Of a stretch of DNA of 64,000 nt, positions 1-64,000 are shown piece by piece. This stretch comes from Desulfamplus magnetovallimortis (lineage in GTDB: Bacteria > Desulfobacterota > Desulfobacteria > Desulfobacterales > Desulfobacteraceae). Where the stretch lies: the NCBI RefSeq assembly GCF_900170035.1, contig NZ_LT828544.1, positions 1 through 64,000 of the forward strand, read 5' to 3'. A program made the translations under genes and the position numbers. Within the stretch, counting starts at the first letter, position 1. Each line of letters opens with the position of its first letter. The notes under the pieces are model-generated. The model made no database searches. It was given only the letters and a program-made list of their open reading frames with translations, and was not told the DNA's origin.

Positions 1-372
1 AGTTCGGTAAAATTTAATGAACCTGAATTGAATATCAACACAAAGGTTCATGTTGATAACCCCGAAAAACAGCAAATAAAGCATTCTGAAATTGATGGTT
101 CATTGTTTCCTGATGAAAGTAATAATGATCTACATAGTCAGTTGCAACAGATCATAAATTCACTGACAGATAATCAGAAAGAAAACATTGATATCGAGAC
201 TCGGGACAAGATCATGTTTATGGTCAATGATCTCTTCCCTGGGAGAAGTGGCTCCAAAAAGCGGATTGCCTTCATGAATGATAATGGAATTTTGTACAAT
301 GGCCGGAAATGGAATACCAAAGATTTTTCAGATCAGATTGTGCGGGGTAGGGAGAGAATGAAGAAGAAATAA
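1..372 (+). CDS. Unknown protein, 5'-truncated by window edge
   Basis: The reading frame is open from the first base, so this is the 3' part of a gene that begins upstream. The TTG at 28 has no convincing ribosome binding site and is probably internal. The visible 123 residues are hydrophilic. The C-terminus is strongly basic (motifs GRSGSKKRIAF and GRERMKKK), which would suit nucleic-acid binding, but I do not recognise the family. The gene ends just before a hairpin terminator and sits next to a tRNA-Thr, a common integration site for islands. It could therefore be the last gene of an integrated element; that is inference only. Confidence 0.6.
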   Translation, partial: SSVKFNEPELNINTKVHVDNPEKQQIKHSEIDGSLFPDESNNDLHSQLQQIINSLTDNQKENIDIETRDKIMFMVNDLFPGRSGSKKRIAFMNDNGILYNGRKWNTKDFSDQIVRGRERMKKK

Positions 373-394
373 TTCCCTAAAAAAATAGAATTAT

Positions 395-438
395 GATAAA
401 AGGTTGTTTTTCCAGAGATGGAAGCAGCCTTTTTTATC
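395..438 (+). terminator. Rho-independent-like terminator after the first gene
   Basis: GATAAAAGGTTG and GCAGCCTTTTTTATC form an imperfect stem about 20 bases downstream of the stop codon. The descending arm ends in a run of six T. It probably closes transcription of the edge gene. Confidence 0.6.
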
Positions 439-458
439 ATTCACTGTCACTTTAAAAG

Positions 459-481
459 TGGGCAAAGAATGGGCAAAGAAT
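459..481. repeat. 11-bp direct duplication GGGCAAAGAAT x2
   Basis: Two adjacent copies of GGGCAAAGAAT lie between the edge gene and the 3' end of tRNA-Thr. Short direct repeats beside a tRNA are compatible with an integrase arm site, but no integrase is visible in the window, so this is only a note. Confidence 0.4.
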
Positions 482-490
482 GCATTTAAA

Positions 491-522
491 TAAAAAAAGG
501 TTACAGCCTATTGACTGTAACC
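491..522 (-). terminator. Terminator of tRNA-Thr
   Basis: On the minus strand a perfect 8-bp stem (GGTTACAG / CTGTAACC, 8-base loop) is followed directly by seven T. It lies 12 bases beyond the CCA end of the tRNA, so it is a typical intrinsic terminator for that gene. Confidence 0.8.
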
Positions 523-534
523 TATTGAATTTAC

Positions 535-610
535 TGGAGCCGACGAGCGGAGTCGAACCGCTGGCTTGCTGATTACGAATCAGCTACTCTACCAACTGAG
601 TTACGCCGGC
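535..610 (-). tRNA. tRNA-Thr (anticodon CGU)
   Basis: Read on the minus strand, the 76-nt cloverleaf starts with acceptor arm GCCGGCG, which pairs with CGTCGGC (one G-T pair), then discriminator T and an encoded CCA. The anticodon stem GCTGA/TCAGC encloses TTCGTAA, giving anticodon CGT, which reads ACG threonine codons. The T loop GGTTCGACTCC is canonical. It stands alone, has its own terminator, and is transcribed away from mfd. Confidence 0.95.
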
Positions 611-665
611 CTTTTGAAAAAGTTGCTTACAATTAATTCTTATTGCATAGAAAATCAAGAAAAAA

Positions 666-3600
666 ATGCTGAAAAATTTCTTTAATATCATAAAAAACAC
701 AACAAAATATTATGATCAGAATCATGGTCAACACTTTGATGGTAAGGGCGATATGGCGCAATATGGCTTTACCGGTGAAAAGTTGACACAAATAGAGTTG
801 ACCGGCTGCCATAAATCGGCAAGGGCATATGTGGCGGCAAATATCTTCAGGCAGATGAATGGTTCAGGAAGCATTCTTGCGGTTTTTCCTGATCACAAAG
901 GTGCCATGAGGTTTATGGATGATCTTCGTTTTTTCATGCCTGAGCTGAATGATGAGATTTTTTATTTTCCAGGTTACCATATACAGGCATATAAATCCCT
1001 ATCATATCATGCAAAGACAGCAGCCACACGAATGGGGATACTTTACAGACTTCTTGAACTTTCAGGTCACAGCTTTGTTGTTACAACAGTGGATACACTT
1101 CTTCAGAAGACCATCCCAAAGGATGTTTTAAGCAGATCTGCTGAAATTGTCATCAACGGAGAGGAGATTGACAGAGATCTTCTTGTGGCGCGCCTCAATG
1201 CAGGTGGGTATATGAGAACATCCCTTGTGGAGGAGCCTGGCGATTATGCTGTCCGCGGGGGGACTTTGGATATTTTTTCTCCTAATTTTGAAAATCCCGT
1301 CCGTATAGAGCTTTTTGGGGATTATGTGGAGTCTTTGCGAACATTTTCTCCTGTAACCCAGAGGGGTATTGATGAGATTGAAGAGGCTGTTATAATTCCT
1401 CCAGGAGAGATGGTTCTGGAAAAACAGGGACTTAACGATGTTCTTGCACGCCTAATTGATGCCGGAAATGAGTCTGGCCTTGATGGTGTCAAAATCAATG
1501 AATACTTAGAAAGGCTAAGGGAAGATGGCAGATTTCCTGGTATTGAGAGCATGCTTTCCATAGTATATAAGGAACTTGACTCCCTGGTTGACTACCTGCC
1601 TGATAACACACTTTTTTTAATGGACAGCCCCGATGACATTGAAAATGCTGCTTCAGTTTTTTTGGAACAGGCTGTTAATAATTATGAAACAGCAAGACGT
1701 GAACAGAAACTCTGTGTTGCTGCAGAAACGATCTATATGGCGTGGGATGATCTACTGTTTAAAAGAGAAGCAAAGGGCATAAGTGTCTGTTTTAGGGATA
1801 TTGTACTGCACAGTCAGGGGGATATCTCTTCAAATAGTGGCATTTTGCAGCTTAACTTTGACTTTAAAGAGAACATGGAACTCTCTTCGACTCTGCGCCA
1901 TGGTTTAAGGCATGAAAAGTCGTCAGAAGTTCATGAACACCTTCTTGAGCCTTTTGCAAGGTGGTTAATGGATAAGGAGTCCCTTGGTATGTCTGCTGTG
2001 GCAGTATGCAGCACCATTGCCCAGGCAGGGCGGCTGAACTCACTTTTGCAGCCCTACGGAATAGAACCTTTGCCGTGCAATAAGTGTGAAGATCTTTCCC
2101 CTGGTATATACTCCATGGTGGGTAACCTTTCATCAGGTTTTGAGAGCCTTGAAAGTTCTCTTGCCATTGTGACGGATCAGGAGATCTTTGGTTCAGGAAA
2201 AAAGGTTGCTTCAAGAAGAGTTAAAGGAGAATCAAGGGTAAAAAACAGATTCATCACCCCTGAAGAGCTTAAAGAGGGTGATATTGTTGTACATATTGAA
2301 CATGGTCTTGGACGTTATGATGGTCTTGAAACAATAACATTGGATGCCATGTCTGGAGATTTCATACAGATTACCTTCAGAGATGATGACAGGCTTTATC
2401 TTCCTGTTGACCGCATGGAGATGGTTGAAAAGTACGTTGGAGTTGAAGGTTATACACCTCTTCTTGATAAAATTGGCGGTAAAACCTGGAGCAATGCCAG
2501 AGCAAAAGCCAAAAAAGAGGTTGAAAAGATGGCAGGGGAGTTATTGAAACTCTATGCAGAGAGGCGTGTAAGAAAAGGCCATGCCTTTGCCCCCTGTGAC
2601 GGATATTATGAAGAGTTTAAGGCATCTTTTCCATATGATGAGACCCCTGATCAGCTTAAGGCCATTGAAGATGTCCTGTCTGATATGGAATCAGAATCTC
2701 CCATGGATCGACTGGTATGTGGAGATGTGGGATATGGCAAGACAGAGGTTGCCATTCGTGCATCTTTCAAGGCTGTAAATGACGGTTGTCAAGTTGCTGT
2801 GGTTGTCCCAACCACAATTCTTGCAGAGCAGCATCTCCATACATTTCGGGAGCGTTTTAAAGGGTGGCCTGTGACCATTGAATCCCTTTCGAGGTTCAGA
2901 AGCCGCAAGGAGCAGGGCCGCATTCTTAAAGGCATGGCTGAAGGAGGGGTGGATATTGTAATAGGAACCCACAGACTGCTGCAAAAAGATGTTGTCTTTA
3001 AATCCCTTGGGCTTCTTGTAATTGATGAGGAGCAGCGTTTTGGTGTAAAACACAAGGAGGCTTTAAAGCAGAAAAGAAGCAATGTGGATGTTCTTGCACT
3101 CACTGCCACACCCATACCAAGAACATTGCACATGTCCCTTACCGGTATGAGGGATATAAGTGTAATTGCAACACCACCGGAGGATCGTCAGGCCATTGTT
3201 TCGTATATTTCAAGGTATGATGACTCCATTGCCGCCGATGCCATTAAAAAGGAGATGGCAAGGGGAGGGCAGATATTTTTTGTTCATAATGATATTGCCA
3301 CAATAGAATCCATGGCTGAAAGGATTAAAAGGCTTGTACCAAAGCTTAAAGTGAGTGTTGCACATGGCCGCCTGACAGAATCAGAGCTTGAAAAGGTGAT
3401 GCTTCAATTTGTCAATCGGGAGATTGATATGCTGGTATGCACAACCATTGTTGAGTCAGGGCTTGATATTCCTTCTGCCAATACAATGATCATCAACAAG
3501 GCAGACAGATTTGGCCTTTCCCAGATATATCAGCTCAGGGGCAGAATCGGAAGAGGGGATGAAAAGGCATATGCTTATCTTTTTGTTCCTGACGAAAACA

Positions 3601-4322
3601 GGCTCACACGGGATGCCAGAAAGAGGCTTGCAGCTCTCATGGAGCATAGGGATCTTGGCTCTGGGTTTCAGATTGCAATGAAGGACTTACAGATAAGAGG
3701 GTCAGGTTCTGCACTTGGTGCTTCCCAGTCGGGTCACATAGCGGCTGTGGGTTATGACATGTTCCTAAAGCTTCTTGATGAAGCAATAGCAGACCTTAAA
3801 GGCGAGCCTGTTGTACCATCCCTGGAGCCTGAGATCAATGTTACGATGTCCGCCCATATTCCGGAAGATTACGTTCAGTCAATTGAGCAGCGTCTTACCA
3901 TTTACAGGCGTTTGTCCCAGATGACAGAGCTTTCTGAAATTGCAGCTATGCAGGATGAGCTTGTTGATCGTTTTGGTAAACTTCCCGAGGCCGGGATGAA
4001 CATGCTTTTAAAGATAATGCTTCGTGTCCTTGGTGTAAAAGCAGGGGTGAAAAAGATGGATATTACTCCTGTGACTATTCATTTTGTCTTTTCTGAGATT
4101 CACCAGAAGCGCCCTTTGAGGATTGCAGGAACATTTAACGCCAATAAAAAGGATTTATCTTCAATAAAGGGTGTGCAAAGCTTTTTTCAGAGTTGGGAGT
4201 GCGAATATACTTCTGAAAATGCCATTAAAATTAATTTGTGGCCGAGAAATAAAAAGATTTCAAAGGCTCTTGTGGAGGGAAAAAAGATATTAAAGGAGAT
4301 AGCCTCAATGGTGAATGGATAA
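666..4322 (+). CDS. mfd: Transcription-repair coupling factor Mfd
   Basis: Mfd removes RNA polymerase stalled at DNA lesions and recruits UvrA. The 1218-residue protein has the full domain order. It has a UvrB-like N-terminal module, the CarD-like polymerase-interaction domain near residue 540 (motif GDIVVHIEHGLGRY), and a RecG-like translocase with Walker A GDVGYGKT at 686-693 and DEEQ at 787-790. It also carries TATPIPRT, the arginine-rich QIYQLRGRIGR motif and a TRCF C-terminal domain. Length is slightly above the usual 1150-1180. The start ATG has only a weak upstream A-rich site; no better in-frame start is evident. It is a single gene, followed by repeats. Confidence 0.97.
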   Translation: MLKNFFNIIKNTTKYYDQNHGQHFDGKGDMAQYGFTGEKLTQIELTGCHKSARAYVAANIFRQMNGSGSILAVFPDHKGAMRFMDDLRFFMPELNDEIFYFPGYHIQAYKSLSYHAKTAATRMGILYRLLELSGHSFVVTTVDTLLQKTIPKDVLSRSAEIVINGEEIDRDLLVARLNAGGYMRTSLVEEPGDYAVRGGTLDIFSPNFENPVRIELFGDYVESLRTFSPVTQRGIDEIEEAVIIPPGEMVLEKQGLNDVLARLIDAGNESGLDGVKINEYLERLREDGRFPGIESMLSIVYKELDSLVDYLPDNTLFLMDSPDDIENAASVFLEQAVNNYETARREQKLCVAAETIYMAWDDLLFKREAKGISVCFRDIVLHSQGDISSNSGILQLNFDFKENMELSSTLRHGLRHEKSSEVHEHLLEPFARWLMDKESLGMSAVAVCSTIAQAGRLNSLLQPYGIEPLPCNKCEDLSPGIYSMVGNLSSGFESLESSLAIVTDQEIFGSGKKVASRRVKGESRVKNRFITPEELKEGDIVVHIEHGLGRYDGLETITLDAMSGDFIQITFRDDDRLYLPVDRMEMVEKYVGVEGYTPLLDKIGGKTWSNARAKAKKEVEKMAGELLKLYAERRVRKGHAFAPCDGYYEEFKASFPYDETPDQLKAIEDVLSDMESESPMDRLVCGDVGYGKTEVAIRASFKAVNDGCQVAVVVPTTILAEQHLHTFRERFKGWPVTIESLSRFRSRKEQGRILKGMAEGGVDIVIGTHRLLQKDVVFKSLGLLVIDEEQRFGVKHKEALKQKRSNVDVLALTATPIPRTLHMSLTGMRDISVIATPPEDRQAIVSYISRYDDSIAADAIKKEMARGGQIFFVHNDIATIESMAERIKRLVPKLKVSVAHGRLTESELEKVMLQFVNREIDMLVCTTIVESGLDIPSANTMIINKADRFGLSQIYQLRGRIGRGDEKAYAYLFVPDENRLTRDARKRLAALMEHRDLGSGFQIAMKDLQIRGSGSALGASQSGHIAAVGYDMFLKLLDEAIADLKGEPVVPSLEPEINVTMSAHIPEDYVQSIEQRLTIYRRLSQMTELSEIAAMQDELVDRFGKLPEAGMNMLLKIMLRVLGVKAGVKKMDITPVTIHFVFSEIHQKRPLRIAGTFNANKKDLSSIKGVQSFFQSWECEYTSENAIKINLWPRNKKISKALVEGKKILKEIASMVNG

Positions 4323-4421
4323 AAATAATGGTATTGTTGAATTTGCTTCCCATTCATGTTACTTTACTCAGTTGATAAGTGTGTTGATAAATCCGGACTG
4401 AACCGTCAAGGCAGCCATCAG

Positions 4422-4546
4422 CTAACTTGATAGTATAGGAATTTCCATTTTATCTCCTGCAAAAGCAAGTGGTTATGGAAAAGCCCGCCCGAAGGGCGCT
4501 AAGTTCATAGTATAGGAATTTCCTTTTTATCTCCTGTAAAAGCAAG
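4422..4546 (+). repeat. 77-bp repeat family: one full unit plus truncated second unit
   Basis: One unit begins with ATAGTATAGGAATTTCC. It continues through a conserved pyrimidine/A-rich segment and a GC-rich hairpin (CGCCC GAA GGGCG), ending in GCTAAGTT. A second copy starts 77 bases later and stops abruptly where a MITE-like end begins. The same unit occurs twice at 60332-60485 and once, inverted, at 35081-35155. The 4323-4620 gap contains nothing else that I can identify. Confidence 0.85.
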
Positions 4547-4560
4547 ATATGAAGGATGTC
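4547..4560 (+). repeat. Solo end of the GGCATCC MITE-like family
   Basis: ATATGAAGGATGTC matches the right terminus of the full-length copies, with one change from ATGAAGGATGCC. It replaces the expected continuation of the 77-bp unit. No matching left end was found, so this looks like a deletion remnant. Confidence 0.5.
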
Positions 4561-4620
4561 GATTTTCGGAACCGGATTGTTTTTTTTATTAAACCTAATT
4601 AGAAAACAGGAAAGTATTTT

Positions 4621-5719
4621 ATGAACTGGGATTGGGACAAGCTCAGAGATAAGCAGGAGCAGTACGAAAAAAGACGTAATAATGAAGGCGGTATTCCCAG
4701 ACCACCACAGTTTGATGAAGTTGTTTCAAGGTTCAGGGATTTCAAGTTCCCTGGTGGACTTCTGATGCTTGTGGTGCTTTTTTTCTTTTTTTGGAACCTC
4801 AATTTTTTTTACAGTGGATATTGATGAAGTGGGGGTTATCCAGAGATTTGGAAAATACAGTAGAATATGCCAGCCCGGGTTGAACTTTAAATTTCCGGCT
4901 GGTATCGAGAAGGTTACTAAAGTTAAAATCAAGCGTGTTTATAAGGAAGAGTTTGGTTTTCAGACACTAAACAAATCCTTTGATAACTCCCGCTTTACAA
5001 GTGAAAACGCTGATATGGGAGTTGCTTTGATGCTGACAGGTGATTTAAACGTTGCCGTTGTGCCATGGATTGTGCAGTATCGCATCTCTGATCCATATAA
5101 CTATCTTTTCAAAGTCAAGGATGTAAATTCCATTCTTCGTGACATGGCAGAGGCCACCATGCGTACTGTAGTTGGAGACAGAAGTATTAACGAGGTTATT
5201 TCAAAGCGTGAAGAGATTGCAGTTGCTGCAAGGGAGCGCCTTCAGGCAGAGATTGATCAGGCAGAAACTGGTATTACCATAGTTACCATAGAAATGCAAA
5301 AAACTAATGTGCCCGAGCCTGTTCAGCCTTCTTTTAATGAGGTAAATGAGGCTGTCCAGGAGAAAGAGCAGTTGATATACAAGGCCAGGGAAGAGTATAA
5401 CAAGGCCATTCCTGCTGCAAAGGGTGAGGCAATGAGGGTCATCAAGGATGCTGAAGGTTATGCACTTGATAGGGTCAACCGTGCCCTGGGTGATGCTGCA
5501 AGATTTACATCAGTTTATACTGAATATGCAAAGGCCAGTGATGTTACGGAAAAGCGGTTGTATCTTGAGGCAATGTCCCAGATAATACCGAATATGGGTA
5601 AAAAGTATATTGTGGATTCCGAGCAAAAAAATCTTTTGCCTCTTCTGAATCTTGGGGATGCATCCCCTTCTCTGCCGATGTCAGGAGGAAATCTCAAGGA
5701 TAACGGAGCTTTAAAGTGA
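4621..5719 (+). CDS. hflK: HflK, membrane SPFH subunit; apparent frameshift at a T8 run
   Basis: HflK and HflC form a membrane complex that modulates the FtsH protease. The first frame (from ATG 4621) starts with MNWDWDKLRDK, the usual HflK opening, and runs into a membrane segment. The second frame continues with FFTVDIDEVGVIQRFGKY and the complete band-7 domain to 5719. The switch needs skipping of one base and coincides with eight T at 4803-4810, with two more T7 runs at 4778-4784 and 4786-4792. With seven T at 4803 the gene reads through as about 365 residues. This may be an assembly error, a mutation, or slippage. The neighbour is hflC, as expected. Confidence 0.85.
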
Positions 5720-5736
5720 TTCAATATGTTTTTTCC

Positions 5737-5842
5737 GGCATCTTTGATATAATCTCATAAATATTTTGCACTTTTTCTGCAAAGTTCTCTGAAAAAAGTG
5801 AATATGCTTCAGAAAAGTGTAAAATGGGCAATGAAGGATGCC
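5737..5842 (+). mobile_element. MITE-like element, copy A (hflK-hflC gap)
   Basis: The 106-bp element is bounded by GGCATCTTTGAT and ATGAAGGATGCC, imperfect 12-bp inverted ends. It has no coding capacity and shares the AAAGTGTAAA core with the other copies. The flanking octamers are TTTTTTCC and CTTTTTCT, a decayed version of the 8-bp duplication seen elsewhere. It lies inside the hflK-hflC transcription unit. Confidence 0.7.
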
Positions 5843-5900
5843 CTTTTTCTCATACGATATCCATTTTTGTGAAAAACAAGATGTGTTCAGGAGGGACTAT

Positions 5901-6854
5901 ATGAACAAATATAAACCGTTGATACTTGTTGGGCTTGTTCTGACAGGATTTATTCTTTTTGCATCTGCTTATATAGTTGATGAAACAGAGCAGGTTGTTA
6001 TAACTCAATTTGGTAAGGCAGTAGGGGAGCCGGTGAAGACACCAGGGCTGAAATTTAAGGTGCCTTTTATACAGAAAGCTAACTATTTTCCCAAGAACCT
6101 TCAGGAGTGGGATGGTGATCCTGGACAGGTTCCCACCAAGGATAAAACCTTTATATGGGTGGATACCTTTGCACGGTGGAAAATTGTTGATCCTGTAAAG
6201 TATTTTCAGACAGTCAACAATATGGTCAGTGCTCTGGGGCGACTCGACGATATCATTGATCCTGCAATGCGTAACTTTCTCACTTCGTTCAGACTTGTGG
6301 AGAGTGTCAGAAACAGTGACAGGCCGATGGATACATTTGAAGGTATAGGTGATAGCGACAAGGCCGAAGGGACTATATATTCCCAGTATCGAATCAAGGT
6401 GGGAAGAAGTGAGATCACCAAAAGGATAATGGCCCAGGCACAACCTAAATTGAAACCGTTTGGTATTGAGCTTGTGGATGTTAAAATCAAGCGTATCAAT
6501 TATGTCGAGAAAGTTCGGGATGCTGTTTATGGCAGAATGATTGCAGAAAGAAGTCAGATAGCTGAGAAGTTCAGGGCAGAAGGGAAGGGTGAAGCAAGCA
6601 ATATTCGTGGTGATAAGGAAAAGGATCTCCAAAGGATAAAGTCGGAGGCATACAAAGCTGCCGAGGAGATCAAGGGTAAGGCCGATGCAGAGGCAACTGC
6701 CATCTATGCCGCTTCCTACGGAGCTGATCCAGAGTTCTATTCTTTCCTGAAGACACTTGAGGTTTACAAGTCAACCCTTGATAAAAGTAGTAGCCTTGTA
6801 CTCTCAACCGATTCGGATTTTATGAAATATTTTAAAGGGATCAAGCAGAAGTAG
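5901..6854 (+). CDS. hflC: HflC, membrane SPFH subunit
   Basis: This partner of HflK has 317 residues. An N-terminal membrane anchor (about residues 7-25) is followed by a band-7/SPFH domain beginning at VDETEQVVITQFGK. A charged coiled-coil region rich in K, E and A carries the HflC-type pattern FRAEGKGEA. The start is ATG 5901 because AGGAGGG lies seven bases upstream; an earlier in-frame start at 5838 falls within the MITE-like element. The protein would face the periplasm and restrain FtsH proteolysis, by family knowledge. Confidence 0.95.
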   Translation: MNKYKPLILVGLVLTGFILFASAYIVDETEQVVITQFGKAVGEPVKTPGLKFKVPFIQKANYFPKNLQEWDGDPGQVPTKDKTFIWVDTFARWKIVDPVKYFQTVNNMVSALGRLDDIIDPAMRNFLTSFRLVESVRNSDRPMDTFEGIGDSDKAEGTIYSQYRIKVGRSEITKRIMAQAQPKLKPFGIELVDVKIKRINYVEKVRDAVYGRMIAERSQIAEKFRAEGKGEASNIRGDKEKDLQRIKSEAYKAAEEIKGKADAEATAIYAASYGADPEFYSFLKTLEVYKSTLDKSSSLVLSTDSDFMKYFKGIKQK

Positions 6855-6978
6855 AGATAGCTTCTCAATAGAGGTATCTTTTTGCAACACTTGTCTGTAG
6901 CATCTCTATAATTCCCAAAATCAGACTTTTAACAGGCTCATCTTTTACAAGGCTCATCAGGGTTTGCGTTCTATAAAC

Positions 6979-7014
6979 TAAAAAAGGCCATGCATGTTGA
7001 TTTCATGCATGGCC
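6979..7014 (-). terminator. Strong terminator of the bS22-like gene
   Basis: A perfect 11-bp inverted repeat (GGCCATGCATG ... CATGCATGGCC, 7-base loop) is followed on the minus strand by six T. It lies 35 bases beyond the stop codon of the small minus-strand gene. Confidence 0.85.
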
Positions 7015-7049
7015 TCTGATTTGATAAAAACGATGGACATCTTTATCCC

Positions 7050-7148
7050 TTATTTGCCCTTGCGTCTCTGATGCCTTGTTTTTGCAAGGAGTTTTCTATG
7101 TTTATGCTTACGCATTTTTTTTCTTCTCTTTTTAATAACACTGCCCAA
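7050..7148 (-). CDS. 32-residue bS22-like / AURKAIP1-COX24 domain protein
   Basis: The frame encodes MGSVIKKRRKKMRKHKH followed by RKLLAKTRHQRRKGK, with 20 basic residues in 32. This is the pattern of the AURKAIP1/COX24 family, whose bacterial members include the mycobacterial small-subunit protein bS22 and whose mitochondrial member is mS38. It would bind rRNA at the decoding region of the small subunit. The start is a TTG with GGAGGTGAT eight bases upstream, an almost perfect Shine-Dalgarno. It stands alone, divergent from the next gene, with its own terminator. Such genes are often missed because of length. Confidence 0.88.
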   Translation of the reverse strand: MGSVIKKRRKKMRKHKHRKLLAKTRHQRRKGK

Positions 7149-7230
7149 AATATCACCTCCTTTATTATGTTTGAATAATGTATTGTAAATGACAGGATTA
7201 ATCCAATAGCTATATCATAAATCATTACTA

Positions 7231-7318
7231 TGTGTCTATCATTTTTATTTACCGTGAAAATGACTATTATTTTTATATTTGGGGGTGATTGATACGTAAT
7301 CAATCATGCCTGTTTATT
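7231..7318 (+). repeat. ACCGTG 62-bp-family unit plus partial unit
   Basis: A full unit starts at 7251 (ACCGTGAAAATGACTAT...), passes through TTTGGGGGTGATTGATACG and ends near CATGCCTGTTTA. Just upstream, 7234-7250 repeats part of the same unit (CTATCATTTTTATTT). The family is described at 52944-53133. Confidence 0.75.
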
Positions 7319-7357
7319 GTGAAAAATGCATCATTATATATGCGGAGTTGATTTGAC

Positions 7358-8146
7358 GTGAAGAAAATAGCAACTTTAAATAGTAATGAGGTCTCTTCGT
7401 TCCCCCCAAGCTGCTTTGATATTGAAAACACTGAAGTTTTACAAAAAAGAGATGAAGTGTTGCAAAAAAGAGATGAAGTTTTACAAAAAAGAGAATCAAG
7501 CCTTTTACAAACAGCAGGTTTGCCTATTATGGGTAGAAGCAAAGTGGAAAGGGAAGATCGTTTTTTATCAGGAACACCTCTTTATTTTAATATCAATGAA
7601 CTTAAAATATTAGATGAAGCAGTGCTGATAGCTGAAGAGCTTGTGAATGATTATTATAAAATATCTTCGACATTATGGCTTAGCAGCAGATATGATATCA
7701 AAACAGCAAAGGATCTTCAGGAGCATGAAATAGTATATGGCCCGTTTGCCCAGGTTCTTGGGTACAGAGGAAGAGAGTCAAAAGGTGGCATTGCAAAGGT
7801 TATTGACTATTACAAGGTCTGTTTTCAGGATCATGCCATATTGACACTTCCGGAGCTTCATTGGCCGGAAAAGGGTAGTAATTTATCTGTAAGTCAAGTC
7901 AGTGATTTGCATTTAACCTTTCTGCCTTTTTTGATTTATATAACGGTTCATGAACTTGTTCATATTGTGAGATTTGCCACCTTTAAACAGATTTACGCAA
8001 TGGCTTCGGAGGCTGATTGTGCCATGGAAGAGGAGCGTAAAGTTCATGCCATATGCCTGGAGATACTTAAGAAAATTTCAGTGTCAGGTATGGAAAATGT
8101 TTTGTTGTTTTTTAATAAATGGATAGTAAAATCTGATAGTTATTAA
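7358..8146 (+). CDS. Unknown protein with HExxH motif and 7-residue repeats
   Basis: The 262-residue protein is not one I can name. Residues 26-46 contain three copies of EVLQKRD/E, encoded by a 21-bp tandem repeat at 7433-7495. A conserved-looking C-terminal half carries HELVH at residues 198-202, preceded by a hydrophobic helix (FLPFLIYITV). This is the zinc-metalloprotease HExxH pattern with E201-V context, and a possible third ligand lies in the following EADCAMEEER segment. There is no signal peptide. The start is GTG 7358; GGAG lies about 11 bases upstream. The gene precedes fmdB-groESL on the same strand but has a promoter-like sequence between, so co-transcription is uncertain. Confidence 0.7.
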   Translation: MKKIATLNSNEVSSFPPSCFDIENTEVLQKRDEVLQKRDEVLQKRESSLLQTAGLPIMGRSKVEREDRFLSGTPLYFNINELKILDEAVLIAEELVNDYYKISSTLWLSSRYDIKTAKDLQEHEIVYGPFAQVLGYRGRESKGGIAKVIDYYKVCFQDHAILTLPELHWPEKGSNLSVSQVSDLHLTFLPFLIYITVHELVHIVRFATFKQIYAMASEADCAMEEERKVHAICLEILKKISVSGMENVLLFFNKWIVKSDSY

Positions 8147-8193
8147 AAAAAATGAGTTGAAGAGGAAATTAAAAAATTTTAATTGATAAATCC

Positions 8194-8221
8194 TTGACAA
8201 GGGTTAAAGACTGACTATTTT
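8194..8221 (+). promoter_or_regulatory. Sigma-70-like promoter upstream of fmdB
   Basis: TTGACA at 8194-8199 is separated by 16 bases from TATTTT at 8216-8221, about 55 bases before the fmdB start. It could serve fmdB and possibly groESL. No CIRCE operator was found near groES. Confidence 0.5.
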
Positions 8222-8274
8222 ATCCTTGATTTTGAAATGGATGAATTTCCCGAAAAAATGGAGAACAGATAAAA

Positions 8275-8571
8275 ATGCCGATTTATGAGTATGAATGTAC
8301 CGTATGTGGAAATGTAGATGAAGCATTCCAGAAAATTTCAGATGCCCCACTTGAGATTTGCTCTAAGTGTCAGGGTAAACTTAACAAGATTGTTTCCCAT
8401 AGTTCATTTCAATTAAAAGGTTCCGGATGGTATGTGACCGATTATGGAGGATCTGTTTCCAAAGGTGGAAGCTCCTCAACTGATAACAAGACTGAAAAGA
8501 AAACGGAAAGTTCTTGTTCTGGGTCAACATGCGGCAATTCCTGCCCATCTTCCAAAGACCAAGCAAAATAG
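8275..8571 (+). CDS. FmdB-family zinc-ribbon protein
   Basis: The 98-residue protein starts MPIYEYECTVCG and contains two CxxC knuckles (C8/C11 and C29/C32), the signature of the FmdB/CxxC_CxxC_SSSS family. The tail is rich in Ser, Gly, Lys and Cys (ESSCSGSTCGNSC), giving further cysteines. FmdB was first described as a putative regulator of formamidase operons, but most members are of unknown role. The family commonly sits next to groES in Desulfobacterota. No DNA-binding partner is evident here. Confidence 0.9.
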   Translation: MPIYEYECTVCGNVDEAFQKISDAPLEICSKCQGKLNKIVSHSSFQLKGSGWYVTDYGGSVSKGGSSSTDNKTEKKTESSCSGSTCGNSCPSSKDQAK

Positions 8572-8736
8572 TCCTGAATTTCTCAATTTAAAAACGGCTG
8601 AAAACCATTAAACGCTCATCAAGTGGTGTGTTTAATCCGCAATTGAATGAAGTGTTCAGGATATTTATATCTAAAAATAATAGAAATAGATTTTTAATTA
8701 GCATTTAACAGAAAAAACTTAAAGGAGAGTAAAAAC

Positions 8737-9024
8737 ATGAGTTTGAGACCTTTACAGGACAGAATTCTGGTTGAGAGAGTTGAAGAGACTTCAAAAACAA
8801 AAGGCGGAATCATTATTCCTGACACTGCAAAAGAGAAACCTGCTGAAGGTAAGGTTGTTGCAGTTGGTAATGGACGTGTTGGTGATGACGGTTCCCTTGT
8901 ACCCATGGAACTTAAAGTGGGTGACAGAATTCTTTTCAGCAAATATGGCGGAACAGATGTTAAGATAGATGGAAATGATTATCTGATCATGCGTCAGGAT
9001 GATGTTCTTGGTGTTGTTGAATAA
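8737..9024 (+). CDS. groES: Co-chaperonin GroES
   Basis: GroES caps the GroEL chamber during ATP-driven folding. The 95 residues begin [17 protein letters not shown], contain the mobile-loop region ([12 protein letters not shown]) and the roof segment, and end in [17 protein letters not shown]. Length and motifs are standard. AAAGGAG lies eight bases upstream of the ATG. It is followed by groEL after a 214-base gap containing an 18-bp tandem duplication. The pair is probably one operon. Confidence 0.97.
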
Positions 9025-9104
9025 TTAGAAGTTGTTGAACAATATTGCAGAACCAGTTGAATATGGTCTTCTTGTAAAAAATCCAAAAAACTAAATTTGC
9101 TGTT

Positions 9105-9140
9105 AATAACTTCAGCGGTTTAAATAACTTCAGCGGTTTA
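9105..9140 (+). repeat. Perfect 18-bp tandem duplication between groES and groEL
   Basis: AATAACTTCAGCGGTTTA occurs at 9105-9122 and again at 9123-9140 without mismatch, in the groES-groEL leader. It could be neutral or could affect the mRNA leader of groEL. Confidence 0.8.
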
Positions 9141-9217
9141 CCGATGAAAAGTTGATGATATCGGATTTTTTACAGGTTTATCAAATATAATGATAAGAAA
9201 GTATTGAATTAAAATAG

Positions 9218-10888
<1,671 letters not shown>

Positions 10889-10949
10889 GCACCCTGAATG
10901 CAGGATATCTGAATCAAAGTTTGATCATTTGATTGCATTGTAGTATAAA

Positions 10950-10992
10950 GCCCCTGTACATTATTGTGATGTGCAGGGGCTTTTCTTTTTTT
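10950..10992 (+). terminator. Terminator of the groESL unit
   Basis: GCCCCTGTACA and TGTGCAGGGGC form an 11-bp stem with one G-T pair and a 9-base loop, followed by TTTTCTTTTTTT. It lies 62 bases after the groEL stop. Confidence 0.9.
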
Positions 10993-11073
10993 AAGAGTAC
11001 ACACCCATTGCAAATTTGTTTTTCAGAAAGTTGTTACAAGATGCTGGAAATTCAGAAGAGTATCATGCAGTAC

Positions 11074-11102
11074 TTGACATGAAACCTCTGCTCATATAGC
11101 AT
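11074..11102 (+). promoter_or_regulatory. Sigma-70-like promoter of the tol operon
   Basis: TTGACA at 11074-11079, 17-base spacer, TAGCAT at 11097-11102, about 75 bases before the tolQ start and just after the groEL terminator. The -10 is weak, so the assignment is tentative. Confidence 0.45.
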
Positions 11103-11177
11103 TGTTGCTGTTAATTTGTTGATCTTTAATTCAACTTTGATGAAAACTTTTATAATTATTCTTGGAGTTTGTTTTAA

Positions 11178-12047
11178 ATGAATCCGGAAACAACCGATTT
11201 ATTTCATATGTTAATGAACGCAGGTCCTGTTGTAAAAGCGGTGCTGCTGCTGCTTCTCTTTTTTTCCATTACATCGTGGGCAATTGTTTTTATCAAGTAT
11301 CGTTATATTCGCAGGGCTTACAGGGATTCTGTGGATTTTACGGATATTTTCTGGCAGTGCCGCAATCTTGCAGATGCCTTTGCAAAGGCCAAAATATTAA
11401 GGACAAGTCCGGTGGCCAGGGTATTTATTACAGGTTATATGGAGATAAAAAAATATGAACAGACTTCCACTGGAGCTTCTGATACAAGGGGTAAGACAGA
11501 TGGGATGATGATGCCTTCGTATAATATCATGAGCAGTGTCCAAAGGGCGCTCAGAAGATCCATCAATGTTGAAATAAGGCGATTGAGTCAACTGGTTCCC
11601 TTTCTTGCAACTGCAGGGAACACTGCCCCATTTATTGGCCTTTTTGGAACAGTATGGGGGATAATGAATACTTTTCATGGAATAGGTATGAGCAAATCGG
11701 CAAGTCTTGCTGTTGTGGCGCCTGGTATTTCGGAGGCTCTGGTTGCAACTGCTGCCGGCCTTGCAGTTGCTATTCCATCTGTAATGGCATACAACTACTT
11801 TACTGACAGGATAAGGGTGCTTGATTCTGAACTTCAAAGTTTTGTGGCTGATCTGCTCAATATTATTGAACGTGATCTCCAGAAAAACAACATAAACAGC
11901 AGCTCTGTTACTGCTTCTACAAGTGATGCTGGAACTGCTTCCAGCAGCATTAGAGGAAACAGCTCCGGAAGAATCATCAGAAAGACTCCTTTAACCGGCG
12001 ACAGTAATATTAACGATAAGACCCTTAGTCAAAGGGTACGTACATGA
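11178..12047 (+). CDS. tolQ: TolQ, proton-channel subunit of the Tol-Pal system
   Basis: TolQ with TolR uses the proton gradient to drive TolA, maintaining outer-membrane constriction during division. The 289 residues contain three membrane segments: about 17-36, and the pair in LVPFLATAGNTAPFIGLFGTV and ISEALVATAAGLAVAIPSVM, the ExbB/TolQ signature. Compared with the usual 225-235 residues there is an extra loop near residue 95-115 (TGASDTRGKTDGMMM) and a 50-residue Ser/Thr-rich tail. It is followed by tolR after 15 bases. The assignment as TolQ rather than ExbB rests on the tolR-tolA-tolB-pal context. Confidence 0.93.
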   Translation: MNPETTDLFHMLMNAGPVVKAVLLLLLFFSITSWAIVFIKYRYIRRAYRDSVDFTDIFWQCRNLADAFAKAKILRTSPVARVFITGYMEIKKYEQTSTGASDTRGKTDGMMMPSYNIMSSVQRALRRSINVEIRRLSQLVPFLATAGNTAPFIGLFGTVWGIMNTFHGIGMSKSASLAVVAPGISEALVATAAGLAVAIPSVMAYNYFTDRIRVLDSELQSFVADLLNIIERDLQKNNINSSSVTASTSDAGTASSSIRGNSSGRIIRKTPLTGDSNINDKTLSQRVRT

Positions 12048-12062
12048 AACAGGGGGCATATA

Positions 12063-12473
12063 ATGCAGATTGGCGGAGGAAGTGATCCTTTAATGTCAGA
12101 GATAAATGTTACGCCCTTTGTGGATGTAATGCTTGTCCTGCTTATTATTTTCATGGTGGCTGCACCAATGATGGTACAGGGTGTGGATGTCAATCTTCCA
12201 AAGGCTTCTTCAGCTCCCCTGAAAGCTGAAGAGAATCACCTTGTTATATCAATTAAAAAGGATGGTCAGGTATATATAAATGATCAGGTGATAGATATTG
12301 GTTTTTTGACTGAAAAACTACAGAAAATCCTTGAAAATATTGAAAGCAGGGATCTCTATCTTCGTGCAGACAAGGATATTCCCTATGGAGTTGTTGTTTC
12401 TGTAATGGCAAAGGTTAAAGCAGCCGGAGTCACATCCCTTGGCATGATTACACTTCCTGAAGAAAATATGTGA
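12063..12473 (+). CDS. tolR: TolR, ExbD/TolR family
   Basis: The 136-residue protein has a short cytoplasmic start, one membrane helix (about 18-38) containing the essential aspartate in the motif VTPFVDVMLVLLIIFMV, and a periplasmic ExbD/TolR domain. It partners with TolQ in the proton channel that energises TolA. The start ATG 12063 is preceded by an AGGGGG site. It lies between tolQ and tolA with short gaps. Confidence 0.96.
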   Translation: MQIGGGSDPLMSEINVTPFVDVMLVLLIIFMVAAPMMVQGVDVNLPKASSAPLKAEENHLVISIKKDGQVYINDQVIDIGFLTEKLQKILENIESRDLYLRADKDIPYGVVVSVMAKVKAAGVTSLGMITLPEENM

Positions 12474-12497
12474 AAAGCTTTAGCTGCGGACTAATCC

Positions 12498-13591
12498 ATG
12501 AACAATACGGCAGACAAACTCATCTCTCATCGCGATACCTTAGCTTCAATGGATGACACTTCGGTGGCTTCGGGTTTTGTGTTCTATTTTTTTTCCATTT
12601 TTATGCATGGTATTCTTCTTATTACCATGATTTTTGCCCAGAATCTGAGTGTTGTTAATACTTTGCCTCCTGCTGTAAGGGTGGATCTTGTCTCGTTTTC
12701 ACCAGGGATTTCCGATGTGGTTCCTTTGGCTGAGGAGCATGAGGAATCATTGCAATCTGAAGAGAGTCAATCATCTCTGAAAAATAATGACTTGCCTGAT
12801 GACTTGTCCAACAATATTCCCGAGGTTGATTCTGTTATGGCTTCCGAAGTGGAGACTGTGGCAGACTCAGAGATACCACCACCTGAAACTATTGAAAAAA
12901 AAGATACTCCCTTGCCTCCTGTTCAGGAAAAAGCCCCCCCAGTTGTAAAAGATGAGCCTGTAATGCCAGAAAAAAAAGAAGCTGAAAAAAAAGTTCCTGA
13001 AACACTTCAGGATAAAGAAAAGGATAAGCCTCCTGTTCAGGAGAAAAAAAATCCTCTTTAAAGAAAAAGACCTATGATGCGGAAAAGGTAAAGAAGATTG
13101 AAAAAAAAGCCAGTGTAAAGGAAGCCTCTGTTGAAAAGTTGCCTGCAAAAACTTCAGAAAACAAACCTGATAAAGCTGATGACTCCCTTGCAGATGCCCT
13201 GGAACGGGTCAAAAAAAGGGTTGCAGATCAACAGAATCAAAAACAGGCTTCTTCTGGATCCGGCGGAGGGGTTTCCGGTGCAAAGGGAGGAACGGGATCT
13301 TCCCAGGCCATTGATCTTTATAACCTTGAGCTTATGTATAGGATACGTCAAAACTGGGTTTTTAATGAAAAGCTTGCAGGAAAAGAGAATAACCTTGAGG
13401 TCAGGCTTGTTATTAAGATTCTGAGAAATGGCGAAATCAGGGATATCTGGTTTGAAACGCGTTCTGGTAACAGCTATCTTGATGAATCTGCTCTTAAGGC
13501 TGTAAAAAAATCCAATCCTTTATCAGCTCTTCCGCCTGGATACTCTTCATATGATGTAGGATTGATTTTTACTCCTTCAGGATTGCAATAA
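12498..13591 (+). CDS. tolA: TolA-like protein; apparent frameshift at an A8 run
   Basis: TolA links the inner-membrane TolQR motor to TolB/Pal. The first frame gives an N-terminal cytoplasmic segment, one membrane helix (about residues 27-46) and a long Pro/Glu/Lys-rich stalk, then stops at 13061. The second frame resumes the stalk (SSLKKKTYDAEKVKKIEKKA) and ends in a TonB/TolA C-terminal domain (LYNLELMYRIRQNWVFN ... VGLIFTPSGLQ). The junction coincides with eight A at 13044-13051; nine A would restore one frame of about 364 residues. Both halves are otherwise intact, so the break is recent, a sequence error, or slippage. The stop codon overlaps the start of a hairpin repeat. Confidence 0.85.
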
Positions 13592-13772
13592 CGTACATGG
13601 CTGATGACAGCCACAATCGAAGAGATGAAAGTCGTTTCAAAAACATCTATTTATTGAGACTTTCATATAAAACCCTCATGATAGCGATGGCATAACAACG
13701 ATGCATTAAAGTCTTTATATAGATGCATTAAAGTTTTTATATATCAGTATGCTATGGAGACTGTCTCATGAA
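13589..13772 (+). repeat. 79-bp-family hairpin repeats between tolA and tolB
   Basis: The region starts with TAACGTACATGGCTGATGAC (sharing bases with the tolA stop). GATGAAAGTC at 13624 pairs with GAGACTTTCAT at 13656. A second degenerate unit ends with GAGACTGTCTCAT at 13757. It is lengthened by an internal 22-bp duplication (GATGCATTAAAGTCTTTATA-like, about 13700-13743). It is the same family as 15405-15660 and 24494-24668. Confidence 0.75.
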
Positions 13773-13824
13773 CATAATAAACGGGCATGGATGTCATTTT
13801 GTAATAGGGTTTAATGAACTTACC

Positions 13825-13877
13825 TAAACTCCCCCTCGCAAGTCCGTAGAGGTGACTGGGGGGTGAGCTGAATGGAC
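13825..13877 (+). repeat. CTCCCCCTCGC dispersed repeat, copy 1
   Basis: TAAACTCCCCCTCGCAAGTC, a 9-10-base variable segment, then CTGGGGG(G)TGAGCTGAATGGAC. The same arrangement occurs inverted at 35024-35077. The two C/G-rich blocks could pair as a hairpin. Confidence 0.65.
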
Positions 13878-13913
13878 AAGTTATTAAAAATCAATTCTTC
13901 AGTAACTACTAAA

Positions 13914-13943
13914 CACGGAAATTTGTATCTATTTCCACGGTAA
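13914..13943 (-). repeat. Partial ACCGTG 62-bp-family unit
   Basis: CACGGAAATTTGTATCTATTTCCACGGTAA, given here in two pieces (CACGGAAATTTGTATC and TATTTCCACGGTAA), matches one end of the family in inverted orientation. It lies 15 bases before the tolB start. Together with the two preceding repeats it fills the 367-base tolA-tolB gap. Confidence 0.6.
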
Positions 13944-13958
13944 AGCAGGTAATATCTA

Positions 13959-15377
13959 ATGAGTAAAATTTTTAATTTATCTTCAGATTCTGTTTATCAA
14001 AAACGTGAAAAGAATTTCCGTTTTATGATTTTGAACTCACTTGCAATATTAAAAGTATCCGTTTTTTTAATAGCTGTTTTTATTTTAGGGGAGATTGGTT
14101 ACCCCCTGCAAGTTGCTGCTGAATATTCATATATTAATATAAATGATCCGCTTGTAAAAAAAATCCCCATTGCAATTCCTGAGTTCAGACCAATGACCGG
14201 CAATGAAGAGGAGCGATCCATTGGAAAAGAGAGTGTTGATATTCTTTCCAGGGCACTTGGTTTTACAGGCTACCTTAATATAATGGATCCCCTTGCCTTT
14301 TTGGATAAACCTTCGGAAAAGGGAATTACTGGAGCTGATATTACATATAAAAACTGGACTTCCATTGGTGCAGAACTTCTGATAACTGGCGGAGTTGTTG
14401 AGCATGATGGAAATATCCGTCTGGAATTGCGTCTTTTTGATACATTCAAAGAGACTATGCCTGTTGCAAAGGCCTATAATATCAAGTATCGGAATGATAT
14501 CAGAAAGGTGATTTACCGTTTTTGTTCAGATATATCACTTGCATTGACAGGAAAAAGAGGTGTCTTTGGTAGCAAGTTTACTTTTGTTTCAGTTGTAGAT
14601 GGAAACAAGGAGATCTTTACATGTGATTTTGACGGTGAAAATCTTGAACAAATAACATTTGATAAAAATATCGCTATTTCCCCTGCATGGTCTTCGGATG
14701 GAAACTACCTTGCCTATACTTCCTATGCTGATGGTAATCCTGATATCCACATACGTTCTTTAAAAGATAAAAAAAATGTTGCTAAAGTTAATAGGAAAGG
14801 TATGAATATAACCCCCGAGTGGGTTCCGGATACTTTTGCACTGGCTGCAACTTTGAGTTTTTCCGGAGATCAGGAGATATATCTTGTTCTTGGCAGCGGT
14901 GAGATAAAGGAACCCCCTCTTACTCGTAACTGGGGTATTGATGTCTCTCCATCATTTTCGCCAGATGGTAAAAAATTTGCTTTTGTCTCAAGAAGATCTG
15001 GTACTCCCCAGATTTTTATCAGTGATATGGCTACAGGAAGTGTATCCCGTTTAACATTCAAAGGCAATTACAACACTTCTCCTGCCTGGTCTCCAGAAGG
15101 AGATAAGATTGCGTATGTTGGTATTGTTAAAAATGAGATAGATATTTATGTCATTGATGCAGATGGTGGGGAGCCTCTTCAGTTAACAAGAGGTAGGGGT
15201 GATAATGAGAGTCCCACATGGTCTCCGGACGGTGGTCTTATTGCTTTCAGTTCCACCCGTCAGGGGGTGTCGAAAATATATGTAATGTCCTCAAACGGTA
15301 CAGACCAGAGAATACTTTTTGAATTTGAAGGTGCTCAGACTGATCCTGCATGGTCGATGGCTGTTGCAGGGGAATGA
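13959..15377 (+). CDS. tolB: TolB, periplasmic beta-propeller of Tol-Pal
   Basis: TolB is the periplasmic component that binds Pal and TolA. The 472 residues comprise a signal sequence, an N-terminal alpha/beta domain (ADITYKNWTSIGAELLITGG) and a C-terminal six-bladed propeller. The WD40-like PD40 repeats are clear: SPAWSSDGNYLAYTS, SPSFSPDGKKFAFVS, SPAWSPEGDKIAYVG and SPTWSPDGGLIAFSS. The annotated ATG gives a long 23-residue leader before the hydrophobic core; an internal ATG at about 14025 would give a more normal signal peptide and is a real alternative start. Confidence 0.95.
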   Translation: MSKIFNLSSDSVYQKREKNFRFMILNSLAILKVSVFLIAVFILGEIGYPLQVAAEYSYININDPLVKKIPIAIPEFRPMTGNEEERSIGKESVDILSRALGFTGYLNIMDPLAFLDKPSEKGITGADITYKNWTSIGAELLITGGVVEHDGNIRLELRLFDTFKETMPVAKAYNIKYRNDIRKVIYRFCSDISLALTGKRGVFGSKFTFVSVVDGNKEIFTCDFDGENLEQITFDKNIAISPAWSSDGNYLAYTSYADGNPDIHIRSLKDKKNVAKVNRKGMNITPEWVPDTFALAATLSFSGDQEIYLVLGSGEIKEPPLTRNWGIDVSPSFSPDGKKFAFVSRRSGTPQIFISDMATGSVSRLTFKGNYNTSPAWSPEGDKIAYVGIVKNEIDIYVIDADGGEPLQLTRGRGDNESPTWSPDGGLIAFSSTRQGVSKIYVMSSNGTDQRILFEFEGAQTDPAWSMAVAGE

Positions 15378-15404
15378 AGATCGTTAAGGAATGATAACGA
15401 TATA

Positions 15405-15660
15405 GAGAAACTTTCTAATAACGTACATGGCTGATGACCGCCACAATCGAAGGGATGAAAGTCGTTTTTAAAACAGTCTGTTAAGGAGACTTTCATATAA
15501 AATCTCCATGTTTGCTGACGCATCACAACGAAACATGAAAGCCGTTATATATCAGCATGTTATGGAGACTTTCTAATAAACCTTCATGATTGTGAGGGTA
15601 TCATAAAGATGTATGAAAGTCTTTATATGTCAGTATGTTATGGAGACTTTCTAATAAAAA
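15405..15660 (+). repeat. Tandem array of three ~79-bp hairpin units (tolB-pal gap)
   Basis: GAAACTTTC/GAGACTTTC recurs at 15407, 15486, 15565 and 15643, a period of 79, 79 and 78 bases. Each unit carries CATG near its start, ATGAAAGYC in the middle and GAGACTTTC at the end, so ATGAAAGTC can pair with GACTTTCAT within a unit. The last unit ends only about 9 bases before the pal ribosome binding site AAGGAGG. The 302-base gap is entirely this array. Confidence 0.85.
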
Positions 15661-15679
15661 ATAATTTTAAGGAGGAAAA

Positions 15680-16273
15680 ATGAAAAAGCAAGTATTTAAA
15701 GCATTTTGTCTGTTTATTATGATGGCAGCAGTGGTATTGACCTTTTCATGTGCCAAAAAGACAATCCAAAGTGACCCATCATCAAATGGAAGTGAAATTT
15801 CCCAGGCTGAGAAGGATGCCAGGGACGCAGCATTGAAGGCAGAAGAGCTTGCAAGGCAGCAGAGCGCCATAGAAGAGCAGCGTCTCAAGGATGAAGAGCT
15901 GAAAAATAGGGAAACAGCTCAGAAAAAAGCTGCAAGAGAGCTTTTTGAAAATAAGGATATCTATTTTGACTATGACAGTTCCGAGCTTACACCCATTGCC
16001 CGTATGGCATTGAAGGAAAAAGCAGACTGGCTTTCAGAAAATCCCTATGCCGCAGTTACGATTGAGGGACATTGTGATGAACGTGGTACAACAGAGTACA
16101 ACCTTGCCCTTGGAGAAAAGAGAGCTATTTCTGCTAAAAACTACCTTCAGGATCTCGGCATTGCAGATAATCGCATGAGCACAATAAGCTACGGAGAAGA
16201 AAAGCCCCAGGTGAGAGGCAATGACGAAGCATCATGGGCAAAAAATAGACGTGTACATTTTATAATCCGTTAA
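15680..16273 (+). CDS. pal: Peptidoglycan-associated lipoprotein Pal
   Basis: Pal is an outer-membrane lipoprotein that binds peptidoglycan and TolB. The 197 residues start with a lipoprotein signal ending in LTFSC (C24 is the lipidated residue). There follows a charged coiled-coil-like linker rich in E, K and Q (about 40-95) and an OmpA C-terminal domain. In that domain EGHCDERGTTEYNLALG and the RRVHFIIR ending are typical of Pal. AAGGAGG stands seven bases upstream of the ATG. It follows tolB across a repeat array. Confidence 0.97.
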   Translation: MKKQVFKAFCLFIMMAAVVLTFSCAKKTIQSDPSSNGSEISQAEKDARDAALKAEELARQQSAIEEQRLKDEELKNRETAQKKAARELFENKDIYFDYDSSELTPIARMALKEKADWLSENPYAAVTIEGHCDERGTTEYNLALGEKRAISAKNYLQDLGIADNRMSTISYGEEKPQVRGNDEASWAKNRRVHFIIR

Positions 16274-16426
16274 AGAATTAGTCTTAAATATCTTGCCCAT
16301 TTCAAAACAGGTGACCTTTGCAGGTCAGACGTTTGATAATTCTAATTGGGTACCTTATTTTGTGCTGATTCCTAAGTGTTTTTTTTAGGTTTCACAGTAG
16401 GGTTTATAATCCGTGTCGGGTAGATA

Positions 16427-16457
16427 CCCTCCTCCCTTGTAGTTTGGGGAGGGGGGA
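16427..16457 (+). other. G/C-rich hairpin upstream of cpoB
   Basis: CCCTCCTCCC and GGGGAGGGGGG are separated by about ten bases and could form a strong stem, followed by CTCTTG rather than a T run. It ends about 18 bases before the cpoB Shine-Dalgarno. A role in attenuating cpoB or stabilising mRNA is speculation. It resembles the C/G blocks of the CTCCCCCTCGC repeat. Confidence 0.4.
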
Positions 16458-16486
16458 ACTCTTGTGACATGAAAGGAGGCAATGGA

Positions 16487-17407
16487 TTGCTTGTAGCAGG
16501 TAGATTAATAAGCCGGAAAACTTCTTGCAACAGGAATTCCGGAAGGATGTATCGTTTTTGGTTGTCAGCTTTTCTTTCTGCTTTTTGCCTTCAATGTTTG
16601 CTGACAGGTTGTGTTGAGACCCAGGAATTTGTCCTTCTTGAAAACAGGGTGGCTACACTTGAGGCAGTTAATAGAAGGTTGAAAGAGAAGACAGAAGAGT
16701 ATGATAGCAGGTTAAAGGTTGATTTTGTCAATCTTGAAGAGGGCGTTGCAGGGGTTCAGAAAAATCAGCAGCAGAAATATGCAGATATTAATGCAACAAT
16801 TGAGAGTATCAAGAATGATATCCGCCTTTTGAAGGGAGAGATTGAAGAGTCAGAGTATCGACTTGCAAAAGGTGGCGCAGCTCTTCCTGCTTCTGATTTT
16901 GACCGTCTTGACAGTGCAGTTTCAAATAATTACAAGCGTATTGCCAGGCTTGAGAAACATCTTGGACTTTCTCCGCCTGAAGATGTTGCAGGGTTGGAGA
17001 CAGAAGCTTCATCTACTTCAACCAACGGGTCAGGGATGGATGAAGAGAAACTTTACATGACTGCAAAATCACTTCTTGATCAGGGTGCCAACGAAGATGC
17101 AAGGAAACAGTTTGAGCTTTTTATTGAAAAGTTTCCAAAATCATCAAATGCTGATAATGCACGCTTCTGGATTGCAGACAGCTATTACAGGGATAAGTGG
17201 TACGAAAAGGCTATTCTTGAATACCAGAGGGTGATAGAGGAGTACCCAAGGGGTAATAAGGTTCCTGCAGCTCTTCTTAAGCAGGGCTACTCATTTGCAA
17301 CACTTGGTGAGAGAAAAAGTGCCAGATTAATATTGGAGGATGTTATAAACAAATATCCCCAGAGCCAGGAAGCAGCACTTGCAAAGGAAAAACTCAAAAG
17401 TTTGTAG
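16487..17407 (+). CDS. cpoB: CpoB/YbgF, Tol-Pal system TPR protein
   Basis: CpoB coordinates peptidoglycan synthesis with outer-membrane constriction. An N-terminal signal with lipobox LLTGC suggests a lipoprotein. Residues after it form a coiled coil (LENRVATLEAVNRRLKEK), and the C-terminal third is a TPR region with the YbgF pattern LYMTAKSLLDQG, ARKQFELFIEKFP and NARFWIADSYY. I chose TTG 16487 because GGAGG is seven bases upstream. ATG 16469 and ATG 16547 are in-frame alternatives. It closes the tol locus and overlaps ruvC by 29 bases. Confidence 0.88.
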   Translation: MLVAGRLISRKTSCNRNSGRMYRFWLSAFLSAFCLQCLLTGCVETQEFVLLENRVATLEAVNRRLKEKTEEYDSRLKVDFVNLEEGVAGVQKNQQQKYADINATIESIKNDIRLLKGEIEESEYRLAKGGAALPASDFDRLDSAVSNNYKRIARLEKHLGLSPPEDVAGLETEASSTSTNGSGMDEEKLYMTAKSLLDQGANEDARKQFELFIEKFPKSSNADNARFWIADSYYRDKWYEKAILEYQRVIEEYPRGNKVPAALLKQGYSFATLGERKSARLILEDVINKYPQSQEAALAKEKLKSL

Positions 17408-17903
17408 CAAAATAAAGGTTGTGGGGATAGATCCCGGACTTGCAGGTACAGGTGTAGGGCTTATTCACAGTAATGGTTTGAGAAGAATATCAGGATATGC
17501 ATTTGGCAGCATAAAGACTTCAAGCAATGATGCTCTATGTTTACGCCTTGAGCATATTTACTCTGAAACATTGAAATTTCTCAATGAGCAGTCTCCTGAT
17601 ATTGTGGTTCTGGAAGATATCTTTTCCCTTGGTAAATACCCTGGTTCAGGTATAACTCTTGGTAAAGTTACAGGTGTGCTTTTGCTTGCTGCCTGCCAAT
17701 CTGGTGCGACAACTACTGAAATCTCTGTCAGAGAAGCTAAGAAAATTATTTCAGGCACAGGCAGTGCTGATAAGCATCAGGTGGAAAAGTCTGTACGCAG
17801 TTTTCTTGATCACCCTGAACCCATACGTCCTTTTCATGCTTCAGACGCACTGGCCCTTGCCATAGCTGGTTTTTTCAGATATTCCAAAAATTTTATGAAA
17901 TAA
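17379..17903 (+). CDS. ruvC: Holliday junction endonuclease RuvC
   Basis: RuvC cleaves Holliday junctions during recombination, acting with RuvAB. The 174 residues show the RNase H-like catalytic acids: D in VVGIDPGLAGTG, E in VVLEDIF, and the terminal pair in HASDALALAIA. The only start upstream of the first catalytic Asp that leaves a normal N-terminus is TTG 17379, which lies inside the end of cpoB. GTG 17421 would be very close to the active site. ruvA and ruvB follow, although a repeat-filled gap of 262 bases separates ruvC from ruvA. Confidence 0.93.
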   Translation: MQRKNSKVCSKIKVVGIDPGLAGTGVGLIHSNGLRRISGYAFGSIKTSSNDALCLRLEHIYSETLKFLNEQSPDIVVLEDIFSLGKYPGSGITLGKVTGVLLLAACQSGATTTEISVREAKKIISGTGSADKHQVEKSVRSFLDHPEPIRPFHASDALALAIAGFFRYSKNFMK

Positions 17904-17947
17904 TTTCAACAACTTAAGGATTGAAAAATCCTTGAAATCGGATTTTT

Positions 17948-18122
17948 ACCGTGAAAATGATGGCATCTTTCATTTGTCATACACTTTCCTGAACACAATG
18001 CCAGTTTTCCTGGTAGTCTGTTCCGGAAAGTGTAAAGTACTTTCTGCATGATATGAAGGATGCCAAAATGACTATCATTTTTATACTTGGGGGTGATTGA
18101 TACGCAATCATGTCTGTTTACC
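17948..18122 (+). repeat. ACCGTG 62-bp-family unit split by a MITE-like insertion
   Basis: The unit begins ACCGTGAAAATGA at 17948, is interrupted by the element at 17962-18064, and resumes AAAATGACTATCATTTTTAT at 18065, running through TTGGGGGTGATTGATACG to TTTACCGG. Removing the insert and one copy of the duplicated octamer restores a normal unit. Confidence 0.88.
17962..18064 (+). mobile_element. MITE-like element, copy B, nested
   Basis: The 103-bp element has ends GGCATCTTTCAT and ATGAAGGATGCC. It is flanked by AAAATGAT (17954-17961) and AAAATGAC (18065-18072), an 8-bp duplication with one mismatch. Internally TACACTTTCC and GGAAAGTGTAAAGTACTTT form a second inverted pair. It has no open reading frame of note. 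The insertion into a separate repeat unit shows that the element moved as a discrete piece. Confidence 0.9.
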
Positions 18123-18165
18123 GGTTCTTTAACGTTGCATTTGGTCAAAATTACTGGAAATTTGT

Positions 18166-18951
18166 ATGATAGGATATATTCAAGGTGAGGTTCTCAAGGT
18201 TGCCCAGGACGGTATTTTGCTTCTCGCAGGCCAACTTGGTTATGAGATACTTCTTCCTGTAGTGGTTCTTGAAAAAATTCGTTCCGAGCTTGAAGCTGTA
18301 TCTCAAGGGAATAATATTGACAAAAATGTTTCTGTTGACACTGACTTCAGGAACACTCAATCCAGCAAAGCTGATGATGTCCAAATATTAGGCAATTCTG
18401 CTGGGACAAATTTTTTCATCGCTCTTCATATCTATTATTACCAGACTGAAAGGCAGCCAAAACCTGTGCTTATTGGTTTTAATTCAGAGGATGAAAAAGA
18501 GTTTTTTCAGTTATTTATTTCTGTAGATGCAATAGGGCCTCTTAAGGCTGTAAAGGCCATGGAAAAACCTGTTGGGCATATAGCCAGAGCAATTGAGTCC
18601 AAGGATGTGGATTTTCTGTCTCACCTTAAAGGGATCGGCAAAAGAACAGCACAGAAAATTGTTGCATCTCTTCATGGTAAGGTTTCAAGGTTTGTGACAG
18701 GCAGCATGGATAACCATGAGGTTTCTTCTGATGATGCCTCTTTTGGAGGGACTGTTTATAAAGGAGCTACTGCCTCTTCTGTCATTCCCGCCACCAGGAA
18801 AATCATTGGAGGGCAGGTTGTTGATGTGCTTGTGGAGCAGCTTGGCTTTACGTCGGCTGTGGCAAGAAGAATGGTCTCAATTGCAATTGAGAAAAATCCA
18901 GCCATTGAAACACCTGAGCAGCTTCTGGATGCAGTGCTGAAGCTAAGATAA
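18166..18951 (+). CDS. ruvA: Holliday junction DNA helicase subunit RuvA (enlarged)
   Basis: RuvA binds four-way junctions and loads RuvB. The 261 residues begin MIGYIQGEVLKVAQDGILLL (domain I OB fold), include the helix-hairpin-helix motif LKGIGKRTAQKIVASL in domain II, and end in the RuvB-binding domain III (VDVLVEQLGFTSAVARRMV). The family is usually about 200 residues. The surplus is mainly a polar insertion around residues 46-85 in domain I (KNVSVDTDFRNTQSSKADD), plus a longer linker near 180-205. ruvB follows after 61 bases. Confidence 0.93.
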   Translation: MIGYIQGEVLKVAQDGILLLAGQLGYEILLPVVVLEKIRSELEAVSQGNNIDKNVSVDTDFRNTQSSKADDVQILGNSAGTNFFIALHIYYYQTERQPKPVLIGFNSEDEKEFFQLFISVDAIGPLKAVKAMEKPVGHIARAIESKDVDFLSHLKGIGKRTAQKIVASLHGKVSRFVTGSMDNHEVSSDDASFGGTVYKGATASSVIPATRKIIGGQVVDVLVEQLGFTSAVARRMVSIAIEKNPAIETPEQLLDAVLKLR

Positions 18952-19012
18952 CAGAGCCTCTCTTTTAAAGAATGGGCCTTAAATAACTTGATAATATAAG
19001 GTAACAGTGACG

Positions 19013-20215
19013 ATGAGTGACTCCATTCTATCCTTTTCATCAGACAATTCAGAAAAAAATGGGATTCAAAACAACGATGATTTTGATTCAGGTGTACAAG
19101 ATTCCGGTTTTGGAGATTTTTCCGATGGACTGAATGATAGAAAAGCTTCCTTCAGTGAATCTGAGATATTAAAAGATATTGATGGAAATTCTTTAAGATC
19201 ATCTCCCTCTTCAGAGATCATATCTTCAATAAAACTTCCTATGGATATTGAATCAGAAACAGGCTCTTTGAGGCCAGAAAAGTTTGATGACTATGTAGGG
19301 CAGTGCGAGACTGTGGAGACCCTTAAAATTGCCATTGAGGCTGCAAAGATGAGGAACGAACCCCTTGATCATGTACTACTGCACGGACCTCCCGGCCTTG
19401 GTAAAACAACAATCTCCCATATTATCGCAAATGAAATGGGCGGACATTTGACAATTACATCGGGCCCTGCCCTTGAAAAAGGCGGAGATCTTCTTGGTAT
19501 GCTCACAAACCTTGCAACCGGAGATTTCCTTTTTATTGATGAAATTCACAGGATTCCCAAAGCTGTGGAGGAGTTTCTATATCCTGCCATGGAAGATTAT
19601 GCTGTGGATTTCGTGTTTGACAAGGGGCTTCATGCAAGGAGTCATCGCTATCGACTGAACCATTTTACACTGGTTGGAGCAACTACAAGGGTTGGATTGC
19701 TCTCTTCTCCTTTGAGGGATCGTTTTGGAATCTTCAGAAACCTTGATTTTTACACGGTTGAACAGCTTGTTTCTATTATAAAACGCTCATCTATACTGCT
19801 TGATGTACCAATAAATCAAGATGGAGCAGAGGAGCTTGCTAAAAGATCCAGAGGGACTCCGAGGATTGCCAACAGATTGCTTAAAAGAGTCAGGGATTAC
19901 TCCCAGGTACGTTCAAAAGGGAAAATAACGACTGAGACAGTAAGAGCATCGCTTGCCCTTGAAGGGATAGATAACATGGGATTGACACCCCTTGACAGAA
20001 ACTATCTTAAAACAATAATTGAATTTTATCATGGCGGCCCTGTGGGAATTGAAGCTGTCTCTGCAACTCTTCAGGAAGAGACTGATACACTTGTGGATGT
20101 TGTGGAGCCTTATCTGCTGAAATGTGGTCTGGTGCTACGTACATCATCAGGGCGAAAAGCATCTGTCATGGCATATGAACATCTTGGGATACCTTGTCAA
20201 CGGGAGTTGTTTTAA
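19013..20215 (+). CDS. ruvB: Holliday junction branch-migration ATPase RuvB
   Basis: RuvB is the hexameric AAA+ motor for branch migration. Walker A is [10 protein letters not shown], Walker B is LFIDEIHR, sensor motifs include [19 protein letters not shown], and the C-terminal winged helix is complete. With ATG 19013 the protein has 400 residues because an acidic, Ser/Asp-rich extension of about 80 residues precedes the usual opening ([12 protein letters not shown]). AAGG lies 11 bases upstream; GTG 19007 is an alternative. The gene is directly followed (4 bases) by an L,D-transpeptidase. Confidence 0.95.
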
Positions 20216-20219
20216 TAGT

Positions 20220-21662
20220 ATGTATTATTGGTTAAAAAATAGATATAACGCATATTGTTCTTTAGATGTTGTTTTGATCTTTTGGGGATTAGTTCTTTTT
20301 TTTGCAACAGTAATAGTATCTGGAACAGCTTCTGCGTCGGCAACAGCCTCTGTTTCTGAAGCAGTGTCCGCACCTGCAACAGCCCTTGTTTCTGAAACTG
20401 TGTCTGCGTCTTCAGAAGCTTCTGTGTCAGTAATTCCCTCCTTTTTTCAAACAGCCTCTGTTTCTGCAACAGCCTCTGCGTCTGAAAAATCCTCTGCATC
20501 TTTATCATCACCTGCAACTTCGTTTTCGGAATTAGTACCTGCTGCACTTATAAAAGGGCCTTCCAATGGCTCTTCAGCAATTATTGTGGAAAAAGATACC
20601 CAGACTCTCAGAGTATATACTTTTTTTTCTTCTGATGATAAATACAGAAAAGTTTTTGAAAGCCCATGTTCCACAGGAGAGGCCTATGGTAGAAAAAAAA
20701 TTGAAGGAGATAAAAAAACTCCAGAAGGGGTCTATTTTATAAAAGATGTTTTTGAGGACAGGTATCTCTCCCCCATTTACGGGAAAAGAGCTTTTACAAC
20801 TGACTATCCAAATCTGATGGATATTATGTTTGGAAGAACAGGGAGTGCCATTTGGATTCATGGTACCAATAAAATTCTGAAGGCAATGGATTCAAATGGA
20901 TGTGTTGCCATGAATAATGATGATGTGGTTAATCTGGACAAATTCATTGAAACTGATATGACACCTGTTATTATAACCGGCACTATTGAATATGCATATC
21001 TCCACACAGTTGAGACAGAACGAGACTCACTCTTTAAATTTTTAGTGCAATGGTTAAAGGTTTTAAATAGTGGCACACTAAATGATTTTAAATTGTATTA
21101 TGGATTGGACAGAGAGCCTGATATTGGATGGTGGGAGGAGTGGGAGCGTAATCGCAAAAATCCTTTGCTTCAAGGTGATGTTTCATTAAGTAGTGAAATC
21201 CCTGTTAATAAAAATGCTTTTGGGCAAGCCACTGCTGCATTGGGTGATGTTCATGGAGATAAATCTTCTTTTTTTGTTGATGCTTCCAATGTTGGAATAT
21301 ACCGTCAAAACGAACAGCTTGTGATATTGTTTGATCTGCTGGCAAGATCGACAATAAATCCGCGTGACTTTGTTTTCGTTGGGAAACGCAAGTTTTTTTT
21401 GCAGCCAAACAAGGGGATGGATAAAAAAGATATTTACAGAAGTATCGCCTTTGAAACAAATTTTAACAATTCCACAACTCCTGCCATGGATAAGGATTTG
21501 GATGGAGAGCTTAACGTGCAATTTGTTAAAAAACAGTTTCCAGGTAGTGGGGAACAGATTTTATACAGGATAGTTGGAGATGAATTTCAGTTTGTTTCAG
21601 TTAAATGTAAACCTGGTCAATATCCCCTGACGGCTGCAGCCTCATTTTTTCGTAATAGGTAG
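20220..21662 (+). CDS. L,D-transpeptidase (YkuD) with low-complexity linker
   Basis: The 480-residue protein has an N-terminal membrane segment (about 17-36). A Ser/Ala/Thr/Val-rich low-complexity stretch follows (about 37-105, repeats of SVSxTxSASA type), then a YkuD catalytic domain. Catalytic H214 lies in WIHGT and C228 in SNGCVAM, the canonical signature. Such enzymes make 3-3 peptidoglycan crosslinks or attach proteins to peptidoglycan in the periplasm. The roughly 200-residue C-terminal part after the catalytic domain (beginning LKVLNSGTLNDFKLYYG) resembles the extra domain of long Gram-negative YkuD proteins. It starts four bases after the ruvB stop, with GGAG upstream inside ruvB, suggesting coupling. 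Confidence 0.9.
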   Translation: MYYWLKNRYNAYCSLDVVLIFWGLVLFFATVIVSGTASASATASVSEAVSAPATALVSETVSASSEASVSVIPSFFQTASVSATASASEKSSASLSSPATSFSELVPAALIKGPSNGSSAIIVEKDTQTLRVYTFFSSDDKYRKVFESPCSTGEAYGRKKIEGDKKTPEGVYFIKDVFEDRYLSPIYGKRAFTTDYPNLMDIMFGRTGSAIWIHGTNKILKAMDSNGCVAMNNDDVVNLDKFIETDMTPVIITGTIEYAYLHTVETERDSLFKFLVQWLKVLNSGTLNDFKLYYGLDREPDIGWWEEWERNRKNPLLQGDVSLSSEIPVNKNAFGQATAALGDVHGDKSSFFVDASNVGIYRQNEQLVILFDLLARSTINPRDFVFVGKRKFFLQPNKGMDKKDIYRSIAFETNFNNSTTPAMDKDLDGELNVQFVKKQFPGSGEQILYRIVGDEFQFVSVKCKPGQYPLTAAASFFRNR

Positions 21663-21686
21663 CTGATTGAAAAAGAAAATTTCATC

Positions 21687-21715
21687 TTGACATATTGAAC
21701 CTAATAGAGTAATAA
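21687..21715 (+). promoter_or_regulatory. Promoter of the rplM-rpsI operon
   Basis: TTGACA at 21687-21692, exactly 17 bases, TAATAA at 21710-21715, 34 bases before the rplM start. This is the best sigma-70-type match seen in the window. Confidence 0.7.
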
Positions 21716-21749
21716 AACCAAATTATTTTTTATAACAGGAGACGGTGAA

Positions 21750-22184
21750 TTGAAAAAATATACGTATAGTGCAAAGAGATCCGATAACAAGGAAAACTGG
21801 TGTGTTATCGATGCTAAGGATAAGGTGTTGGGGAGAGTTGCTTCCGAGGTTGCTGCAAGAATTCGTGGAAAACATAATCCTCTTTTTACCCCGCATGTTG
21901 ATACAGGCGACTGGGTTATTGTTTTGAATGCAGACAAGGTTAAACTGACCGGTAATAAGTGGACACAGAAGACCTATTATCGTCATACAGGTTACATGGG
22001 CGGAATTCGTGCTACGACTGCAAAAGAGCTTCTTGAAAAAAAACCAGAAGAACTTGTTAAAAAAGCAGTAAGGGGTATGCTTCCAAAAAACAGGCTTGGC
22101 AGAAAACTAAATACAAAGTTGTTTGTTTATGCAGGGGAGGATCACCCCCATGCTGCCCAGAAGCCGGAAGTTGTTAAAATATAG
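21750..22184 (+). CDS. rplM: 50S ribosomal protein L13 (uL13)
   Basis: The 144-residue protein has the L13 core: WCVIDAKDKVLGRVASEVA, KHNPLFTPHVDTGDWVIVLNA and the family signature VRGMLPKNRLGRK. It binds 23S rRNA early in large-subunit assembly. The start is TTG 21750, with AGGAGA about nine bases upstream; no ATG fits. It is followed after 30 bases by rpsI, the near-universal bacterial pair. Confidence 0.98.
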   Translation: MKKYTYSAKRSDNKENWCVIDAKDKVLGRVASEVAARIRGKHNPLFTPHVDTGDWVIVLNADKVKLTGNKWTQKTYYRHTGYMGGIRATTAKELLEKKPEELVKKAVRGMLPKNRLGRKLNTKLFVYAGEDHPHAAQKPEVVKI

Positions 22185-22214
22185 TATCGAAAAGATAAGG
22201 GACGTTAATTTTTT

Positions 22215-22610
22215 ATGGAAAATGGAAATATCTACTACGCGACCGGTAAACGTAAGAGTTCTATTGCAAAAACATGGCTGAAACCTGGCAGCGGCAAGAT
22301 TACTGTTAATACAAGATCTCTTGATGACTACTTTCCAATGGAGACAGCAAAAGAGCTTCTGTCTGCTCCTTTGGTATTGACAGATAATAAAGAATCCTTT
22401 GATATCAATATTAGAGTGCTTGGTGGTGGTATCATGGGACAGGCAGGTGCAGTACGTCATGGAATAGCAAAGGCTTTGGTTAATGTTGATCCTGATCTGA
22501 GAGCTGTGCTTAAAAAAGCCGGATTTCTTACAAGAGATGCAAGAATCAAGGAAAGAAAGAAATATGGTCAGAAAGGTGCAAGGGCAAATTACCAGTTCTC
22601 AAAGAGGTAA
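22215..22610 (+). CDS. rpsI: 30S ribosomal protein S9 (uS9)
   Basis: The 131-residue protein shows [16 protein letters not shown] at the start, the signature [19 protein letters not shown], and the basic C-terminal tail ending in the invariant-type FSKR that reaches the P-site tRNA. It is the second gene of the rplM-rpsI operon. AAGGGACG lies upstream of ATG 22215. Confidence 0.98.
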
Positions 22611-22826
22611 TTTATTTTTTGACCGCATTGATATGAATAAACTCTGGATTACTTTATATTACTAAACAGACACATAATCACTTTTTTTGAGCAGTATTCC
22701 GAAATATTTGCTTTTTTTATCATGAAAACACTTATTTTTGTTTTCATAATCGGGAGCCGGCTGTTGAATTTGGGATCATTAAAGTTTAGTATGATAAATT
22801 GTAACCAGTAGAATATTATGCCGTAA

Positions 22827-22862
22827 GGGGCAGGTAATTATGTTACCTGCCCCTTTTGTTTT
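22827..22862 (+). terminator. Terminator in the rpsI-exoI gap
   Basis: A perfect 11-bp stem (GGGGCAGGTAA / TTACCTGCCCC, 5-base loop) is followed by TTTTGTTTTT. It lies 217 bases after rpsI and ends just before the exonuclease I ribosome binding site. It may therefore attenuate read-through into that gene. The remaining 22611-22826 stretch shows nothing recognisable. Confidence 0.85.
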
Positions 22863-22879
22863 TCCGGAGGGGGTTGGGA

Positions 22880-24463
22880 ATGGAGAAAACATTCTTGTTT
22901 TATGATGTTGAAACATCTGGATTAAGTGCCTATTTTGATCAGATATTGACATTTGCAGCTATAAGAACAGACATGGAGCTAAAAGAGATTGAACGCTATT
23001 CAATAAAAATCAGGATGCGTTCGGACATTGTTCCTTCACCAGGGGCATTCATAACACACAGACTGACTCCCGAGGAACTTGAAAGCGGTATTTGTGAATA
23101 TGATGCAGCCCTTCAGATCCATGAGATCATGAACACTTCCGGAACAGTTTCACTGGGGTACAATACCCTTGGATTTGATGATGAATTTTTAAGATTTGCC
23201 TTTTACAGAAATCTTCTTGAGCCATACACCCACCAATACGCCAATGGTTGCTCCAGAATGGATATTTTGCCCATTACCACGTTGTACAGAATTTTTAAAC
23301 CAGATATCATGAAGTGGCCTGAAATTAATGGAAAGCCCACATTGAAACTGGAGCTTATCAGCAATTTAAATCAGTTGGTGCAATCAGGGCGTGCACATGA
23401 TGCCATGACCGATGTGGAGGCAACTCTTGCCCTTGCCCGTATTCTTAAATCTGAGGAGGAGATGTGGAATTACTGTATTGGTTTTTTTGATAAAAAAGAG
23501 GATCGCAATCGTATGGAGAAGCTTCCTCTAAGTTTCAGGGTGGCAGGAGAGCATTACAGGGTTGGGTTGATGGTTTCCCTGAAATTTGGCAAAGATTTGA
23601 TGTATATGGCTCCAGTGGTTGGTATTGGAGACTCCATCTCCTATGGAAACCAATCTCTATGGCTTCGTCTTGATAAGGATATTCTCCCTGATTCTCCTCC
23701 GTTGAAACTTGATGAGCATTTCCCAATTCGTAAGAAATATGGTGAGCAGGGTCTTCTTTTGCCACCATATGATAGATTCTGGGATTCTCTTCCTCCAGCC
23801 CAAAAGCAGATGCAGCAGGCATCAATTTCCAAAAATATGGAACGGGTCAACCGAAGCCGGGCAGATGTGGATATGTTTCAACAAATTGTGGATTATCATA
23901 GGAATTATAAATACCCTTTTGTTCCTGATATTGATATTGATGCGTCACTTTATCAGGATCCATTTTTTTCATTGTCAGAAAAAAAAGAGGCTGCCCGTTT
24001 CCACAAAGCCCCTTTGGGTGAGAAAGTGAAAATGGCAGAAGAAACTCTTTCTCCAAGAGTCAGAACTCTTGCTTGCCGCATTCTCTTTAGAAATTTTTCA
24101 CCATCAATGCTCTCTGCCTCTATTCTGTCTGAGCGGAACTCCTATATGGCAAAGGTAATACATGGAGATAAAAAAGATCATCCCGGAATTTTGGGTTTTA
24201 AAAATGATTTTCGATTAACACCGTCTAAGGCTTTGGAAGAGATAAGTGCTTTAAATGGGAGTATCCCCGTAAATGGAGATCTAAATGAAGAGTCATCCGC
24301 AAGATGTGGAAGCTACAAAAAAGATAATGACAATAATGTTAAAGCAGATAATGAAAATGGTGACAACAAGGTTTTGAAGCAAAAGAAAAGGGTGCTTGAT
24401 AATGAACAGATAAATATTTTATCCTTGATGGAAAAATATTTATCTGGTTTTCTTATTACCTGA
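22880..24463 (+). CDS. sbcB: Exodeoxyribonuclease I (ExoI/SbcB family)
   Basis: ExoI degrades single-stranded DNA 3' to 5' and acts in mismatch repair and recombination. The 527-residue protein has the DEDDh exonuclease fold: FYDVETSGL (D9, E11), then a middle Asp in GYNTLGFDDEFLRF and HDAMTDVEATLALARIL with the final His and Asp. It also has the SH3-like and C-terminal ExoI regions. Relative to about 475 residues in E. coli there is a polar Asn/Asp-rich insertion near the C-terminus (about residues 470-505). The start is ATG 22880 because GGAGGGGG lies directly upstream; the earlier in-frame start is inside the terminator. Confidence 0.93.
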   Translation: MEKTFLFYDVETSGLSAYFDQILTFAAIRTDMELKEIERYSIKIRMRSDIVPSPGAFITHRLTPEELESGICEYDAALQIHEIMNTSGTVSLGYNTLGFDDEFLRFAFYRNLLEPYTHQYANGCSRMDILPITTLYRIFKPDIMKWPEINGKPTLKLELISNLNQLVQSGRAHDAMTDVEATLALARILKSEEEMWNYCIGFFDKKEDRNRMEKLPLSFRVAGEHYRVGLMVSLKFGKDLMYMAPVVGIGDSISYGNQSLWLRLDKDILPDSPPLKLDEHFPIRKKYGEQGLLLPPYDRFWDSLPPAQKQMQQASISKNMERVNRSRADVDMFQQIVDYHRNYKYPFVPDIDIDASLYQDPFFSLSEKKEAARFHKAPLGEKVKMAEETLSPRVRTLACRILFRNFSPSMLSASILSERNSYMAKVIHGDKKDHPGILGFKNDFRLTPSKALEEISALNGSIPVNGDLNEESSARCGSYKKDNDNNVKADNENGDNKVLKQKKRVLDNEQINILSLMEKYLSGFLIT

Positions 24464-24475
24464 ATCAGTGGCTTC

Positions 24476-24487
24476 GGCATCCTTCAT
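24476..24487 (+). repeat. Solo left end of the MITE-like family
   Basis: GGCATCCTTCAT, an exact terminus, occurs 12 bases after the exoI stop and runs straight into a 79-bp-family hairpin array. No right end was found before the HU gene. Confidence 0.5.
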
Positions 24488-24493
24488 TTTGCG

Positions 24494-24668
24494 GAGACTT
24501 TCATATAACGTACATGGTGGATCACTACCAAATATAAAAAATTAAAATTTTTATAAAAACAATCCCTTACTGAGATTTTCTAATAACCCCCCATGTTTGC
24601 TGATGCATCACAACGAAACATGAAAGTCGTTGTATATCAGCATGTTATGGAGACTTTCTAATAAAACT
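24494..24668 (+). repeat. 79-bp-family hairpin array (exoI-HU gap)
   Basis: GAGACTTTC-type boxes lie at 24494, 24572 and 24650 (period 78), with a more distant degenerate box at about 24763. The second unit (CATGTTTGCTGATGCATCAC ... ATGAAAGTCGTTGTATATC) is nearly identical to the central unit of the tolB-pal array nine kilobases away. The array, the solo MITE end and an unassigned 24680-24760 stretch fill the gap. Confidence 0.85.
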
Positions 24669-24803
24669 TCAAGATAAATCAAAAATTGTGCCACTGATTC
24701 AGGTCATTTTTCCTCGTACCAAAACTATATGGTGTGATGGCATAAAATAGCCTTAAAAGGCGGGGACTTTCAAATAAAAGCTAAAAGATTTGTGACTGGC
24801 AAG

Positions 24804-25073
24804 TTATTTTATAGCATCTTTCAGGGCTTTGCCGGGAATGAATTTTGGAACATTTCTTGCTGGGATGTCAATCTCTTTTCCTGTCTGGGGATTACGACCT
24901 TTCCTTGCTTTTCTTTCTGAGGATTTGAATGTCCCGAAACCTACAAGAGTTACTGTGTCATTGTTGGAAAGAGCCTCTGTAATGGTTGTAAATACACAAT
25001 CAACAGCCGCTTGTGCATCTTTTTTGCTGTTGAGAACTTCTGCAACTTTGTTGGTTAAATCACCTTTGTTCAT
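24804..25073 (-). CDS. hup: DNA-binding protein HU
   Basis: HU is a small nucleoid protein that bends and compacts DNA as a dimer. The 89 residues are a standard full-length [17 protein letters not shown], the core [25 protein letters not shown] and the arm ending in [14 protein letters not shown]. Read on the minus strand, AAAGGAG lies eight bases before the ATG. It is a monocistronic unit with a good promoter about 150 bases upstream. Confidence 0.97.
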
Positions 25074-25205
25074 CTATTAACTCCTTTTTTCTTTTTAATT
25101 GTTTGCGGTAAGCAGGTGAATGGGGTTTGAACCATTGCCGGGGGTGGTGCATGAAAAATAAAAAAATTACTTGATCAAAGTAGCTGCTCTGCTATTGTGC
25201 AGGTT

Positions 25206-25234
25206 AAGTTACGTGCTTGGAGTCTGGGTGTCAA
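25206..25234 (-). promoter_or_regulatory. Promoter of the HU gene
   Basis: On the minus strand TTGACA (25234-25229) is followed by a 17-base spacer and TAACTT (25211-25206), giving a leader of about 125 bases to the HU start. Confidence 0.55.
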
Positions 25235-25390
25235 GTCTTTATTGTTATTTGCTATGACAATTTTTTTGTTCTTTCTCTTTGATGTATTTCCTGTAGTAAC
25301 TTGAGAGTGGTAAGTTCTCAAAACCTGACACTATATGCTGTATTTTAAGTTTTCTGAGAAATACTATCTGTGGTATTCACTGGGAAAACC

Positions 25391-25510
25391 GGCATCCTTC
25401 AAATACTCAAGAAAGTACTTTACACTTTTCGTAGGTAAATCCCACAGCAAAGGGGTATCATTACTGAAAGTGTGATAACTGAAAGTGTGAAGCGGAAAAT
25501 GAAACATGTC
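25391..25510 (-). mobile_element. MITE-like element, copy E, perfect 8-bp target duplication
   Basis: The ends are GGCATCCTTCAA and ATGAAACATGTC, in the opposite orientation to the other copies (AAAGTACTTTACACTTTT appears first). The element is flanked by GGAAAACC at 25383-25390 and GGAAAACC at 25511-25518, a perfect octamer duplication. Length is 120 bp because the internal ACTGAAAGTGTGA is duplicated. It lies in the 478-base HU-CheX gap. Apart from the HU promoter I see nothing else in that gap. Confidence 0.9.
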
Positions 25511-25551
25511 GGAAAACCTATGACTCACGAGTATTAAATAAGGAGAATTTT

Positions 25552-26007
25552 ATGGAAGCTGCTGTGGTCAACTGTTTTATCGAAGGAACCTTTCACATTC
25601 TTGACACAACCGCATCTGTTAAAGTTAAGCCTGAAAAGCCATATATCAAAAAAAATGAAGTTTCAAAAGGGGTAATTACAGGCCTTCTTGACATTGAGGG
25701 CGATATTAATGGCACTGCTGCAATAAGCTTCACTGAAAAAAGTATCCTTGGCATTGTCTCCACCATGTTTGGAGAGGATATGCCGGAAATAAATGAAGAG
25801 ATTACCGATGCAGTGGGGGAGATCGGTAATATGATTTCCGGTCATGTGAATACTAAAATGACGGAGATGGGAAAAAGTGTCAAGGTTAAACTTGCCGGAG
25901 TTAAAGAGGGGGAAAAACATGCTGTTGGCCACTCTCCTGGTAAAAAGATTGTTGTTTTTCCATTTCATACAAACAGGGGCGATATCTGGATAGAAGTTTG
26001 CTACTGA
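25552..26007 (+). CDS. CheX-like chemotaxis phosphatase
   Basis: The 151-residue protein matches the CheC/CheX/FliY fold. Its segment ITDAVGEIGNMISGHVNTKM carries the E-x-x-N motif (EIGN) used to dephosphorylate CheY-P. Members are cytoplasmic and end chemotactic signals. No other chemotaxis gene is nearby, so it may serve a distant pathway or another response regulator. AAGGAG stands eight bases upstream of ATG 25552. It converges with the prepilin peptidase gene. Confidence 0.88.
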   Translation: MEAAVVNCFIEGTFHILDTTASVKVKPEKPYIKKNEVSKGVITGLLDIEGDINGTAAISFTEKSILGIVSTMFGEDMPEINEEITDAVGEIGNMISGHVNTKMTEMGKSVKVKLAGVKEGEKHAVGHSPGKKIVVFPFHTNRGDIWIEVCY

Positions 26008-26035
26008 ATCAGACATTTATGCAATCCAAATGCAG

Positions 26036-26839
26036 TCAGGATAGAAAATTAAAATACCATCTGATAATATCAGTTCCAAAAAAAATATAAAGGATTGCCC
26101 CAAATGACAGGTATGGTCCAAATGGAAGCCTTAATCTTGTATTGACAGATCTTGTAATCAACATTATCAACAATCCTGCAACAGTTCCTGTGACAGATGC
26201 CGTCATAATTGTGAAAAAGACCCCTTTCCACCCTGTTGCAGCTCCTATCATTGCAAGAAGCTTTATATCGCCGCCTCCCATTCCATCCTCTTTTCTTACA
26301 AGGTAGTAGCTTATTGCCACAAAATAGAGACTCCCTCCGCCTGCAAGTATGCCAAGCATACTCTCTTTAAGAGTCATCCATGGAACCGCTGCAGGTGAAA
26401 ATGCAAAGATAAATATTCCTGGTATTGACAATATATCTGGAATGATCTGGAAATCAATATCAATAAAGGTGATAATGATAAGGACTGCAATAAACGAGAA
26501 CCAGAAGAGAGCTTCCAGAGTCAGGTTGAATTTCATTACAACAGCAAGGGCAAACAGGGCAGTCAAAAGTTCTATTGCAGGGTATCTGATACTTATTGGA
26601 GTGCGGCAGTTTTTACACTTTCCTCCCAGAATAATGTAGCTGATGATCGGAATATTTAAATAGAATGGAATTTTATATCTGCATACCGGGCAGAATGAGC
26701 CTGGGAAAATTATGGATTTATCCTTTGGTATTCTGTAAATGCATACATTCAGAAAACTTCCGATGCAGGCGCCAAAAATAAAAACCACAACATTTATGAA
26801 GCTAACTGATATGTTGTATGTTTGGGAGAAGTCTGGCAT
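26036..26839 (-). CDS. pilD: Prepilin peptidase / N-methyltransferase (PilD/GspO)
   Basis: This inner-membrane aspartyl protease cleaves and N-methylates type IV pilins and type II pseudopilins. The 267 residues have about eight membrane segments and an N-terminal methyltransferase-type domain (GSFLNVCIYRIP). A zinc-binding pair of CxxC motifs (CPVC, CKNC) is present, and the two catalytic aspartates are in FIDIDFQIIPD and GGGDIKLLAMIG. AAAGGA precedes the ATG. A GspF-type protein on the same strand at 36.7-37.9 kb is a plausible pathway partner. Confidence 0.95.
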   Translation of the reverse strand: MPDFSQTYNISVSFINVVVFIFGACIGSFLNVCIYRIPKDKSIIFPGSFCPVCRYKIPFYLNIPIISYIILGGKCKNCRTPISIRYPAIELLTALFALAVVMKFNLTLEALFWFSFIAVLIIITFIDIDFQIIPDILSIPGIFIFAFSPAAVPWMTLKESMLGILAGGGSLYFVAISYYLVRKEDGMGGGDIKLLAMIGAATGWKGVFFTIMTASVTGTVAGLLIMLITRSVNTRLRLPFGPYLSFGAILYIFFGTDIIRWYFNFLS

Positions 26840-26871
26840 TGATCAACGATCCTTTATGGTATATCCCTTAT

Positions 26872-27028
26872 TTGATGGTCTTGTAAAAAGTTGATGGTCT
26901 CGTAATAAGTTGATGGCCTTGTAAACGGTCATGGCCGGCGTTCAGCCACCCCCGAATATGGAAATTTGTATCTATTTCCACGGTAAAAAGTTGATAGCCT
27001 CGTAAAAAGTTGATGGCCTCATAAAAAG
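26872..27028 (+). repeat. 19-bp tandem array interrupted by a 62-bp-family unit
   Basis: TTGATGGYCTYGTAAAAAG starts at 26872, 26891 and 26910, then again at 26991 and 27010, always 19 bases apart within each block. The third copy is broken by an inverted ACCGTG-family unit (26922-26984). The shift in phase between blocks is 62 bases, exactly one unit. The rest of the 380-base pilD-lon gap (27029-27219) has no clear feature except the lon ribosome binding site. Confidence 0.85.
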
Positions 27029-27219
27029 TCGGAAATGGTGCTTTTTCAACTGTTTTACAGCAGTCATAATGCTTTGTGGTTTTTTAGTCAATAGTGCTTT
27101 CAGTAAAAAGAGCTGCCACAACCCTTTAAATTATTGTCATTAAACATGTTGTAAAAGAAAAAAAATGAGTTATTGTAAGAGGCAAATTCTAATTTCAGTA
27201 ATAAACGAAGGAGCCTGAT

Positions 27220-29778
27220 ATGGCAGAAACAGATATGGATGATTTGATAGAGATTATTGAAAACGAGGGAAATATTGATGATATACCCATGAGTATTCCA
27301 ATGATGCCTGTAAGGGATGTAGTGGTATTCATTGATATGCTTTTACCTCTTTTTGTGGGTCGGGAAAAATCCATTAAAGCAATTGAAGAGTCGGCAAAAA
27401 GTCACAGGTATATTTTTCTATCTGTTCAAAAGGATTCCGATCTTGAGAATCCCGGCCCTGATGATGTCTTTTTAGTGGGTACGGTAGCCCGTGTTCAAAA
27501 AATGCTGAAACTGCCGGATGGTCGTATCAAGGCACTTGTTCAGGGAATTGCCAAGGGAAAAATTGAGAAATTTGAAAGAAAACGTTCCTGGTTCAAGGTC
27601 AAATTTGACATTCTAACCGAAGAGGAGATTGATTCAAAACCAATAGAAATTGAAGCTTTGATGAGGAATGTCAGGGAGAGCAGTGAAAAGATACTTGCCC
27701 TGAGAGGAGAACTTTCCGGTGACGTGGGAGCTATTCTTGAACAGATCACATCACCTGGTAAACTTGCAGATCTTGTTGCATCAAATTTACGCCTGAAAGT
27801 TGATGAAGCACAGGATGTTCTCGAAACCTTTGATCAGAAAAAACGCCTTGAAAAGGTTAATGACTTTTTAAACAGAGAGCTTGAACTTTCAACGGTGCAG
27901 GCCAAAATTCAGACCCATGTAAAAGATGAAATTTCAAAAACCCAGCGTGACTATTTTCTTCGGGAGCAGGTAAAGGCTATCCATCGAGAACTTGGTGACG
28001 GGGATGATAAGCTTGCAGAAATTGAAAATTATAATGAAAAGATCAAGAAGGCAAAGATGCCTCCTGAATGTGAAAAAGAGGCATTGATCCAGTTGAAGCG
28101 ACTTGATCAGATGCACTCTGATTCATCCGAGGCAGCAATTATCCGTACCTACATTGATGCCATTCTTGAACTGCCCTGGAGCAAGTCAACGAAGGATTTC
28201 CTTGATATAAAGAAAGCAGCAGAAGTTCTTGACCAGAACCATTATGGTCTGGAAAAGGTAAAAGATCGGATTCTTGAATATTTAAGTGTCAGAAAACTCA
28301 ATCCTGCAATCAAGGGTCAGATTCTCTGCTTTTCAGGTCCTCCAGGTGTAGGCAAAACTTCCCTTGGAAAAGCCATAGCAAGGGCTATGAAACGTAAATT
28401 TGTCAGGGTTTCCTTAGGTGGGATAAGGGATGAGGCTGAGATAAGGGGACACAGAAGAACATATATTGGTGCAATGCCCGGAAGAATTCTGCAGGGACTT
28501 AAACAGTGCGGCAGTAATAATCCTGTTTTCATGCTTGATGAGATTGATAAATTAGGTAATGATTTCAGGGGAGACCCATCTTCAGCACTTCTTGAGGCCC
28601 TTGATTCAGAACAGAATTCAGAATTCAGTGACCACTATCTTAATATGCCCTTCGATCTGTCACAGGTTCTTTTTGTCCTTACAGCAAATATGACAGACAC
28701 AATTCCTTCAGCTCTTTTAGACAGAATGGAGATAATAAGAATTCCGGGATATACACACGAAGAGAAAGAGGCGATTGCAAGAAAGTATCTTCTTCCCCGC
28801 CAAATAAAAGAGAACGGCCTTGTAAGACGCTCCATCCATATAAGTGATAATGCACTTGACACAATTATTTCTGAATATACCCTTGAAGCTGGTTTGCGCG
28901 AGCTTGAAAGAAAGATAGGAACTGTTCTCAGAAAGATTGCAAGACAGATTGCAGAAGGTAAAAAGGGAAAGTTCAGCGTAACACGTCAGAAGTTGATAAA
29001 ATTTCTGGGGCCGCCCATCTATCTTCCTGAACTTGATCAGGAGGAGAGTCAGGCAGGGCTTGTAACAGGGCTTGCATGGACGGAGGTTGGGGGAGAACCT
29101 CTTTATATTGAAGTCTCCTTGTGCCATGGCAAGGGTGAACTTTCAGTGACAGGGCAGATAGGGGATGTAATGCAGGAGTCGGCAAGGGCGGCGTTCAGCT
29201 ATACAAAAGCTAATATGGACAGGTTTAATATTGACAGGGATGATTTTGAAAATAAGGATATTCACATCCATGTGCCAGCCGGGGCAATCCCCAAGGATGG
29301 TCCGTCAGCAGGAATTGCCATGGCAACTGCACTGATTTCGGCATTTACGGGAAGAGTTGTAAACAACAATGTTGCCATGACAGGAGAAATTTCATTAAGG
29401 GGCAGGGTTTTGCCCATAGGCGGCCTTAAAGAAAAGGCACTTGGTGCATTGCGTGCAGGAATTAAAACTGTTGTAATTCCTGAAAAAAACCGTAAAGATC
29501 TTTATGAGATTCCACAAAGTGTAAAAAATAATATAGAATTTATATGTGTTCAGGAGCTTGACCAGGTTCTTGATATTGCATTTGTCAAACAAGATGATGA
29601 GCCGGAGAGAGATCAAGGGGATGGTGTTGCTTCAGAAATAAGTGAGGATGGGGATAGTGAAACTGGTTGCCCTGATGACACAGACAATGGTATTGCCTCT
29701 GACAATGAAGTTCATTGTGATGATGATATTGGAAGAAAGAATGATAATGACGTTGTTGCCGGTGAAAAAGAGTTATGA
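27220..29778 (+). CDS. lon: ATP-dependent protease Lon
   Basis: Lon is a hexameric cytosolic protease for damaged and regulatory proteins. The 852 residues comprise the N-terminal substrate-recognition domain (MMPVRDVVVFIDMLLPLFVG), the AAA+ module with Walker A GPPGVGKT at 373-380, and the protease domain. The Ser-Lys dyad is S696 in DGPSAG and K739 in GLKEKALGA, 43 residues apart as in E. coli. An acidic low-complexity tail of about 60 residues (rich in D, E, N, G) follows. GGAG lies upstream of ATG 27220. tsaB follows after 19 bases. Confidence 0.97.
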   Translation: MAETDMDDLIEIIENEGNIDDIPMSIPMMPVRDVVVFIDMLLPLFVGREKSIKAIEESAKSHRYIFLSVQKDSDLENPGPDDVFLVGTVARVQKMLKLPDGRIKALVQGIAKGKIEKFERKRSWFKVKFDILTEEEIDSKPIEIEALMRNVRESSEKILALRGELSGDVGAILEQITSPGKLADLVASNLRLKVDEAQDVLETFDQKKRLEKVNDFLNRELELSTVQAKIQTHVKDEISKTQRDYFLREQVKAIHRELGDGDDKLAEIENYNEKIKKAKMPPECEKEALIQLKRLDQMHSDSSEAAIIRTYIDAILELPWSKSTKDFLDIKKAAEVLDQNHYGLEKVKDRILEYLSVRKLNPAIKGQILCFSGPPGVGKTSLGKAIARAMKRKFVRVSLGGIRDEAEIRGHRRTYIGAMPGRILQGLKQCGSNNPVFMLDEIDKLGNDFRGDPSSALLEALDSEQNSEFSDHYLNMPFDLSQVLFVLTANMTDTIPSALLDRMEIIRIPGYTHEEKEAIARKYLLPRQIKENGLVRRSIHISDNALDTIISEYTLEAGLRELERKIGTVLRKIARQIAEGKKGKFSVTRQKLIKFLGPPIYLPELDQEESQAGLVTGLAWTEVGGEPLYIEVSLCHGKGELSVTGQIGDVMQESARAAFSYTKANMDRFNIDRDDFENKDIHIHVPAGAIPKDGPSAGIAMATALISAFTGRVVNNNVAMTGEISLRGRVLPIGGLKEKALGALRAGIKTVVIPEKNRKDLYEIPQSVKNNIEFICVQELDQVLDIAFVKQDDEPERDQGDGVASEISEDGDSETGCPDDTDNGIASDNEVHCDDDIGRKNDNDVVAGEKEL

Positions 29779-29797
29779 TGAAAAAGAGTCCTGATTT

Positions 29798-30745
29798 ATG
29801 AAAATTCTTGCAGTAGATACAGCAGAGCAGAGTTGTTCCATTGCCCTTGTTGAGGATGGTTTTCCTCTGTTTGAGACCTTTTTATGCAATAAAGTTACCC
29901 ATTCCCGTTCACTCATGAGTATGATTGCAAAAATGTTTGACAGCAATATTGCCGGAAAAGGCCAAGGGATAAAAGATGTTGACGGAATGGTGGCAGCATG
30001 CGGTCCTGGTAGTTTTACAGGTCTTAGGATTGGAATCAGCGTTGTAAAAGGGCTTGCATGTGCTGCTTCAAAACCTGTTGCAGGTATATCCAGCCTTGAC
30101 GGTATAGCATGGCAGTTTTCTGCATCAGCTTCCATTGTATCCCCATCAATGGTAGGAAAAAACTCCTTATCAGAAGTACCAGAAGCTCCCTCAATGTCTG
30201 GAAAAAACTCCTTATCAGAAGTAGCAGAAGCTCCCTCAATGGCTGGAAAAAACTTCTTATCAGTAGTAGCAGAAGCTCCCTCAATGGCAGGAAAAAACTT
30301 CTTATCAGGAGTATCAGAAGCGCCCTCAAGGGTAACAGATTCATATGCTTCCGTATGTGCTATGATGGATGCAAAGCGTGGAGAGGTTTACTGTGCTTTC
30401 TACCGCTTTATCAATGGTCAACTGATTGAAAAGAGCCAGGAGCGTGCACTTGCACCCGAGAAGGCAGCAGCTATGGCGGGCAATAACCTTACTCTTTTTG
30501 CAGGTTCGGGTGCTGTTGTATTCAGAGAGACCATTAAAAAAATTTGCGGGGACAATGCTATGTTTGCCCCGCCTTTTCAAAACTATGTACGGGCATCAGC
30601 GCTTGCATATGCCTTGCTTCAAAAGCCTTACAGGCTTTCATTGGAACATGATGCTATTATGCCAGTTTATTTAAGGCGATCCGATGCTGAAATGAATTAT
30701 GAACAGTCAAAAGGTGGTTTTGTTGACAAGGAATCATCTCTCTGA
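29798..30745 (+). CDS. tsaB: TsaB, tRNA t6A synthesis subunit, with internal 15-residue repeats
   Basis: TsaB works with TsaD and TsaE to add threonylcarbamoyl to A37 of ANN-decoding tRNAs. The N-terminal half is typical: MKILAVDTAEQSCSIALVE and ACGPGSFTGLRIGISVVKG. The protein has 315 residues, against about 225-240 usually. Residues 117-176 are four tandem copies of a 15-residue unit (SMxGKNxLSxVxEAP), in frame, after which the normal sequence (AMMDAKRGEVYCAFY) resumes. The insert probably forms a flexible loop on the surface. It follows lon closely and precedes psd. Confidence 0.93.
   Translation: MKILAVDTAEQSCSIALVEDGFPLFETFLCNKVTHSRSLMSMIAKMFDSNIAGKGQGIKDVDGMVAACGPGSFTGLRIGISVVKGLACAASKPVAGISSLDGIAWQFSASASIVSPSMVGKNSLSEVPEAPSMSGKNSLSEVAEAPSMAGKNFLSVVAEAPSMAGKNFLSGVSEAPSRVTDSYASVCAMMDAKRGEVYCAFYRFINGQLIEKSQERALAPEKAAAMAGNNLTLFAGSGAVVFRETIKKICGDNAMFAPPFQNYVRASALAYALLQKPYRLSLEHDAIMPVYLRRSDAEMNYEQSKGGFVDKESSL
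30146..30325 (+). repeat. In-frame 45-bp tandem repeat x4 inside tsaB
   Basis: Four consecutive 45-bp units (starting TCAATGGTAGGAAAAAACTC or close variants) keep the tsaB frame. Differences are mainly point changes (GTA/TCT/GCT/GCA at codon 3; TCC/TTC at codon 7). The two middle-right units are the most alike, pointing to stepwise duplication. Confidence 0.95.
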
Positions 30746-30821
30746 TATTCTGAACCTTCTGATTTATTACAGTTAAGTATAGCACTTATCATGGAGGAAT
30801 TTTTTATGCCTGGTGGATATT

Positions 30822-31486
30822 ATGAATAGGACGGGATGGCCTGAAAGATCAGGTTTTCCATTTGCATTACCGGGATTGAAATATATTTTTGCACTCTTTT
30901 TTTTGACGGTTGTTTTATTTTTTGCTGGATGGTACATTCCAGCTCATTTTTTTTGGCATTAACTCTTTTTGTCTGCTGGTTTTTCAGGGATCCTGAAAGA
31001 GAGATCCCAGATGATCCTGAAGCCATTGTATCTCCTGCTGATGGCAGGGTCATAATTGTTGAAAAGGTTGAGTCGAGTGAGTTTATAGATGAGCCTGTAA
31101 TAAAGCTGAGTATTTTCATGAATGTTTTCAATGTTCATGTGAATCGTATTCCGTTTTCAGGAGAGGTTCAAAAGGTTGTATATATTCCAGGTAAATTTGT
31201 AAATGCTTCGTTTGATAAGGCATCTGAAGATAATGAAAGAAATGCTCTTGTAATCAAGACAGATTCAGGGCTATGCTATGGTGTTGTGCAGATTGCAGGT
31301 CTCATTGCAAGGAGGATTGTATGCAGTGTTAAAACCGGTGATCTTATGCTAAAAGGTAAACGTTATGGTATGATATGTTTTGGTTCAAGACTTGATCTTT
31401 ACCTTCCACTGGAAACTCGTGTTGAAGTAAATGTTGGTGAAAAAGTTAAGGCCGGCTCAACAGTTCTGGGCTATTTCAGGAGTTGA
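30822..31486 (+). CDS. psd: Phosphatidylserine decarboxylase proenzyme (short type); apparent frameshift at a T8 run
   Basis: Psd converts phosphatidylserine to phosphatidylethanolamine. The first frame from ATG 30822 gives MNRTGWPERSGFPFALPGLK and the start of a membrane hairpin, then stops. The frame from about 30929 continues the second membrane helix (FFLALTLFVCWFFRDPERE) and the full catalytic core (VSPADGRV, FMNVFNVHVNRIPFSG). It ends in the self-cleavage site AGSTVLGYF, where Ser becomes the pyruvoyl group. One extra T in the run 30947-30954 would join the frames. An internal ATG at 30929 could give a shortened but catalytically complete protein. pssA follows, completing the serine-phospholipid pathway. 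Confidence 0.85.
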
Positions 31487-31593
31487 ATAACATTTTATGG
31501 ATTTTAATTCTGTTGCCTACAAAAGCAGCATATTGTGGAAATAATATGCCCCAAGGGTGCTAATTTGAGGTAAAAAGATGAGGAGGTCAACTA

Positions 31594-32391
31594 ATGCAGA
31601 AGAGAGAAAATTTTAAAAAGAGTATATATGTACTCCCAAATCTTTTTACATCCATGAATATATTTTGTGGATTTTATGCAGTTCTGTCCGCCGTAGATGG
31701 TCGTTTTACAGACGCTGCAGTTGCCATAATTATTGGAGCTGTATTTGATCTTCTTGATGGAAAGATTGCAAGGGCAACCAACACATCCAGTCAGTTTGGA
31801 GTTGAGTATGACTCACTTGCCGATCTAATAACATTTGGCCTGGCACCAGCTCTTGTTATGTATCTTTGGGCACTCAAACCCCTTGGACGCCTTGGGTGGC
31901 TTGCCGGATTTCTTTTTATGGCATGTGGTGCTTTGAGGCTTGCAAGATTCAATACCGCAGCGGCTTCCGGCAGCAGCAGCAGTTATTTTCAGGGATTGCC
32001 CATTCCAGCGGCTGCGGGTATGAATGTCTCGGTAGTACTTTTCTTTTCAAGGATAAATATTGACCCTGCTTCGTCCAAGGTTTTTATCCTTCTTATGCTT
32101 TATCTTCTCTCCTTTCTTATGGTCAGTTCTATAAAATACTATAGTTTTAAGAAGACCGGTCTTTTTAAAAGCATGAAGTTCAATAAGCTTGTTGCCATTG
32201 TTCTTATGCTGGTTTTGATAGCCTATGAGCCAGGAGTTGCTCTTTTTGTGGGAATGCTTATATATGTTTGCTCTGGTCCTGTTTATTCACTCTTCTTGAT
32301 GTCCCATAGCACAAGAAGTGTAATTGATGATGATGAGCATGAAGATGAAGCAGATATGCCGGATGAGGCAGAGGAGAATCTGCTGATATAA
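31594..32391 (+). CDS. pssA: CDP-diacylglycerol-serine O-phosphatidyltransferase
   Basis: PssA makes phosphatidylserine, the substrate of Psd encoded just upstream. The 265-residue membrane protein has the CDP-alcohol phosphatidyltransferase signature: DGKIARA, then after eight residues G, with the two further Asp in EYDSLAD. It has roughly seven membrane segments and an acidic cytosolic tail (DDDEHEDEADMPDEAEE). GAGGAGG lies nine bases upstream of ATG 31594. The order psd-pssA suggests one lipid operon, probably starting with lon or tsaB. Confidence 0.95.
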   Translation: MQKRENFKKSIYVLPNLFTSMNIFCGFYAVLSAVDGRFTDAAVAIIIGAVFDLLDGKIARATNTSSQFGVEYDSLADLITFGLAPALVMYLWALKPLGRLGWLAGFLFMACGALRLARFNTAAASGSSSSYFQGLPIPAAAGMNVSVVLFFSRINIDPASSKVFILLMLYLLSFLMVSSIKYYSFKKTGLFKSMKFNKLVAIVLMLVLIAYEPGVALFVGMLIYVCSGPVYSLFLMSHSTRSVIDDDEHEDEADMPDEAEENLLI

Positions 32392-32628
32392 CAAGGTACA
32401 TTTTGTTTTTTGGGAATAGAAGATTCACTTGGTTGTTGGAGTTTGCTCCTGTTAGGTTATGTTCAGGAACTCCAATAATCAGGTGAATTTATTTTTTTAC
32501 AGCAGTGGGATTTCCGTTTATTTTTTTGGCTGGAAATTACCGCAAGGGAGTCATTCTTCGTTGTGCTGCCAGTTGTAGCATGGGAGGCATGATATCTATC
32601 ATTATATTTGTGACGGAGAATAAAAGAG

Positions 32629-33096
32629 TTGGATCAGATACCAATTACTGTAGAAGGGTATAATGCTCTTAAAAAAGAGCTTGAAAAGTTGAAAACTGTT
32701 GACAGACCTGAAAATATCAGGGCAATTGAAATTGCAAGGGCCCATGGTGATCTTTCAGAGAACGCTGAATTTGATGCAGCAAAGGAGAAACAGTCTTTTA
32801 TTGAGGGTAGAATTGGTGAATTAGGCTATAAACTTGCAAGTGCAAAGATTATTGATCCTGACTCTGTACCAAAGGACTGTATCCGATTTGCATCACGGGT
32901 TCTGCTTGAGAACCTTGACTCTGGCGAAGAGGTAAGATACATGCTGGTAGGGCAGGAGGAGTCTGATATATCAAAGGGTAAAATATCTGTATCCTCTCCC
33001 CTTGGAATGGCGCTTATTGGAAAAAAGCCAGGAGATGAGGTGATTTTGCAGGCTCCTGGCGGCAAACGTTCATATGAAATCATTGATATTTTATAG
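32629..33096 (+). CDS. greA: Transcription elongation factor GreA
   Basis: GreA rescues backtracked RNA polymerase by stimulating transcript cleavage. The 155 residues form the N-terminal coiled-coil finger with the tip acids (HGDLSENAEFDAAKEKQSF) and the C-terminal FKBP-like domain (SPLGMALIGKKPGDEV). The start is TTG 32629, with GGAGAA about nine bases upstream; no ATG is available. The 237-base gap before it shows no clear terminator. Confidence 0.95.
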   Translation: MDQIPITVEGYNALKKELEKLKTVDRPENIRAIEIARAHGDLSENAEFDAAKEKQSFIEGRIGELGYKLASAKIIDPDSVPKDCIRFASRVLLENLDSGEEVRYMLVGQEESDISKGKISVSSPLGMALIGKKPGDEVILQAPGGKRSYEIIDIL

Positions 33097-33183
33097 TTTG
33101 CCTTAAAGGTTTGGTTGTTTTGTGTTTTTTCAAAGGTTCATCAAACTTAAAATGTTTAAAAAATATTTGGGGAGATAAGTAAC

Positions 33184-33381
33184 TTGGCAAGAGTAACCAT
33201 TGAAGACTGTTTGAAAAATGTTCCAAGCAGGTTTGCGCTTGTGCATATGGCTGCATTACGTGTTCGACAGATAAGGGAAGGATCCGATCTGTTGATAAAA
33301 TCATCCAAAAACGAAGATGTTGTAACTGCTTTAAGGGAAATTGCAGCTAATAAAATCGCTATCAGAATGAATTCTGAATAG
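33184..33381 (+). CDS. rpoZ: RNA polymerase omega subunit
   Basis: Omega assists beta-prime folding and is part of the ppGpp response in many proteobacteria. The 65-residue protein starts MARVTIEDCLKNVPSRFALV and has the conserved RVRQIREGSD helix and NEDVVTALREIA; the usual acidic tail is absent or very short. The start is TTG 33184, preceded by GGGGAG. It follows greA, so two transcription factors are adjacent. Confidence 0.93.
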   Translation: MARVTIEDCLKNVPSRFALVHMAALRVRQIREGSDLLIKSSKNEDVVTALREIAANKIAIRMNSE

Positions 33382-33413
33382 CTATGGCCTGAAAGGATAT
33401 AATTTATTTTCTT

Positions 33414-34151
33414 TTGAAATCTGTTGTTAAATTAAAAAAAATTAATAGAGCCGTTGGAAAAGCCATCTGTGATTATGACATGATACAGGATGGTGACAGA
33501 ATCATGGTTGGGGTTTCCGGCGGCAAAGACAGCCTGGCGCTTCTTCGGTTGCTGTCGGATATCAGGGAACGGGCACCAGTAAAATTTGATCTTTTTCCAG
33601 TTTATATTGACCCGGGATTCAGGGGAAGCATAGCAAAAGACCTTGAATCTTCAGTTAATCATATCCATGGCAGATTAAGGGTTGATTATACCGATTATGG
33701 ACTGCTTGCCCATTCAGATTCCAACAGAGAGAATCCATGTTTTCTCTGCTCCCGTCTCAGAAGGAAAAGGCTTTTTGAAATTGCATCAGATGAAGGATGT
33801 GCAAAAATTGCTCTGGGGCATCATAAAGATGATATCATTGAGACACTTTTTATAAATATGTGTTATTCCGGCAGAATCGGAACCATGAAGCCTTGTCAGG
33901 ATTTTTTTGGTGGTGAGCTGACCATTATACGTCCCCTTGCCTACCTTGAAAAATCAGAAATATTAAAGCTTGCAGCCATATTTGATTTTCCGGATTTTGT
34001 AAACCCGTGCCCAAGTGATGGAGTGACAAAGCGGAGCAATATAAGAATATTTTTAAATAACTTATATAAAGAGAACAGGAATATAAAGGGGAATCTTTTC
34101 AGAGCCATGGCAAATGTTGAAATGGATTATCTTTTAAAGAATACATTATGA
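33414..34151 (+). CDS. TtcA-like tRNA thiolation / PP-loop ATPase
   Basis: The 245-residue protein has the PP-loop GVSGGKDSLALLRLL, the HHKDDIIETLF segment and paired cysteines (CFLCSRLRRKRLF) as in TtcA, which makes 2-thiocytidine at tRNA position 32 using an Fe-S cluster. The C-terminal NPCPSDG gives a further cysteine. It is shorter than E. coli TtcA (about 310), so the exact tRNA target is unproven. The start is TTG 33414. Its TGA overlaps the folE2 ATG (ATGA), a sign of translational coupling. Confidence 0.85.
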   Translation: MKSVVKLKKINRAVGKAICDYDMIQDGDRIMVGVSGGKDSLALLRLLSDIRERAPVKFDLFPVYIDPGFRGSIAKDLESSVNHIHGRLRVDYTDYGLLAHSDSNRENPCFLCSRLRRKRLFEIASDEGCAKIALGHHKDDIIETLFINMCYSGRIGTMKPCQDFFGGELTIIRPLAYLEKSEILKLAAIFDFPDFVNPCPSDGVTKRSNIRIFLNNLYKENRNIKGNLFRAMANVEMDYLLKNTL

Positions 34152-34936
34152 TAGATATTCAGAAACAGAGGGATTATCGAAATATTCCCATAGACAAAGT
34201 CGGAATCAAGGAGCTTCGTTATCCCATCAAGGTTCTGGACAAACAGAATGGAATGCAATCAACAGTTGCAATGATCAATATGTATGTGAACCTTCCTCAC
34301 CAGGCCAAAGGTACCCACATGAGCCGTTTTGTTCAGATGCTTCATACCTTTCGTTCCCAGGTTTCCCTTGAATCAATTACACATATCCTTGAAGATATGA
34401 AAAAAACCCTTGAAGCCCAGTCATCCCACATTGAAATCACCTTTCCATATTTTGTGGAAAAACGTTCTCCTGTAACTGGCTCAAGGGGTCTTATGGATTA
34501 TACCTGCTCTATTATGGGTACCTCAAGTTCTAAGGGATCGGAACAAAACAGTGATCTTATGGTAAAGGTGGGAGTGCCCATAACATCTGTCTGCCCCTGT
34601 TCCAGGGAGATAAGTGATTTTGGTGCCCATAATCAGAGGGGTGAAGTTCTTGTAAGTACCCGTTTTAAGAAATTTATATGGATTGAGGATATCATTAATC
34701 TTGTTGAAAATGCTGCTTCATGTGATGTTTTTTCTGTCTTAAAGAGAGAAGATGAAAAACATGTCACCGAACATGCATATCAGAATCCCAAATTTGTGGA
34801 AGATGTTGTTCGGGATGTTGCAAAGGTGTTAATAGAGGATGAGAATATCACATGGTTTTCAGTTAGTGCTGAAAATTTTGAGTCAATACATAACCATAGT
34901 GCATACGCCTATATTGAAAGCAGCCAAGATAGCTGA
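34148..34936 (+). CDS. folE2: GTP cyclohydrolase FolE2
   Basis: FolE2 is the zinc-independent type IB GTP cyclohydrolase that starts folate and queuosine precursor synthesis. The 262 residues include VNLPHQAKGTHMSRFVQ and the catalytic cysteine region PITSVCPCSREISDFGAHNQ, plus SAENFESIHNHSAYA near the end. The coupling to a tRNA-thiolation-like gene is interesting because queuosine is also a tRNA modification, but no queuosine gene is in the window. Confidence 0.95.
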   Translation: MIDIQKQRDYRNIPIDKVGIKELRYPIKVLDKQNGMQSTVAMINMYVNLPHQAKGTHMSRFVQMLHTFRSQVSLESITHILEDMKKTLEAQSSHIEITFPYFVEKRSPVTGSRGLMDYTCSIMGTSSSKGSEQNSDLMVKVGVPITSVCPCSREISDFGAHNQRGEVLVSTRFKKFIWIEDIINLVENAASCDVFSVLKREDEKHVTEHAYQNPKFVEDVVRDVAKVLIEDENITWFSVSAENFESIHNHSAYAYIESSQDS

Positions 34937-34947
34937 TACGATTCCAT

Positions 34948-34971
34948 GCATCCCCATCTATCAGGGGATGC
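34948..34971 (+). terminator. Hairpin after folE2
   Basis: GCATCCCC and GGGGATGC form a perfect 8-bp stem with an 8-base loop, 12 bases after the folE2 stop. It has no T run, so it may be a weak terminator or an mRNA-stabilising hairpin. Confidence 0.5.
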
Positions 34972-35023
34972 CTAAAATCTATCATGTGGGACGCTCAGGA
35001 CTATCCTTATGAATTGCTTTTTA

Positions 35024-35077
35024 GACCATTCACCTCGCCCCCAGCCACATTTTAAAGACTTGCGAGGGGGAGTTTAG
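35024..35077 (-). repeat. CTCCCCCTCGC dispersed repeat, copy 2 (inverted)
   Basis: GACCATTCACCTCGCCCCCA ... GACTTGCGAGGGGGAGTTTA is the reverse complement of the arrangement at 13825-13877, with the outer blocks conserved and the centre divergent. Confidence 0.65.
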
Positions 35078-35080
35078 AGC

Positions 35081-35155
35081 ACTTAGCGCCCTTCGGGCGG
35101 GCTTTTCCATAACTATCTGCTTTTGCATATAAAAATAGAAATTCCTATACTATTA
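35081..35155 (-). repeat. 77-bp repeat family, inverted copy
   Basis: Reads AGCGCCCTTCGGGCGGGCTT ... GAAATTCCTATACTAT, the reverse complement of the units at 4422 and 60332. It lies 20 bases downstream of the dacB stop, directly after the CTCCCCCTCGC copy. Confidence 0.85.
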
Positions 35156-35175
35156 AATTAATTAAACCCAATTAG

Positions 35176-36621
35176 TTAATCAAAAAATTTTTGATCTTCA
35201 TATTCCATTATAGTTTCCCAGAGCATCTCTTTAATAGCCTCATATCCTGTTCCTTTCTGATTTATCATTATGACAAAAGGGTAAAGCCCATTAGGTGTTT
35301 CAAAATATCCGCAACGGGTTCTTACTTTGTAAAGTGTACCTGTTTTATAATATTCTCTGTATTCAAATTTTCTGGTGTTAGATTTTGCGGTATAGGAGTG
35401 TTCCCTTTTTTCAAAAGGCATCAAGGTATAATAGGGCTTGAATTTTTCCAGTACTTTAACCATGTCAGCAGGCGAGATACTGTTCTTTCTTGAGAGTCCC
35501 GAGCCTTCATATGCCTTGAAATTCTTAAGGCCAACAACTTCCGATGCATAGGCTGTAATGGCTGCCACCCCTTTTTCAATTGTTGCAGGTGGTGAATATT
35601 GTGCGGCTCCTGACGTTAGCAAAATCTGGTTTGCAATGAAATTGTTGGAGTATTTAAGAAGATTTTTTATTATTTCCAGAAGGGTCAGTTCAGATATGTA
35701 ATTATAAACTTCATTTTGTATGAAATTGTTGTTTTTGCTGTTGTGTTCAATGTTGCTTTTGATCTCCTTTTTGTTTTTAATCTCCTTATCATTTTTAATG
35801 TTTTTTTGATCTGTTTCACTCTTGTTTACTGTTTTTAAAATATTTTCATTATATGAAATATTATCTTTTACTTCAATCCCCTCTTTCAAAAGAAAATGTC
35901 TGATAAGCCTTCCTGCATAGAGTCTGCTCTCTTCTCTTGAAAAAATAACCCGTCCCTTTTTCATTCCAGAGGCTTTTACTCTCTCAAGTGCAAAGGGAAG
36001 TAGTGGTGTCTGTGCTTCTGCTGTAACGTAGCGATTTGTTGATTTGTCAAAATTGAATGCCACAGAGTTAAAGTTGGCACACAATGCGCCTGTAAATGCA
36101 TCATATGGGTTGTTTGAGTTTCCATTTCCGTCAATTATAATATCAGAAGCAAAATAGCCATCATCTAAAAGGATTCCATTAATTTGTAAAATATTCATTG
36201 ATTTAAGCTTTAAGGCAACTTCATGGCATAAAGATACAAGTCTTTCTGAAACAAGCATAGGATCCCCATACCCTTTTATTATAAGGATATCGTTGTTGCC
36301 AAGATAAAATCGTGTCTGAAAGCGGTAGTTTTCCCCAAGAAAGTGGATGGCTGCTAAACTTGTCAAAACTTTGATGGTAGATGCAGGAATGTATGTTTTT
36401 GCCGCATTTCCTGAAAATAGGATTGTACCATTGGGATCGCATAGCATTATGCCTATGTTTGGATTTTTGCTGTGGGTATTGAGCTTACTTTTAATTGATG
36501 ATGCTGAATGTGCAAGATAGTTTGCGTATTTGTAATACCATTGCGGGTAAATTGTAATAGTGCCGAATATCATTAGAAGCATTATTATACGGCTCATTTT
36601 TAAAACGATATTTGTGATCAT
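35176..36621 (-). CDS. dacB: D-Ala-D-Ala carboxypeptidase / endopeptidase, PBP4 (S13) type
   Basis: PBP4-type enzymes cleave D-Ala peptides and crosslinks in periplasmic peptidoglycan. The 481 residues have an N-terminal membrane/signal segment (about 9-25) and the S13 catalytic triad motifs: STIK (S81, K84), SNN in KYSNNFIANQ, and KTGT near the C-terminus (YYKTGTLYKVRTRCGYF). A polar Lys/Asn-rich insertion (NKSETDQKNIKNDKEIKNKK and following) of about 40 residues sits before the SxN motif and looks disordered. ATG 36621 has a GAAAGAGAA site upstream; ATG at residue 9 is an alternative. Confidence 0.92.
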   Translation of the reverse strand: MITNIVLKMSRIIMLLMIFGTITIYPQWYYKYANYLAHSASSIKSKLNTHSKNPNIGIMLCDPNGTILFSGNAAKTYIPASTIKVLTSLAAIHFLGENYRFQTRFYLGNNDILIIKGYGDPMLVSERLVSLCHEVALKLKSMNILQINGILLDDGYFASDIIIDGNGNSNNPYDAFTGALCANFNSVAFNFDKSTNRYVTAEAQTPLLPFALERVKASGMKKGRVIFSREESRLYAGRLIRHFLLKEGIEVKDNISYNENILKTVNKSETDQKNIKNDKEIKNKKEIKSNIEHNSKNNNFIQNEVYNYISELTLLEIIKNLLKYSNNFIANQILLTSGAAQYSPPATIEKGVAAITAYASEVVGLKNFKAYEGSGLSRKNSISPADMVKVLEKFKPYYTLMPFEKREHSYTAKSNTRKFEYREYYKTGTLYKVRTRCGYFETPNGLYPFVIMINQKGTGYEAIKEMLWETIMEYEDQKFFD

Positions 36622-36688
36622 GTTTTTTATTTTCTCTTTCGATTTTCAAATGTAATACTGTTTCGTGTTCATTTCTTAAAATCAGTTA

Positions 36689-37918
36689 TTACCTTGCAAG
36701 TTGATTCATTTCAAATATTGGCAGGCAAATTGACAGGACAATAAACCCCACCACTGCACCCATGATAAGTATTATTGCAGGTTCAAGAAGTGATGTAATG
36801 GCTGTAAGGGTGGACTGGGTCTCCTTTTCAAAGAGTTCTGCTGTTTTTTCAAGCATTTTTTCCAGCTCTCCGCTCTTTTCCCCGATTTTTATCATCTGGA
36901 CTGCAAGGGCAGGGAATTCACTGCTTCCTTCAAGTGTATCTCCAAGCTCTCCGCCCTCCTTAACAATCTCGGCAGCAAGGGCAATCTTTTTTTGAATAAC
37001 AGAGTTTCCTGTGGTATTTCTGGCAATCTCAAGGGCTGTCAGCATGGGAACACCGTTTCCAAGAAGTGCCCCAAGGATTCTTGCAAACCGTGAAGCACCC
37101 CCTTTTTTTATGAAGTCGCCTGCCAGGGGGATCCCAAGAATCCATCTATCTGTTGTATAAAGCCCTGTTTCGGTTTTACGCACAAGATGTATTGTAAAAA
37201 ATATGGCTGCCGGCATTACAATAGCTATCCACCAGAAGGATTGAAAAAATCTGCTCAGTGAGATAAGTAGGATAGTGGGGGTCGGCAGTGCCTGATTCAT
37301 CTCTGTGAAAATATCTACTATTCCTGGTACAATATAGGTTATAAGGAATACAAGCACAGCAGATCCTGTAATACCCATCAGTAAGGGATATGCAAGGGAT
37401 GCCCTGATTTTTTTTCGCGTATCTTCCTGCTTTTCAGTAATGTCAGCAAGTCGTTCAAGTACCAGATCAAGGGTTCCTGATGATTCACCTGCGGTTATCA
37501 TATTGACATAAACCTTTGAGAATACTGAAGGGTACTGGGCAAAGGCAAAGGATAGACTTTTTCCCTCCTCAATGTATGCCTTGACTTTTGACAATACCCG
37601 TTTCAATGCTTTTGAGTCTGTCTGGGGAATCAGTGAGGCCAGGGCTGTTACCAGAGGAAACCCTGCTGACAAAAGAGTTGCAAGCTGTCTTGTTGTTACA
37701 GCAATTTCAGATGGGCTTATTCTGAAAAAAGGGATGAATGCTTTGGCTTTGTCACTTTTTTTCTGTCTGGAGGCCTCTGTCCCTATCTCTTTAATTGAGA
37801 CAGGAAATATCTGTTTTTGTCTTAATCTGGAACGGGCGGAAAAAACGCTTTCTGCATCAATTATGCCGGATGTTTTTTTTCCTGACTCATTAAATGCGCT
37901 GTATTCAAATACAGTCAT
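36689..37918 (-). CDS. gspF: Type II secretion / type IV pilus inner-membrane protein GspF/PilC
   Basis: GspF/PilC is the polytopic platform protein for pseudopilus or pilus assembly. The 409 residues begin MTVFEYSAFNESGKK, contain two GspF domains (about 70-195 and 275-400) and membrane helices at about 175-200, 222-245 and 380-402. The signature SLLEPAIILIMGAVVGFIVL closes the protein. No other Gsp or Pil gene is adjacent, so which machine it serves is unclear. It lies 67 bases upstream of dacB on the same strand. Confidence 0.93.
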   Translation of the reverse strand: MTVFEYSAFNESGKKTSGIIDAESVFSARSRLRQKQIFPVSIKEIGTEASRQKKSDKAKAFIPFFRISPSEIAVTTRQLATLLSAGFPLVTALASLIPQTDSKALKRVLSKVKAYIEEGKSLSFAFAQYPSVFSKVYVNMITAGESSGTLDLVLERLADITEKQEDTRKKIRASLAYPLLMGITGSAVLVFLITYIVPGIVDIFTEMNQALPTPTILLISLSRFFQSFWWIAIVMPAAIFFTIHLVRKTETGLYTTDRWILGIPLAGDFIKKGGASRFARILGALLGNGVPMLTALEIARNTTGNSVIQKKIALAAEIVKEGGELGDTLEGSSEFPALAVQMIKIGEKSGELEKMLEKTAELFEKETQSTLTAITSLLEPAIILIMGAVVGFIVLSICLPIFEMNQLAR

Positions 37919-38108
37919 TTGTTATGTTTCCTTTTATTTTTTTCATGGCAACACTGTGACAGAAGAGGGATGTTCCCATTGTTTTATCTTGCATAAAAAA
38001 CTGATATATACTAAGCATGTTCCCTGTCAATCCTCATTAAGACCTGTCAGCCAGCCAGTGAAGGATGCTAAAATATCATATTGATTTTAAATTGTTAAGG
38101 AGTAATTT

Positions 38109-39545
38109 ATGATTATCCCTTTAGTGCTTGCCGGTGGTTCGGGAACACGTCTTTGGCCACTGTCCAGGGAGCTTTTCCCCAAGCAGCTTTTGAACATAAC
38201 AGATGACCATTCCATGCTTGAAAACACCCTGTTACGACTCAATGGTCTTGATTCTGTGTCAGCTCCCATTATTGTATGTAATGAAACCCATAGGTTCATG
38301 GTGGCCGAACAGTTGAGGCGTATTGATGTAACTCCCCTTTCCATAATGCTCGAACCTGTGGGAAGAAACACAGCTCCGGCAATAGCTGTGGCAGCTTTAA
38401 AAGCCCTTGACCTTGAAGAGGATCCCACACTTCTTGTGCTACCTGCGGATCATGTTATTTACAATGTGCCCCGTTTTCATGATCTTGTACAGAAAAGTGT
38501 TGCTCTTGCATCCCTTGGATATCTTATCACTTTTGGTATTGTTCCAGATAGTCCGGAGACCGGATATGGTTATATTAAAAAGGGTGATCTGTTAAAAAAT
38601 GGGTCATACGGAGCCTGTGTCATTGACAGATTTGTTGAAAAACCTGATTATGATACAGCAAGAGGCTATCTTGAATCAGGTGAATATCTATGGAACAGCG
38701 GCATGTTCATGTTCAGGGCTTCAGGCATAATAAATGAACTTGAGCAGTATGAGCCGGAAATGCTTAAAGCTTGCAGAAGCGCCATTGAAAACGGCTGTTC
38801 TGATCTTGATTTTTTCAGGCTGGACAGCGGGGGATTTTCAAAGGCGCGTTCCGAGTCCATAGACTACGCTGTCATGGAAAAGACGGACAAAGGAGCCATT
38901 ATGCCCTTTGATGCAGGATGGAATGATCTTGGTTCATGGGATGCGCTGTGGCAGACAGGTCAAAAGGATGAAGGCAATAATGTAATCTTAGGTGATGTTC
39001 TTCTTTCAGATGTTAAAAATTCATGTATCTACTCACAGCATCGTCTTATTGCAGCCGTTGGCATTGAGGATCATGTAATAGTTGAGACCAAGGATGCGCT
39101 TCTTGTGGCATCAAGGGATCGGGTTCAGGATGTAAAAAAGATTGTTGAACAACTCAGGAAAAGGGGCAGGGAGGAGGCCATCTCCCACAGCAGGGTACTG
39201 AGACCCTGGGGCGCCTATGAAACCATTGATGTTGAGAATCGTTTTCAGGTTAAACGTATAACCGTAAAGCCTGGAGCCAAACTTTCCCTTCAGAAACACT
39301 TTCACAGGGCTGAACACTGGACAGTTGTGTCTGGAACTGCAATTGTGACAAGAGGAGATGAAGAGATTCTTCTAAGTGAAAATGAGTCAACCTATATTCC
39401 TCTTGGAACGGTGCATCGACTTGAAAATCCGGGCAGGATTCCCCTTGAACTGATTGAGGTGCAGTCCGGAAGTTATCTTGGAGAGGATGATATCGTCCGG
39501 TATGATGACGTGTACGGGCGTCAGGAATTTTGTCAGGATAAATGA
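38109..39545 (+). CDS. manC: Mannose-1-phosphate guanylyltransferase / mannose-6-phosphate isomerase
   Basis: This bifunctional enzyme makes GDP-mannose for surface polysaccharides. The 478 residues open with the nucleotidyltransferase motif GGSGTRLWPLSRELFPKQ, contain FVEKP (FVEKPDYDTA) and end in a cupin type II isomerase domain (RPWGAYETID, KPGAKLSLQKHFHRAEHW). Length is normal for ManC/AlgA. AAGGAG precedes ATG 38109. Polysaccharide genes are otherwise absent nearby. Confidence 0.95.
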   Translation: MIIPLVLAGGSGTRLWPLSRELFPKQLLNITDDHSMLENTLLRLNGLDSVSAPIIVCNETHRFMVAEQLRRIDVTPLSIMLEPVGRNTAPAIAVAALKALDLEEDPTLLVLPADHVIYNVPRFHDLVQKSVALASLGYLITFGIVPDSPETGYGYIKKGDLLKNGSYGACVIDRFVEKPDYDTARGYLESGEYLWNSGMFMFRASGIINELEQYEPEMLKACRSAIENGCSDLDFFRLDSGGFSKARSESIDYAVMEKTDKGAIMPFDAGWNDLGSWDALWQTGQKDEGNNVILGDVLLSDVKNSCIYSQHRLIAAVGIEDHVIVETKDALLVASRDRVQDVKKIVEQLRKRGREEAISHSRVLRPWGAYETIDVENRFQVKRITVKPGAKLSLQKHFHRAEHWTVVSGTAIVTRGDEEILLSENESTYIPLGTVHRLENPGRIPLELIEVQSGSYLGEDDIVRYDDVYGRQEFCQDK

Positions 39546-39558
39546 GGGAGTGAACGCT

Positions 39559-40095
39559 ATGTCTGAACTGTCTGCTTTTTTAAAAGGTCATTTTCTAATA
39601 GCCATTCCGGGACTGCCGGATCCCAATTTTGCCCAGACTGTCATATGCATGTGTGAGCATAATGAACTTGGCGCACTTGGGTTTATTATTAATAAAATTC
39701 ATCCTCTTCTTACAAGCCGTGAGCTGTTTGATGATCTCAAGATTGAATACACAGGCAATATTGACAGCATCAGGATTCACCTTGGAGGACCTGTGCAGTC
39801 AAGTGGAGTTTTTGTGCTTCATGGTGCTCCATTTCACTGGCAGGGATGTTTACAGGTAACTCCAAAGCTTGGCTTGAGCAATACCAGGGATATTATTGAA
39901 GCCATTGGTCAGGGACATGGCCCTGAGGAGTTTTTAATAGTTCTGGGGTGTGCAGGCTGGGGGCCGCTGCAGGTTGAGCATGAGATTGAAGATAATGCAT
40001 GGCTTGTATCCCCTGTTGTGGAAAATATTGTTTATCACACTCCACCGGATATGATGTGGGAGCAATCCATGATGCTAATAGGAGAGAATGACTGA
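39559..40095 (+). CDS. YqgE/AlgH family protein (UPF0301)
   Basis: The 178-residue protein shows the family features GHFLIAIPGLPDPNFAQTV, EHNELGALGFIINK, IHLGGPVQ and LGCAGWGPLQVEHEI. The biochemical role is unknown; AlgH was linked genetically to alginate regulation in Pseudomonas. The start ATG 39559 is supported by GAGGGAG nine bases upstream, 14 bases after manC. It overlaps the next gene by 8 bases. Confidence 0.92.
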   Translation: MSELSAFLKGHFLIAIPGLPDPNFAQTVICMCEHNELGALGFIINKIHPLLTSRELFDDLKIEYTGNIDSIRIHLGGPVQSSGVFVLHGAPFHWQGCLQVTPKLGLSNTRDIIEAIGQGHGPEEFLIVLGCAGWGPLQVEHEIEDNAWLVSPVVENIVYHTPPDMMWEQSMMLIGEND

Positions 40096-42418
40096 TTCAT
40101 CCATTATGAAAAAAAGAAATACCATTGAGATTATAGGATCAATATCAAAGGAGCTTGCTACAGTATTCGGGAATATGAAAGCCGTTCCTGGTATGTATGA
40201 TTCATTTATGGAGCAAAATTACAGGGTCTGCCGTGAGATTCCTGAGCAGATAGACGAAGGTGTTGTAAGGATCGGGGTGGTGGGGGCCATAAAATCCGGT
40301 AAAACAACATTTGTAAATTCACTGCTTCAGGAAGATCTGCTTAAAAGAGGTGCAGGACTTGTTACTTCCACAGTCACCCGTGTGAAAAGGGGAAAAGAGC
40401 TTCAGGCACATGTGATGTTCAAATCGTGGGATGACGTAAATCAGCAGATTGAAAATGCCCTTTTGTTTCTGCCCGATATGGTGCAGGGAGCCTTTTGTCA
40501 TGAAAATGACAATGGAAAACAGAAAAGCGGTTTTGATCTGCGACGAAAGAGTGACAGGCAGTTTCTTCGGGCTGCAAAGCTTAGACTATATTCGGATTTT
40601 TCGGTGACAGAGACAGGAATCCGGCCAGAGGCTGCATTGATATCCAATGCAATTGAAGGTTATGACGCTGTTAAATCCTTTGTCCAGGCTGATCCTTCAA
40701 CTGTAATTTTCAGGGGAGATCAGTTTGGTCGTCACAGGGATTTTACAGGAGTCGGAGCCAATGCTTTTTTTGTAAGGGATGTCCTGCTTGAAATACCTGG
40801 GAGGGAAAATCAGGGATTTCTTGATTCCATGGTTGAAATTGCAGATTGTCAGGGAAGTGACTCCACAGATCCTTCTCATATGATTCGTATCCAGGAATAC
40901 CTGATTTCCGCAAATTTGCTTATTTATATTATAAGCAGCAGAACCGGTTTGCGGGAGGCTGATCTGAAATTCATCAAACTGATTCAGACAATGGGGATTC
41001 TTAATAATATTCAGTTTGTATTGAACGTTGATTTATCTGAACATGATACCCTTGATGATTTAAAAAATGTGGAGAAGACCATCCGCCAGGGGCTTGGCTA
41101 TTTTATTGATAATCCGGTAATTTATACTTTTTCAACCCTGCTCAATCTTTTTAAGGCTGATAATTGTTCATTAACCTTGAAAAATGAGGAGCGTCTTAAG
41201 CAGTGGCAGCTTGATGATGAACTTGTTCAATACTCTGATTTACAAAGCAGGGCATTCAGGCAGGCCTTAAATGAGCTTGTGAAAAACAGATATAATACCA
41301 TTTTTATGGGTAATCACCTTGAACGCCTGAGAACAGTTGCCGGAAGTGCTGCAAAGCGCAATGCCATGTTCATGGAGTTGTTATCAGATGATCTTGAGCG
41401 GGAATCTGCTGCAATTGCCCGCATTAAAGGTGTTCAGACCCGTTCAAAACAATTTGAGGCATTTATGGATGAGTCCATTGAAAGTGCCCTTGAGATAATA
41501 AGGCGTGATGCTTTTTCTGCTGTACGTACTTTTTTTGATCCAGGGAGGGGTCATGAAGCAGGTAAGGTGATGCGTTTTGTCATGGATTATATGATTTATA
41601 GTGAAAAGTATGAGCAGATGGTTGCAGAATCCGGATTTCACCATTCACTTTACTGCATGTTTCATGATTTCAGAGTAGCGCTGGATCTTTTTATTGCAAC
41701 CCATTTTACTCCTGCTGTTGCTGATTTTATAAATGAACAGGAGAGCCTTATAAAAGAAGAGTTCAGAAAAGTCTATAGCTCCTGTAATGTTGATATTTCA
41801 AACGTATATGACTCCCATATTGCAGATGATGTGGCAACAAGGTGTGACAATCCATCGGCAGAAGCAGTTGTGACAGAACCGAAATCAGCAAAAGCCGTAC
41901 CTTATGTTGATTTAAATGCTGCGAGACGCATTTTAGGTCTTCAGTTTCCAAAAGTATCCTTTAATGCTGGATACAGCGCCAAAATAAAGGCAGATGCTGT
42001 TGCAAGGTTTGGGTTTTACACTCTCATGGAGGCATTTGGAAAAATATTGAATATGCTGGCAAGGCCCGCCAGAGCAAGTACTTTGAAAGAGACCTCAAAA
42101 AAGATCAGAAAAGAGCTGCTTGGTTCCATAAATAACTATTTTAAAGTTTATGGTGATAAAGTTGAGAATGAATATTTTGCTCCTTTAATACTTGCTGTTG
42201 CAAGGGATTTTCGTGACAAGCTCATGGAGATGTTTCAGATGAGCAAGTTTGAGGGGGAGCAGCTTGAAACCATTATTAATGAGAGCAGATCAGGCAGAAA
42301 AGAGCAACTAGAACGTCTTGAGGTACTTGGTAAGGTTATTGAAACTATAATATTGGAAATTGAGAACATTGTGCCTGAACTTGAAGATGTAAATATAAGA
42401 GCTCATGAGAAAAATTGA
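40088..42418 (+). CDS. Dynamin-like large GTPase
   Basis: The 776-residue protein has an N-terminal GTPase domain: G1 GAIKSGKT at 66-73, threonine-rich G2 near 93-95 (LVTSTVTRV), G3 DCQG at 253-256, and a G4-like NVD at 313-315. It is followed by a long mostly helical region with charged heptads and hydrophobic patches, as in bacterial dynamin-like proteins. Those proteins remodel or tether membranes; the actual substrate here is unknown. G4 deviates from TKxD. The start overlaps yqgE by 8 bases, and the next gene follows after 17 bases. Confidence 0.82.
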   Translation: MTDSSIMKKRNTIEIIGSISKELATVFGNMKAVPGMYDSFMEQNYRVCREIPEQIDEGVVRIGVVGAIKSGKTTFVNSLLQEDLLKRGAGLVTSTVTRVKRGKELQAHVMFKSWDDVNQQIENALLFLPDMVQGAFCHENDNGKQKSGFDLRRKSDRQFLRAAKLRLYSDFSVTETGIRPEAALISNAIEGYDAVKSFVQADPSTVIFRGDQFGRHRDFTGVGANAFFVRDVLLEIPGRENQGFLDSMVEIADCQGSDSTDPSHMIRIQEYLISANLLIYIISSRTGLREADLKFIKLIQTMGILNNIQFVLNVDLSEHDTLDDLKNVEKTIRQGLGYFIDNPVIYTFSTLLNLFKADNCSLTLKNEERLKQWQLDDELVQYSDLQSRAFRQALNELVKNRYNTIFMGNHLERLRTVAGSAAKRNAMFMELLSDDLERESAAIARIKGVQTRSKQFEAFMDESIESALEIIRRDAFSAVRTFFDPGRGHEAGKVMRFVMDYMIYSEKYEQMVAESGFHHSLYCMFHDFRVALDLFIATHFTPAVADFINEQESLIKEEFRKVYSSCNVDISNVYDSHIADDVATRCDNPSAEAVVTEPKSAKAVPYVDLNAARRILGLQFPKVSFNAGYSAKIKADAVARFGFYTLMEAFGKILNMLARPARASTLKETSKKIRKELLGSINNYFKVYGDKVENEYFAPLILAVARDFRDKLMEMFQMSKFEGEQLETIINESRSGRKEQLERLEVLGKVIETIILEIENIVPELEDVNIRAHEKN

Positions 42419-42435
42419 CAAATGGATAATCGGGG

Positions 42436-43263
42436 ATGTTGAACAAGATCATTTCAGGGGGGCAGACAGGTGCAGACAGAGCTGCACTTGATATTGCCAT
42501 AAAATTCAATATAGAACATGGAGGCTCTGTTCCGCTGGGAAGAAGGGCTGAAAATGGTAAGGTTCCTTTGTGGTATAATCTTAAAGAGATGGATACAGCC
42601 AATTATTCCCATAGAACTTCCCGTAATGTCCAGGATTCAGATGGCACTGTTATTGTTTCCAATGGAAAGCTTTCAGGTGGTTCTCTTTTAACCCGTAAAG
42701 TTGCAGAGAAACAAGGTAAGCCTTGGTGTCATATTGATCTTTTGTTAATGGATGAATTTGAGTCAGCAGTGGTGCTTGATGCATTTATAAAAGATTTCTA
42801 TATTGATTGTTTGAATGTAGCAGGGTCAAGGGCAAGCCATGATCCATACATATACAGTTCTGTAAAGGCTCTTTTTGAGGTCCTTTTGTATATGGATGTA
42901 ATGGAAAGAACTCCTGAACTTATATCTCTTGATGATATGTTTCCTGATAAAAATATACCTGAAAAAAAGTGTTCTACAATTGAGGAGGCTCTTTTTTTTC
43001 TTGCTGACATATTTTCATTGAAGAGTCGTTCCATGCTTGCCAATTCACATGAAAATGACATTGCCTACTACTACTTTTCAATGGGGGATGCAATTGATTC
43101 AGCTCTTGGCCTGAGTATGGGAAATCGTGCCCTTATTGAAGCGTGTCAGAAAAGGTACGAAAATATGGTTGGGAAGATAGATATTGATGATGCTGTTATG
43201 ATAATTTTAAAATCTTTTGCTGATTATCTGAGGCAGGATCACGTATTAAGGATTGTTCCATGA
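42436..43263 (+). CDS. SLOG-type / putative molybdenum-carrier domain protein
   Basis: Residues 1-110 have the pattern of the putative molybdenum carrier/YpsA-like SLOG fold: ISGGQTGADRAALDIAI at the start, then SDGTVIVSNGKLSGGSLLT and PWCHIDL. SLOG domains bind nucleotides or nucleotide-derived ligands. The C-terminal 160 residues are not recognised; they are acidic and helical, with the acid-rich motif IDIDDAVMIILKSF. The 275-residue protein has no membrane segment. Its TGA overlaps the ATG of the rhomboid gene, so it is translationally coupled to it. Confidence 0.75.
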   Translation: MLNKIISGGQTGADRAALDIAIKFNIEHGGSVPLGRRAENGKVPLWYNLKEMDTANYSHRTSRNVQDSDGTVIVSNGKLSGGSLLTRKVAEKQGKPWCHIDLLLMDEFESAVVLDAFIKDFYIDCLNVAGSRASHDPYIYSSVKALFEVLLYMDVMERTPELISLDDMFPDKNIPEKKCSTIEEALFFLADIFSLKSRSMLANSHENDIAYYYFSMGDAIDSALGLSMGNRALIEACQKRYENMVGKIDIDDAVMIILKSFADYLRQDHVLRIVP

Positions 43264-44252
43264 TACCAATAAGAGATACCATTACCTCAAGAACAATTCC
43301 TGTTGTTACCTATATGTTAATCGGTGTAAATCTGCTTGTTTATCTTTCACAAGTGACAATGGGCAGTGAGCTTGAGCCTTTTATTTACGTATATGGATTT
43401 GTACCTGCAAAATTTACTGTTCCCGAGATTTCAGCCTATTTTTCATTTTCTGATATTATTATCTCAATCTTTTCCTATATGTTCCTTCATGGTGGTTTCT
43501 GGCATTTTATCGGGAACATGTGGTTTCTTTATATTTTTGGAGATAATGTTGAGGAGCACCTTGGTTCTGTCCGTTTTGCCATGTTTTACATTTTGAGCGG
43601 CATGGCATCTGCCATGCTTCATTTTCTTTTAAATCCTGTTTCTGCCATTCCCACCATTGGTGCAAGCGGTGCCATTGCCGGTGTTATGGGGGCATATTTT
43701 GTACTTTACCCAAGATCCAGAATTCTTACACTGATCCCCATCATCATAATTCCCTGGTTTATTGAGATACCTGCTTTTATTTTTCTGGGCTTCTGGTTTA
43801 TCATGCAGTTTTACAATGCCACAGGAGACAGTGGTGCCTCTGGTATTGCCTGGTGGGCACATGTGGGTGGATTTATAGCCGGCATTGTTATGGTAAAACT
43901 TGAAAGAAGGATTCCAAGTGCAGGGGCTGATGAAAGATTAAGACCCATAATTGCCAGAAAGAAAAGCCCCAAACTTCAGATCATCAACCCCAGGCCGGTT
44001 GCAGATACCCTTGATCTTTCAGGAAATATTGAAATAACTCCACTTGAAGCAATCTCCGGTACCAGAAAGCTTGTCAATATTCCCTGGGGTTTTTATAAAC
44101 GTCTATACAGGGTTAATGTCCCTTCTGGTGTTGAAAATGGCACGCGTCTTCGTCTCGCCGGTATGGGAAGAGGGCAAACCGGGCAAATGAGTTCAAGCCC
44201 CATAAGGGGGGACTTATATCTTACCGTTGATATTAAAAACAGAAGTTTCTGA
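43260..44252 (+). CDS. Rhomboid protease with C-terminal DnaJ-like domain
   Basis: The first 215 residues are a GlpG-like rhomboid: six membrane segments, HGGFWHFIGNMWFLY (oxyanion region), catalytic S136 in GASGA and H201 in WAHVGG. After a basic linker, residues 256-326 match the DnaJ C-terminal substrate-binding fold: EITPLEAISGTRKLVNIP, then VNVPSGVENGTRLRLAGMG and GDLYLTVDI. Rhomboids cleave transmembrane substrates; the appended domain could select unfolded clients. There is no J domain. The start codon overlaps the preceding stop. Confidence 0.85.
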   Translation: MIPIRDTITSRTIPVVTYMLIGVNLLVYLSQVTMGSELEPFIYVYGFVPAKFTVPEISAYFSFSDIIISIFSYMFLHGGFWHFIGNMWFLYIFGDNVEEHLGSVRFAMFYILSGMASAMLHFLLNPVSAIPTIGASGAIAGVMGAYFVLYPRSRILTLIPIIIIPWFIEIPAFIFLGFWFIMQFYNATGDSGASGIAWWAHVGGFIAGIVMVKLERRIPSAGADERLRPIIARKKSPKLQIINPRPVADTLDLSGNIEITPLEAISGTRKLVNIPWGFYKRLYRVNVPSGVENGTRLRLAGMGRGQTGQMSSSPIRGDLYLTVDIKNRSF

Positions 44253-44292
44253 AATTATCCGTATCTGGAGACAGTGTACCTGGAGACAGTAA

Positions 44293-45408
44293 ATGAACGA
44301 CCTTAAAGTTACAATAGGCTTTTCACCACAGAATATATCAAAAACCAATCAGGCAGAAACCATTCAGAAAAACCTGACCGAGCTTTTAAATTACAGACCC
44401 TTTGTTTATGATCTCCATTTTCCCCATTACAATCCTCAGATATGTGCAAGTGGCCGGCCTGTTAACAGTGCCATGTCACTTGATGATGCCCGAAATCTTA
44501 CATTTCATATGATTTCATGGAATCAGGAAAATACAAAATTCAAACTTACCTTGCTGCTCAATTATCTTCTGCATGATAATTATAAGGTTGTTGTTGAAAA
44601 TGTTGCAAAAGAGTTCTATCCAAGGGGGATAAGAAGCGTTGTTGCTGCTGATCTTGAACTTGTTAAACGCCTGAAGGATAGAATGCCTGACCTTGAGATA
44701 CAGGGTTCATGTCTCTCCAACCGTATGACTGTAGAGGAGCTTGAGGAGGAGAGAAAGGAAGGGGTAACCCTCCATAATCCTTCTGTAAACATCATAAGAG
44801 ACCCTGCTCAATTGAAGCGCAATGCTGAAGCCGGATACTCTTCAAAGGTTATTGCATTTGAAGGGTGTCTCAATCACTGTCCTGATGAGAGTACTCCATA
44901 CGGTCATCGCTGGTATCTTGCAAGAAGCCTTACCCAGGAAAGTTCTTTTTGTACAAAAAAACGGATTGCATCTGATCCACGGTATTTTTTCAAGGCCAAC
45001 TGGATCACGGTAAACCGTTTCAAAAAGTTGATGCCCTTTATAAAGGTTGTGAAACTGCCGCGTTGCAGAAGCTCCATCTCCTTTGCACTCTCTACACTCA
45101 TTGATTCTTTCAATAATAATACTTCATACAATATTGTGGATTTTATCGGAGCAGGATATCAGATGTATCTTGCAAGGGATGTCGGGAATATTCCGTCTCA
45201 TATTTTTGATGATTCTTTTTTTGATACACTGGAGAATTGCCGTATGGATTGCAAAGAGAGGGGCTGTCTGCTCTGCTTTGACAAGATGCGGCAGATAAAG
45301 AGATTCAGTTATAAACAGAAGCGCCTTGCGCGTCGTGCCCAAAGAAAACTTCCTGACAGAACATGGTTTGTGGATAAAAGATGGCGCAATGAAAAGACAA
45401 TTCTTTAA
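44293..45408 (+). CDS. Cysteine-rich U32-peptidase-like protein
   Basis: The 371-residue protein resembles the U32 / YhbU-UbiU-like TIM-barrel group: early strand motifs (VVVENVAKEFYPRGI, VVAADLELVKRL, EIQGSCLSNRM), then FEGCLNHCP and paired cysteines near the C-terminus (CRMDCKERGCLLC). The spacing would suit Fe-S or zinc binding. Related proteins act in ubiquinone hydroxylation or tRNA/prephenate-linked modification, but I cannot choose a role. The C-terminus is very basic. It follows the rhomboid gene after 40 bases and is probably the last gene of that run. Confidence 0.65.
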   Translation: MNDLKVTIGFSPQNISKTNQAETIQKNLTELLNYRPFVYDLHFPHYNPQICASGRPVNSAMSLDDARNLTFHMISWNQENTKFKLTLLLNYLLHDNYKVVVENVAKEFYPRGIRSVVAADLELVKRLKDRMPDLEIQGSCLSNRMTVEELEEERKEGVTLHNPSVNIIRDPAQLKRNAEAGYSSKVIAFEGCLNHCPDESTPYGHRWYLARSLTQESSFCTKKRIASDPRYFFKANWITVNRFKKLMPFIKVVKLPRCRSSISFALSTLIDSFNNNTSYNIVDFIGAGYQMYLARDVGNIPSHIFDDSFFDTLENCRMDCKERGCLLCFDKMRQIKRFSYKQKRLARRAQRKLPDRTWFVDKRWRNEKTIL

Positions 45409-45480
45409 TTCTACTTTGTTAACTTCTGTAAATTGTCTGATTCAGACAGCAAAAAATGAGAAGCTAACAAAGCACTTTTT

Positions 45481-45586
45481 GGCATGCTTCATTTTTCAGT
45501 TTACACTTTCCGAAGAAAAAACACTGAATGGCGGTAATCCTTCACAAAAAAGTGTAAAGTACTTTTGGTGTCATATGAAGGATGCC
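45481..45586 (+). mobile_element. MITE-like element, copy C, perfect 8-bp target duplication
   Basis: The 106-bp element starts GGCATGCTTCAT and ends ATGAAGGATGCC. It is flanked by CACTTTTT at 45473-45480 and CACTTTTT at 45587-45594. The internal pair TTTACACTTTCC / AAAAAGTGTAAAGTACTTTT is conserved with copies B and D. Confidence 0.92.
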
Positions 45587-45650
45587 CACTTTTTAAGGGA
45601 ATTTATGGCTGATGAGTCAATGATAGAGTTGATAATTCGGGGAGAATGTA

Positions 45651-46031
45651 ATGTATAACGGACATATTGTTATTGACTGTAACGGAATGGAAACTATTTT
45701 TGATTCTATTGGAAATATAAATTTTGATCGCGATCAGCTTCTTGTTACTGTTCGTTCACAAAATGAGATAGCAGGATGGCACTGGGATGGTTTTGCTGCC
45801 CTTTTTCAACATCTAAGTGATGGTTCTGCATCTTTGCAGGGTCATGAAGCAAAATGTGAAGCCATGTTGGGCTTTAAAGGAGGGCAGGAAAAATTAATGA
45901 CAGTTTCAGGTTTCAAGGCCGTAGAACTGAACCCTTCAAGCAATCTTGTTTTAATAAAGGGAAGCACACATTCGGCATTTATTAACTGTGACTTCCTGAA
46001 ATGGTATCGTATTTACAATAGACATTTATAA
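45651..46031 (+). CDS. Unknown 126-residue protein
   Basis: I do not recognise this small cytoplasmic-looking protein. It starts MYNGHIVIDCNGMETIFDSI, has predicted beta-rich character (alternating hydrophobics, LLVTVRSQNEIAGWHWDGF) and five cysteines or histidines without a clear metal motif. GGGGAG lies eight bases upstream of ATG 45651. It sits immediately after a MITE-like copy and before an acetyltransferase. It shares a similar size and style with the unknown protein at 47.8 kb, but I cannot show homology by eye. Confidence 0.55.
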   Translation: MYNGHIVIDCNGMETIFDSIGNINFDRDQLLVTVRSQNEIAGWHWDGFAALFQHLSDGSASLQGHEAKCEAMLGFKGGQEKLMTVSGFKAVELNPSSNLVLIKGSTHSAFINCDFLKWYRIYNRHL

Positions 46032-46111
46032 TAAAGACTCAGTAAGTGCTGTTTTTAAAATTAAAATTTTAGGTCAACACTTATAGACTTATCCGTCATG
46101 AAAGGTAAGGC

Positions 46112-46648
46112 ATGATTTACCGAATTTTGGACAAATCAAAACAAAAAGAGGTAGAAGAGCTATTCACTTATGTATTCAGCTCATCAGAGGGTGAAAAGGA
46201 AGGAAAACTGATTGGTACCCTTTCTTCACAGTTGGCATCAAGAATCGATAATAATGAAATAATCTGTTTCGGCGTATATGAAAAGGAAACGCTCACCGGT
46301 TCTATTTTCTTCACTCGCCTTCAGTTTAGTAGGCCTATTAAGGTTTTCATGCTTGCTCCGGTTGCAGTAAGCCCTGAACATCAGAGAAAAGGCATCGGAC
46401 AGTTACTAATCAATCACGGTCTTAGTGAACTCAAAAAGCGCTCTGTTAATGTTGCTGTCACATATGGAGATCCATCCTTTTATTCAAAGGTGGGATTTGA
46501 GGCACTTTCAGAAAATGTAATTCAGGCTCCGCTAAAGCTTTCAATGCCTTTTGGCTGGCTTGGCCAATCTTTAACGGGAGAGCCAATTCCAACTATTATT
46601 GAACGTCCCGTGTGCGTTAAGGAATTCAATGACCCCGTTTATCGGTAA
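46112..46648 (+). CDS. GNAT-family N-acetyltransferase
   Basis: The 178-residue protein has the acetyl-CoA binding pattern VAVSPEHQRKGIGQLLINHGL (motif A, R/Q-x-x-G-x-G/A), preceded by strands typical of the YhbS-like group (LAPVAVSP) and followed by TYGDPSFYSKVGFEAL. The substrate is unknown. It is followed by a hairpin terminator and is the first gene of an accessory stretch before the toxin-antitoxin pair. Confidence 0.88.
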   Translation: MIYRILDKSKQKEVEELFTYVFSSSEGEKEGKLIGTLSSQLASRIDNNEIICFGVYEKETLTGSIFFTRLQFSRPIKVFMLAPVAVSPEHQRKGIGQLLINHGLSELKKRSVNVAVTYGDPSFYSKVGFEALSENVIQAPLKLSMPFGWLGQSLTGEPIPTIIERPVCVKEFNDPVYR

Positions 46649-46686
46649 ACAAAAGAACATAACAATCACTGCATTCTGACAGCAAA

Positions 46687-46718
46687 AAGCGCCGATCTTT
46701 CCTCGGCTCTTTTTTTTG
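46687..46718 (+). terminator. Terminator after the GNAT gene
   Basis: GCGCCGA and TCGGCTC form a short stem with a 7-base loop followed by eight T, 38 bases after the stop. The A-run before the stem pairs with the T-run, so it may work in both directions. Confidence 0.75.
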
Positions 46719-46895
46719 CTGTCGGCTATGTGAAGCTTATGGGGTTTTCATGGCCTTAAATTTGCCCGAAGTATTGCTACAACAAAGTGCATAAAAAATA
46801 AAAAGTTTCAGCGTTGCTGAAAAAATACTTATAGTTGAGGGACTTTGGGACAATATTGCTGCCGATCAAGAAAGGTTTGAGCTAACCGAGAAATA

Positions 46896-46928
46896 TTGAC
46901 TTTTTCACTGCTCAACTATTATAGTTGA
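46896..46928 (+). promoter_or_regulatory. Promoter with palindromic operator of the toxin-antitoxin pair
   Basis: TTGACT at 46896-46901 is a -35-like box. A perfect palindrome TCAACTA-TTA-TAGTTGA occupies 46912-46928 and covers the expected -10. Similar half-sites (TAGTTGA) occur at 46829 and a near-palindrome GGTTAGTTGACC at 46933. This arrangement suits autorepression by an antitoxin dimer. The rest of 46719-46895 shows no other feature. Confidence 0.7.
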
Positions 46929-46971
46929 TATGGTTAGTTGACCTAAAAGTGTTTTTCAACGGAGATGAATT

Positions 46972-47271
46972 ATGGAAAAGATCGTTGATGTTACTGCCGC
47001 ACGTAGGCAATTCGGGACTCTTCTTGATGAAGTCTTTCACAAAGGTGATATTTTTACTATAGAAAGAAAAGGTAAAGCGTTGGCGAGGATTGTTCCTATC
47101 GATAAATCTATGCGTCGCGAAGAGAATAAATTAGTTTCTTTACAGCAAAAAGCACTGCTGAAAGAGCTGAATAGTCTTCCAAACATTGGGATAGACAAAG
47201 ATCCTGTTGAAATTTTAAGAGCCATGCGTGAGCAGAAGCGAATTAAGGCAGCCAATCAACATGACAAATAA
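46972..47271 (+). CDS. Type II antitoxin, Phd/YefM-like
   Basis: The 99-residue protein starts MEKIVDVTAARRQFGTLLDE and continues FTIERKGKALARIVPID, the Phd/YefM N-terminal DNA-binding fold. The charged C-terminal half would bind and neutralise the toxin. GGAG lies eight bases upstream of ATG 46972. The gene overlaps the following PIN-domain gene by 11 bases, the usual antitoxin-first order, and has a palindromic operator in front. Confidence 0.88.
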   Translation: MEKIVDVTAARRQFGTLLDEVFHKGDIFTIERKGKALARIVPIDKSMRREENKLVSLQQKALLKELNSLPNIGIDKDPVEILRAMREQKRIKAANQHDK

Positions 47272-47713
47272 ATGTTACGTATTAGATGCAAATGTTTTTT
47301 TGGAATATATTTTCAATCGCTCATTACAAGACAAAGCAAAGCAGATAATTCAAGATGCAATTCTGGAAAAAATCCAATTAATGGTTCCAAGTCTTCTTTT
47401 GGATGAGATTACGGAAGTTCTGTGCGGCAATATGGACAACATTGAATATGTTGCGTTGCATTTGCAATATATTGAAAAAATAGCAAAGTCAGAAGTATTG
47501 AATATTATTGTTCCAAATACCAAAATTCGCATGAAAGCTGTGGAACTCGCAAGAACTGGAAATAAAAAGAGCGGTTATCCAGAACTGACAGATTGCCTTT
47601 ATCATGCCTTGGCTATTATAAATGATGCTATATTTGTAACGAATGACAAAAGACATATTGCAAAAGTAAAGCGTTTTGGACATATTGCAAAACTATCTGA
47701 TTATGGAAACTAA
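47261..47713 (+). CDS. PIN-domain toxin (VapC-like ribonuclease)
   Basis: The 150-residue PIN protein has the acidic active-site residues D9 in YVLDANVFLEY, an acid in LLDEITEVL, and the later pair in ELTDCLYHALAI and FVTNDKRHIAKV. PIN toxins cut RNA, often tRNA or rRNA. ATG 47261 is preferred because it overlaps the antitoxin stop and starts directly at the PIN fold; an upstream in-frame start at 47228 would add unrelated residues. Confidence 0.88.
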   Translation: MTNKCYVLDANVFLEYIFNRSLQDKAKQIIQDAILEKIQLMVPSLLLDEITEVLCGNMDNIEYVALHLQYIEKIAKSEVLNIIVPNTKIRMKAVELARTGNKKSGYPELTDCLYHALAIINDAIFVTNDKRHIAKVKRFGHIAKLSDYGN

Positions 47714-47833
47714 ACACTCTCCATCGAGAACGTTTGTACCTTACAGCGAAGGCTGTTAGTGGCGTCTCTCATCTTATCGTTGGAAATAATCTCACTTTTT
47801 AATATGAAATAACATGTGAATGGAGCGTTGGTT

Positions 47834-48223
47834 ATGAGTGGTAGAAAATTTACATATATAATAATAACTGGCTCGTCAGGTGATAATCATAAGTTTGATA
47901 ATATAAAAGACCTGAAGGTAAATGTGGAAAATGGTTTGCTTGATTTGCACCTTGATGATGGCAGTTTTGTTTTTATGTTTGATGGGCTGAGATACTTTGA
48001 GGTGGGGCTTCCTGTACAGCAGGGTGTTGATGTAAGATTTCAATCATGTGAAGTACGTTTAACATCTGTTGGGAAAGGTGTTGAAGAGACCATCTCAATT
48101 TCAGAGGTGATCAACTGTGAATGGAAAGCTGATCAGGGGCTTTTTATGGTTTTTTGTAAATCAAGAACTTTTGCTTTCCATTTGGATCATGTTATTTCCT
48201 ATTTTTTGAAAAATCAGGTTTGA
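47834..48223 (+). CDS. Unknown 129-residue protein
   Basis: No family recognised. The sequence is beta-rich (FTYIIITGSSGDN, LLDLHLDDGSFVFMFDGL, ISISEVINCEWKADQG), without signal peptide or membrane helix, and looks like a single cytosolic domain. ATG 47834 is chosen because GGAG lies about eight bases upstream; GTG 47816 is an in-frame alternative. It lies between the toxin gene and ydbH, followed immediately by a MITE-like remnant. Confidence 0.55.
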   Translation: MSGRKFTYIIITGSSGDNHKFDNIKDLKVNVENGLLDLHLDDGSFVFMFDGLRYFEVGLPVQQGVDVRFQSCEVRLTSVGKGVEETISISEVINCEWKADQGLFMVFCKSRTFAFHLDHVISYFLKNQV

Positions 48224-48228
48224 TTATT

Positions 48229-48334
48229 GGCATGCTTCATTTCCCAGTTTACACTTTCCGGAGAGAAAACTCTGGGTAGCGGGAATCTCTCACAAAAAAG
48301 TGTAAAGTACCTTTTTTTTGGCTCGCTTCAAGAA
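48229..48334 (+). mobile_element. MITE-like element, copy D, right end decayed
   Basis: It starts GGCATGCTTCAT and contains CAGTTTACACTTTCCGGAG and AAAAAAGTGTAAAGTAC, matching copy C closely. The right end has drifted (GGCTCGCTTCA in place of ATGAAGGATGCC), so the 8-bp duplication cannot be read. It ends about 14 bases before the ydbH start, so it forms most of that gene's leader. Confidence 0.7.
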
Positions 48335-48348
48335 CAGGAATAAATGGT

Positions 48349-51132
48349 ATGCAGATCAAAAAGCTGGCTTTTTGGGGTCTCTTTTTTTTAACCATAACGG
48401 TATTGCTGTTTTTTTCTGTTGTACCACATTTTCTCGCACCTTTTGCCCAAAAGAAAATAATTGAAAATGCAAGAAAACTAACTGGCCTTGAAGAATTTAA
48501 TCTTAAGGTTGAAACTATTTCTCTTTTCGGTGCAGGTATTGGCAATATAACAACTGGCCGGTCGGTTTCCGCTGATTCAGTTTTCTGCAATTACTCTCCG
48601 GCATCAATTAAAAATAAACATGTTGATTCAATAACGGTTTCAGGGCTTCATATTCGTGGGATTTTGCAGAATTCAGCTATTGTGTTTCAGGATTTTCCAT
48701 TGCCGCCGGCAGATAGTCGGTTTCAGGAAAGAGAAAAAAAAAGTAACCATGAAAAATACAAGAATATAGATCCTGATATCACCAATGATGCATCACAAAA
48801 TTCTGATGATAGTTATGATAATCTTCTTTTAACTCTTTTTAAGACTCCCGAAGATTTGCAACGATTTTCACGTATTCTAAAATTTTTACCTCCCTCCATT
48901 TTTATAAAACACTCTGTTTTTTCCTTGAAAAGCCCTGGGCAAACACTTGAAATTCCATTTGATATTGTATGCAGAATTCAGCAGAAACATGCCGGCACAA
49001 TCCTTTTGACCCTCACCATTTTTCCATTTGCACAACCCATAAAAATAGATATTGAAGCAGATTTGGAGCGTGGCTTGAGAAATATATCAATGGTTGCCCA
49101 TAACATTGATATCTCTCAATTTAATACTCTTTTATCCTTGGTTGTCCCTGATGTTAAACTTATCGGAAGATCAGATGTTGCAGTCAATATGGAGAATGAT
49201 AACAGCAGGTTATGGCATATGACTCTTTCCAGACTCTCCCTTGACAGGCCACTAAAGCTTGATCTTAATAACTTTGTCAGCCATATCAAGGTAGATTCCC
49301 TTACGAATTTTCAAAATCTTGATGTTAATGGAGAATTTAATCTTTATTATAACCATTCTCTCTCTCATCCTGATTCTATGCCACCTTTTAAAACAGCCTT
49401 TGATTTTAAAGCTGACAGGAAAAAGATGTGGCATGCAGGTTTAAAAGTAATGTCAGACATTTCAGGTAAATTCAGCCTGCCTTCCCCTTTTCACTTAACT
49501 TCATTGGAATCTCCAGTTTTCAGTCTGGATTGCAGTGGAAAAGAGACCACCGGAAGGGCTTCTCTTTCATGTGACCTCAAAGGTGCCTTTTTTAAGGATG
49601 GTTCACAGGCTTTGAGCATTGAAAAAGTAAAAGTCAAAGGTGAGGGAAGCTTTGATTTATCCCAAAAAGAGACAGTTGCTTCCCTGGGCTTTGAAGTTGA
49701 TCTTGGCAAGCTTTCTGCCGAAGCTGATGACAAGGTTGAGCTCAAATTGCCTGCTGTCAGGGTACCTGGTAAAATAACACTTGATAAAAAATTTGTACCT
49801 GCAATAAAACTTAATGTAAAAGCTTCTGATGGAACAGTTGCTTCCCGTGCCTTTGGGTTTAAACTAAAAGGTTTGGATTTTGATCTGCCTTTTAACTATG
49901 GAACCGGAAAGGGTGGAAAAGGTTTTTTAAATGTAAAGGGTATTAACCTTGAAAACAGTAAGGGAGTTGATAAAAAGTATCATGATCTCGGAAGCCTTGG
50001 AATAATAGTTGAACAGACCGGACAGAGATCATTTGAGTTGAAAGGGGGGCTTGGGGTCAAAGGGTTAAAAAGCTCCGGAAAAAAGGGAAAATCTGGAAAT
50101 ACCATACTGTTTGAATCAAAAATGGAACTGATGCATGAAACAGGCCTTGAAATAGATGCTCTGTACACCATTGATGACCTCCATCTCACAGATGAAATTG
50201 TTGGAAAAAGCTCCCTTTCAACCTGGGCAGGCAGCATAGAGGATTTTGATTTTGGCCTCAGCTTTTCCTCCCTTGGCAAAATAACATTTAAAGATAATCG
50301 CCTTGTAAACAGCCTTGAGGTTAAGCTTGATGACGGCAATTTTGCCATTAATGAAAAAAATATAAAAATTAATGGCATTCGTTCAAGTATTTCATTTGAG
50401 GATCTACCGATTGTCAGAAGTGTGCCCGGGCAAATACTGACCATTGACCGGATCAGCTTGAATGATATCCTGATTTCCGATTTGAAATTAAGATATACTC
50501 TTGAATCCATGAGTGCTTTGCTTCTTGAGAATCTTGAGTTCCAATGGTGCAGTGGAAAAGTGACAACAGAATCAATGCGCATCTCCACTGAAAAAAAGGA
50601 GTATCATCTAAATCTTTTTTGCGATAGGTTGAGCCTCTCATCAATTCTTCATGAGCTTGGGGCATTTCGGGCAGAGGGAGAGGGTAGTCTCAATGGTCGC
50701 ATTCCTATTTCATATGTTGATGGCAATATTTCCTTTGATAATGGTTTTTTATATTCCACACCCGGCAAGGGGGGAATCATAAGAATATCCAAAACAGATA
50801 TTCTCACAGCAGGTATTCCAATGGATACGCCACAGTTTGCCCAGATTGATCTTGCCAGGGAAGCCCTTAAAAATTATCAGTATGACTGGGCAAGGCTTGG
50901 GTTTAATACAGAGAGTGATGAGCTGGTTGTAAAGATGGAGTTTGACGGCAAACCAAAGGATCTGCTACCCTTTGTATATAAAAAGGAAGTCGGTGGTTTT
51001 GTAAGAGTTGACTCATCAAACCCAGGCTCCAACTTTCAGGGAATCAATTTAAGTGTCAATCTGAGACTACCTTTTAACAAAGTTCTGAAGTTTGGCAACA
51101 GGCTTAACACTTTGTTTAAAACCGGTGATTAG
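48349..51132 (+). CDS. ydbH: YdbH-like AsmA-type intermembrane lipid transport protein
   Basis: YdbH is one of the large AsmA-like proteins (with TamB and YhdP) thought to carry phospholipids from inner to outer membrane. The 927 residues have an N-terminal membrane anchor (about 5-27) and then long repetitive beta-strand-rich periplasmic sequence (many alternations such as KLSAEADDKVELKLPAVRVP), ending in the conserved-type block LNGRIPISYVDGNISFDNGF and INLSVNLRLPFNKVL. Length is near the E. coli 879. The downstream ynbE and ydbL genes confirm the assignment. Confidence 0.9.
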   Translation: MQIKKLAFWGLFFLTITVLLFFSVVPHFLAPFAQKKIIENARKLTGLEEFNLKVETISLFGAGIGNITTGRSVSADSVFCNYSPASIKNKHVDSITVSGLHIRGILQNSAIVFQDFPLPPADSRFQEREKKSNHEKYKNIDPDITNDASQNSDDSYDNLLLTLFKTPEDLQRFSRILKFLPPSIFIKHSVFSLKSPGQTLEIPFDIVCRIQQKHAGTILLTLTIFPFAQPIKIDIEADLERGLRNISMVAHNIDISQFNTLLSLVVPDVKLIGRSDVAVNMENDNSRLWHMTLSRLSLDRPLKLDLNNFVSHIKVDSLTNFQNLDVNGEFNLYYNHSLSHPDSMPPFKTAFDFKADRKKMWHAGLKVMSDISGKFSLPSPFHLTSLESPVFSLDCSGKETTGRASLSCDLKGAFFKDGSQALSIEKVKVKGEGSFDLSQKETVASLGFEVDLGKLSAEADDKVELKLPAVRVPGKITLDKKFVPAIKLNVKASDGTVASRAFGFKLKGLDFDLPFNYGTGKGGKGFLNVKGINLENSKGVDKKYHDLGSLGIIVEQTGQRSFELKGGLGVKGLKSSGKKGKSGNTILFESKMELMHETGLEIDALYTIDDLHLTDEIVGKSSLSTWAGSIEDFDFGLSFSSLGKITFKDNRLVNSLEVKLDDGNFAINEKNIKINGIRSSISFEDLPIVRSVPGQILTIDRISLNDILISDLKLRYTLESMSALLLENLEFQWCSGKVTTESMRISTEKKEYHLNLFCDRLSLSSILHELGAFRAEGEGSLNGRIPISYVDGNISFDNGFLYSTPGKGGIIRISKTDILTAGIPMDTPQFAQIDLAREALKNYQYDWARLGFNTESDELVVKMEFDGKPKDLLPFVYKKEVGGFVRVDSSNPGSNFQGINLSVNLRLPFNKVLKFGNRLNTLFKTGD

Positions 51133-51185
51133 TACAAAGACTGCATTTTCAGGCATTTTGAAAAATAACACCAAAAGGAGATTTT

Positions 51186-51396
51186 ATGCAAAAAAATAAG
51201 AGGGATTACGATTATTGTGGCGGCACTTTTCTGTATGTTGCCGTCAGGATGCAGCACAAAGCATGAGCTTGAGATGAAGCCTGTTGAAGTCAAGCCCATT
51301 CATATAACAATTGATGTAAATGTCAAGGTGGACAGGGCGCTTGATAACTTTTTTGATGATATTGATCAGGCTGAAGAGCAGATAATTCAGGATTAA
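51186..51396 (+). CDS. ynbE: YnbE-like outer-membrane lipoprotein; apparent frameshift at an A7 run
   Basis: YnbE is the small outer-membrane lipoprotein partner that extends YdbH. From ATG 51186 (with AAAGGAG upstream) the frame closes early. One base later the frame reads KIRGITIIVAALFCMLPSGC, a lipoprotein signal with lipobox LPSGC, then KPIHITIDVNVKVDRALDNF, the conserved YnbE core, and stops at 51396. One A fewer in the run 51190-51196 gives a complete 69-residue protein. No canonical start exists in the second frame. It lies between ydbH and ydbL exactly as in Enterobacteria. Confidence 0.82.
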
Positions 51397-51413
51397 ACCA
51401 TCATGGCAGTAGA

Positions 51414-51431
51414 GACAAGGCATGCCTTGTC
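51414..51431. repeat. 18-bp perfect palindrome
   Basis: GACAAGGCATGCCTTGTC is fully self-complementary with no loop. It lies in the ynbE-ydbL gap and abuts a partial ACCGTG-family unit. Confidence 0.7.
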
Positions 51432-51433
51432 TT

Positions 51434-51478
51434 CGCCACCCCCAATTATGAAAATGATGAGGGGTATTTTCACGGTAA
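51434..51478 (-). repeat. Partial ACCGTG 62-bp-family unit
   Basis: GCCACCCCCAATTATGAAAA ... TATTTTCACGGTAAAA is an inverted partial unit, the same orientation as the copy in the pilD-lon gap. It is located just before the ydbL ribosome binding site. Confidence 0.65.
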
Positions 51479-51492
51479 AAGGAGATTTGGAT

Positions 51493-51861
51493 ATGTCAAA
51501 AAAAAATATGTTGTCATTGGGTGTGTTTGTGCTTTTTCTCTTTGCAGTTGTTTCACTTTCCATGGCAGATGATATAAAGCAAAGGATGAAGGAGCGCCTC
51601 CCTGTTATTGTTCAGATGAAACAGCAGGGGCTTGTCGGAGAGAACTCAAAGGGTTATCTTGAATATGTAACCAGTGCCAGACCCAATCCACAGATTGTTG
51701 ATGCTGAAAACAGTGACAGAAAAAAGGTCTATTCCATTATTGCAAAACAGCAGGGAGCAACCATTGACAAGGTTGAACAGTTAAGGGCACTTCAGATTGT
51801 CCAAAAGGCTGCAAAGGGTGAATTCCTGCAAAAAGCAGATGGTACCTGGTATCAGAAATGA
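51493..51861 (+). CDS. ydbL: YdbL family protein (DUF1318)
   Basis: The 122-residue protein has a clear signal peptide (MLSLGVFVLFLFAVVSLSMA) and the DUF1318 body: IKQRMKERLPVIVQMKQQGLVGEN and GYLEYVTSA, ending in EFLQKADGTWYQK. YdbL is the periplasmic member of the YdbH-YnbE-YdbL set and is thought to control YdbH-YnbE assembly. ATG 51493 has GGAG eight bases upstream. An earlier in-frame start would encode repeat sequence and is unlikely. Confidence 0.93.
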   Translation: MSKKNMLSLGVFVLFLFAVVSLSMADDIKQRMKERLPVIVQMKQQGLVGENSKGYLEYVTSARPNPQIVDAENSDRKKVYSIIAKQQGATIDKVEQLRALQIVQKAAKGEFLQKADGTWYQK

Positions 51862-51941
51862 TGCTGATAAATGAAATGATGCTTATAACTACTCAAAATT
51901 GACATCTTATTGCTTTTTCATAAGTTATTGCAGTTGTCTGA

Positions 51942-51977
51942 ACCAGGATAACCAGGATAACCAGGATAACCAGGATG
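51942..51977. repeat. 9-bp tandem repeat ACCAGGATA x4
   Basis: Four head-to-tail units (last base of the fourth differs) are followed by related GGATA blocks to about 52012. It lies in the 451-base gap between ydbL and the next gene. The rest of that gap is filled by the palindrome and 14-bp array listed below. Confidence 0.85.
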
Positions 51978-52131
51978 GATAGGATACTCAGGATAGATAA
52001 TCCTGCCTTATCTTTGTTAATCTTTGGAATCCAGATTTAGACAGTTTTGACAAGGCTTACAAGATCATATGTGTCGATTTTGAGTAACTTACTGGTCTAA
52101 AAATTTTTCATATTGAAAAATTACTCTGCTG

Positions 52132-52156
52132 GGGGACAGATTTTAAATCTGTCCCC
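52132..52156. repeat. Palindrome GGGGACAGATTT / AAATCTGTCCCC
   Basis: A 12-bp perfect inverted repeat around a single central T. The GGGGACAG/CTGTCCCC form is reminiscent of REP-type palindromes linked to Y1-transposases in other genomes, but no such gene is in the window. Confidence 0.7.
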
Positions 52157-52206
52157 TGAAATCAATCCTTTGAAATACGTTCTATGAAATCTGTTCCCAA
52201 AATATG

Positions 52207-52304
52207 AAACCTGTTCTCTTAAACCTGTTCTCTTAAACCTGTTCCCTTAAACCTGTTCCCTTAAACCTGTTCCCTGAAATATGTTCTCTGAAATATGTTC
52301 CTCT
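52207..52304. repeat. 14-bp tandem array, about seven units
   Basis: AAACCTGTTCYCTT begins at 52207, 52221, 52235, 52249 and 52263, with more divergent AAATATGTTCYCTG units at 52277 and 52291. Degenerate units extend upstream to about 52170. The CTGTTCCC core resembles half of the neighbouring palindrome, so the two may be related. Confidence 0.85.
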
Positions 52305-52312
52305 ATACGAAA

Positions 52313-52903
52313 TTAAAACCATCCCATAAAGTTTTTAAATATGGTTTTTATTCTGTGTCTGACCTTCATATCTTCCCATTTATCCGGAAAAACCAGCGGG
52401 GCAAACAGAATCTCAATGGTTACCGTGTTTACTCTCTTTTCTTTATCAAAATAGCTTTTTGTCCTTTTGTATGGCAACTTTACAGCTCCTTCAAAACTTA
52501 CCACTGTCTCACTGTGCGCCAATCCATTAACGCTGCCTGACTGTGTTTTGACGGATTCAAGGCCATGTCTTTCAAGCAGATTCTTTATGGCATTGTGTTC
52601 TGCCCTTGTCTGGATATCCATTCCCGTTTTTCCGTGTGCTGACTCATCTGCATCCCCAGAAATCACAAAAAGGGTAAATTTTTCCATACGGAACTCATCT
52701 TCTGCGGGAACCATAAGAAGATTGGAGCGTACAATGCGGTTGTTAGCAGATTTTATATCAAATCTTACATAATAGATATTGTTGGGAGGATTTGTTTCTC
52801 TGCATAAAATGTAAGGAGGGTTGTTCAAATTCATTATAGTTATAATCAAAAAAAAGAGATATCCAAAGAAACTGATCATATATGGTATTTTTATTGCATT
52901 CAT
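52313..52903 (-). CDS. Unknown membrane-anchored protein
   Basis: The 196-residue protein has one N-terminal membrane helix (about 8-24, MISFFGYLFFLIITIM) and a soluble, probably extracytoplasmic domain. That domain includes a VRFDIKSANNRIVRSNLLMV strand region and charged LERHGLESVKTQSGSVNG. I cannot assign a family. It ends next to a tandem repeat array and is transcribed against its neighbours. The closing residues are aromatic and basic (IFKNFMGWF). Confidence 0.6.
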   Translation of the reverse strand: MNAIKIPYMISFFGYLFFLIITIMNLNNPPYILCRETNPPNNIYYVRFDIKSANNRIVRSNLLMVPAEDEFRMEKFTLFVISGDADESAHGKTGMDIQTRAEHNAIKNLLERHGLESVKTQSGSVNGLAHSETVVSFEGAVKLPYKRTKSYFDKEKRVNTVTIEILFAPLVFPDKWEDMKVRHRIKTIFKNFMGWF

Positions 52904-52943
52904 AATCGCTTAAAGTTTTACTGGTTGTATATCAACTGTTTTT

Positions 52944-53133
52944 ACCGTGGAAATAGATACAAATTTCCATATTCGGGGGTGGCTGGATGCCGGCCATGAC
53001 CGTTTACCGTGGAAATGACTATCATTTTTATATTTGGGGGAGATTGATACGTAACAATCATGCCCGTTTACCATGAAAATGACTAACATTTTTATACTTG
53101 GGGGTGATTGATACGCAATCATACCCGTTTACT
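52944..53133 (+). repeat. Tandem array of three ACCGTG 62-64-bp units
   Basis: Units start at 52944, 53006 and 53070, and the next ACTGG start is at 53131. Each reads ACCRTGRAAAT, an A/T-rich segment with internal complementarity, TTGGGGGTGRYTGRATRC, and CATGNCCGTTT before the next unit. Unit 1 has GGAAATAGATACAAATTTCC, which can form a hairpin. Single copies occur at 7251, 17948 (interrupted), 26922 and partially at 13914 and 51434. Confidence 0.9.
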
Positions 53134-53141
53134 GGTAATTG

Positions 53142-53181
53142 TTTTTTAAACGGGAATGTTATTTCCAACTCATTCCTTAAG
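53142..53181 (-). repeat. Half copy of the TTAAGGAATG inverted-repeat element
   Basis: TTTTTTAAACGGGAATGTTA followed by TTTCCAACTCATTCCTTAAG matches one arm of the element at 58532-58637. With the tandem array it fills the 331-base gap before the LPP20 gene. Confidence 0.6.
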
Positions 53182-53234
53182 TTAGAGTATTGTTTTTAAT
53201 AACACCCAACATAATAAAAAGCGAGGATGAAAAG

Positions 53235-53873
53235 ATGAAAAAAAAGATAGAAATGGGATATGGCACCGTCAGGGCAGCTTTTGTACTGATACCAATTTTG
53301 CTTGTTTTCCTTACATCAGGCTGCATTTATCCTGCACTTCGTGGGGCAGGCGCAAGCAATGCCACCGCTACTGGAGGAGCACTTGATTCAGCCCAGGATG
53401 GAAATCTTTCCCAGGAAAGAATTGTCACTTTTACTGTTACCGGCAAGGGACTTATGCCGGAAACAGCCATCAACACAGGGCAGGGGCGACTTATGGCAGA
53501 AAGAGCCGCCATAAATGATGGTTATCGTCAGCTTGTGGAGAAAATCAGAGGTGTATATATTGATGCCTTTTCCCAGACAACAAACGGTATTGTGGATTAT
53601 GACGTGATTAGAACCAAAACCCAGTCATGGCTCCGGGGGGTTGAGATTATTGCCATCAAGGAGAGCGGTTACGGAATTTTCAATGCAGATATGCAGTTAA
53701 GAATCTATTTTACCCAGAATGATATGATATGGTGGCCCACAGGGCTTGGAAGCCATATAGTTCCAGCACCTACAAAGCCTGTTAAATACTATTTTGCCAG
53801 ACCTTCAATACTTAACATGTTCCGTTGTGAATCATATCCCTGGTGCGGGGAATACTATTACACTTCAAGATAG
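53235..53873 (+). CDS. LPP20-family lipoprotein
   Basis: The 212-residue protein has a lipoprotein signal with lipobox FLTSGC and then a domain of the LPP20/FlgT-like type: VTFTVTGKGLMPE followed by GRLMAERAAINDGYRQLVEK. The latter is the typical arrangement of a repeated Ala-rich helix after a beta hairpin. The role is unclear; family members are outer-membrane associated, some linked to motility. GCGAGGA lies upstream of ATG 53235. It is followed after 16 bases by an OmpA-like gene. Confidence 0.8.
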   Translation: MKKKIEMGYGTVRAAFVLIPILLVFLTSGCIYPALRGAGASNATATGGALDSAQDGNLSQERIVTFTVTGKGLMPETAINTGQGRLMAERAAINDGYRQLVEKIRGVYIDAFSQTTNGIVDYDVIRTKTQSWLRGVEIIAIKESGYGIFNADMQLRIYFTQNDMIWWPTGLGSHIVPAPTKPVKYYFARPSILNMFRCESYPWCGEYYYTSR

Positions 53874-53889
53874 AATAAGGATGTTTCCC

Positions 53890-54840
53890 ATGAATTGTAG
53901 ATACCGATTCAACAAGACAGGAGTACTGTTGTCAAGTTTGCTGGCGTGTCTGATTCTGTTTTTTTGCAAATCAGGAATAGTGGCAGGTGATCATAATGCT
54001 TTTTCTGCCCAATCTCTTGAAGCTGCCGAGAAGCAGCAGCTTCTCTACCTTGCAACCCAGTTCAGGCAGCGTATTCAGGCAAATGAAAACACCATCAAAA
54101 CCCTTATCAATGAAAAAGAGTCCCTGGAAAACAGAATAAAGCGCCTTTCAGACCTTGGAAGGCCAGTTCCCTGGGAGATGCATCAATCGGTTGGTCTGAA
54201 ACAACAGAAAATTGAAACATCACTTAAAGAGAATGAAAGATTGCACTTTCTGCTTCAACAGGATAAATATCGTGCCCTGGAAGAGTGGAATCTGGACAGT
54301 AGTGCCAATGATCTTTTTAACAGTTCTGGCTCAATGGGATCAGGCAGCAGCTCACTATATGGCAATGGATATTTCTCAGGAGATATAAATGCCTTCAAGA
54401 GGACACTTGCTGGTAAAATAAGGGATTCCGAGCTGGCCGAATGGATTCATTTCTCGTCGGAGCAGAGAAGCTGCACCATTGAAAATGTACTTCCTATTCT
54501 TTTTGCTTCCGGAAGTGCCGATATTCCAAAGGAGTACAAAGATTTTCTTAAGCGTCTCGCTCTTCTTGTCAAAAACTACGATGTCAGGATTCTCATTAAT
54601 GGTTATGCTGATTCTGACAATATCAATAATAAAAAGTATCCTTCAAATTTTGAGCTTGGCGCAACCCGTGCTGCAAACATTGTCCATGAACTTGTGAAAC
54701 ATGGGGTTAAACCTTCTGTATTCCAGATTGGAACCACAGGAAAATACCGCCATCAGGCAAAGGGCATGTCTGATAAAAAGCTTCTGGAGCGGAGAGCAGA
54801 TCTCAAAATTGTCTTTATTTCAGGAACCGAGACAGGCTAA
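53890..54840 (+). CDS. OmpA-family peptidoglycan-binding protein with coiled coil
   Basis: The 316 residues comprise a signal or anchor segment (about 11-32), a coiled-coil region (about 45-140, LINEKESLENRIKRLSD) and a Ser/Gly-rich linker. A C-terminal OmpA domain includes LPILFASGSADIPKEYKDF, INGYADSDN and a final ERRADLKIVF. It probably ties the envelope to peptidoglycan. ATG 53890 has AAGG nine bases upstream; ATG 53881 is too close. It follows the LPP20 lipoprotein closely, so both may act together. Confidence 0.85.
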   Translation: MNCRYRFNKTGVLLSSLLACLILFFCKSGIVAGDHNAFSAQSLEAAEKQQLLYLATQFRQRIQANENTIKTLINEKESLENRIKRLSDLGRPVPWEMHQSVGLKQQKIETSLKENERLHFLLQQDKYRALEEWNLDSSANDLFNSSGSMGSGSSSLYGNGYFSGDINAFKRTLAGKIRDSELAEWIHFSSEQRSCTIENVLPILFASGSADIPKEYKDFLKRLALLVKNYDVRILINGYADSDNINNKKYPSNFELGATRAANIVHELVKHGVKPSVFQIGTTGKYRHQAKGMSDKKLLERRADLKIVFISGTETG

Positions 54841-54954
54841 CCCATTTTTAGTTTTTTAAAAAATCACATATTTTTTATTGTTTTCCTTTTTTTCTTCTGA
54901 TATACGTAATAAATTATACTCCTTTAAGGCTTTTGTCTGAAGGGTATAAAAAAA

Positions 54955-56811
54955 ATGTCAAGGGGGAAACATAATTTAATGAATAACATTGCTGAAACAA
55001 ACGAGAACAACAACATGAATACTGAACAATTTGATGCTGCCGAAGAGATGGACAACAAACAGGAATCCCAGCCTGTAGTTACAGATGAAGAAGCCATGGA
55101 ATCAGAGCCTGCTTTTACAGGTGAAGAGACCATGGAAGAACTTATGGGAATTTATGAGGAGAGCTTTAAACGTTTTGAAGAAGGACAAGTGGTCACCGGT
55201 ACTATTATTGCCGTGGACAGGGATCATGTCCTTGTGGATGTTGGATATAAATCTGAAGGGCAGATCGCGATTCATGAATTCAGGGATGAAGAAGGCAATG
55301 TAAACGTCAACCTGAACGACAGGGTTGAGGTGATGGTCGAAGTTTGGGATGAAGAAGAAGAGACAGTTATTCTCTCAAAAGAAAAAGCTGCTAAGGTCAA
55401 AGTATGGGATGCCATAAAAGATATCTATGAGTCAGATGGTACTATTGAAGGTGTGATTACAAGCCGTGTCAAGGGTGGATTTTCTGTTGATATTGGTCTT
55501 CCAGCCTTCCTGCCAGGTTCACAGGCAGATTTAAGACCCATCCGTAACATGGATGAAATGGTTGGAGAGACATATACTTTTAAGGTACTTAAATACAATC
55601 GCAAGAGAAGCAACATTGTTCTGTCAAGACGCATTATTCTCGAAAATGCCCGTGAACAGGCAAGGGCAGAGACTCTTGATTCCATTGAGAACGACAAGGT
55701 CATGGTTGGTGTTGTCAAGAATATCACCGAATATGGTGTTTTTGTTGACCTTGGAGGCGTTGATGGTCTTCTTCATATTACAGATATTTCCTGGGGTAGG
55801 GTCAAACATCCTTCCGAACTTTTCTCTGTTGGAGACAAGATTAATGTCAAAATCCTCTCCTTTGATTTTGAGAAGGAGCGTGTATCTTTGGGCATGAAAC
55901 AGTTGACTCCAGATCCCTGGACAACTGCAAAGGAAAAATATCCTGTTGGCTCAAAGGTTTCAGGTAAGGTTGTCAGCCTCACTGATTATGGTGCTTTTGT
56001 TGAACTTGAAGAGGGTGTTGAAGGTCTTATTCATGTCTCCGAGATGTCCTGGACACGCAAAATCCGCCATCCATCCAAAATGGTTTCAGTTGGAGAAGAG
56101 GTTGTTGCCGTTGTCCTTGATCTTAAACCGGATAATCGCAGAATATCTCTTGGTATCAAACAGACCATGGAAAATCCATGGGAAGTCATCAGTGAAAAAT
56201 ATCCTGTAGGTACAGTAATTGAGGGCAGGATTAAAAATATTACAGATTTCGGCCTTTTCATCGGCATTGATGATGATATTGACGGCCTTGTCCATATTTC
56301 TGATATATCTTGGACAAAACGCATTAAGCATCCTTCGGAAGTCTATAAAAAGAACGATGTTATTCAGGCAGTTGTTCTTGATATTGATAAATCCAGTGAG
56401 AGATTCTCACTTGGTATCAAGCAGACCCAGCCCGATCCATGGGAAACTGTTGAGCAAAGGTATGAAGTAGGTACTGAAATTTCTGGTGTAATAACCAATA
56501 TTACAGATTTTGGTGTTTTTGTTGAACTTGAAGAGGGTATAGAAGGTCTTGTTCATGTCTCTGAGATCAGCAAAGAGAAGATCAAAAGTCCTTCGGATCA
56601 GTTCAAGACCGGCGAGGCAATTACAGCAAGGGTCATGAATATCAACAGTGATGAAAGGCGCATAGGACTCTCCATCAAACGTCTTGAAGAAGAGACAGAG
56701 CAAGAGGTCATTCAGGATTTTGTTAAAAATGCCAAGCCTGCCACATCTTCTTTTGGCGAGCTTTTAAGGGATAACCTTGAAGAGGCTGCAAAAACTGAAG
56801 ATAAAGAGTAA
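54955..56811 (+). CDS. rpsA: 30S ribosomal protein S1
   Basis: S1 recruits and unfolds mRNA on the small subunit. The 618-residue protein has six S1 domains in order, from GQVVTGTIIAVDRDHVLVDV (domain 1) to GTEISGVITNITDFGVFVEL (domain 6), with domains 3-6 carrying the strong GLLHITDISW-type motif. An acidic 60-residue extension precedes domain 1. ATG 54955 is preceded by GAAGGG; ATG 54979 is an alternative. It ends in a strong terminator. Confidence 0.96.
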   Translation: MSRGKHNLMNNIAETNENNNMNTEQFDAAEEMDNKQESQPVVTDEEAMESEPAFTGEETMEELMGIYEESFKRFEEGQVVTGTIIAVDRDHVLVDVGYKSEGQIAIHEFRDEEGNVNVNLNDRVEVMVEVWDEEEETVILSKEKAAKVKVWDAIKDIYESDGTIEGVITSRVKGGFSVDIGLPAFLPGSQADLRPIRNMDEMVGETYTFKVLKYNRKRSNIVLSRRIILENAREQARAETLDSIENDKVMVGVVKNITEYGVFVDLGGVDGLLHITDISWGRVKHPSELFSVGDKINVKILSFDFEKERVSLGMKQLTPDPWTTAKEKYPVGSKVSGKVVSLTDYGAFVELEEGVEGLIHVSEMSWTRKIRHPSKMVSVGEEVVAVVLDLKPDNRRISLGIKQTMENPWEVISEKYPVGTVIEGRIKNITDFGLFIGIDDDIDGLVHISDISWTKRIKHPSEVYKKNDVIQAVVLDIDKSSERFSLGIKQTQPDPWETVEQRYEVGTEISGVITNITDFGVFVELEEGIEGLVHVSEISKEKIKSPSDQFKTGEAITARVMNINSDERRIGLSIKRLEEETEQEVIQDFVKNAKPATSSFGELLRDNLEEAAKTEDKE

Positions 56812-56938
56812 ATGCAACTGGATATCCTTTATTCCCCGCTTTACTCTTTCATGGAGATCATGCCGTTTACCGGATTCAGAGTAATCCCATGATTAAAAGC
56901 AGATGAATTTGATATCTGATAGATACATGTAATAAATG

Positions 56939-56974
56939 ACCGGATACAGAGCAACCTTCTGTATCCGGTTTTTG
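56939..56974 (+). terminator. Terminator of rpsA
   Basis: ACCGGATACAGA and TCTGTATCCGGT form a perfect 12-bp stem with a 7-base loop, followed by TTTTTG. It lies 128 bases after the rpsA stop and 60 bases before sppA. Confidence 0.9.
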
Positions 56975-57034
56975 TTTCAGGCAGATGTCCCAGGCAAAGA
57001 TAGACTGCTGTGAAGCAGAAGAGGAGATATAATT

Positions 57035-57940
57035 ATGTTTTCAAGAAGGCACCCATATCTTTATTTTATTATGGTAAGCTGCGCCATCGGCTCCATCTTT
57101 ATGATATCAGCCATGGGGATAATTGTGGGAGGAGGTGCGGCACTTGTTAATTCCGGTTTTGCAGGAATTGAAAAAAAAGGGGAAGGCAATGTTGGTATAG
57201 TTGAAATCAATGGCGCAATTATTTCATCCAAGGAGATCATAGATCAGATAAAAGATTTCAGGGAGAAAAGTTCCATCAAGGCAATTGTAGTGAGAATTAA
57301 CTCACCAGGTGGTAGCGTCGGGCCTTCTCAGGAGATATACAGGGAGATAATTAAAACACGCAAATTTAAGACAGTTATTGCGTCTCTTGGATCAGTTGCA
57401 GCATCAGGCGGATATTATGCTGCTTCATCATGTGATGGAATAATGGCCAATCCAGGAACCATCACCGGCAGCATCGGTGTAATTATGGAATATGCAAATT
57501 TCCAGGAACTTGCAGAAAAAATCGGACTTTCTCCGGTTGTAATAAAAAGCGGAGAGTTCAAAGATATTGGATCTCCCATGAGGGAGATAAGTGAAAATGA
57601 GCGCAGCATACTTCAAGGAGTTGTTGACGAGATTCACATGCAGTTTGTAAGGGACGCTGCCCTGGGCAGAAATATTGAGACAGAATCCATGGCAAAATAT
57701 GCTGACGGCCGTATCTATACAGGAGAATCTGCCCTTGACCTTCAATTGATCGACAGACTTGGCAACCTTGATGATGCAGTTGAGTGGGCTGGAGAGATTG
57801 CAGGTATTGAAGGAAAGGTCAAGGCTGTCTATCCTGAAGAGGACAAGGCAGAGTTTCTAAGGAAGCTTGTTCAGTCCTTACTCAAAAATGCTGATATCTC
57901 CAGCGCCCTGTCGAATTATTTCAGGTTCATCATCAATTAG
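57035..57940 (+). CDS. sppA: Signal peptide peptidase SppA (short form)
   Basis: SppA is a membrane serine protease that degrades cleaved signal peptides. The 301 residues have one N-terminal membrane segment, VRINSPGGSVGPSQEIY, the catalytic serine in SVAASGGYYAAS, and the catalytic lysine in KSGEFKDIGSP. This is the single-domain (archaeal/Bacillus-like) size rather than the 600-residue E. coli form. Its last 63 bases overlap the convergent tsaC-like gene. Confidence 0.94.
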   Translation: MFSRRHPYLYFIMVSCAIGSIFMISAMGIIVGGGAALVNSGFAGIEKKGEGNVGIVEINGAIISSKEIIDQIKDFREKSSIKAIVVRINSPGGSVGPSQEIYREIIKTRKFKTVIASLGSVAASGGYYAASSCDGIMANPGTITGSIGVIMEYANFQELAEKIGLSPVVIKSGEFKDIGSPMREISENERSILQGVVDEIHMQFVRDAALGRNIETESMAKYADGRIYTGESALDLQLIDRLGNLDDAVEWAGEIAGIEGKVKAVYPEEDKAEFLRKLVQSLLKNADISSALSNYFRFIIN

Positions 57941-58486
57941 GGATATAACGCTTGATGGAACCCCGGGAACAGGCCCGCCGTCTATTACGGCATCAAGGTT
58001 TGTTCCAAAATGGTCATCAATAAATGAGGGTTCACTGAAAATTTCACCACTGTCATCTGTGGCGCTGGTTGACAAAATTGGATGCCCAAGTTCCCTTGCA
58101 ATGGCAAGTACAATGTTGTTATTAGGAACCCTTATTCCTGCTGTTTTGCGTTTTGTCAGCATCATTTTGGGTACCATTTTAGAGCCTGGTAAAATGACTG
58201 TATAGGGGCCCGGTAGCATTCTTTTCATGTTACGGTAGGCAAAATTGGAAACTTTGGCGTACTCGCTAATATGCTTTAAATCAGCACATATAAAGCTGAA
58301 CGGCTGCTTTTTGTCTCTGTTTTTAAGTAAATATATATGCTCTATGGCTTTTTTGTTCATTATGTCGCATCCGAGTCCATAGAATGTATCTGTGGGGTAA
58401 GCAATGATACCGCCGTTTTTAAGTATCTCAACGATTTTCGATATAAGTCTGGGCTGTGGGTTGTCAGGATTTACATTGATCAGCAT
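57878..58486 (-). CDS. Sua5/YciO/YrdC family, threonylcarbamoyl-AMP synthase-like
   Basis: This family makes threonylcarbamoyl-AMP, the donor that TsaB/TsaD/TsaE transfer to tRNA. The 202 residues show IIAYPTDTFYGLGCDI, KNRDKKQPFSFIC, LPGPYTVIL, RVPNNNIVL and LSTSATDDSG. The KxR...S/T pattern is slightly altered (KKQPFSF), as in YciO-type members, so the true TsaC activity is likely but not certain. It overlaps the sppA 3' end tail to tail by 63 bases. Confidence 0.85.
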   Translation of the reverse strand: MLINVNPDNPQPRLISKIVEILKNGGIIAYPTDTFYGLGCDIMNKKAIEHIYLLKNRDKKQPFSFICADLKHISEYAKVSNFAYRNMKRMLPGPYTVILPGSKMVPKMMLTKRKTAGIRVPNNNIVLAIARELGHPILSTSATDDSGEIFSEPSFIDDHFGTNLDAVIDGGPVPGVPSSVISLIDDEPEIIRQGAGDISIFE

Positions 58487-58531
58487 GTGGGTCTCTGTTC
58501 CGTTTCTTTTTGATGTTGTTAATTGCTGTTA

Positions 58532-58637
58532 TTAAGGAATGAGTACGAAATAACTTTCCCATTTTGATTTAAACGAAGCGGCGGGGTACCCACGCTCAAG
58601 GGTTTAAATGGGCATGTTATTGAAAACCCATTCCTAA
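58532..58637. repeat. 106-bp imperfect inverted-repeat element (TTAAGGAATG family)
   Basis: TTAAGGAATGAGTACGAAAT at 58532 and the inverted TTGAAAACCCATTCCTAA ending at 58637 form the arms, with AATAACNTNCCCATTT and its complement inside and a GC-rich centre (CGGCGGGGTACCCACGC). One arm recurs at 53142-53181. It lies within the 349-base tsaC-guaB gap, whose remainder (58638-58835) holds only the guaB leader. Confidence 0.65.
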
Positions 58638-58835
58638 AAATTTGGCGTTTACTTTATTCTGATATCCTTTGGATGTCAATAAAGAGCTGCTTTAAAAAAG
58701 TTTGATTTGCATATTCATATCTGTTAAATAGGACGATTTAACAACTGTTGAAAGAACTTATTCCGAAAAGGACTCTCCTTAACCTTGAAGAATGCCTTGA
58801 TGAAAAAACTTTCCTTAACTGGAGGATTATAATTA

Positions 58836-60308
58836 ATGAGTAATATACTCCCTGAAGATGGTCTCTCTTTCGATGATGTGCTGCTTTTACCGGACTATTC
58901 TGACATTTTGCCGGATGAGGTTCAGACCCGTACCAGATTGACCCGTGCCCTTGAGCTTAATATTCCAATAGTAAGTGCTGCAATGGATACAGTGACAGAG
59001 GCTCTTACATCCATAAGCATGGCAAGGGCAGGTGGCATGGGGTTTATACATCGAAATCTGAGCATTGAAGAGCAGGCCATTGAGGTGGATCGGGTCAAAA
59101 AGTCGGAAAGCGGAATGATTGTTGATCCCATAACAATCTCCCCAGATACATCAATAGCTTCAGTTCTTGAAATAATGGCAAAATACAGAATTTCCGGCAT
59201 TCCGGTAACAGAGGGAGATAAACTTGTAGGTATTGTTACAAATCGTGATCTTCGTTTTGAAACCGAGTTGGCAAAGCCTGCAAGTGATGTAATGACCAAG
59301 GATAATCTTGTTACTGTACCTGAAGGATGTTCCCTTGAAGAGTCCAAGAAGATGCTTCACAAGCACAGGATTGAAAAGCTTCTTGTGGTTGACAAGGCAG
59401 GCAAGCTTAAAGGCTTGATTACCATCAAGGATATTGAAAAGATCAAAAAGTATCCTAATGCCTGCAAGGATGAGATGGGGCGCCTTAGAACCGGTGCTGC
59501 CATTGGAGTGGGAACAGATATGATGCGCCGTGTGGAAGCTCTCATAAATGCCGGGGTTGATGCTCTTGTAATTGATACCTCACATGGGCACTCCCTTAAT
59601 GTGATAAATGCCGTTAAAAAAATCAAAAATGCTTACCCTGATGCACAGCTCATTGCCGGTAATGTGGCAACATCTTCAGGAGCAAAGGCACTTATTGATG
59701 CAGGTGTTGATGGTGTAAAAATTGGCATAGGCCCTGGCTCCATCTGTACAACAAGAATTGTTGCAGGTGTTGGTGTTCCCCAGTTGTCTGCAATTCATAA
59801 TTGCAAGGAGATTTCTGATGAAACCGGAATTCCCATTATTGCAGATGGCGGAATAAAATTTTCAGGTGACATTACAAAGGCAATTGGGGCCGGCGCTCAT
59901 TGCGTAATGCTTGGAAGTCTTCTGGCAGGCACCCAGGAAAGCCCTGGGGAGATTGTTATCTTTCAGGGAAGGAAATACAAGGCTTACAGGGGAATGGGTT
60001 CTGTTGAAGCCATGAAAAAAGGAAGCAGCGACCGTTATTACCAGAAAGATACATCAGATGATGAGGAGCTTGTTCCTGAAGGTATTGTGGGCAGAATCCC
60101 CTATCGCGGAACCATAAGAGAAAATATTGTACAGATGCTTGGAGGTCTTAAGGCTGGTATGGGTTATGTTGGGGCTGCTACAATTGAGGATTTGAGAAAG
60201 AGAGCAAAATTTATAAAAATAAGTGCGGCAGGCCTCAGGGAGAGCCATGTTCATGACGTGATCATAACCAAGGAAGCCCCCAACTACAGTGTTGACAGCA
60301 TGAAATAA
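58836..60308 (+). CDS. guaB: IMP dehydrogenase
   Basis: GuaB oxidises IMP to XMP, the committed step of GMP synthesis. The 490 residues form a TIM barrel interrupted by two CBS domains (about 95-205: [20 protein letters not shown] and [13 protein letters not shown]). The catalytic cysteine is C304 in [18 protein letters not shown], and the flap region [10 protein letters not shown] and ending [10 protein letters not shown] are present. GGAGG lies upstream of ATG 58836. Confidence 0.97.
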
Positions 60309-60331
60309 AAAGAGTTGTGTAAAAATAAGTT

Positions 60332-60485
60332 CATAGTATAGGAATTTCCATTTTATCTCCTGCAAAAGCAAGTGGTTATGGAAAAGCCCGCCCGAAGAGC
60401 GCTAAGTTAATAGTATAGGAATTTCCATTTTTATCCTGCAAAAGCAGGTGGTTATGAAAAAGCCCGCCCGAAGGGCGCTAAGTTC
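60332..60485 (+). repeat. 77-bp repeat family, two tandem units
   Basis: CATAGTATAGGAATTTCC starts at 60332 and AATAGTATAGGAATTTCC at 60409, a period of 77. Both units include the CTGCAAAAGCA segment and the CGCCCGAAGGGCG-type hairpin ending in GCTAAGTT. The array lies between guaB and dnaE, 24 bases after the guaB stop. Confidence 0.9.
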
Positions 60486-60577
60486 ATAACTATAAGTCAG
60501 TTTTAACTATACTTGTTTTAAGTATTTTGATCTTAAATGGGTCATGAAATAGTACTTTTCAACCTTAATCAAAAAAG

Positions 60578-63500
60578 GTGATTGAAATTACAGGCAACTT
60601 AAAATTTTACCATCTTCATGTCCATACCGAGTACTCTCTTTTGGATGGTGCCATAAGGCTGGATGCGCTTTTTAAGCGATGCACAGAGTTTGGCATGGAT
60701 GCTGTGGCAATGACCGACCATGGAACCATGTTTGGTGCTGCCCCTTTTAACGAGAAAGCCCTTAAATCTTCCATCAAGCCCCTTATAGGGTGCGAGATGT
60801 ATATTGCTCCGCGCACGATTTCCCACAGAACCGCAGAAGATAACAAGGCCCTGACACATCTTGTTCTGCTGGCAAAGGACAGAGAAGGATACTCCAATCT
60901 GTGTGCCCTTGCATCAATTGCTCAGCTCAAGGGATTTTACTATAAACCCAGAGTTGACAAGGAGATATTGTCACAATACAGCAGTGGATTGATTGCTCTT
61001 TCCGCATGCCTTAAGGGTGACCTTCCCCAGAAGATTCTCCAGGGAAAGATGGATGAGGCTGATGAGGCTGCCCGTTACTATCTGAAAACCTTTGGGGAGG
61101 ATAATTTTTTCCTTGAGGTTCAGCACAACGGGATACCAATACAGGATAAGGTGAACCAGGGATTGCTTGATATGCACAAGCGGCTTTCAATTCCAATGGT
61201 TGCCACCAATGACTGTCACTATCTTTCCAAGGGAGATGTCCGTGCCCATGAGGCACTTCTCTGCATTCAGACAGGTGATACACTAAACAATACAGAGCGT
61301 TTTAAGTTTGATTCCGATCAGCTCTATTTCAAATCTCCTGATGAGATGATCAGGGAGTTGAGCTGTTATCCCGAAGCCATTGAAAATACATCTCTGATTG
61401 TCTCAAGATGTAATGTGGAGTTTGATGATAAAACTTACCACTTTCCACGTTATTCCACCAATACTGATGAAACTGTTGATCAGATTTTTGATCGCGAGGT
61501 AAGGGAGGGTTTTGAAAAACGGCTTGCTGTTCTAAAAAAGAAAAATCCTGACCTTGATGAAAAACTATATCGGGAGCGACTTGATTATGAAATAGGCGTT
61601 ATTCTTGATATGGGTTTTCCAGGATATTTTCTTATTGTGGCGGATTTTATTCGTTACTCAAGGGAAAACGATGTTCCTGTGGGGCCTGGCAGAGGCTCTG
61701 CTGCGGGAAGCATGGTTGCCTATTCCATGGAAATTACAGCCCTTGATCCCATTGAGCATGGATTGATTTTTGAGCGTTTTCTCAATCCTGCCCGTATTAG
61801 TATGCCTGATATTGATGTGGATTTTTGCATTGAAGGGCGGGATAAGGTTTACCAGTATGTTATTGATCGTTATGGTGGAGGTGATTATGTCTCCCAGATC
61901 ATAACCTTTGGAAAACTGAAAGCCAAGGCAGTCATACGTGATGTGGGAAGAGCACTTGGCATTCCTCTTCCTGAAGTTGACGAGCTGGCAAAGATGGTGC
62001 CTGATGGTGCCAAGAACCTGAAACAGGCCATTGATGAGGCACCGGGAATCCTTGAAAGGGCAAATGAGGATCCTGCAAAACAGGAACTTCTTGATATCTC
62101 TCTTCTTCTTGAAGGCTTGCCCCGTCATGCATCCACCCATGCAGCCGGAGTTGTTATTTCCGATAAACCCCTTGTGGAGTATCTGCCCCTTTACAGAGGA
62201 AAAGAGGGCGAAGTTGTAACCCAGTTCGACATGAACTATGTCGAGAAGCTTGGCCTTGTAAAGTTTGATTTTCTGGGGCTGCGAAACCTTACTGTTATCA
62301 AGAATACAATTGAGCTTCTTAAAAAACAGGGCAAACCTTATCCTGATCTTCTCAATCTGGATCTTGAAGACAAAAAAACATATGAACTGTTATCAAGGGC
62401 AGATACCACAGGTGTTTTTCAGCTTGAAAGCTCCGGCATGAAAGAGCTTATCTCCCGCCTTCAACCTGCATGTTTCAGCGATATTGTAGCACTTGTGGCG
62501 CTTTACCGGCCAGGTCCCCTTGATAGCGGCATGGCAGATTCATATGTGGAGCGAAAACATGGACGGGAAAAGGTTGAATACCTCTTTCCCGAGCTTGAAC
62601 CCATCCTTAAAGAGACCTATGGTGTAATTCTCTATCAAGAGCAGGTGATGAAAATTGCCGGAGTTCTTGCAAATTATTCCATGGCCGATGCCGACGGCCT
62701 GCGCAAGGCAATGGGTAAAAAGATTGCTGCAATGATGGAGGAGCACAGAGGGCTTTTTCTTAAAGGTGCCAAAGATAACAATCTGTGTGAGAAAAAGGCA
62801 GCAGAGCTTTTTGATCTCATGGAAAAATTTGGTGGATATGGTTTCAACAAGTCACACAGTGCAGCATACGCTCTTATCTGCTTTCAGACAGCCTATTTAA
62901 AAGCTCATTTTCCAAGGGAATATATGGCTGCACTTATGACAAGTGAAATGAGCAACTCGGAAAGTGTTGTAAAATACATGGATGAGTGCCGCAGCCATGC
63001 CATTGAGGTTTTACCGCCTGATGTAAATGAGAGTGATGCTGTATTTACCGTAACTGATACTGCCATAAGGTTTGGACTGGCTGCTGTTAAAAATGTCGGA
63101 ACCGCTGCCATTGAATCCATTGTGGCTTCAAGATCAGAAGAGGGTAAATACAGCTCAATTTTTGATTTTTGTGAGCGGGTTGCTCTTGGAAAGGTCAACA
63201 AACGTGTTCTCGAAGCATTGATTCGCTGTGGTGCATTTGATTCTACCGGAGCCAGGCGAAGTCAGCTAATGTCAATTGCAGAAGAAGCCCTTGAACATGG
63301 CAGCAGAATCCAGAAGGAGAAGGCTGATTCACAAATGGATCTCTTTTCTGACATGGAGGGTGGCAGCTCTGCTCCTGTTACTGTTCCAAGACTTCCCGAT
63401 ATTGAGGAGTGGGACAGCAGTGAACTTTTGGCCCTTGAAAAAGAGACCCTTGGTTTTTATATCACAGGGCACCCGCTTGAAAAATATCAGGATATTATAA

Positions 63501-64000
63501 CCAGATATACCAATGCCACATCATCTGATCTTCATGAAAAAAATGATCATCAGATGGTCAGAATTGGCGGAACCATAAAGCCCTTAAAGGTGCTTACCAC
63601 CAAAAAAGGGGATCTTATGGCTTTCACTGCACTTGAAGATATCAAGGGAAATATTGAAGTGGTTGTTTTTCCGGAGCTGTATGCCGAGGCACACCAGATT
63701 ATTGCTGACGAGTCTGCGGTGGTTGTTCAGGGTGAAGTTCAGAAAAGAGAGGGCAATGTAAAGCTTCTGGCAGAGTCCATTGTGCCAATGGAAAAAGTTG
63801 AGCAGGAGTGGACAGCAAGTGTGATTATTCAGGTTAATGGCTTTGGAACAGCCATGCATAGCGAAAGTACGCTGGATCAGCTCAAAAACCTCATTGAACG
63901 CTATCCTGGAAACTGCATAACATTTATTGAAATCAAAGTGTCTGATGAATCATCTGTTGTTATGCAGCTTCCGGAAAATGGCAGGGTAGCACCTGAGCCA
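60578..64000 (+). CDS. dnaE: DNA polymerase III alpha subunit (3'-truncated by window edge)
   Basis: DnaE is the replicative polymerase. The frame is open to the last base (1141 residues visible), so only the end of the gene is missing. The PHP domain opens with HLHVHTEYSLLDG. The catalytic acids are in PDIDVDF (D411, D413), after VGPGRGSAAGSMVAY. Later parts include GIVLYQEQVM-like GVILYQEQVMKIAG, the HhH/beta-binding region (KVNKRVLEALIRCGAFD) and an OB domain (VRIGGTIKPLKVL). GTG 60578 is the most upstream start after a TAA at 60566; its AAAAAAGG site is close to the codon, so translation initiation may be weak. Confidence 0.95.
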   Translation, partial: MIEITGNLKFYHLHVHTEYSLLDGAIRLDALFKRCTEFGMDAVAMTDHGTMFGAAPFNEKALKSSIKPLIGCEMYIAPRTISHRTAEDNKALTHLVLLAKDREGYSNLCALASIAQLKGFYYKPRVDKEILSQYSSGLIALSACLKGDLPQKILQGKMDEADEAARYYLKTFGEDNFFLEVQHNGIPIQDKVNQGLLDMHKRLSIPMVATNDCHYLSKGDVRAHEALLCIQTGDTLNNTERFKFDSDQLYFKSPDEMIRELSCYPEAIENTSLIVSRCNVEFDDKTYHFPRYSTNTDETVDQIFDREVREGFEKRLAVLKKKNPDLDEKLYRERLDYEIGVILDMGFPGYFLIVADFIRYSRENDVPVGPGRGSAAGSMVAYSMEITALDPIEHGLIFERFLNPARISMPDIDVDFCIEGRDKVYQYVIDRYGGGDYVSQIITFGKLKAKAVIRDVGRALGIPLPEVDELAKMVPDGAKNLKQAIDEAPGILERANEDPAKQELLDISLLLEGLPRHASTHAAGVVISDKPLVEYLPLYRGKEGEVVTQFDMNYVEKLGLVKFDFLGLRNLTVIKNTIELLKKQGKPYPDLLNLDLEDKKTYELLSRADTTGVFQLESSGMKELISRLQPACFSDIVALVALYRPGPLDSGMADSYVERKHGREKVEYLFPELEPILKETYGVILYQEQVMKIAGVLANYSMADADGLRKAMGKKIAAMMEEHRGLFLKGAKDNNLCEKKAAELFDLMEKFGGYGFNKSHSAAYALICFQTAYLKAHFPREYMAALMTSEMSNSESVVKYMDECRSHAIEVLPPDVNESDAVFTVTDTAIRFGLAAVKNVGTAAIESIVASRSEEGKYSSIFDFCERVALGKVNKRVLEALIRCGAFDSTGARRSQLMSIAEEALEHGSRIQKEKADSQMDLFSDMEGGSSAPVTVPRLPDIEEWDSSELLALEKETLGFYITGHPLEKYQDIITRYTNATSSDLHEKNDHQMVRIGGTIKPLKVLTTKKGDLMAFTALEDIKGNIEVVVFPELYAEAHQIIADESAVVVQGEVQKREGNVKLLAESIVPMEKVEQEWTASVIIQVNGFGTAMHSESTLDQLKNLIERYPGNCITFIEIKVSDESSVVMQLPENGRVAPEP

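Follow-up and report, generated by a model that had tools for sequence, protein, structure and literature searches.

The window analysed here comprises positions 1 to 64,000 of contig NZ_LT828544.1 of Desulfamplus magnetovallimortis. Between a ruvC-like open reading frame (ORF) at 17379-17903 and a ruvA-like ORF at 18166-18951, both putative names from reading of the sequence, the window harbours a 103-bp non-coding block inserted into a 62-bp repeat unit. The features of this site, the other family members in the window and the uninterrupted repeat units are the following.

17962 to 18064, plus strand: MITE copy of 103 bp, non-coding, short (left) arm first (sequence, end-pair search).
17954 to 17961, unstranded: left target octamer AAAATGAT, differing from the 62-bp unit at one base (alignment).
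18065 to 18072, unstranded: right target octamer AAAATGAC (alignment).
17962 to 17975, plus strand: left terminal repeat GGCATCTTTCATTT (sequence).
18051 to 18064, minus strand: right terminal repeat GGCATCCTTCATAT, as read on the minus strand (sequence).
17980 to 17989, plus strand: left inner motif TACACTTTCC, in an arm that lacks 3 bp relative to the 106-bp class (sequence).
18027 to 18036, minus strand: right inner motif TTTACACTTT in minus reading, starting 28 bases inward of the right end (sequence).
17945 to 17961, plus strand: left part of the interrupted 62-bp unit, TTTACCGTG plus the octamer (alignment).
18065 to 18120, plus strand: right part of the interrupted 62-bp unit, ending in TTTA (alignment).
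5737 to 5842, unstranded: second member, 106 bp, one end mismatch, octamers differing at two positions; its right end overlaps the start of the ORF from 5838.
25391 to 25510, unstranded: third member, decayed, 120 bp, three end mismatches, identical octamers GGAAAACC.
45481 to 45586, plus strand: fourth member, 106 bp, one end mismatch, identical octamers CACTTTTT; it overlaps a putative 110-aa ORF at 45326-45658.
52941 to 53132, plus strand: uninterrupted array of the 62-bp unit, with starts at 52941, 53003 and 53067, a paralogous empty site (alignment).

An earlier sequence-only reading had placed an insert with inverted ends inside the 62-bp unit, and both its coordinates and the flanks AAAATGAT/AAAATGAC were confirmed. 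The termini of the block, GGCATCTTTCAT and (as reverse complement) GGCATCCTTCAT, are inverted copies of GGCATCYTTCAT. The ends had been given as 12 bp long; the terminal repeat measures 14 bp instead (GGCATCYTTCATWT), and a second, inner inverted motif, TTTACACTTT, is present. With 103 bp, the copy falls 3 bp short of the common 106-bp class, a difference located in the short arm, and it contains an inner inverted repeat (25 bases, 84%). The Rfam scan of the window detected nothing besides one tRNA. Removal of the insert and one octamer restores the repeat unit, as had been proposed, and the restored unit aligns without gaps to the first 63 bases of the copy at 53067. This alignment has five mismatches when the right octamer is kept and six when the left one is kept, so the altered base lies in the left octamer. 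Against the copy at 53003, the restored unit aligns with a 3-base gap.

The search of the host genome with the 62-bp unit gave at least 51 match rows (40 of 275 candidates scored), and the tandem units have TTTA in common. The proposal that the unit might always contain the 103-bp block fails, since many uninterrupted copies were found. A TTTACCGTG-like motif stands directly before the duplication in six of 59 host copies (octamers differing at no more than two positions), and for five of these six a GGGG run follows downstream, as in the 62-bp unit; the unit is therefore a repeated target. The claimed order of events, with the unit older than the insertion, holds at 17962, but not as a general rule, as it is reversed in locus L048 (1505-1561), where a 158-bp-class MITE has the 62-bp unit within its core, flanked by TTTA on both sides. 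By reading of the sequence, locus L049 (about 1501-1565) contains the same unit within a 158-bp-class core with TTTA flanks. The 62-bp unit itself seems to behave like a tiny mobile unit. Nested copies, which supply relative dates for insertions, were also found among the family members themselves. At L063 a 184-bp member lies within a 158-bp-class member, and the outer copy without the insert and one octamer aligns gaplessly to an intact 159-bp member, while at L067 a 106-bp member lies within a 184-bp-class member with GAAAAAAT at both flanks.

The host genome (G000) is a draft of 6,677,998 bases in 108 contigs, with a completeness of 97.3%. The 103-bp block gave at least 59 match rows in this genome (40 of 426 first-look candidates scored), 41 of which span 92 or more of the 103 positions. 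The genome-wide search for paired ends, suggested in the earlier reading, revealed 47 exact end pairs at 84-114 bp spacing and none in the reversed control. Single exact 14-base ends numbered 211 and 213 on the two strands (424), with 0 and 0 in the control. The window contains four members, about one per 16 kb, and extrapolation of this density leads to an estimate, rather than a count, of roughly 400 copies genome-wide. Besides the common 106-bp class, size classes of 84, 126, 158-160 and 184 bp with identical ends were found in the host. The copy at 17962 is located between frames of 100 aa or more, and the one at 25391-25510 between frames of 80 aa or more. Locus L084 (about 1501-1568) holds a member of about 68 bp, whose arms nearly touch. 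Runs of N occur within family members of the host assembly at L054 and L066, where a full-length copy could hide.

Family-wide, the data bear out the earlier claim that the element transposed and duplicated 8 bp of its target. Fetched loci were scanned for ends with up to two mismatches each and three in all, 60-420 bp apart, with the inner motif on at least one side; after removal of duplicates, and with false and nested pairings retained, 179 pairs were obtained. Identical 8-mers flank 93 of the 179 pairs and 8-mers with at most one difference flank 119, whereas 7-, 9- and 10-mers are identical in none and 6-mers in one. By set, identical 8-mers were found in 42 of 78 host pairs, 11 of 21 pairs from relatives, 39 of 76 from wider genomes and one of four in loci from L203 on. 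Re-paired flanks, used as control, differed at no more than one of eight positions in 35 of 3498 cases (21/1536, 8/396, 6/1507 and 0/59). For the main element in L001-L030, loci fetched by similarity to the block, octamers were identical in 19 of 30, one off in six, two off in three and three off in two. Octamers differing at three or more of eight positions flank 19 of the 78 host pairs, which are partly false or nested pairings and partly decayed copies. The target octamers are A/T-rich at the six central positions. This family-wide test is far stronger than the chance estimate for the single locus, where a random octamer pair would agree within one difference at p of about 5e-4 (given the base composition, one pair). 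The 103-bp block is thus short and non-coding, with inverted ends, high copy number at unrelated sites and a fixed 8-bp duplication, which are the traits of a MITE.

The two ends of the family members are not equal. The inner motif TTTACACTTT is preceded by 19 bases on one side and by 28 on the other, which makes the left arm 29 bases long and the right arm 38; both consist of the 14-bp terminal repeat and the inner motif. Both inner motifs are present in 103 of the 179 pairs, distributed as 99 short plus long, three short plus short, one odd and no long plus long. This predominance of unequal arms (99 of 103) indicates that left and right ends differ. By analogy, these unequal arms resemble those of elements whose transposase distinguishes its ends, and the same may apply here.

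The search for a full-length element with matching ends, also suggested earlier, was successful in related Desulfobacterales. Genome G151 contains four copies of 1923 bp without a single base difference between them; the short and the long arm enclose an open frame that spans 538 codons from stop to stop. Exact 8-bp duplications flank three of the four, and the fourth is without matching octamers. Genome G179 contains at L261 a 1951-bp pair flanked on each side by TGATTTTT, its frame broken, and at L245 a left arm followed by a 552-codon frame, for which the right arm was not found. At L248 both ends are present and the octamers disagree at three of eight positions; L246, L250 and L251 show the left arm and then the start of the transposase gene. 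L250 belongs to G008, of the host's genus, where the left arm precedes a 196-codon frame up to the contig end; this frame shares 44% identity over 158 aa with the G151 protein. Compared with the consensus of 50 host MITE copies, arm identity is 26/29 and 31/38 in G151, 27/29 and 30/38 in G179, and 23/29 for the left arm in G008. Intact full elements, with the same arms as the MITE, were directly observed in other families of the order Desulfobacterales, and the host's genus shows a fragment only. The further MITE trait of ends common to a predicted autonomous element is found via relatives and not in the host's own genome.

The arm pattern was present in 17 of 58 genomes, host counted, and the left-arm pattern in at least 102 stretches of bacterial and archaeal species genomes. 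Taxa among the matches listed include Desulfobacterales, Desulfococcaceae, Desulfamplus, Desulfobacter, Methylococcaceae and Nitrosomonadales, as well as Achromatium, Sedimenticola, Cytophagales and Candidatus Syntrophoarchaeum. Many of the matches are in metagenome bins, and isolated odd taxa may be binning errors. Methylococcales bins show the left arm followed by a frame running off the contig. Three of four genomes reached via the Methylococcales and Nitrosomonadales loci gave ten matches, all with the same terminal repeat and nine with an intact 29-base arm; in all ten the terminal repeat precedes a frame cut by the contig end. A 46-aa piece of the Methylococcales frame matched one of 389 genomes of the host's order, in the gene at L243 (28 aa, 57%, E 0.00125), and this N-terminus matched no Pfam or NCBIfam family and gave weak plasmid and phage matches only. 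At L243 (355-2370) a family member interrupts the transposase gene at CGTTAAAA; one part of the gene is inverted, and both arms lie outside. The N-part of this transposase has matches in 16 of the 389 genomes at E 1e-5, and none in the host draft (97.3% complete, 108 contigs) at the same threshold. Plasmids and phages were set aside as carriers of the ends, since the 39-base end retrieved one weak plasmid record (81.6% over 97%, E 0.5), four partial phage records and no viral contigs. At L111 the sequence after the left arm resembles part of a group II intron (putative).

The protein of the full-length element is consistent with a DDE transposase that carries a DxxH pair, on the basis of conserved residues and of one N-part above the Pfam ISL3 cut-off. 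D169, D223 and E460, together with the DxxH pair (D244, H247), are invariant in eight aligned proteins including distant relatives. Residues are counted from the start of the open frame and these five are among 25 invariant columns, so that D169, D223 and E460 are the probable catalytic choice. A DxxH pair in DDE transposases is a trait of the IS256/ISL3 group. The full-length proteins scanned (L247, L245 and L248) all remained below Pfam and NCBIfam cut-offs. With the Pfam ISL3 model, the N-part of L243 passes (27.4 against a cut-off of 23 bits) and full-length L248 reaches 17.1 of 23, while L247 and L245 gave no ISL3 match; the best NCBIfam ISL3 score was 13.1 against 180 bits. Scores for IS256 were 12.3-19.2 of 21 bits in Pfam and at most 24.2 of 150 in NCBIfam. 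The transposase was not confirmed in any viral contig, comparisons with PHROGs gave none and one at E 0.04, and solved structures yielded no convincing match.

Two Pfam DUF6399 proteins (PF19936), at L259 (529-2387) and L263 (231-1989), are enclosed by inverted repeats that start with GG and are flanked by exact 8-bp duplications, TCATTGTG and GTAAACTA, which suggests that the DUF6399 domain belongs to transposases. Similar to the 1.9-kb element, they possess GG ends and 8-bp duplications, and their sequences share the same invariant residues and 18% identity over the alignment. However, their terminal sequence is another one, and DUF6399 was not among the matches of the three scanned proteins. 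The 1.9-kb-element transposase and L259/L263 may form one wider clade with an 8-bp stagger, as judged from few cases; the same search found no GG-starting paired ends with an 8-bp duplication at L255, L258 and L267. A distant transposase relative with 25% identity is present at L267, on the Acaryochloris conjugative plasmid pREC4, annotated as two hypothetical proteins. The literature search for DUF6399 together with transposase found no paper.

We consider it highly probable (roughly 0.92) that the 103-bp block is a MITE that retains only the two IS arms, with the DDE transposase of the full-length element of about 1.9 kb as its proposed mover. MITEs in general are moved in trans. Here, the full-length element would make the DDE-type transposase, which would bind both MITE arms, cleave at the GG termini and then attach the cut ends to an A/T-rich target via 8-bp staggered nicks; gap repair would then produce the 8-bp duplication. 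The movement in trans by this transposase and the exact cut sites are predicted from sequence. The transposase was probably active in the recent past of the host, although no copy was found in the host draft.

Other origins of the block were also weighed. The short length, high copy number and hairpin-forming sequence, with the 84% inner inverted repeat, would suit REP/REPIN-like palindromes, which a Y1 (HUH) single-strand transposase would spread and which would lack a target duplication. HUH elements are not known to leave a duplication of this kind, and REP/REPIN differ from a MITE in mechanism and duplications. The sharp 8-bp duplications contradict this origin, as does the full-length partner with its DDE-type pattern, which leaves it extremely improbable. 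Less remote, and nonetheless unlikely, is a derivation from a catalogued ISL3, IS256 or IS1595 family. 8-bp duplications and GG ends suit all three families, the N-part of L243 exceeds the Pfam ISL3 cut-off, and a weaker IS256 signal is present. However, the Pfam models of these families found no match in the host genome at E 0.001, the NCBIfam scores for ISL3 and IS256 stayed below their cut-offs, and 30 IS1595 loci fetched from relatives, some cut by contig ends, lacked the 12-base end at up to one mismatch. With no host match to the three Pfam models and no such end at the IS1595 loci, IS1595, ISL3 and IS256 were set aside as the mover.

The copies could also be regulatory elements, such as bidirectional terminators or boxes, fixed under selection after transposition had long ended. 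In the window, the four copies are located between the main frames or just touch one, and no transposase was found in the host draft, as would be expected in that case. Identical octamers in more than half of the host pairs, the nested insertions at L063 and L067, and similar arms around exchanged cores argue against it, and we regard it as very unlikely. The copies may later have come to serve as terminators. The locus was correctly read. It is a MITE inserted with duplication of 8 target bases, the mechanism is ordinary, and the present analysis adds the family size, the two-arm structure and the full-length partner in relatives.

Several known repeats resemble this family. MITEAba12 of Acinetobacter (PMC6382973), the hupL MITE of Thiomargarita nelsonii (PMC4853749) and the MITE-like Thiohalocapsa repeats (PMC10907252) are, in the available excerpts of these papers, likewise short, with inverted ends and many copies or repeats. 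The present family differs from them, as far as the excerpts describe them, in its 8-bp duplication, its asymmetric arms with an inner motif and the identification of a matching full-length element. For the hupL MITE, the available text reports a 10-bp direct repeat, a 19-bp inverted repeat and no likely parent (PMC4853749). This MITE may still belong to the present family. Literature searches by end and inner-motif strings, judged by title, brought up nothing related among the papers listed, and no paper on this family was recognised by title among the MITE matches listed. At the protein level, ISL3 (PF01610) and IS256 (PF00872) share the DDE pattern, the DxxH pair and weak profile similarity with the partner transposase, whereas the full-length proteins fall under the cut-offs. 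The end sequences known for ISL3/IS256 differ from that of this element. REP/REPIN are also short repeated palindromes; in the present family 8-bp duplications are present.

The cores between the arms were analysed in the 119 members with octamers at up to one difference, of which one with N was removed. The remaining 118 cores form 39 clusters, and one representative per cluster was folded. The folding z was below -2 in 14 of the 39 representatives, with a median of -1.6; strong palindromes are thus common and not universal. Some long cores are near-perfect hairpins, and several resemble short palindromes that are presumably familiar from many bacteria. The arms were found in other phyla as well, around unrelated, often palindromic cores. 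The plasmid search with three core queries gave 0, 0 and 2 records. Twelve core queries in the fetched loci, mostly chosen for having ends, revealed five places without ends in reach and one at a contig edge; on inspection, L124 alone looks truly end-less among the flagged matches in these loci.

Tentatively, the arms may act as a cross-phylum 'shuttle', an undescribed IS family whose gene-less derivatives carry interchangeable, often palindromic cores as cargo of one transposase system, an idea that we consider possible and still rather doubtful. If it is true, unrelated short palindromic repeats in many bacterial chromosomes would have been spread by one transposase system. An orphan small repeat is now tied to a plausible mover. 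Near-constant arms around many unrelated cores, in several phyla, open a direct route to two questions: by what means short palindromic repeats spread, and whether the cores serve a function.
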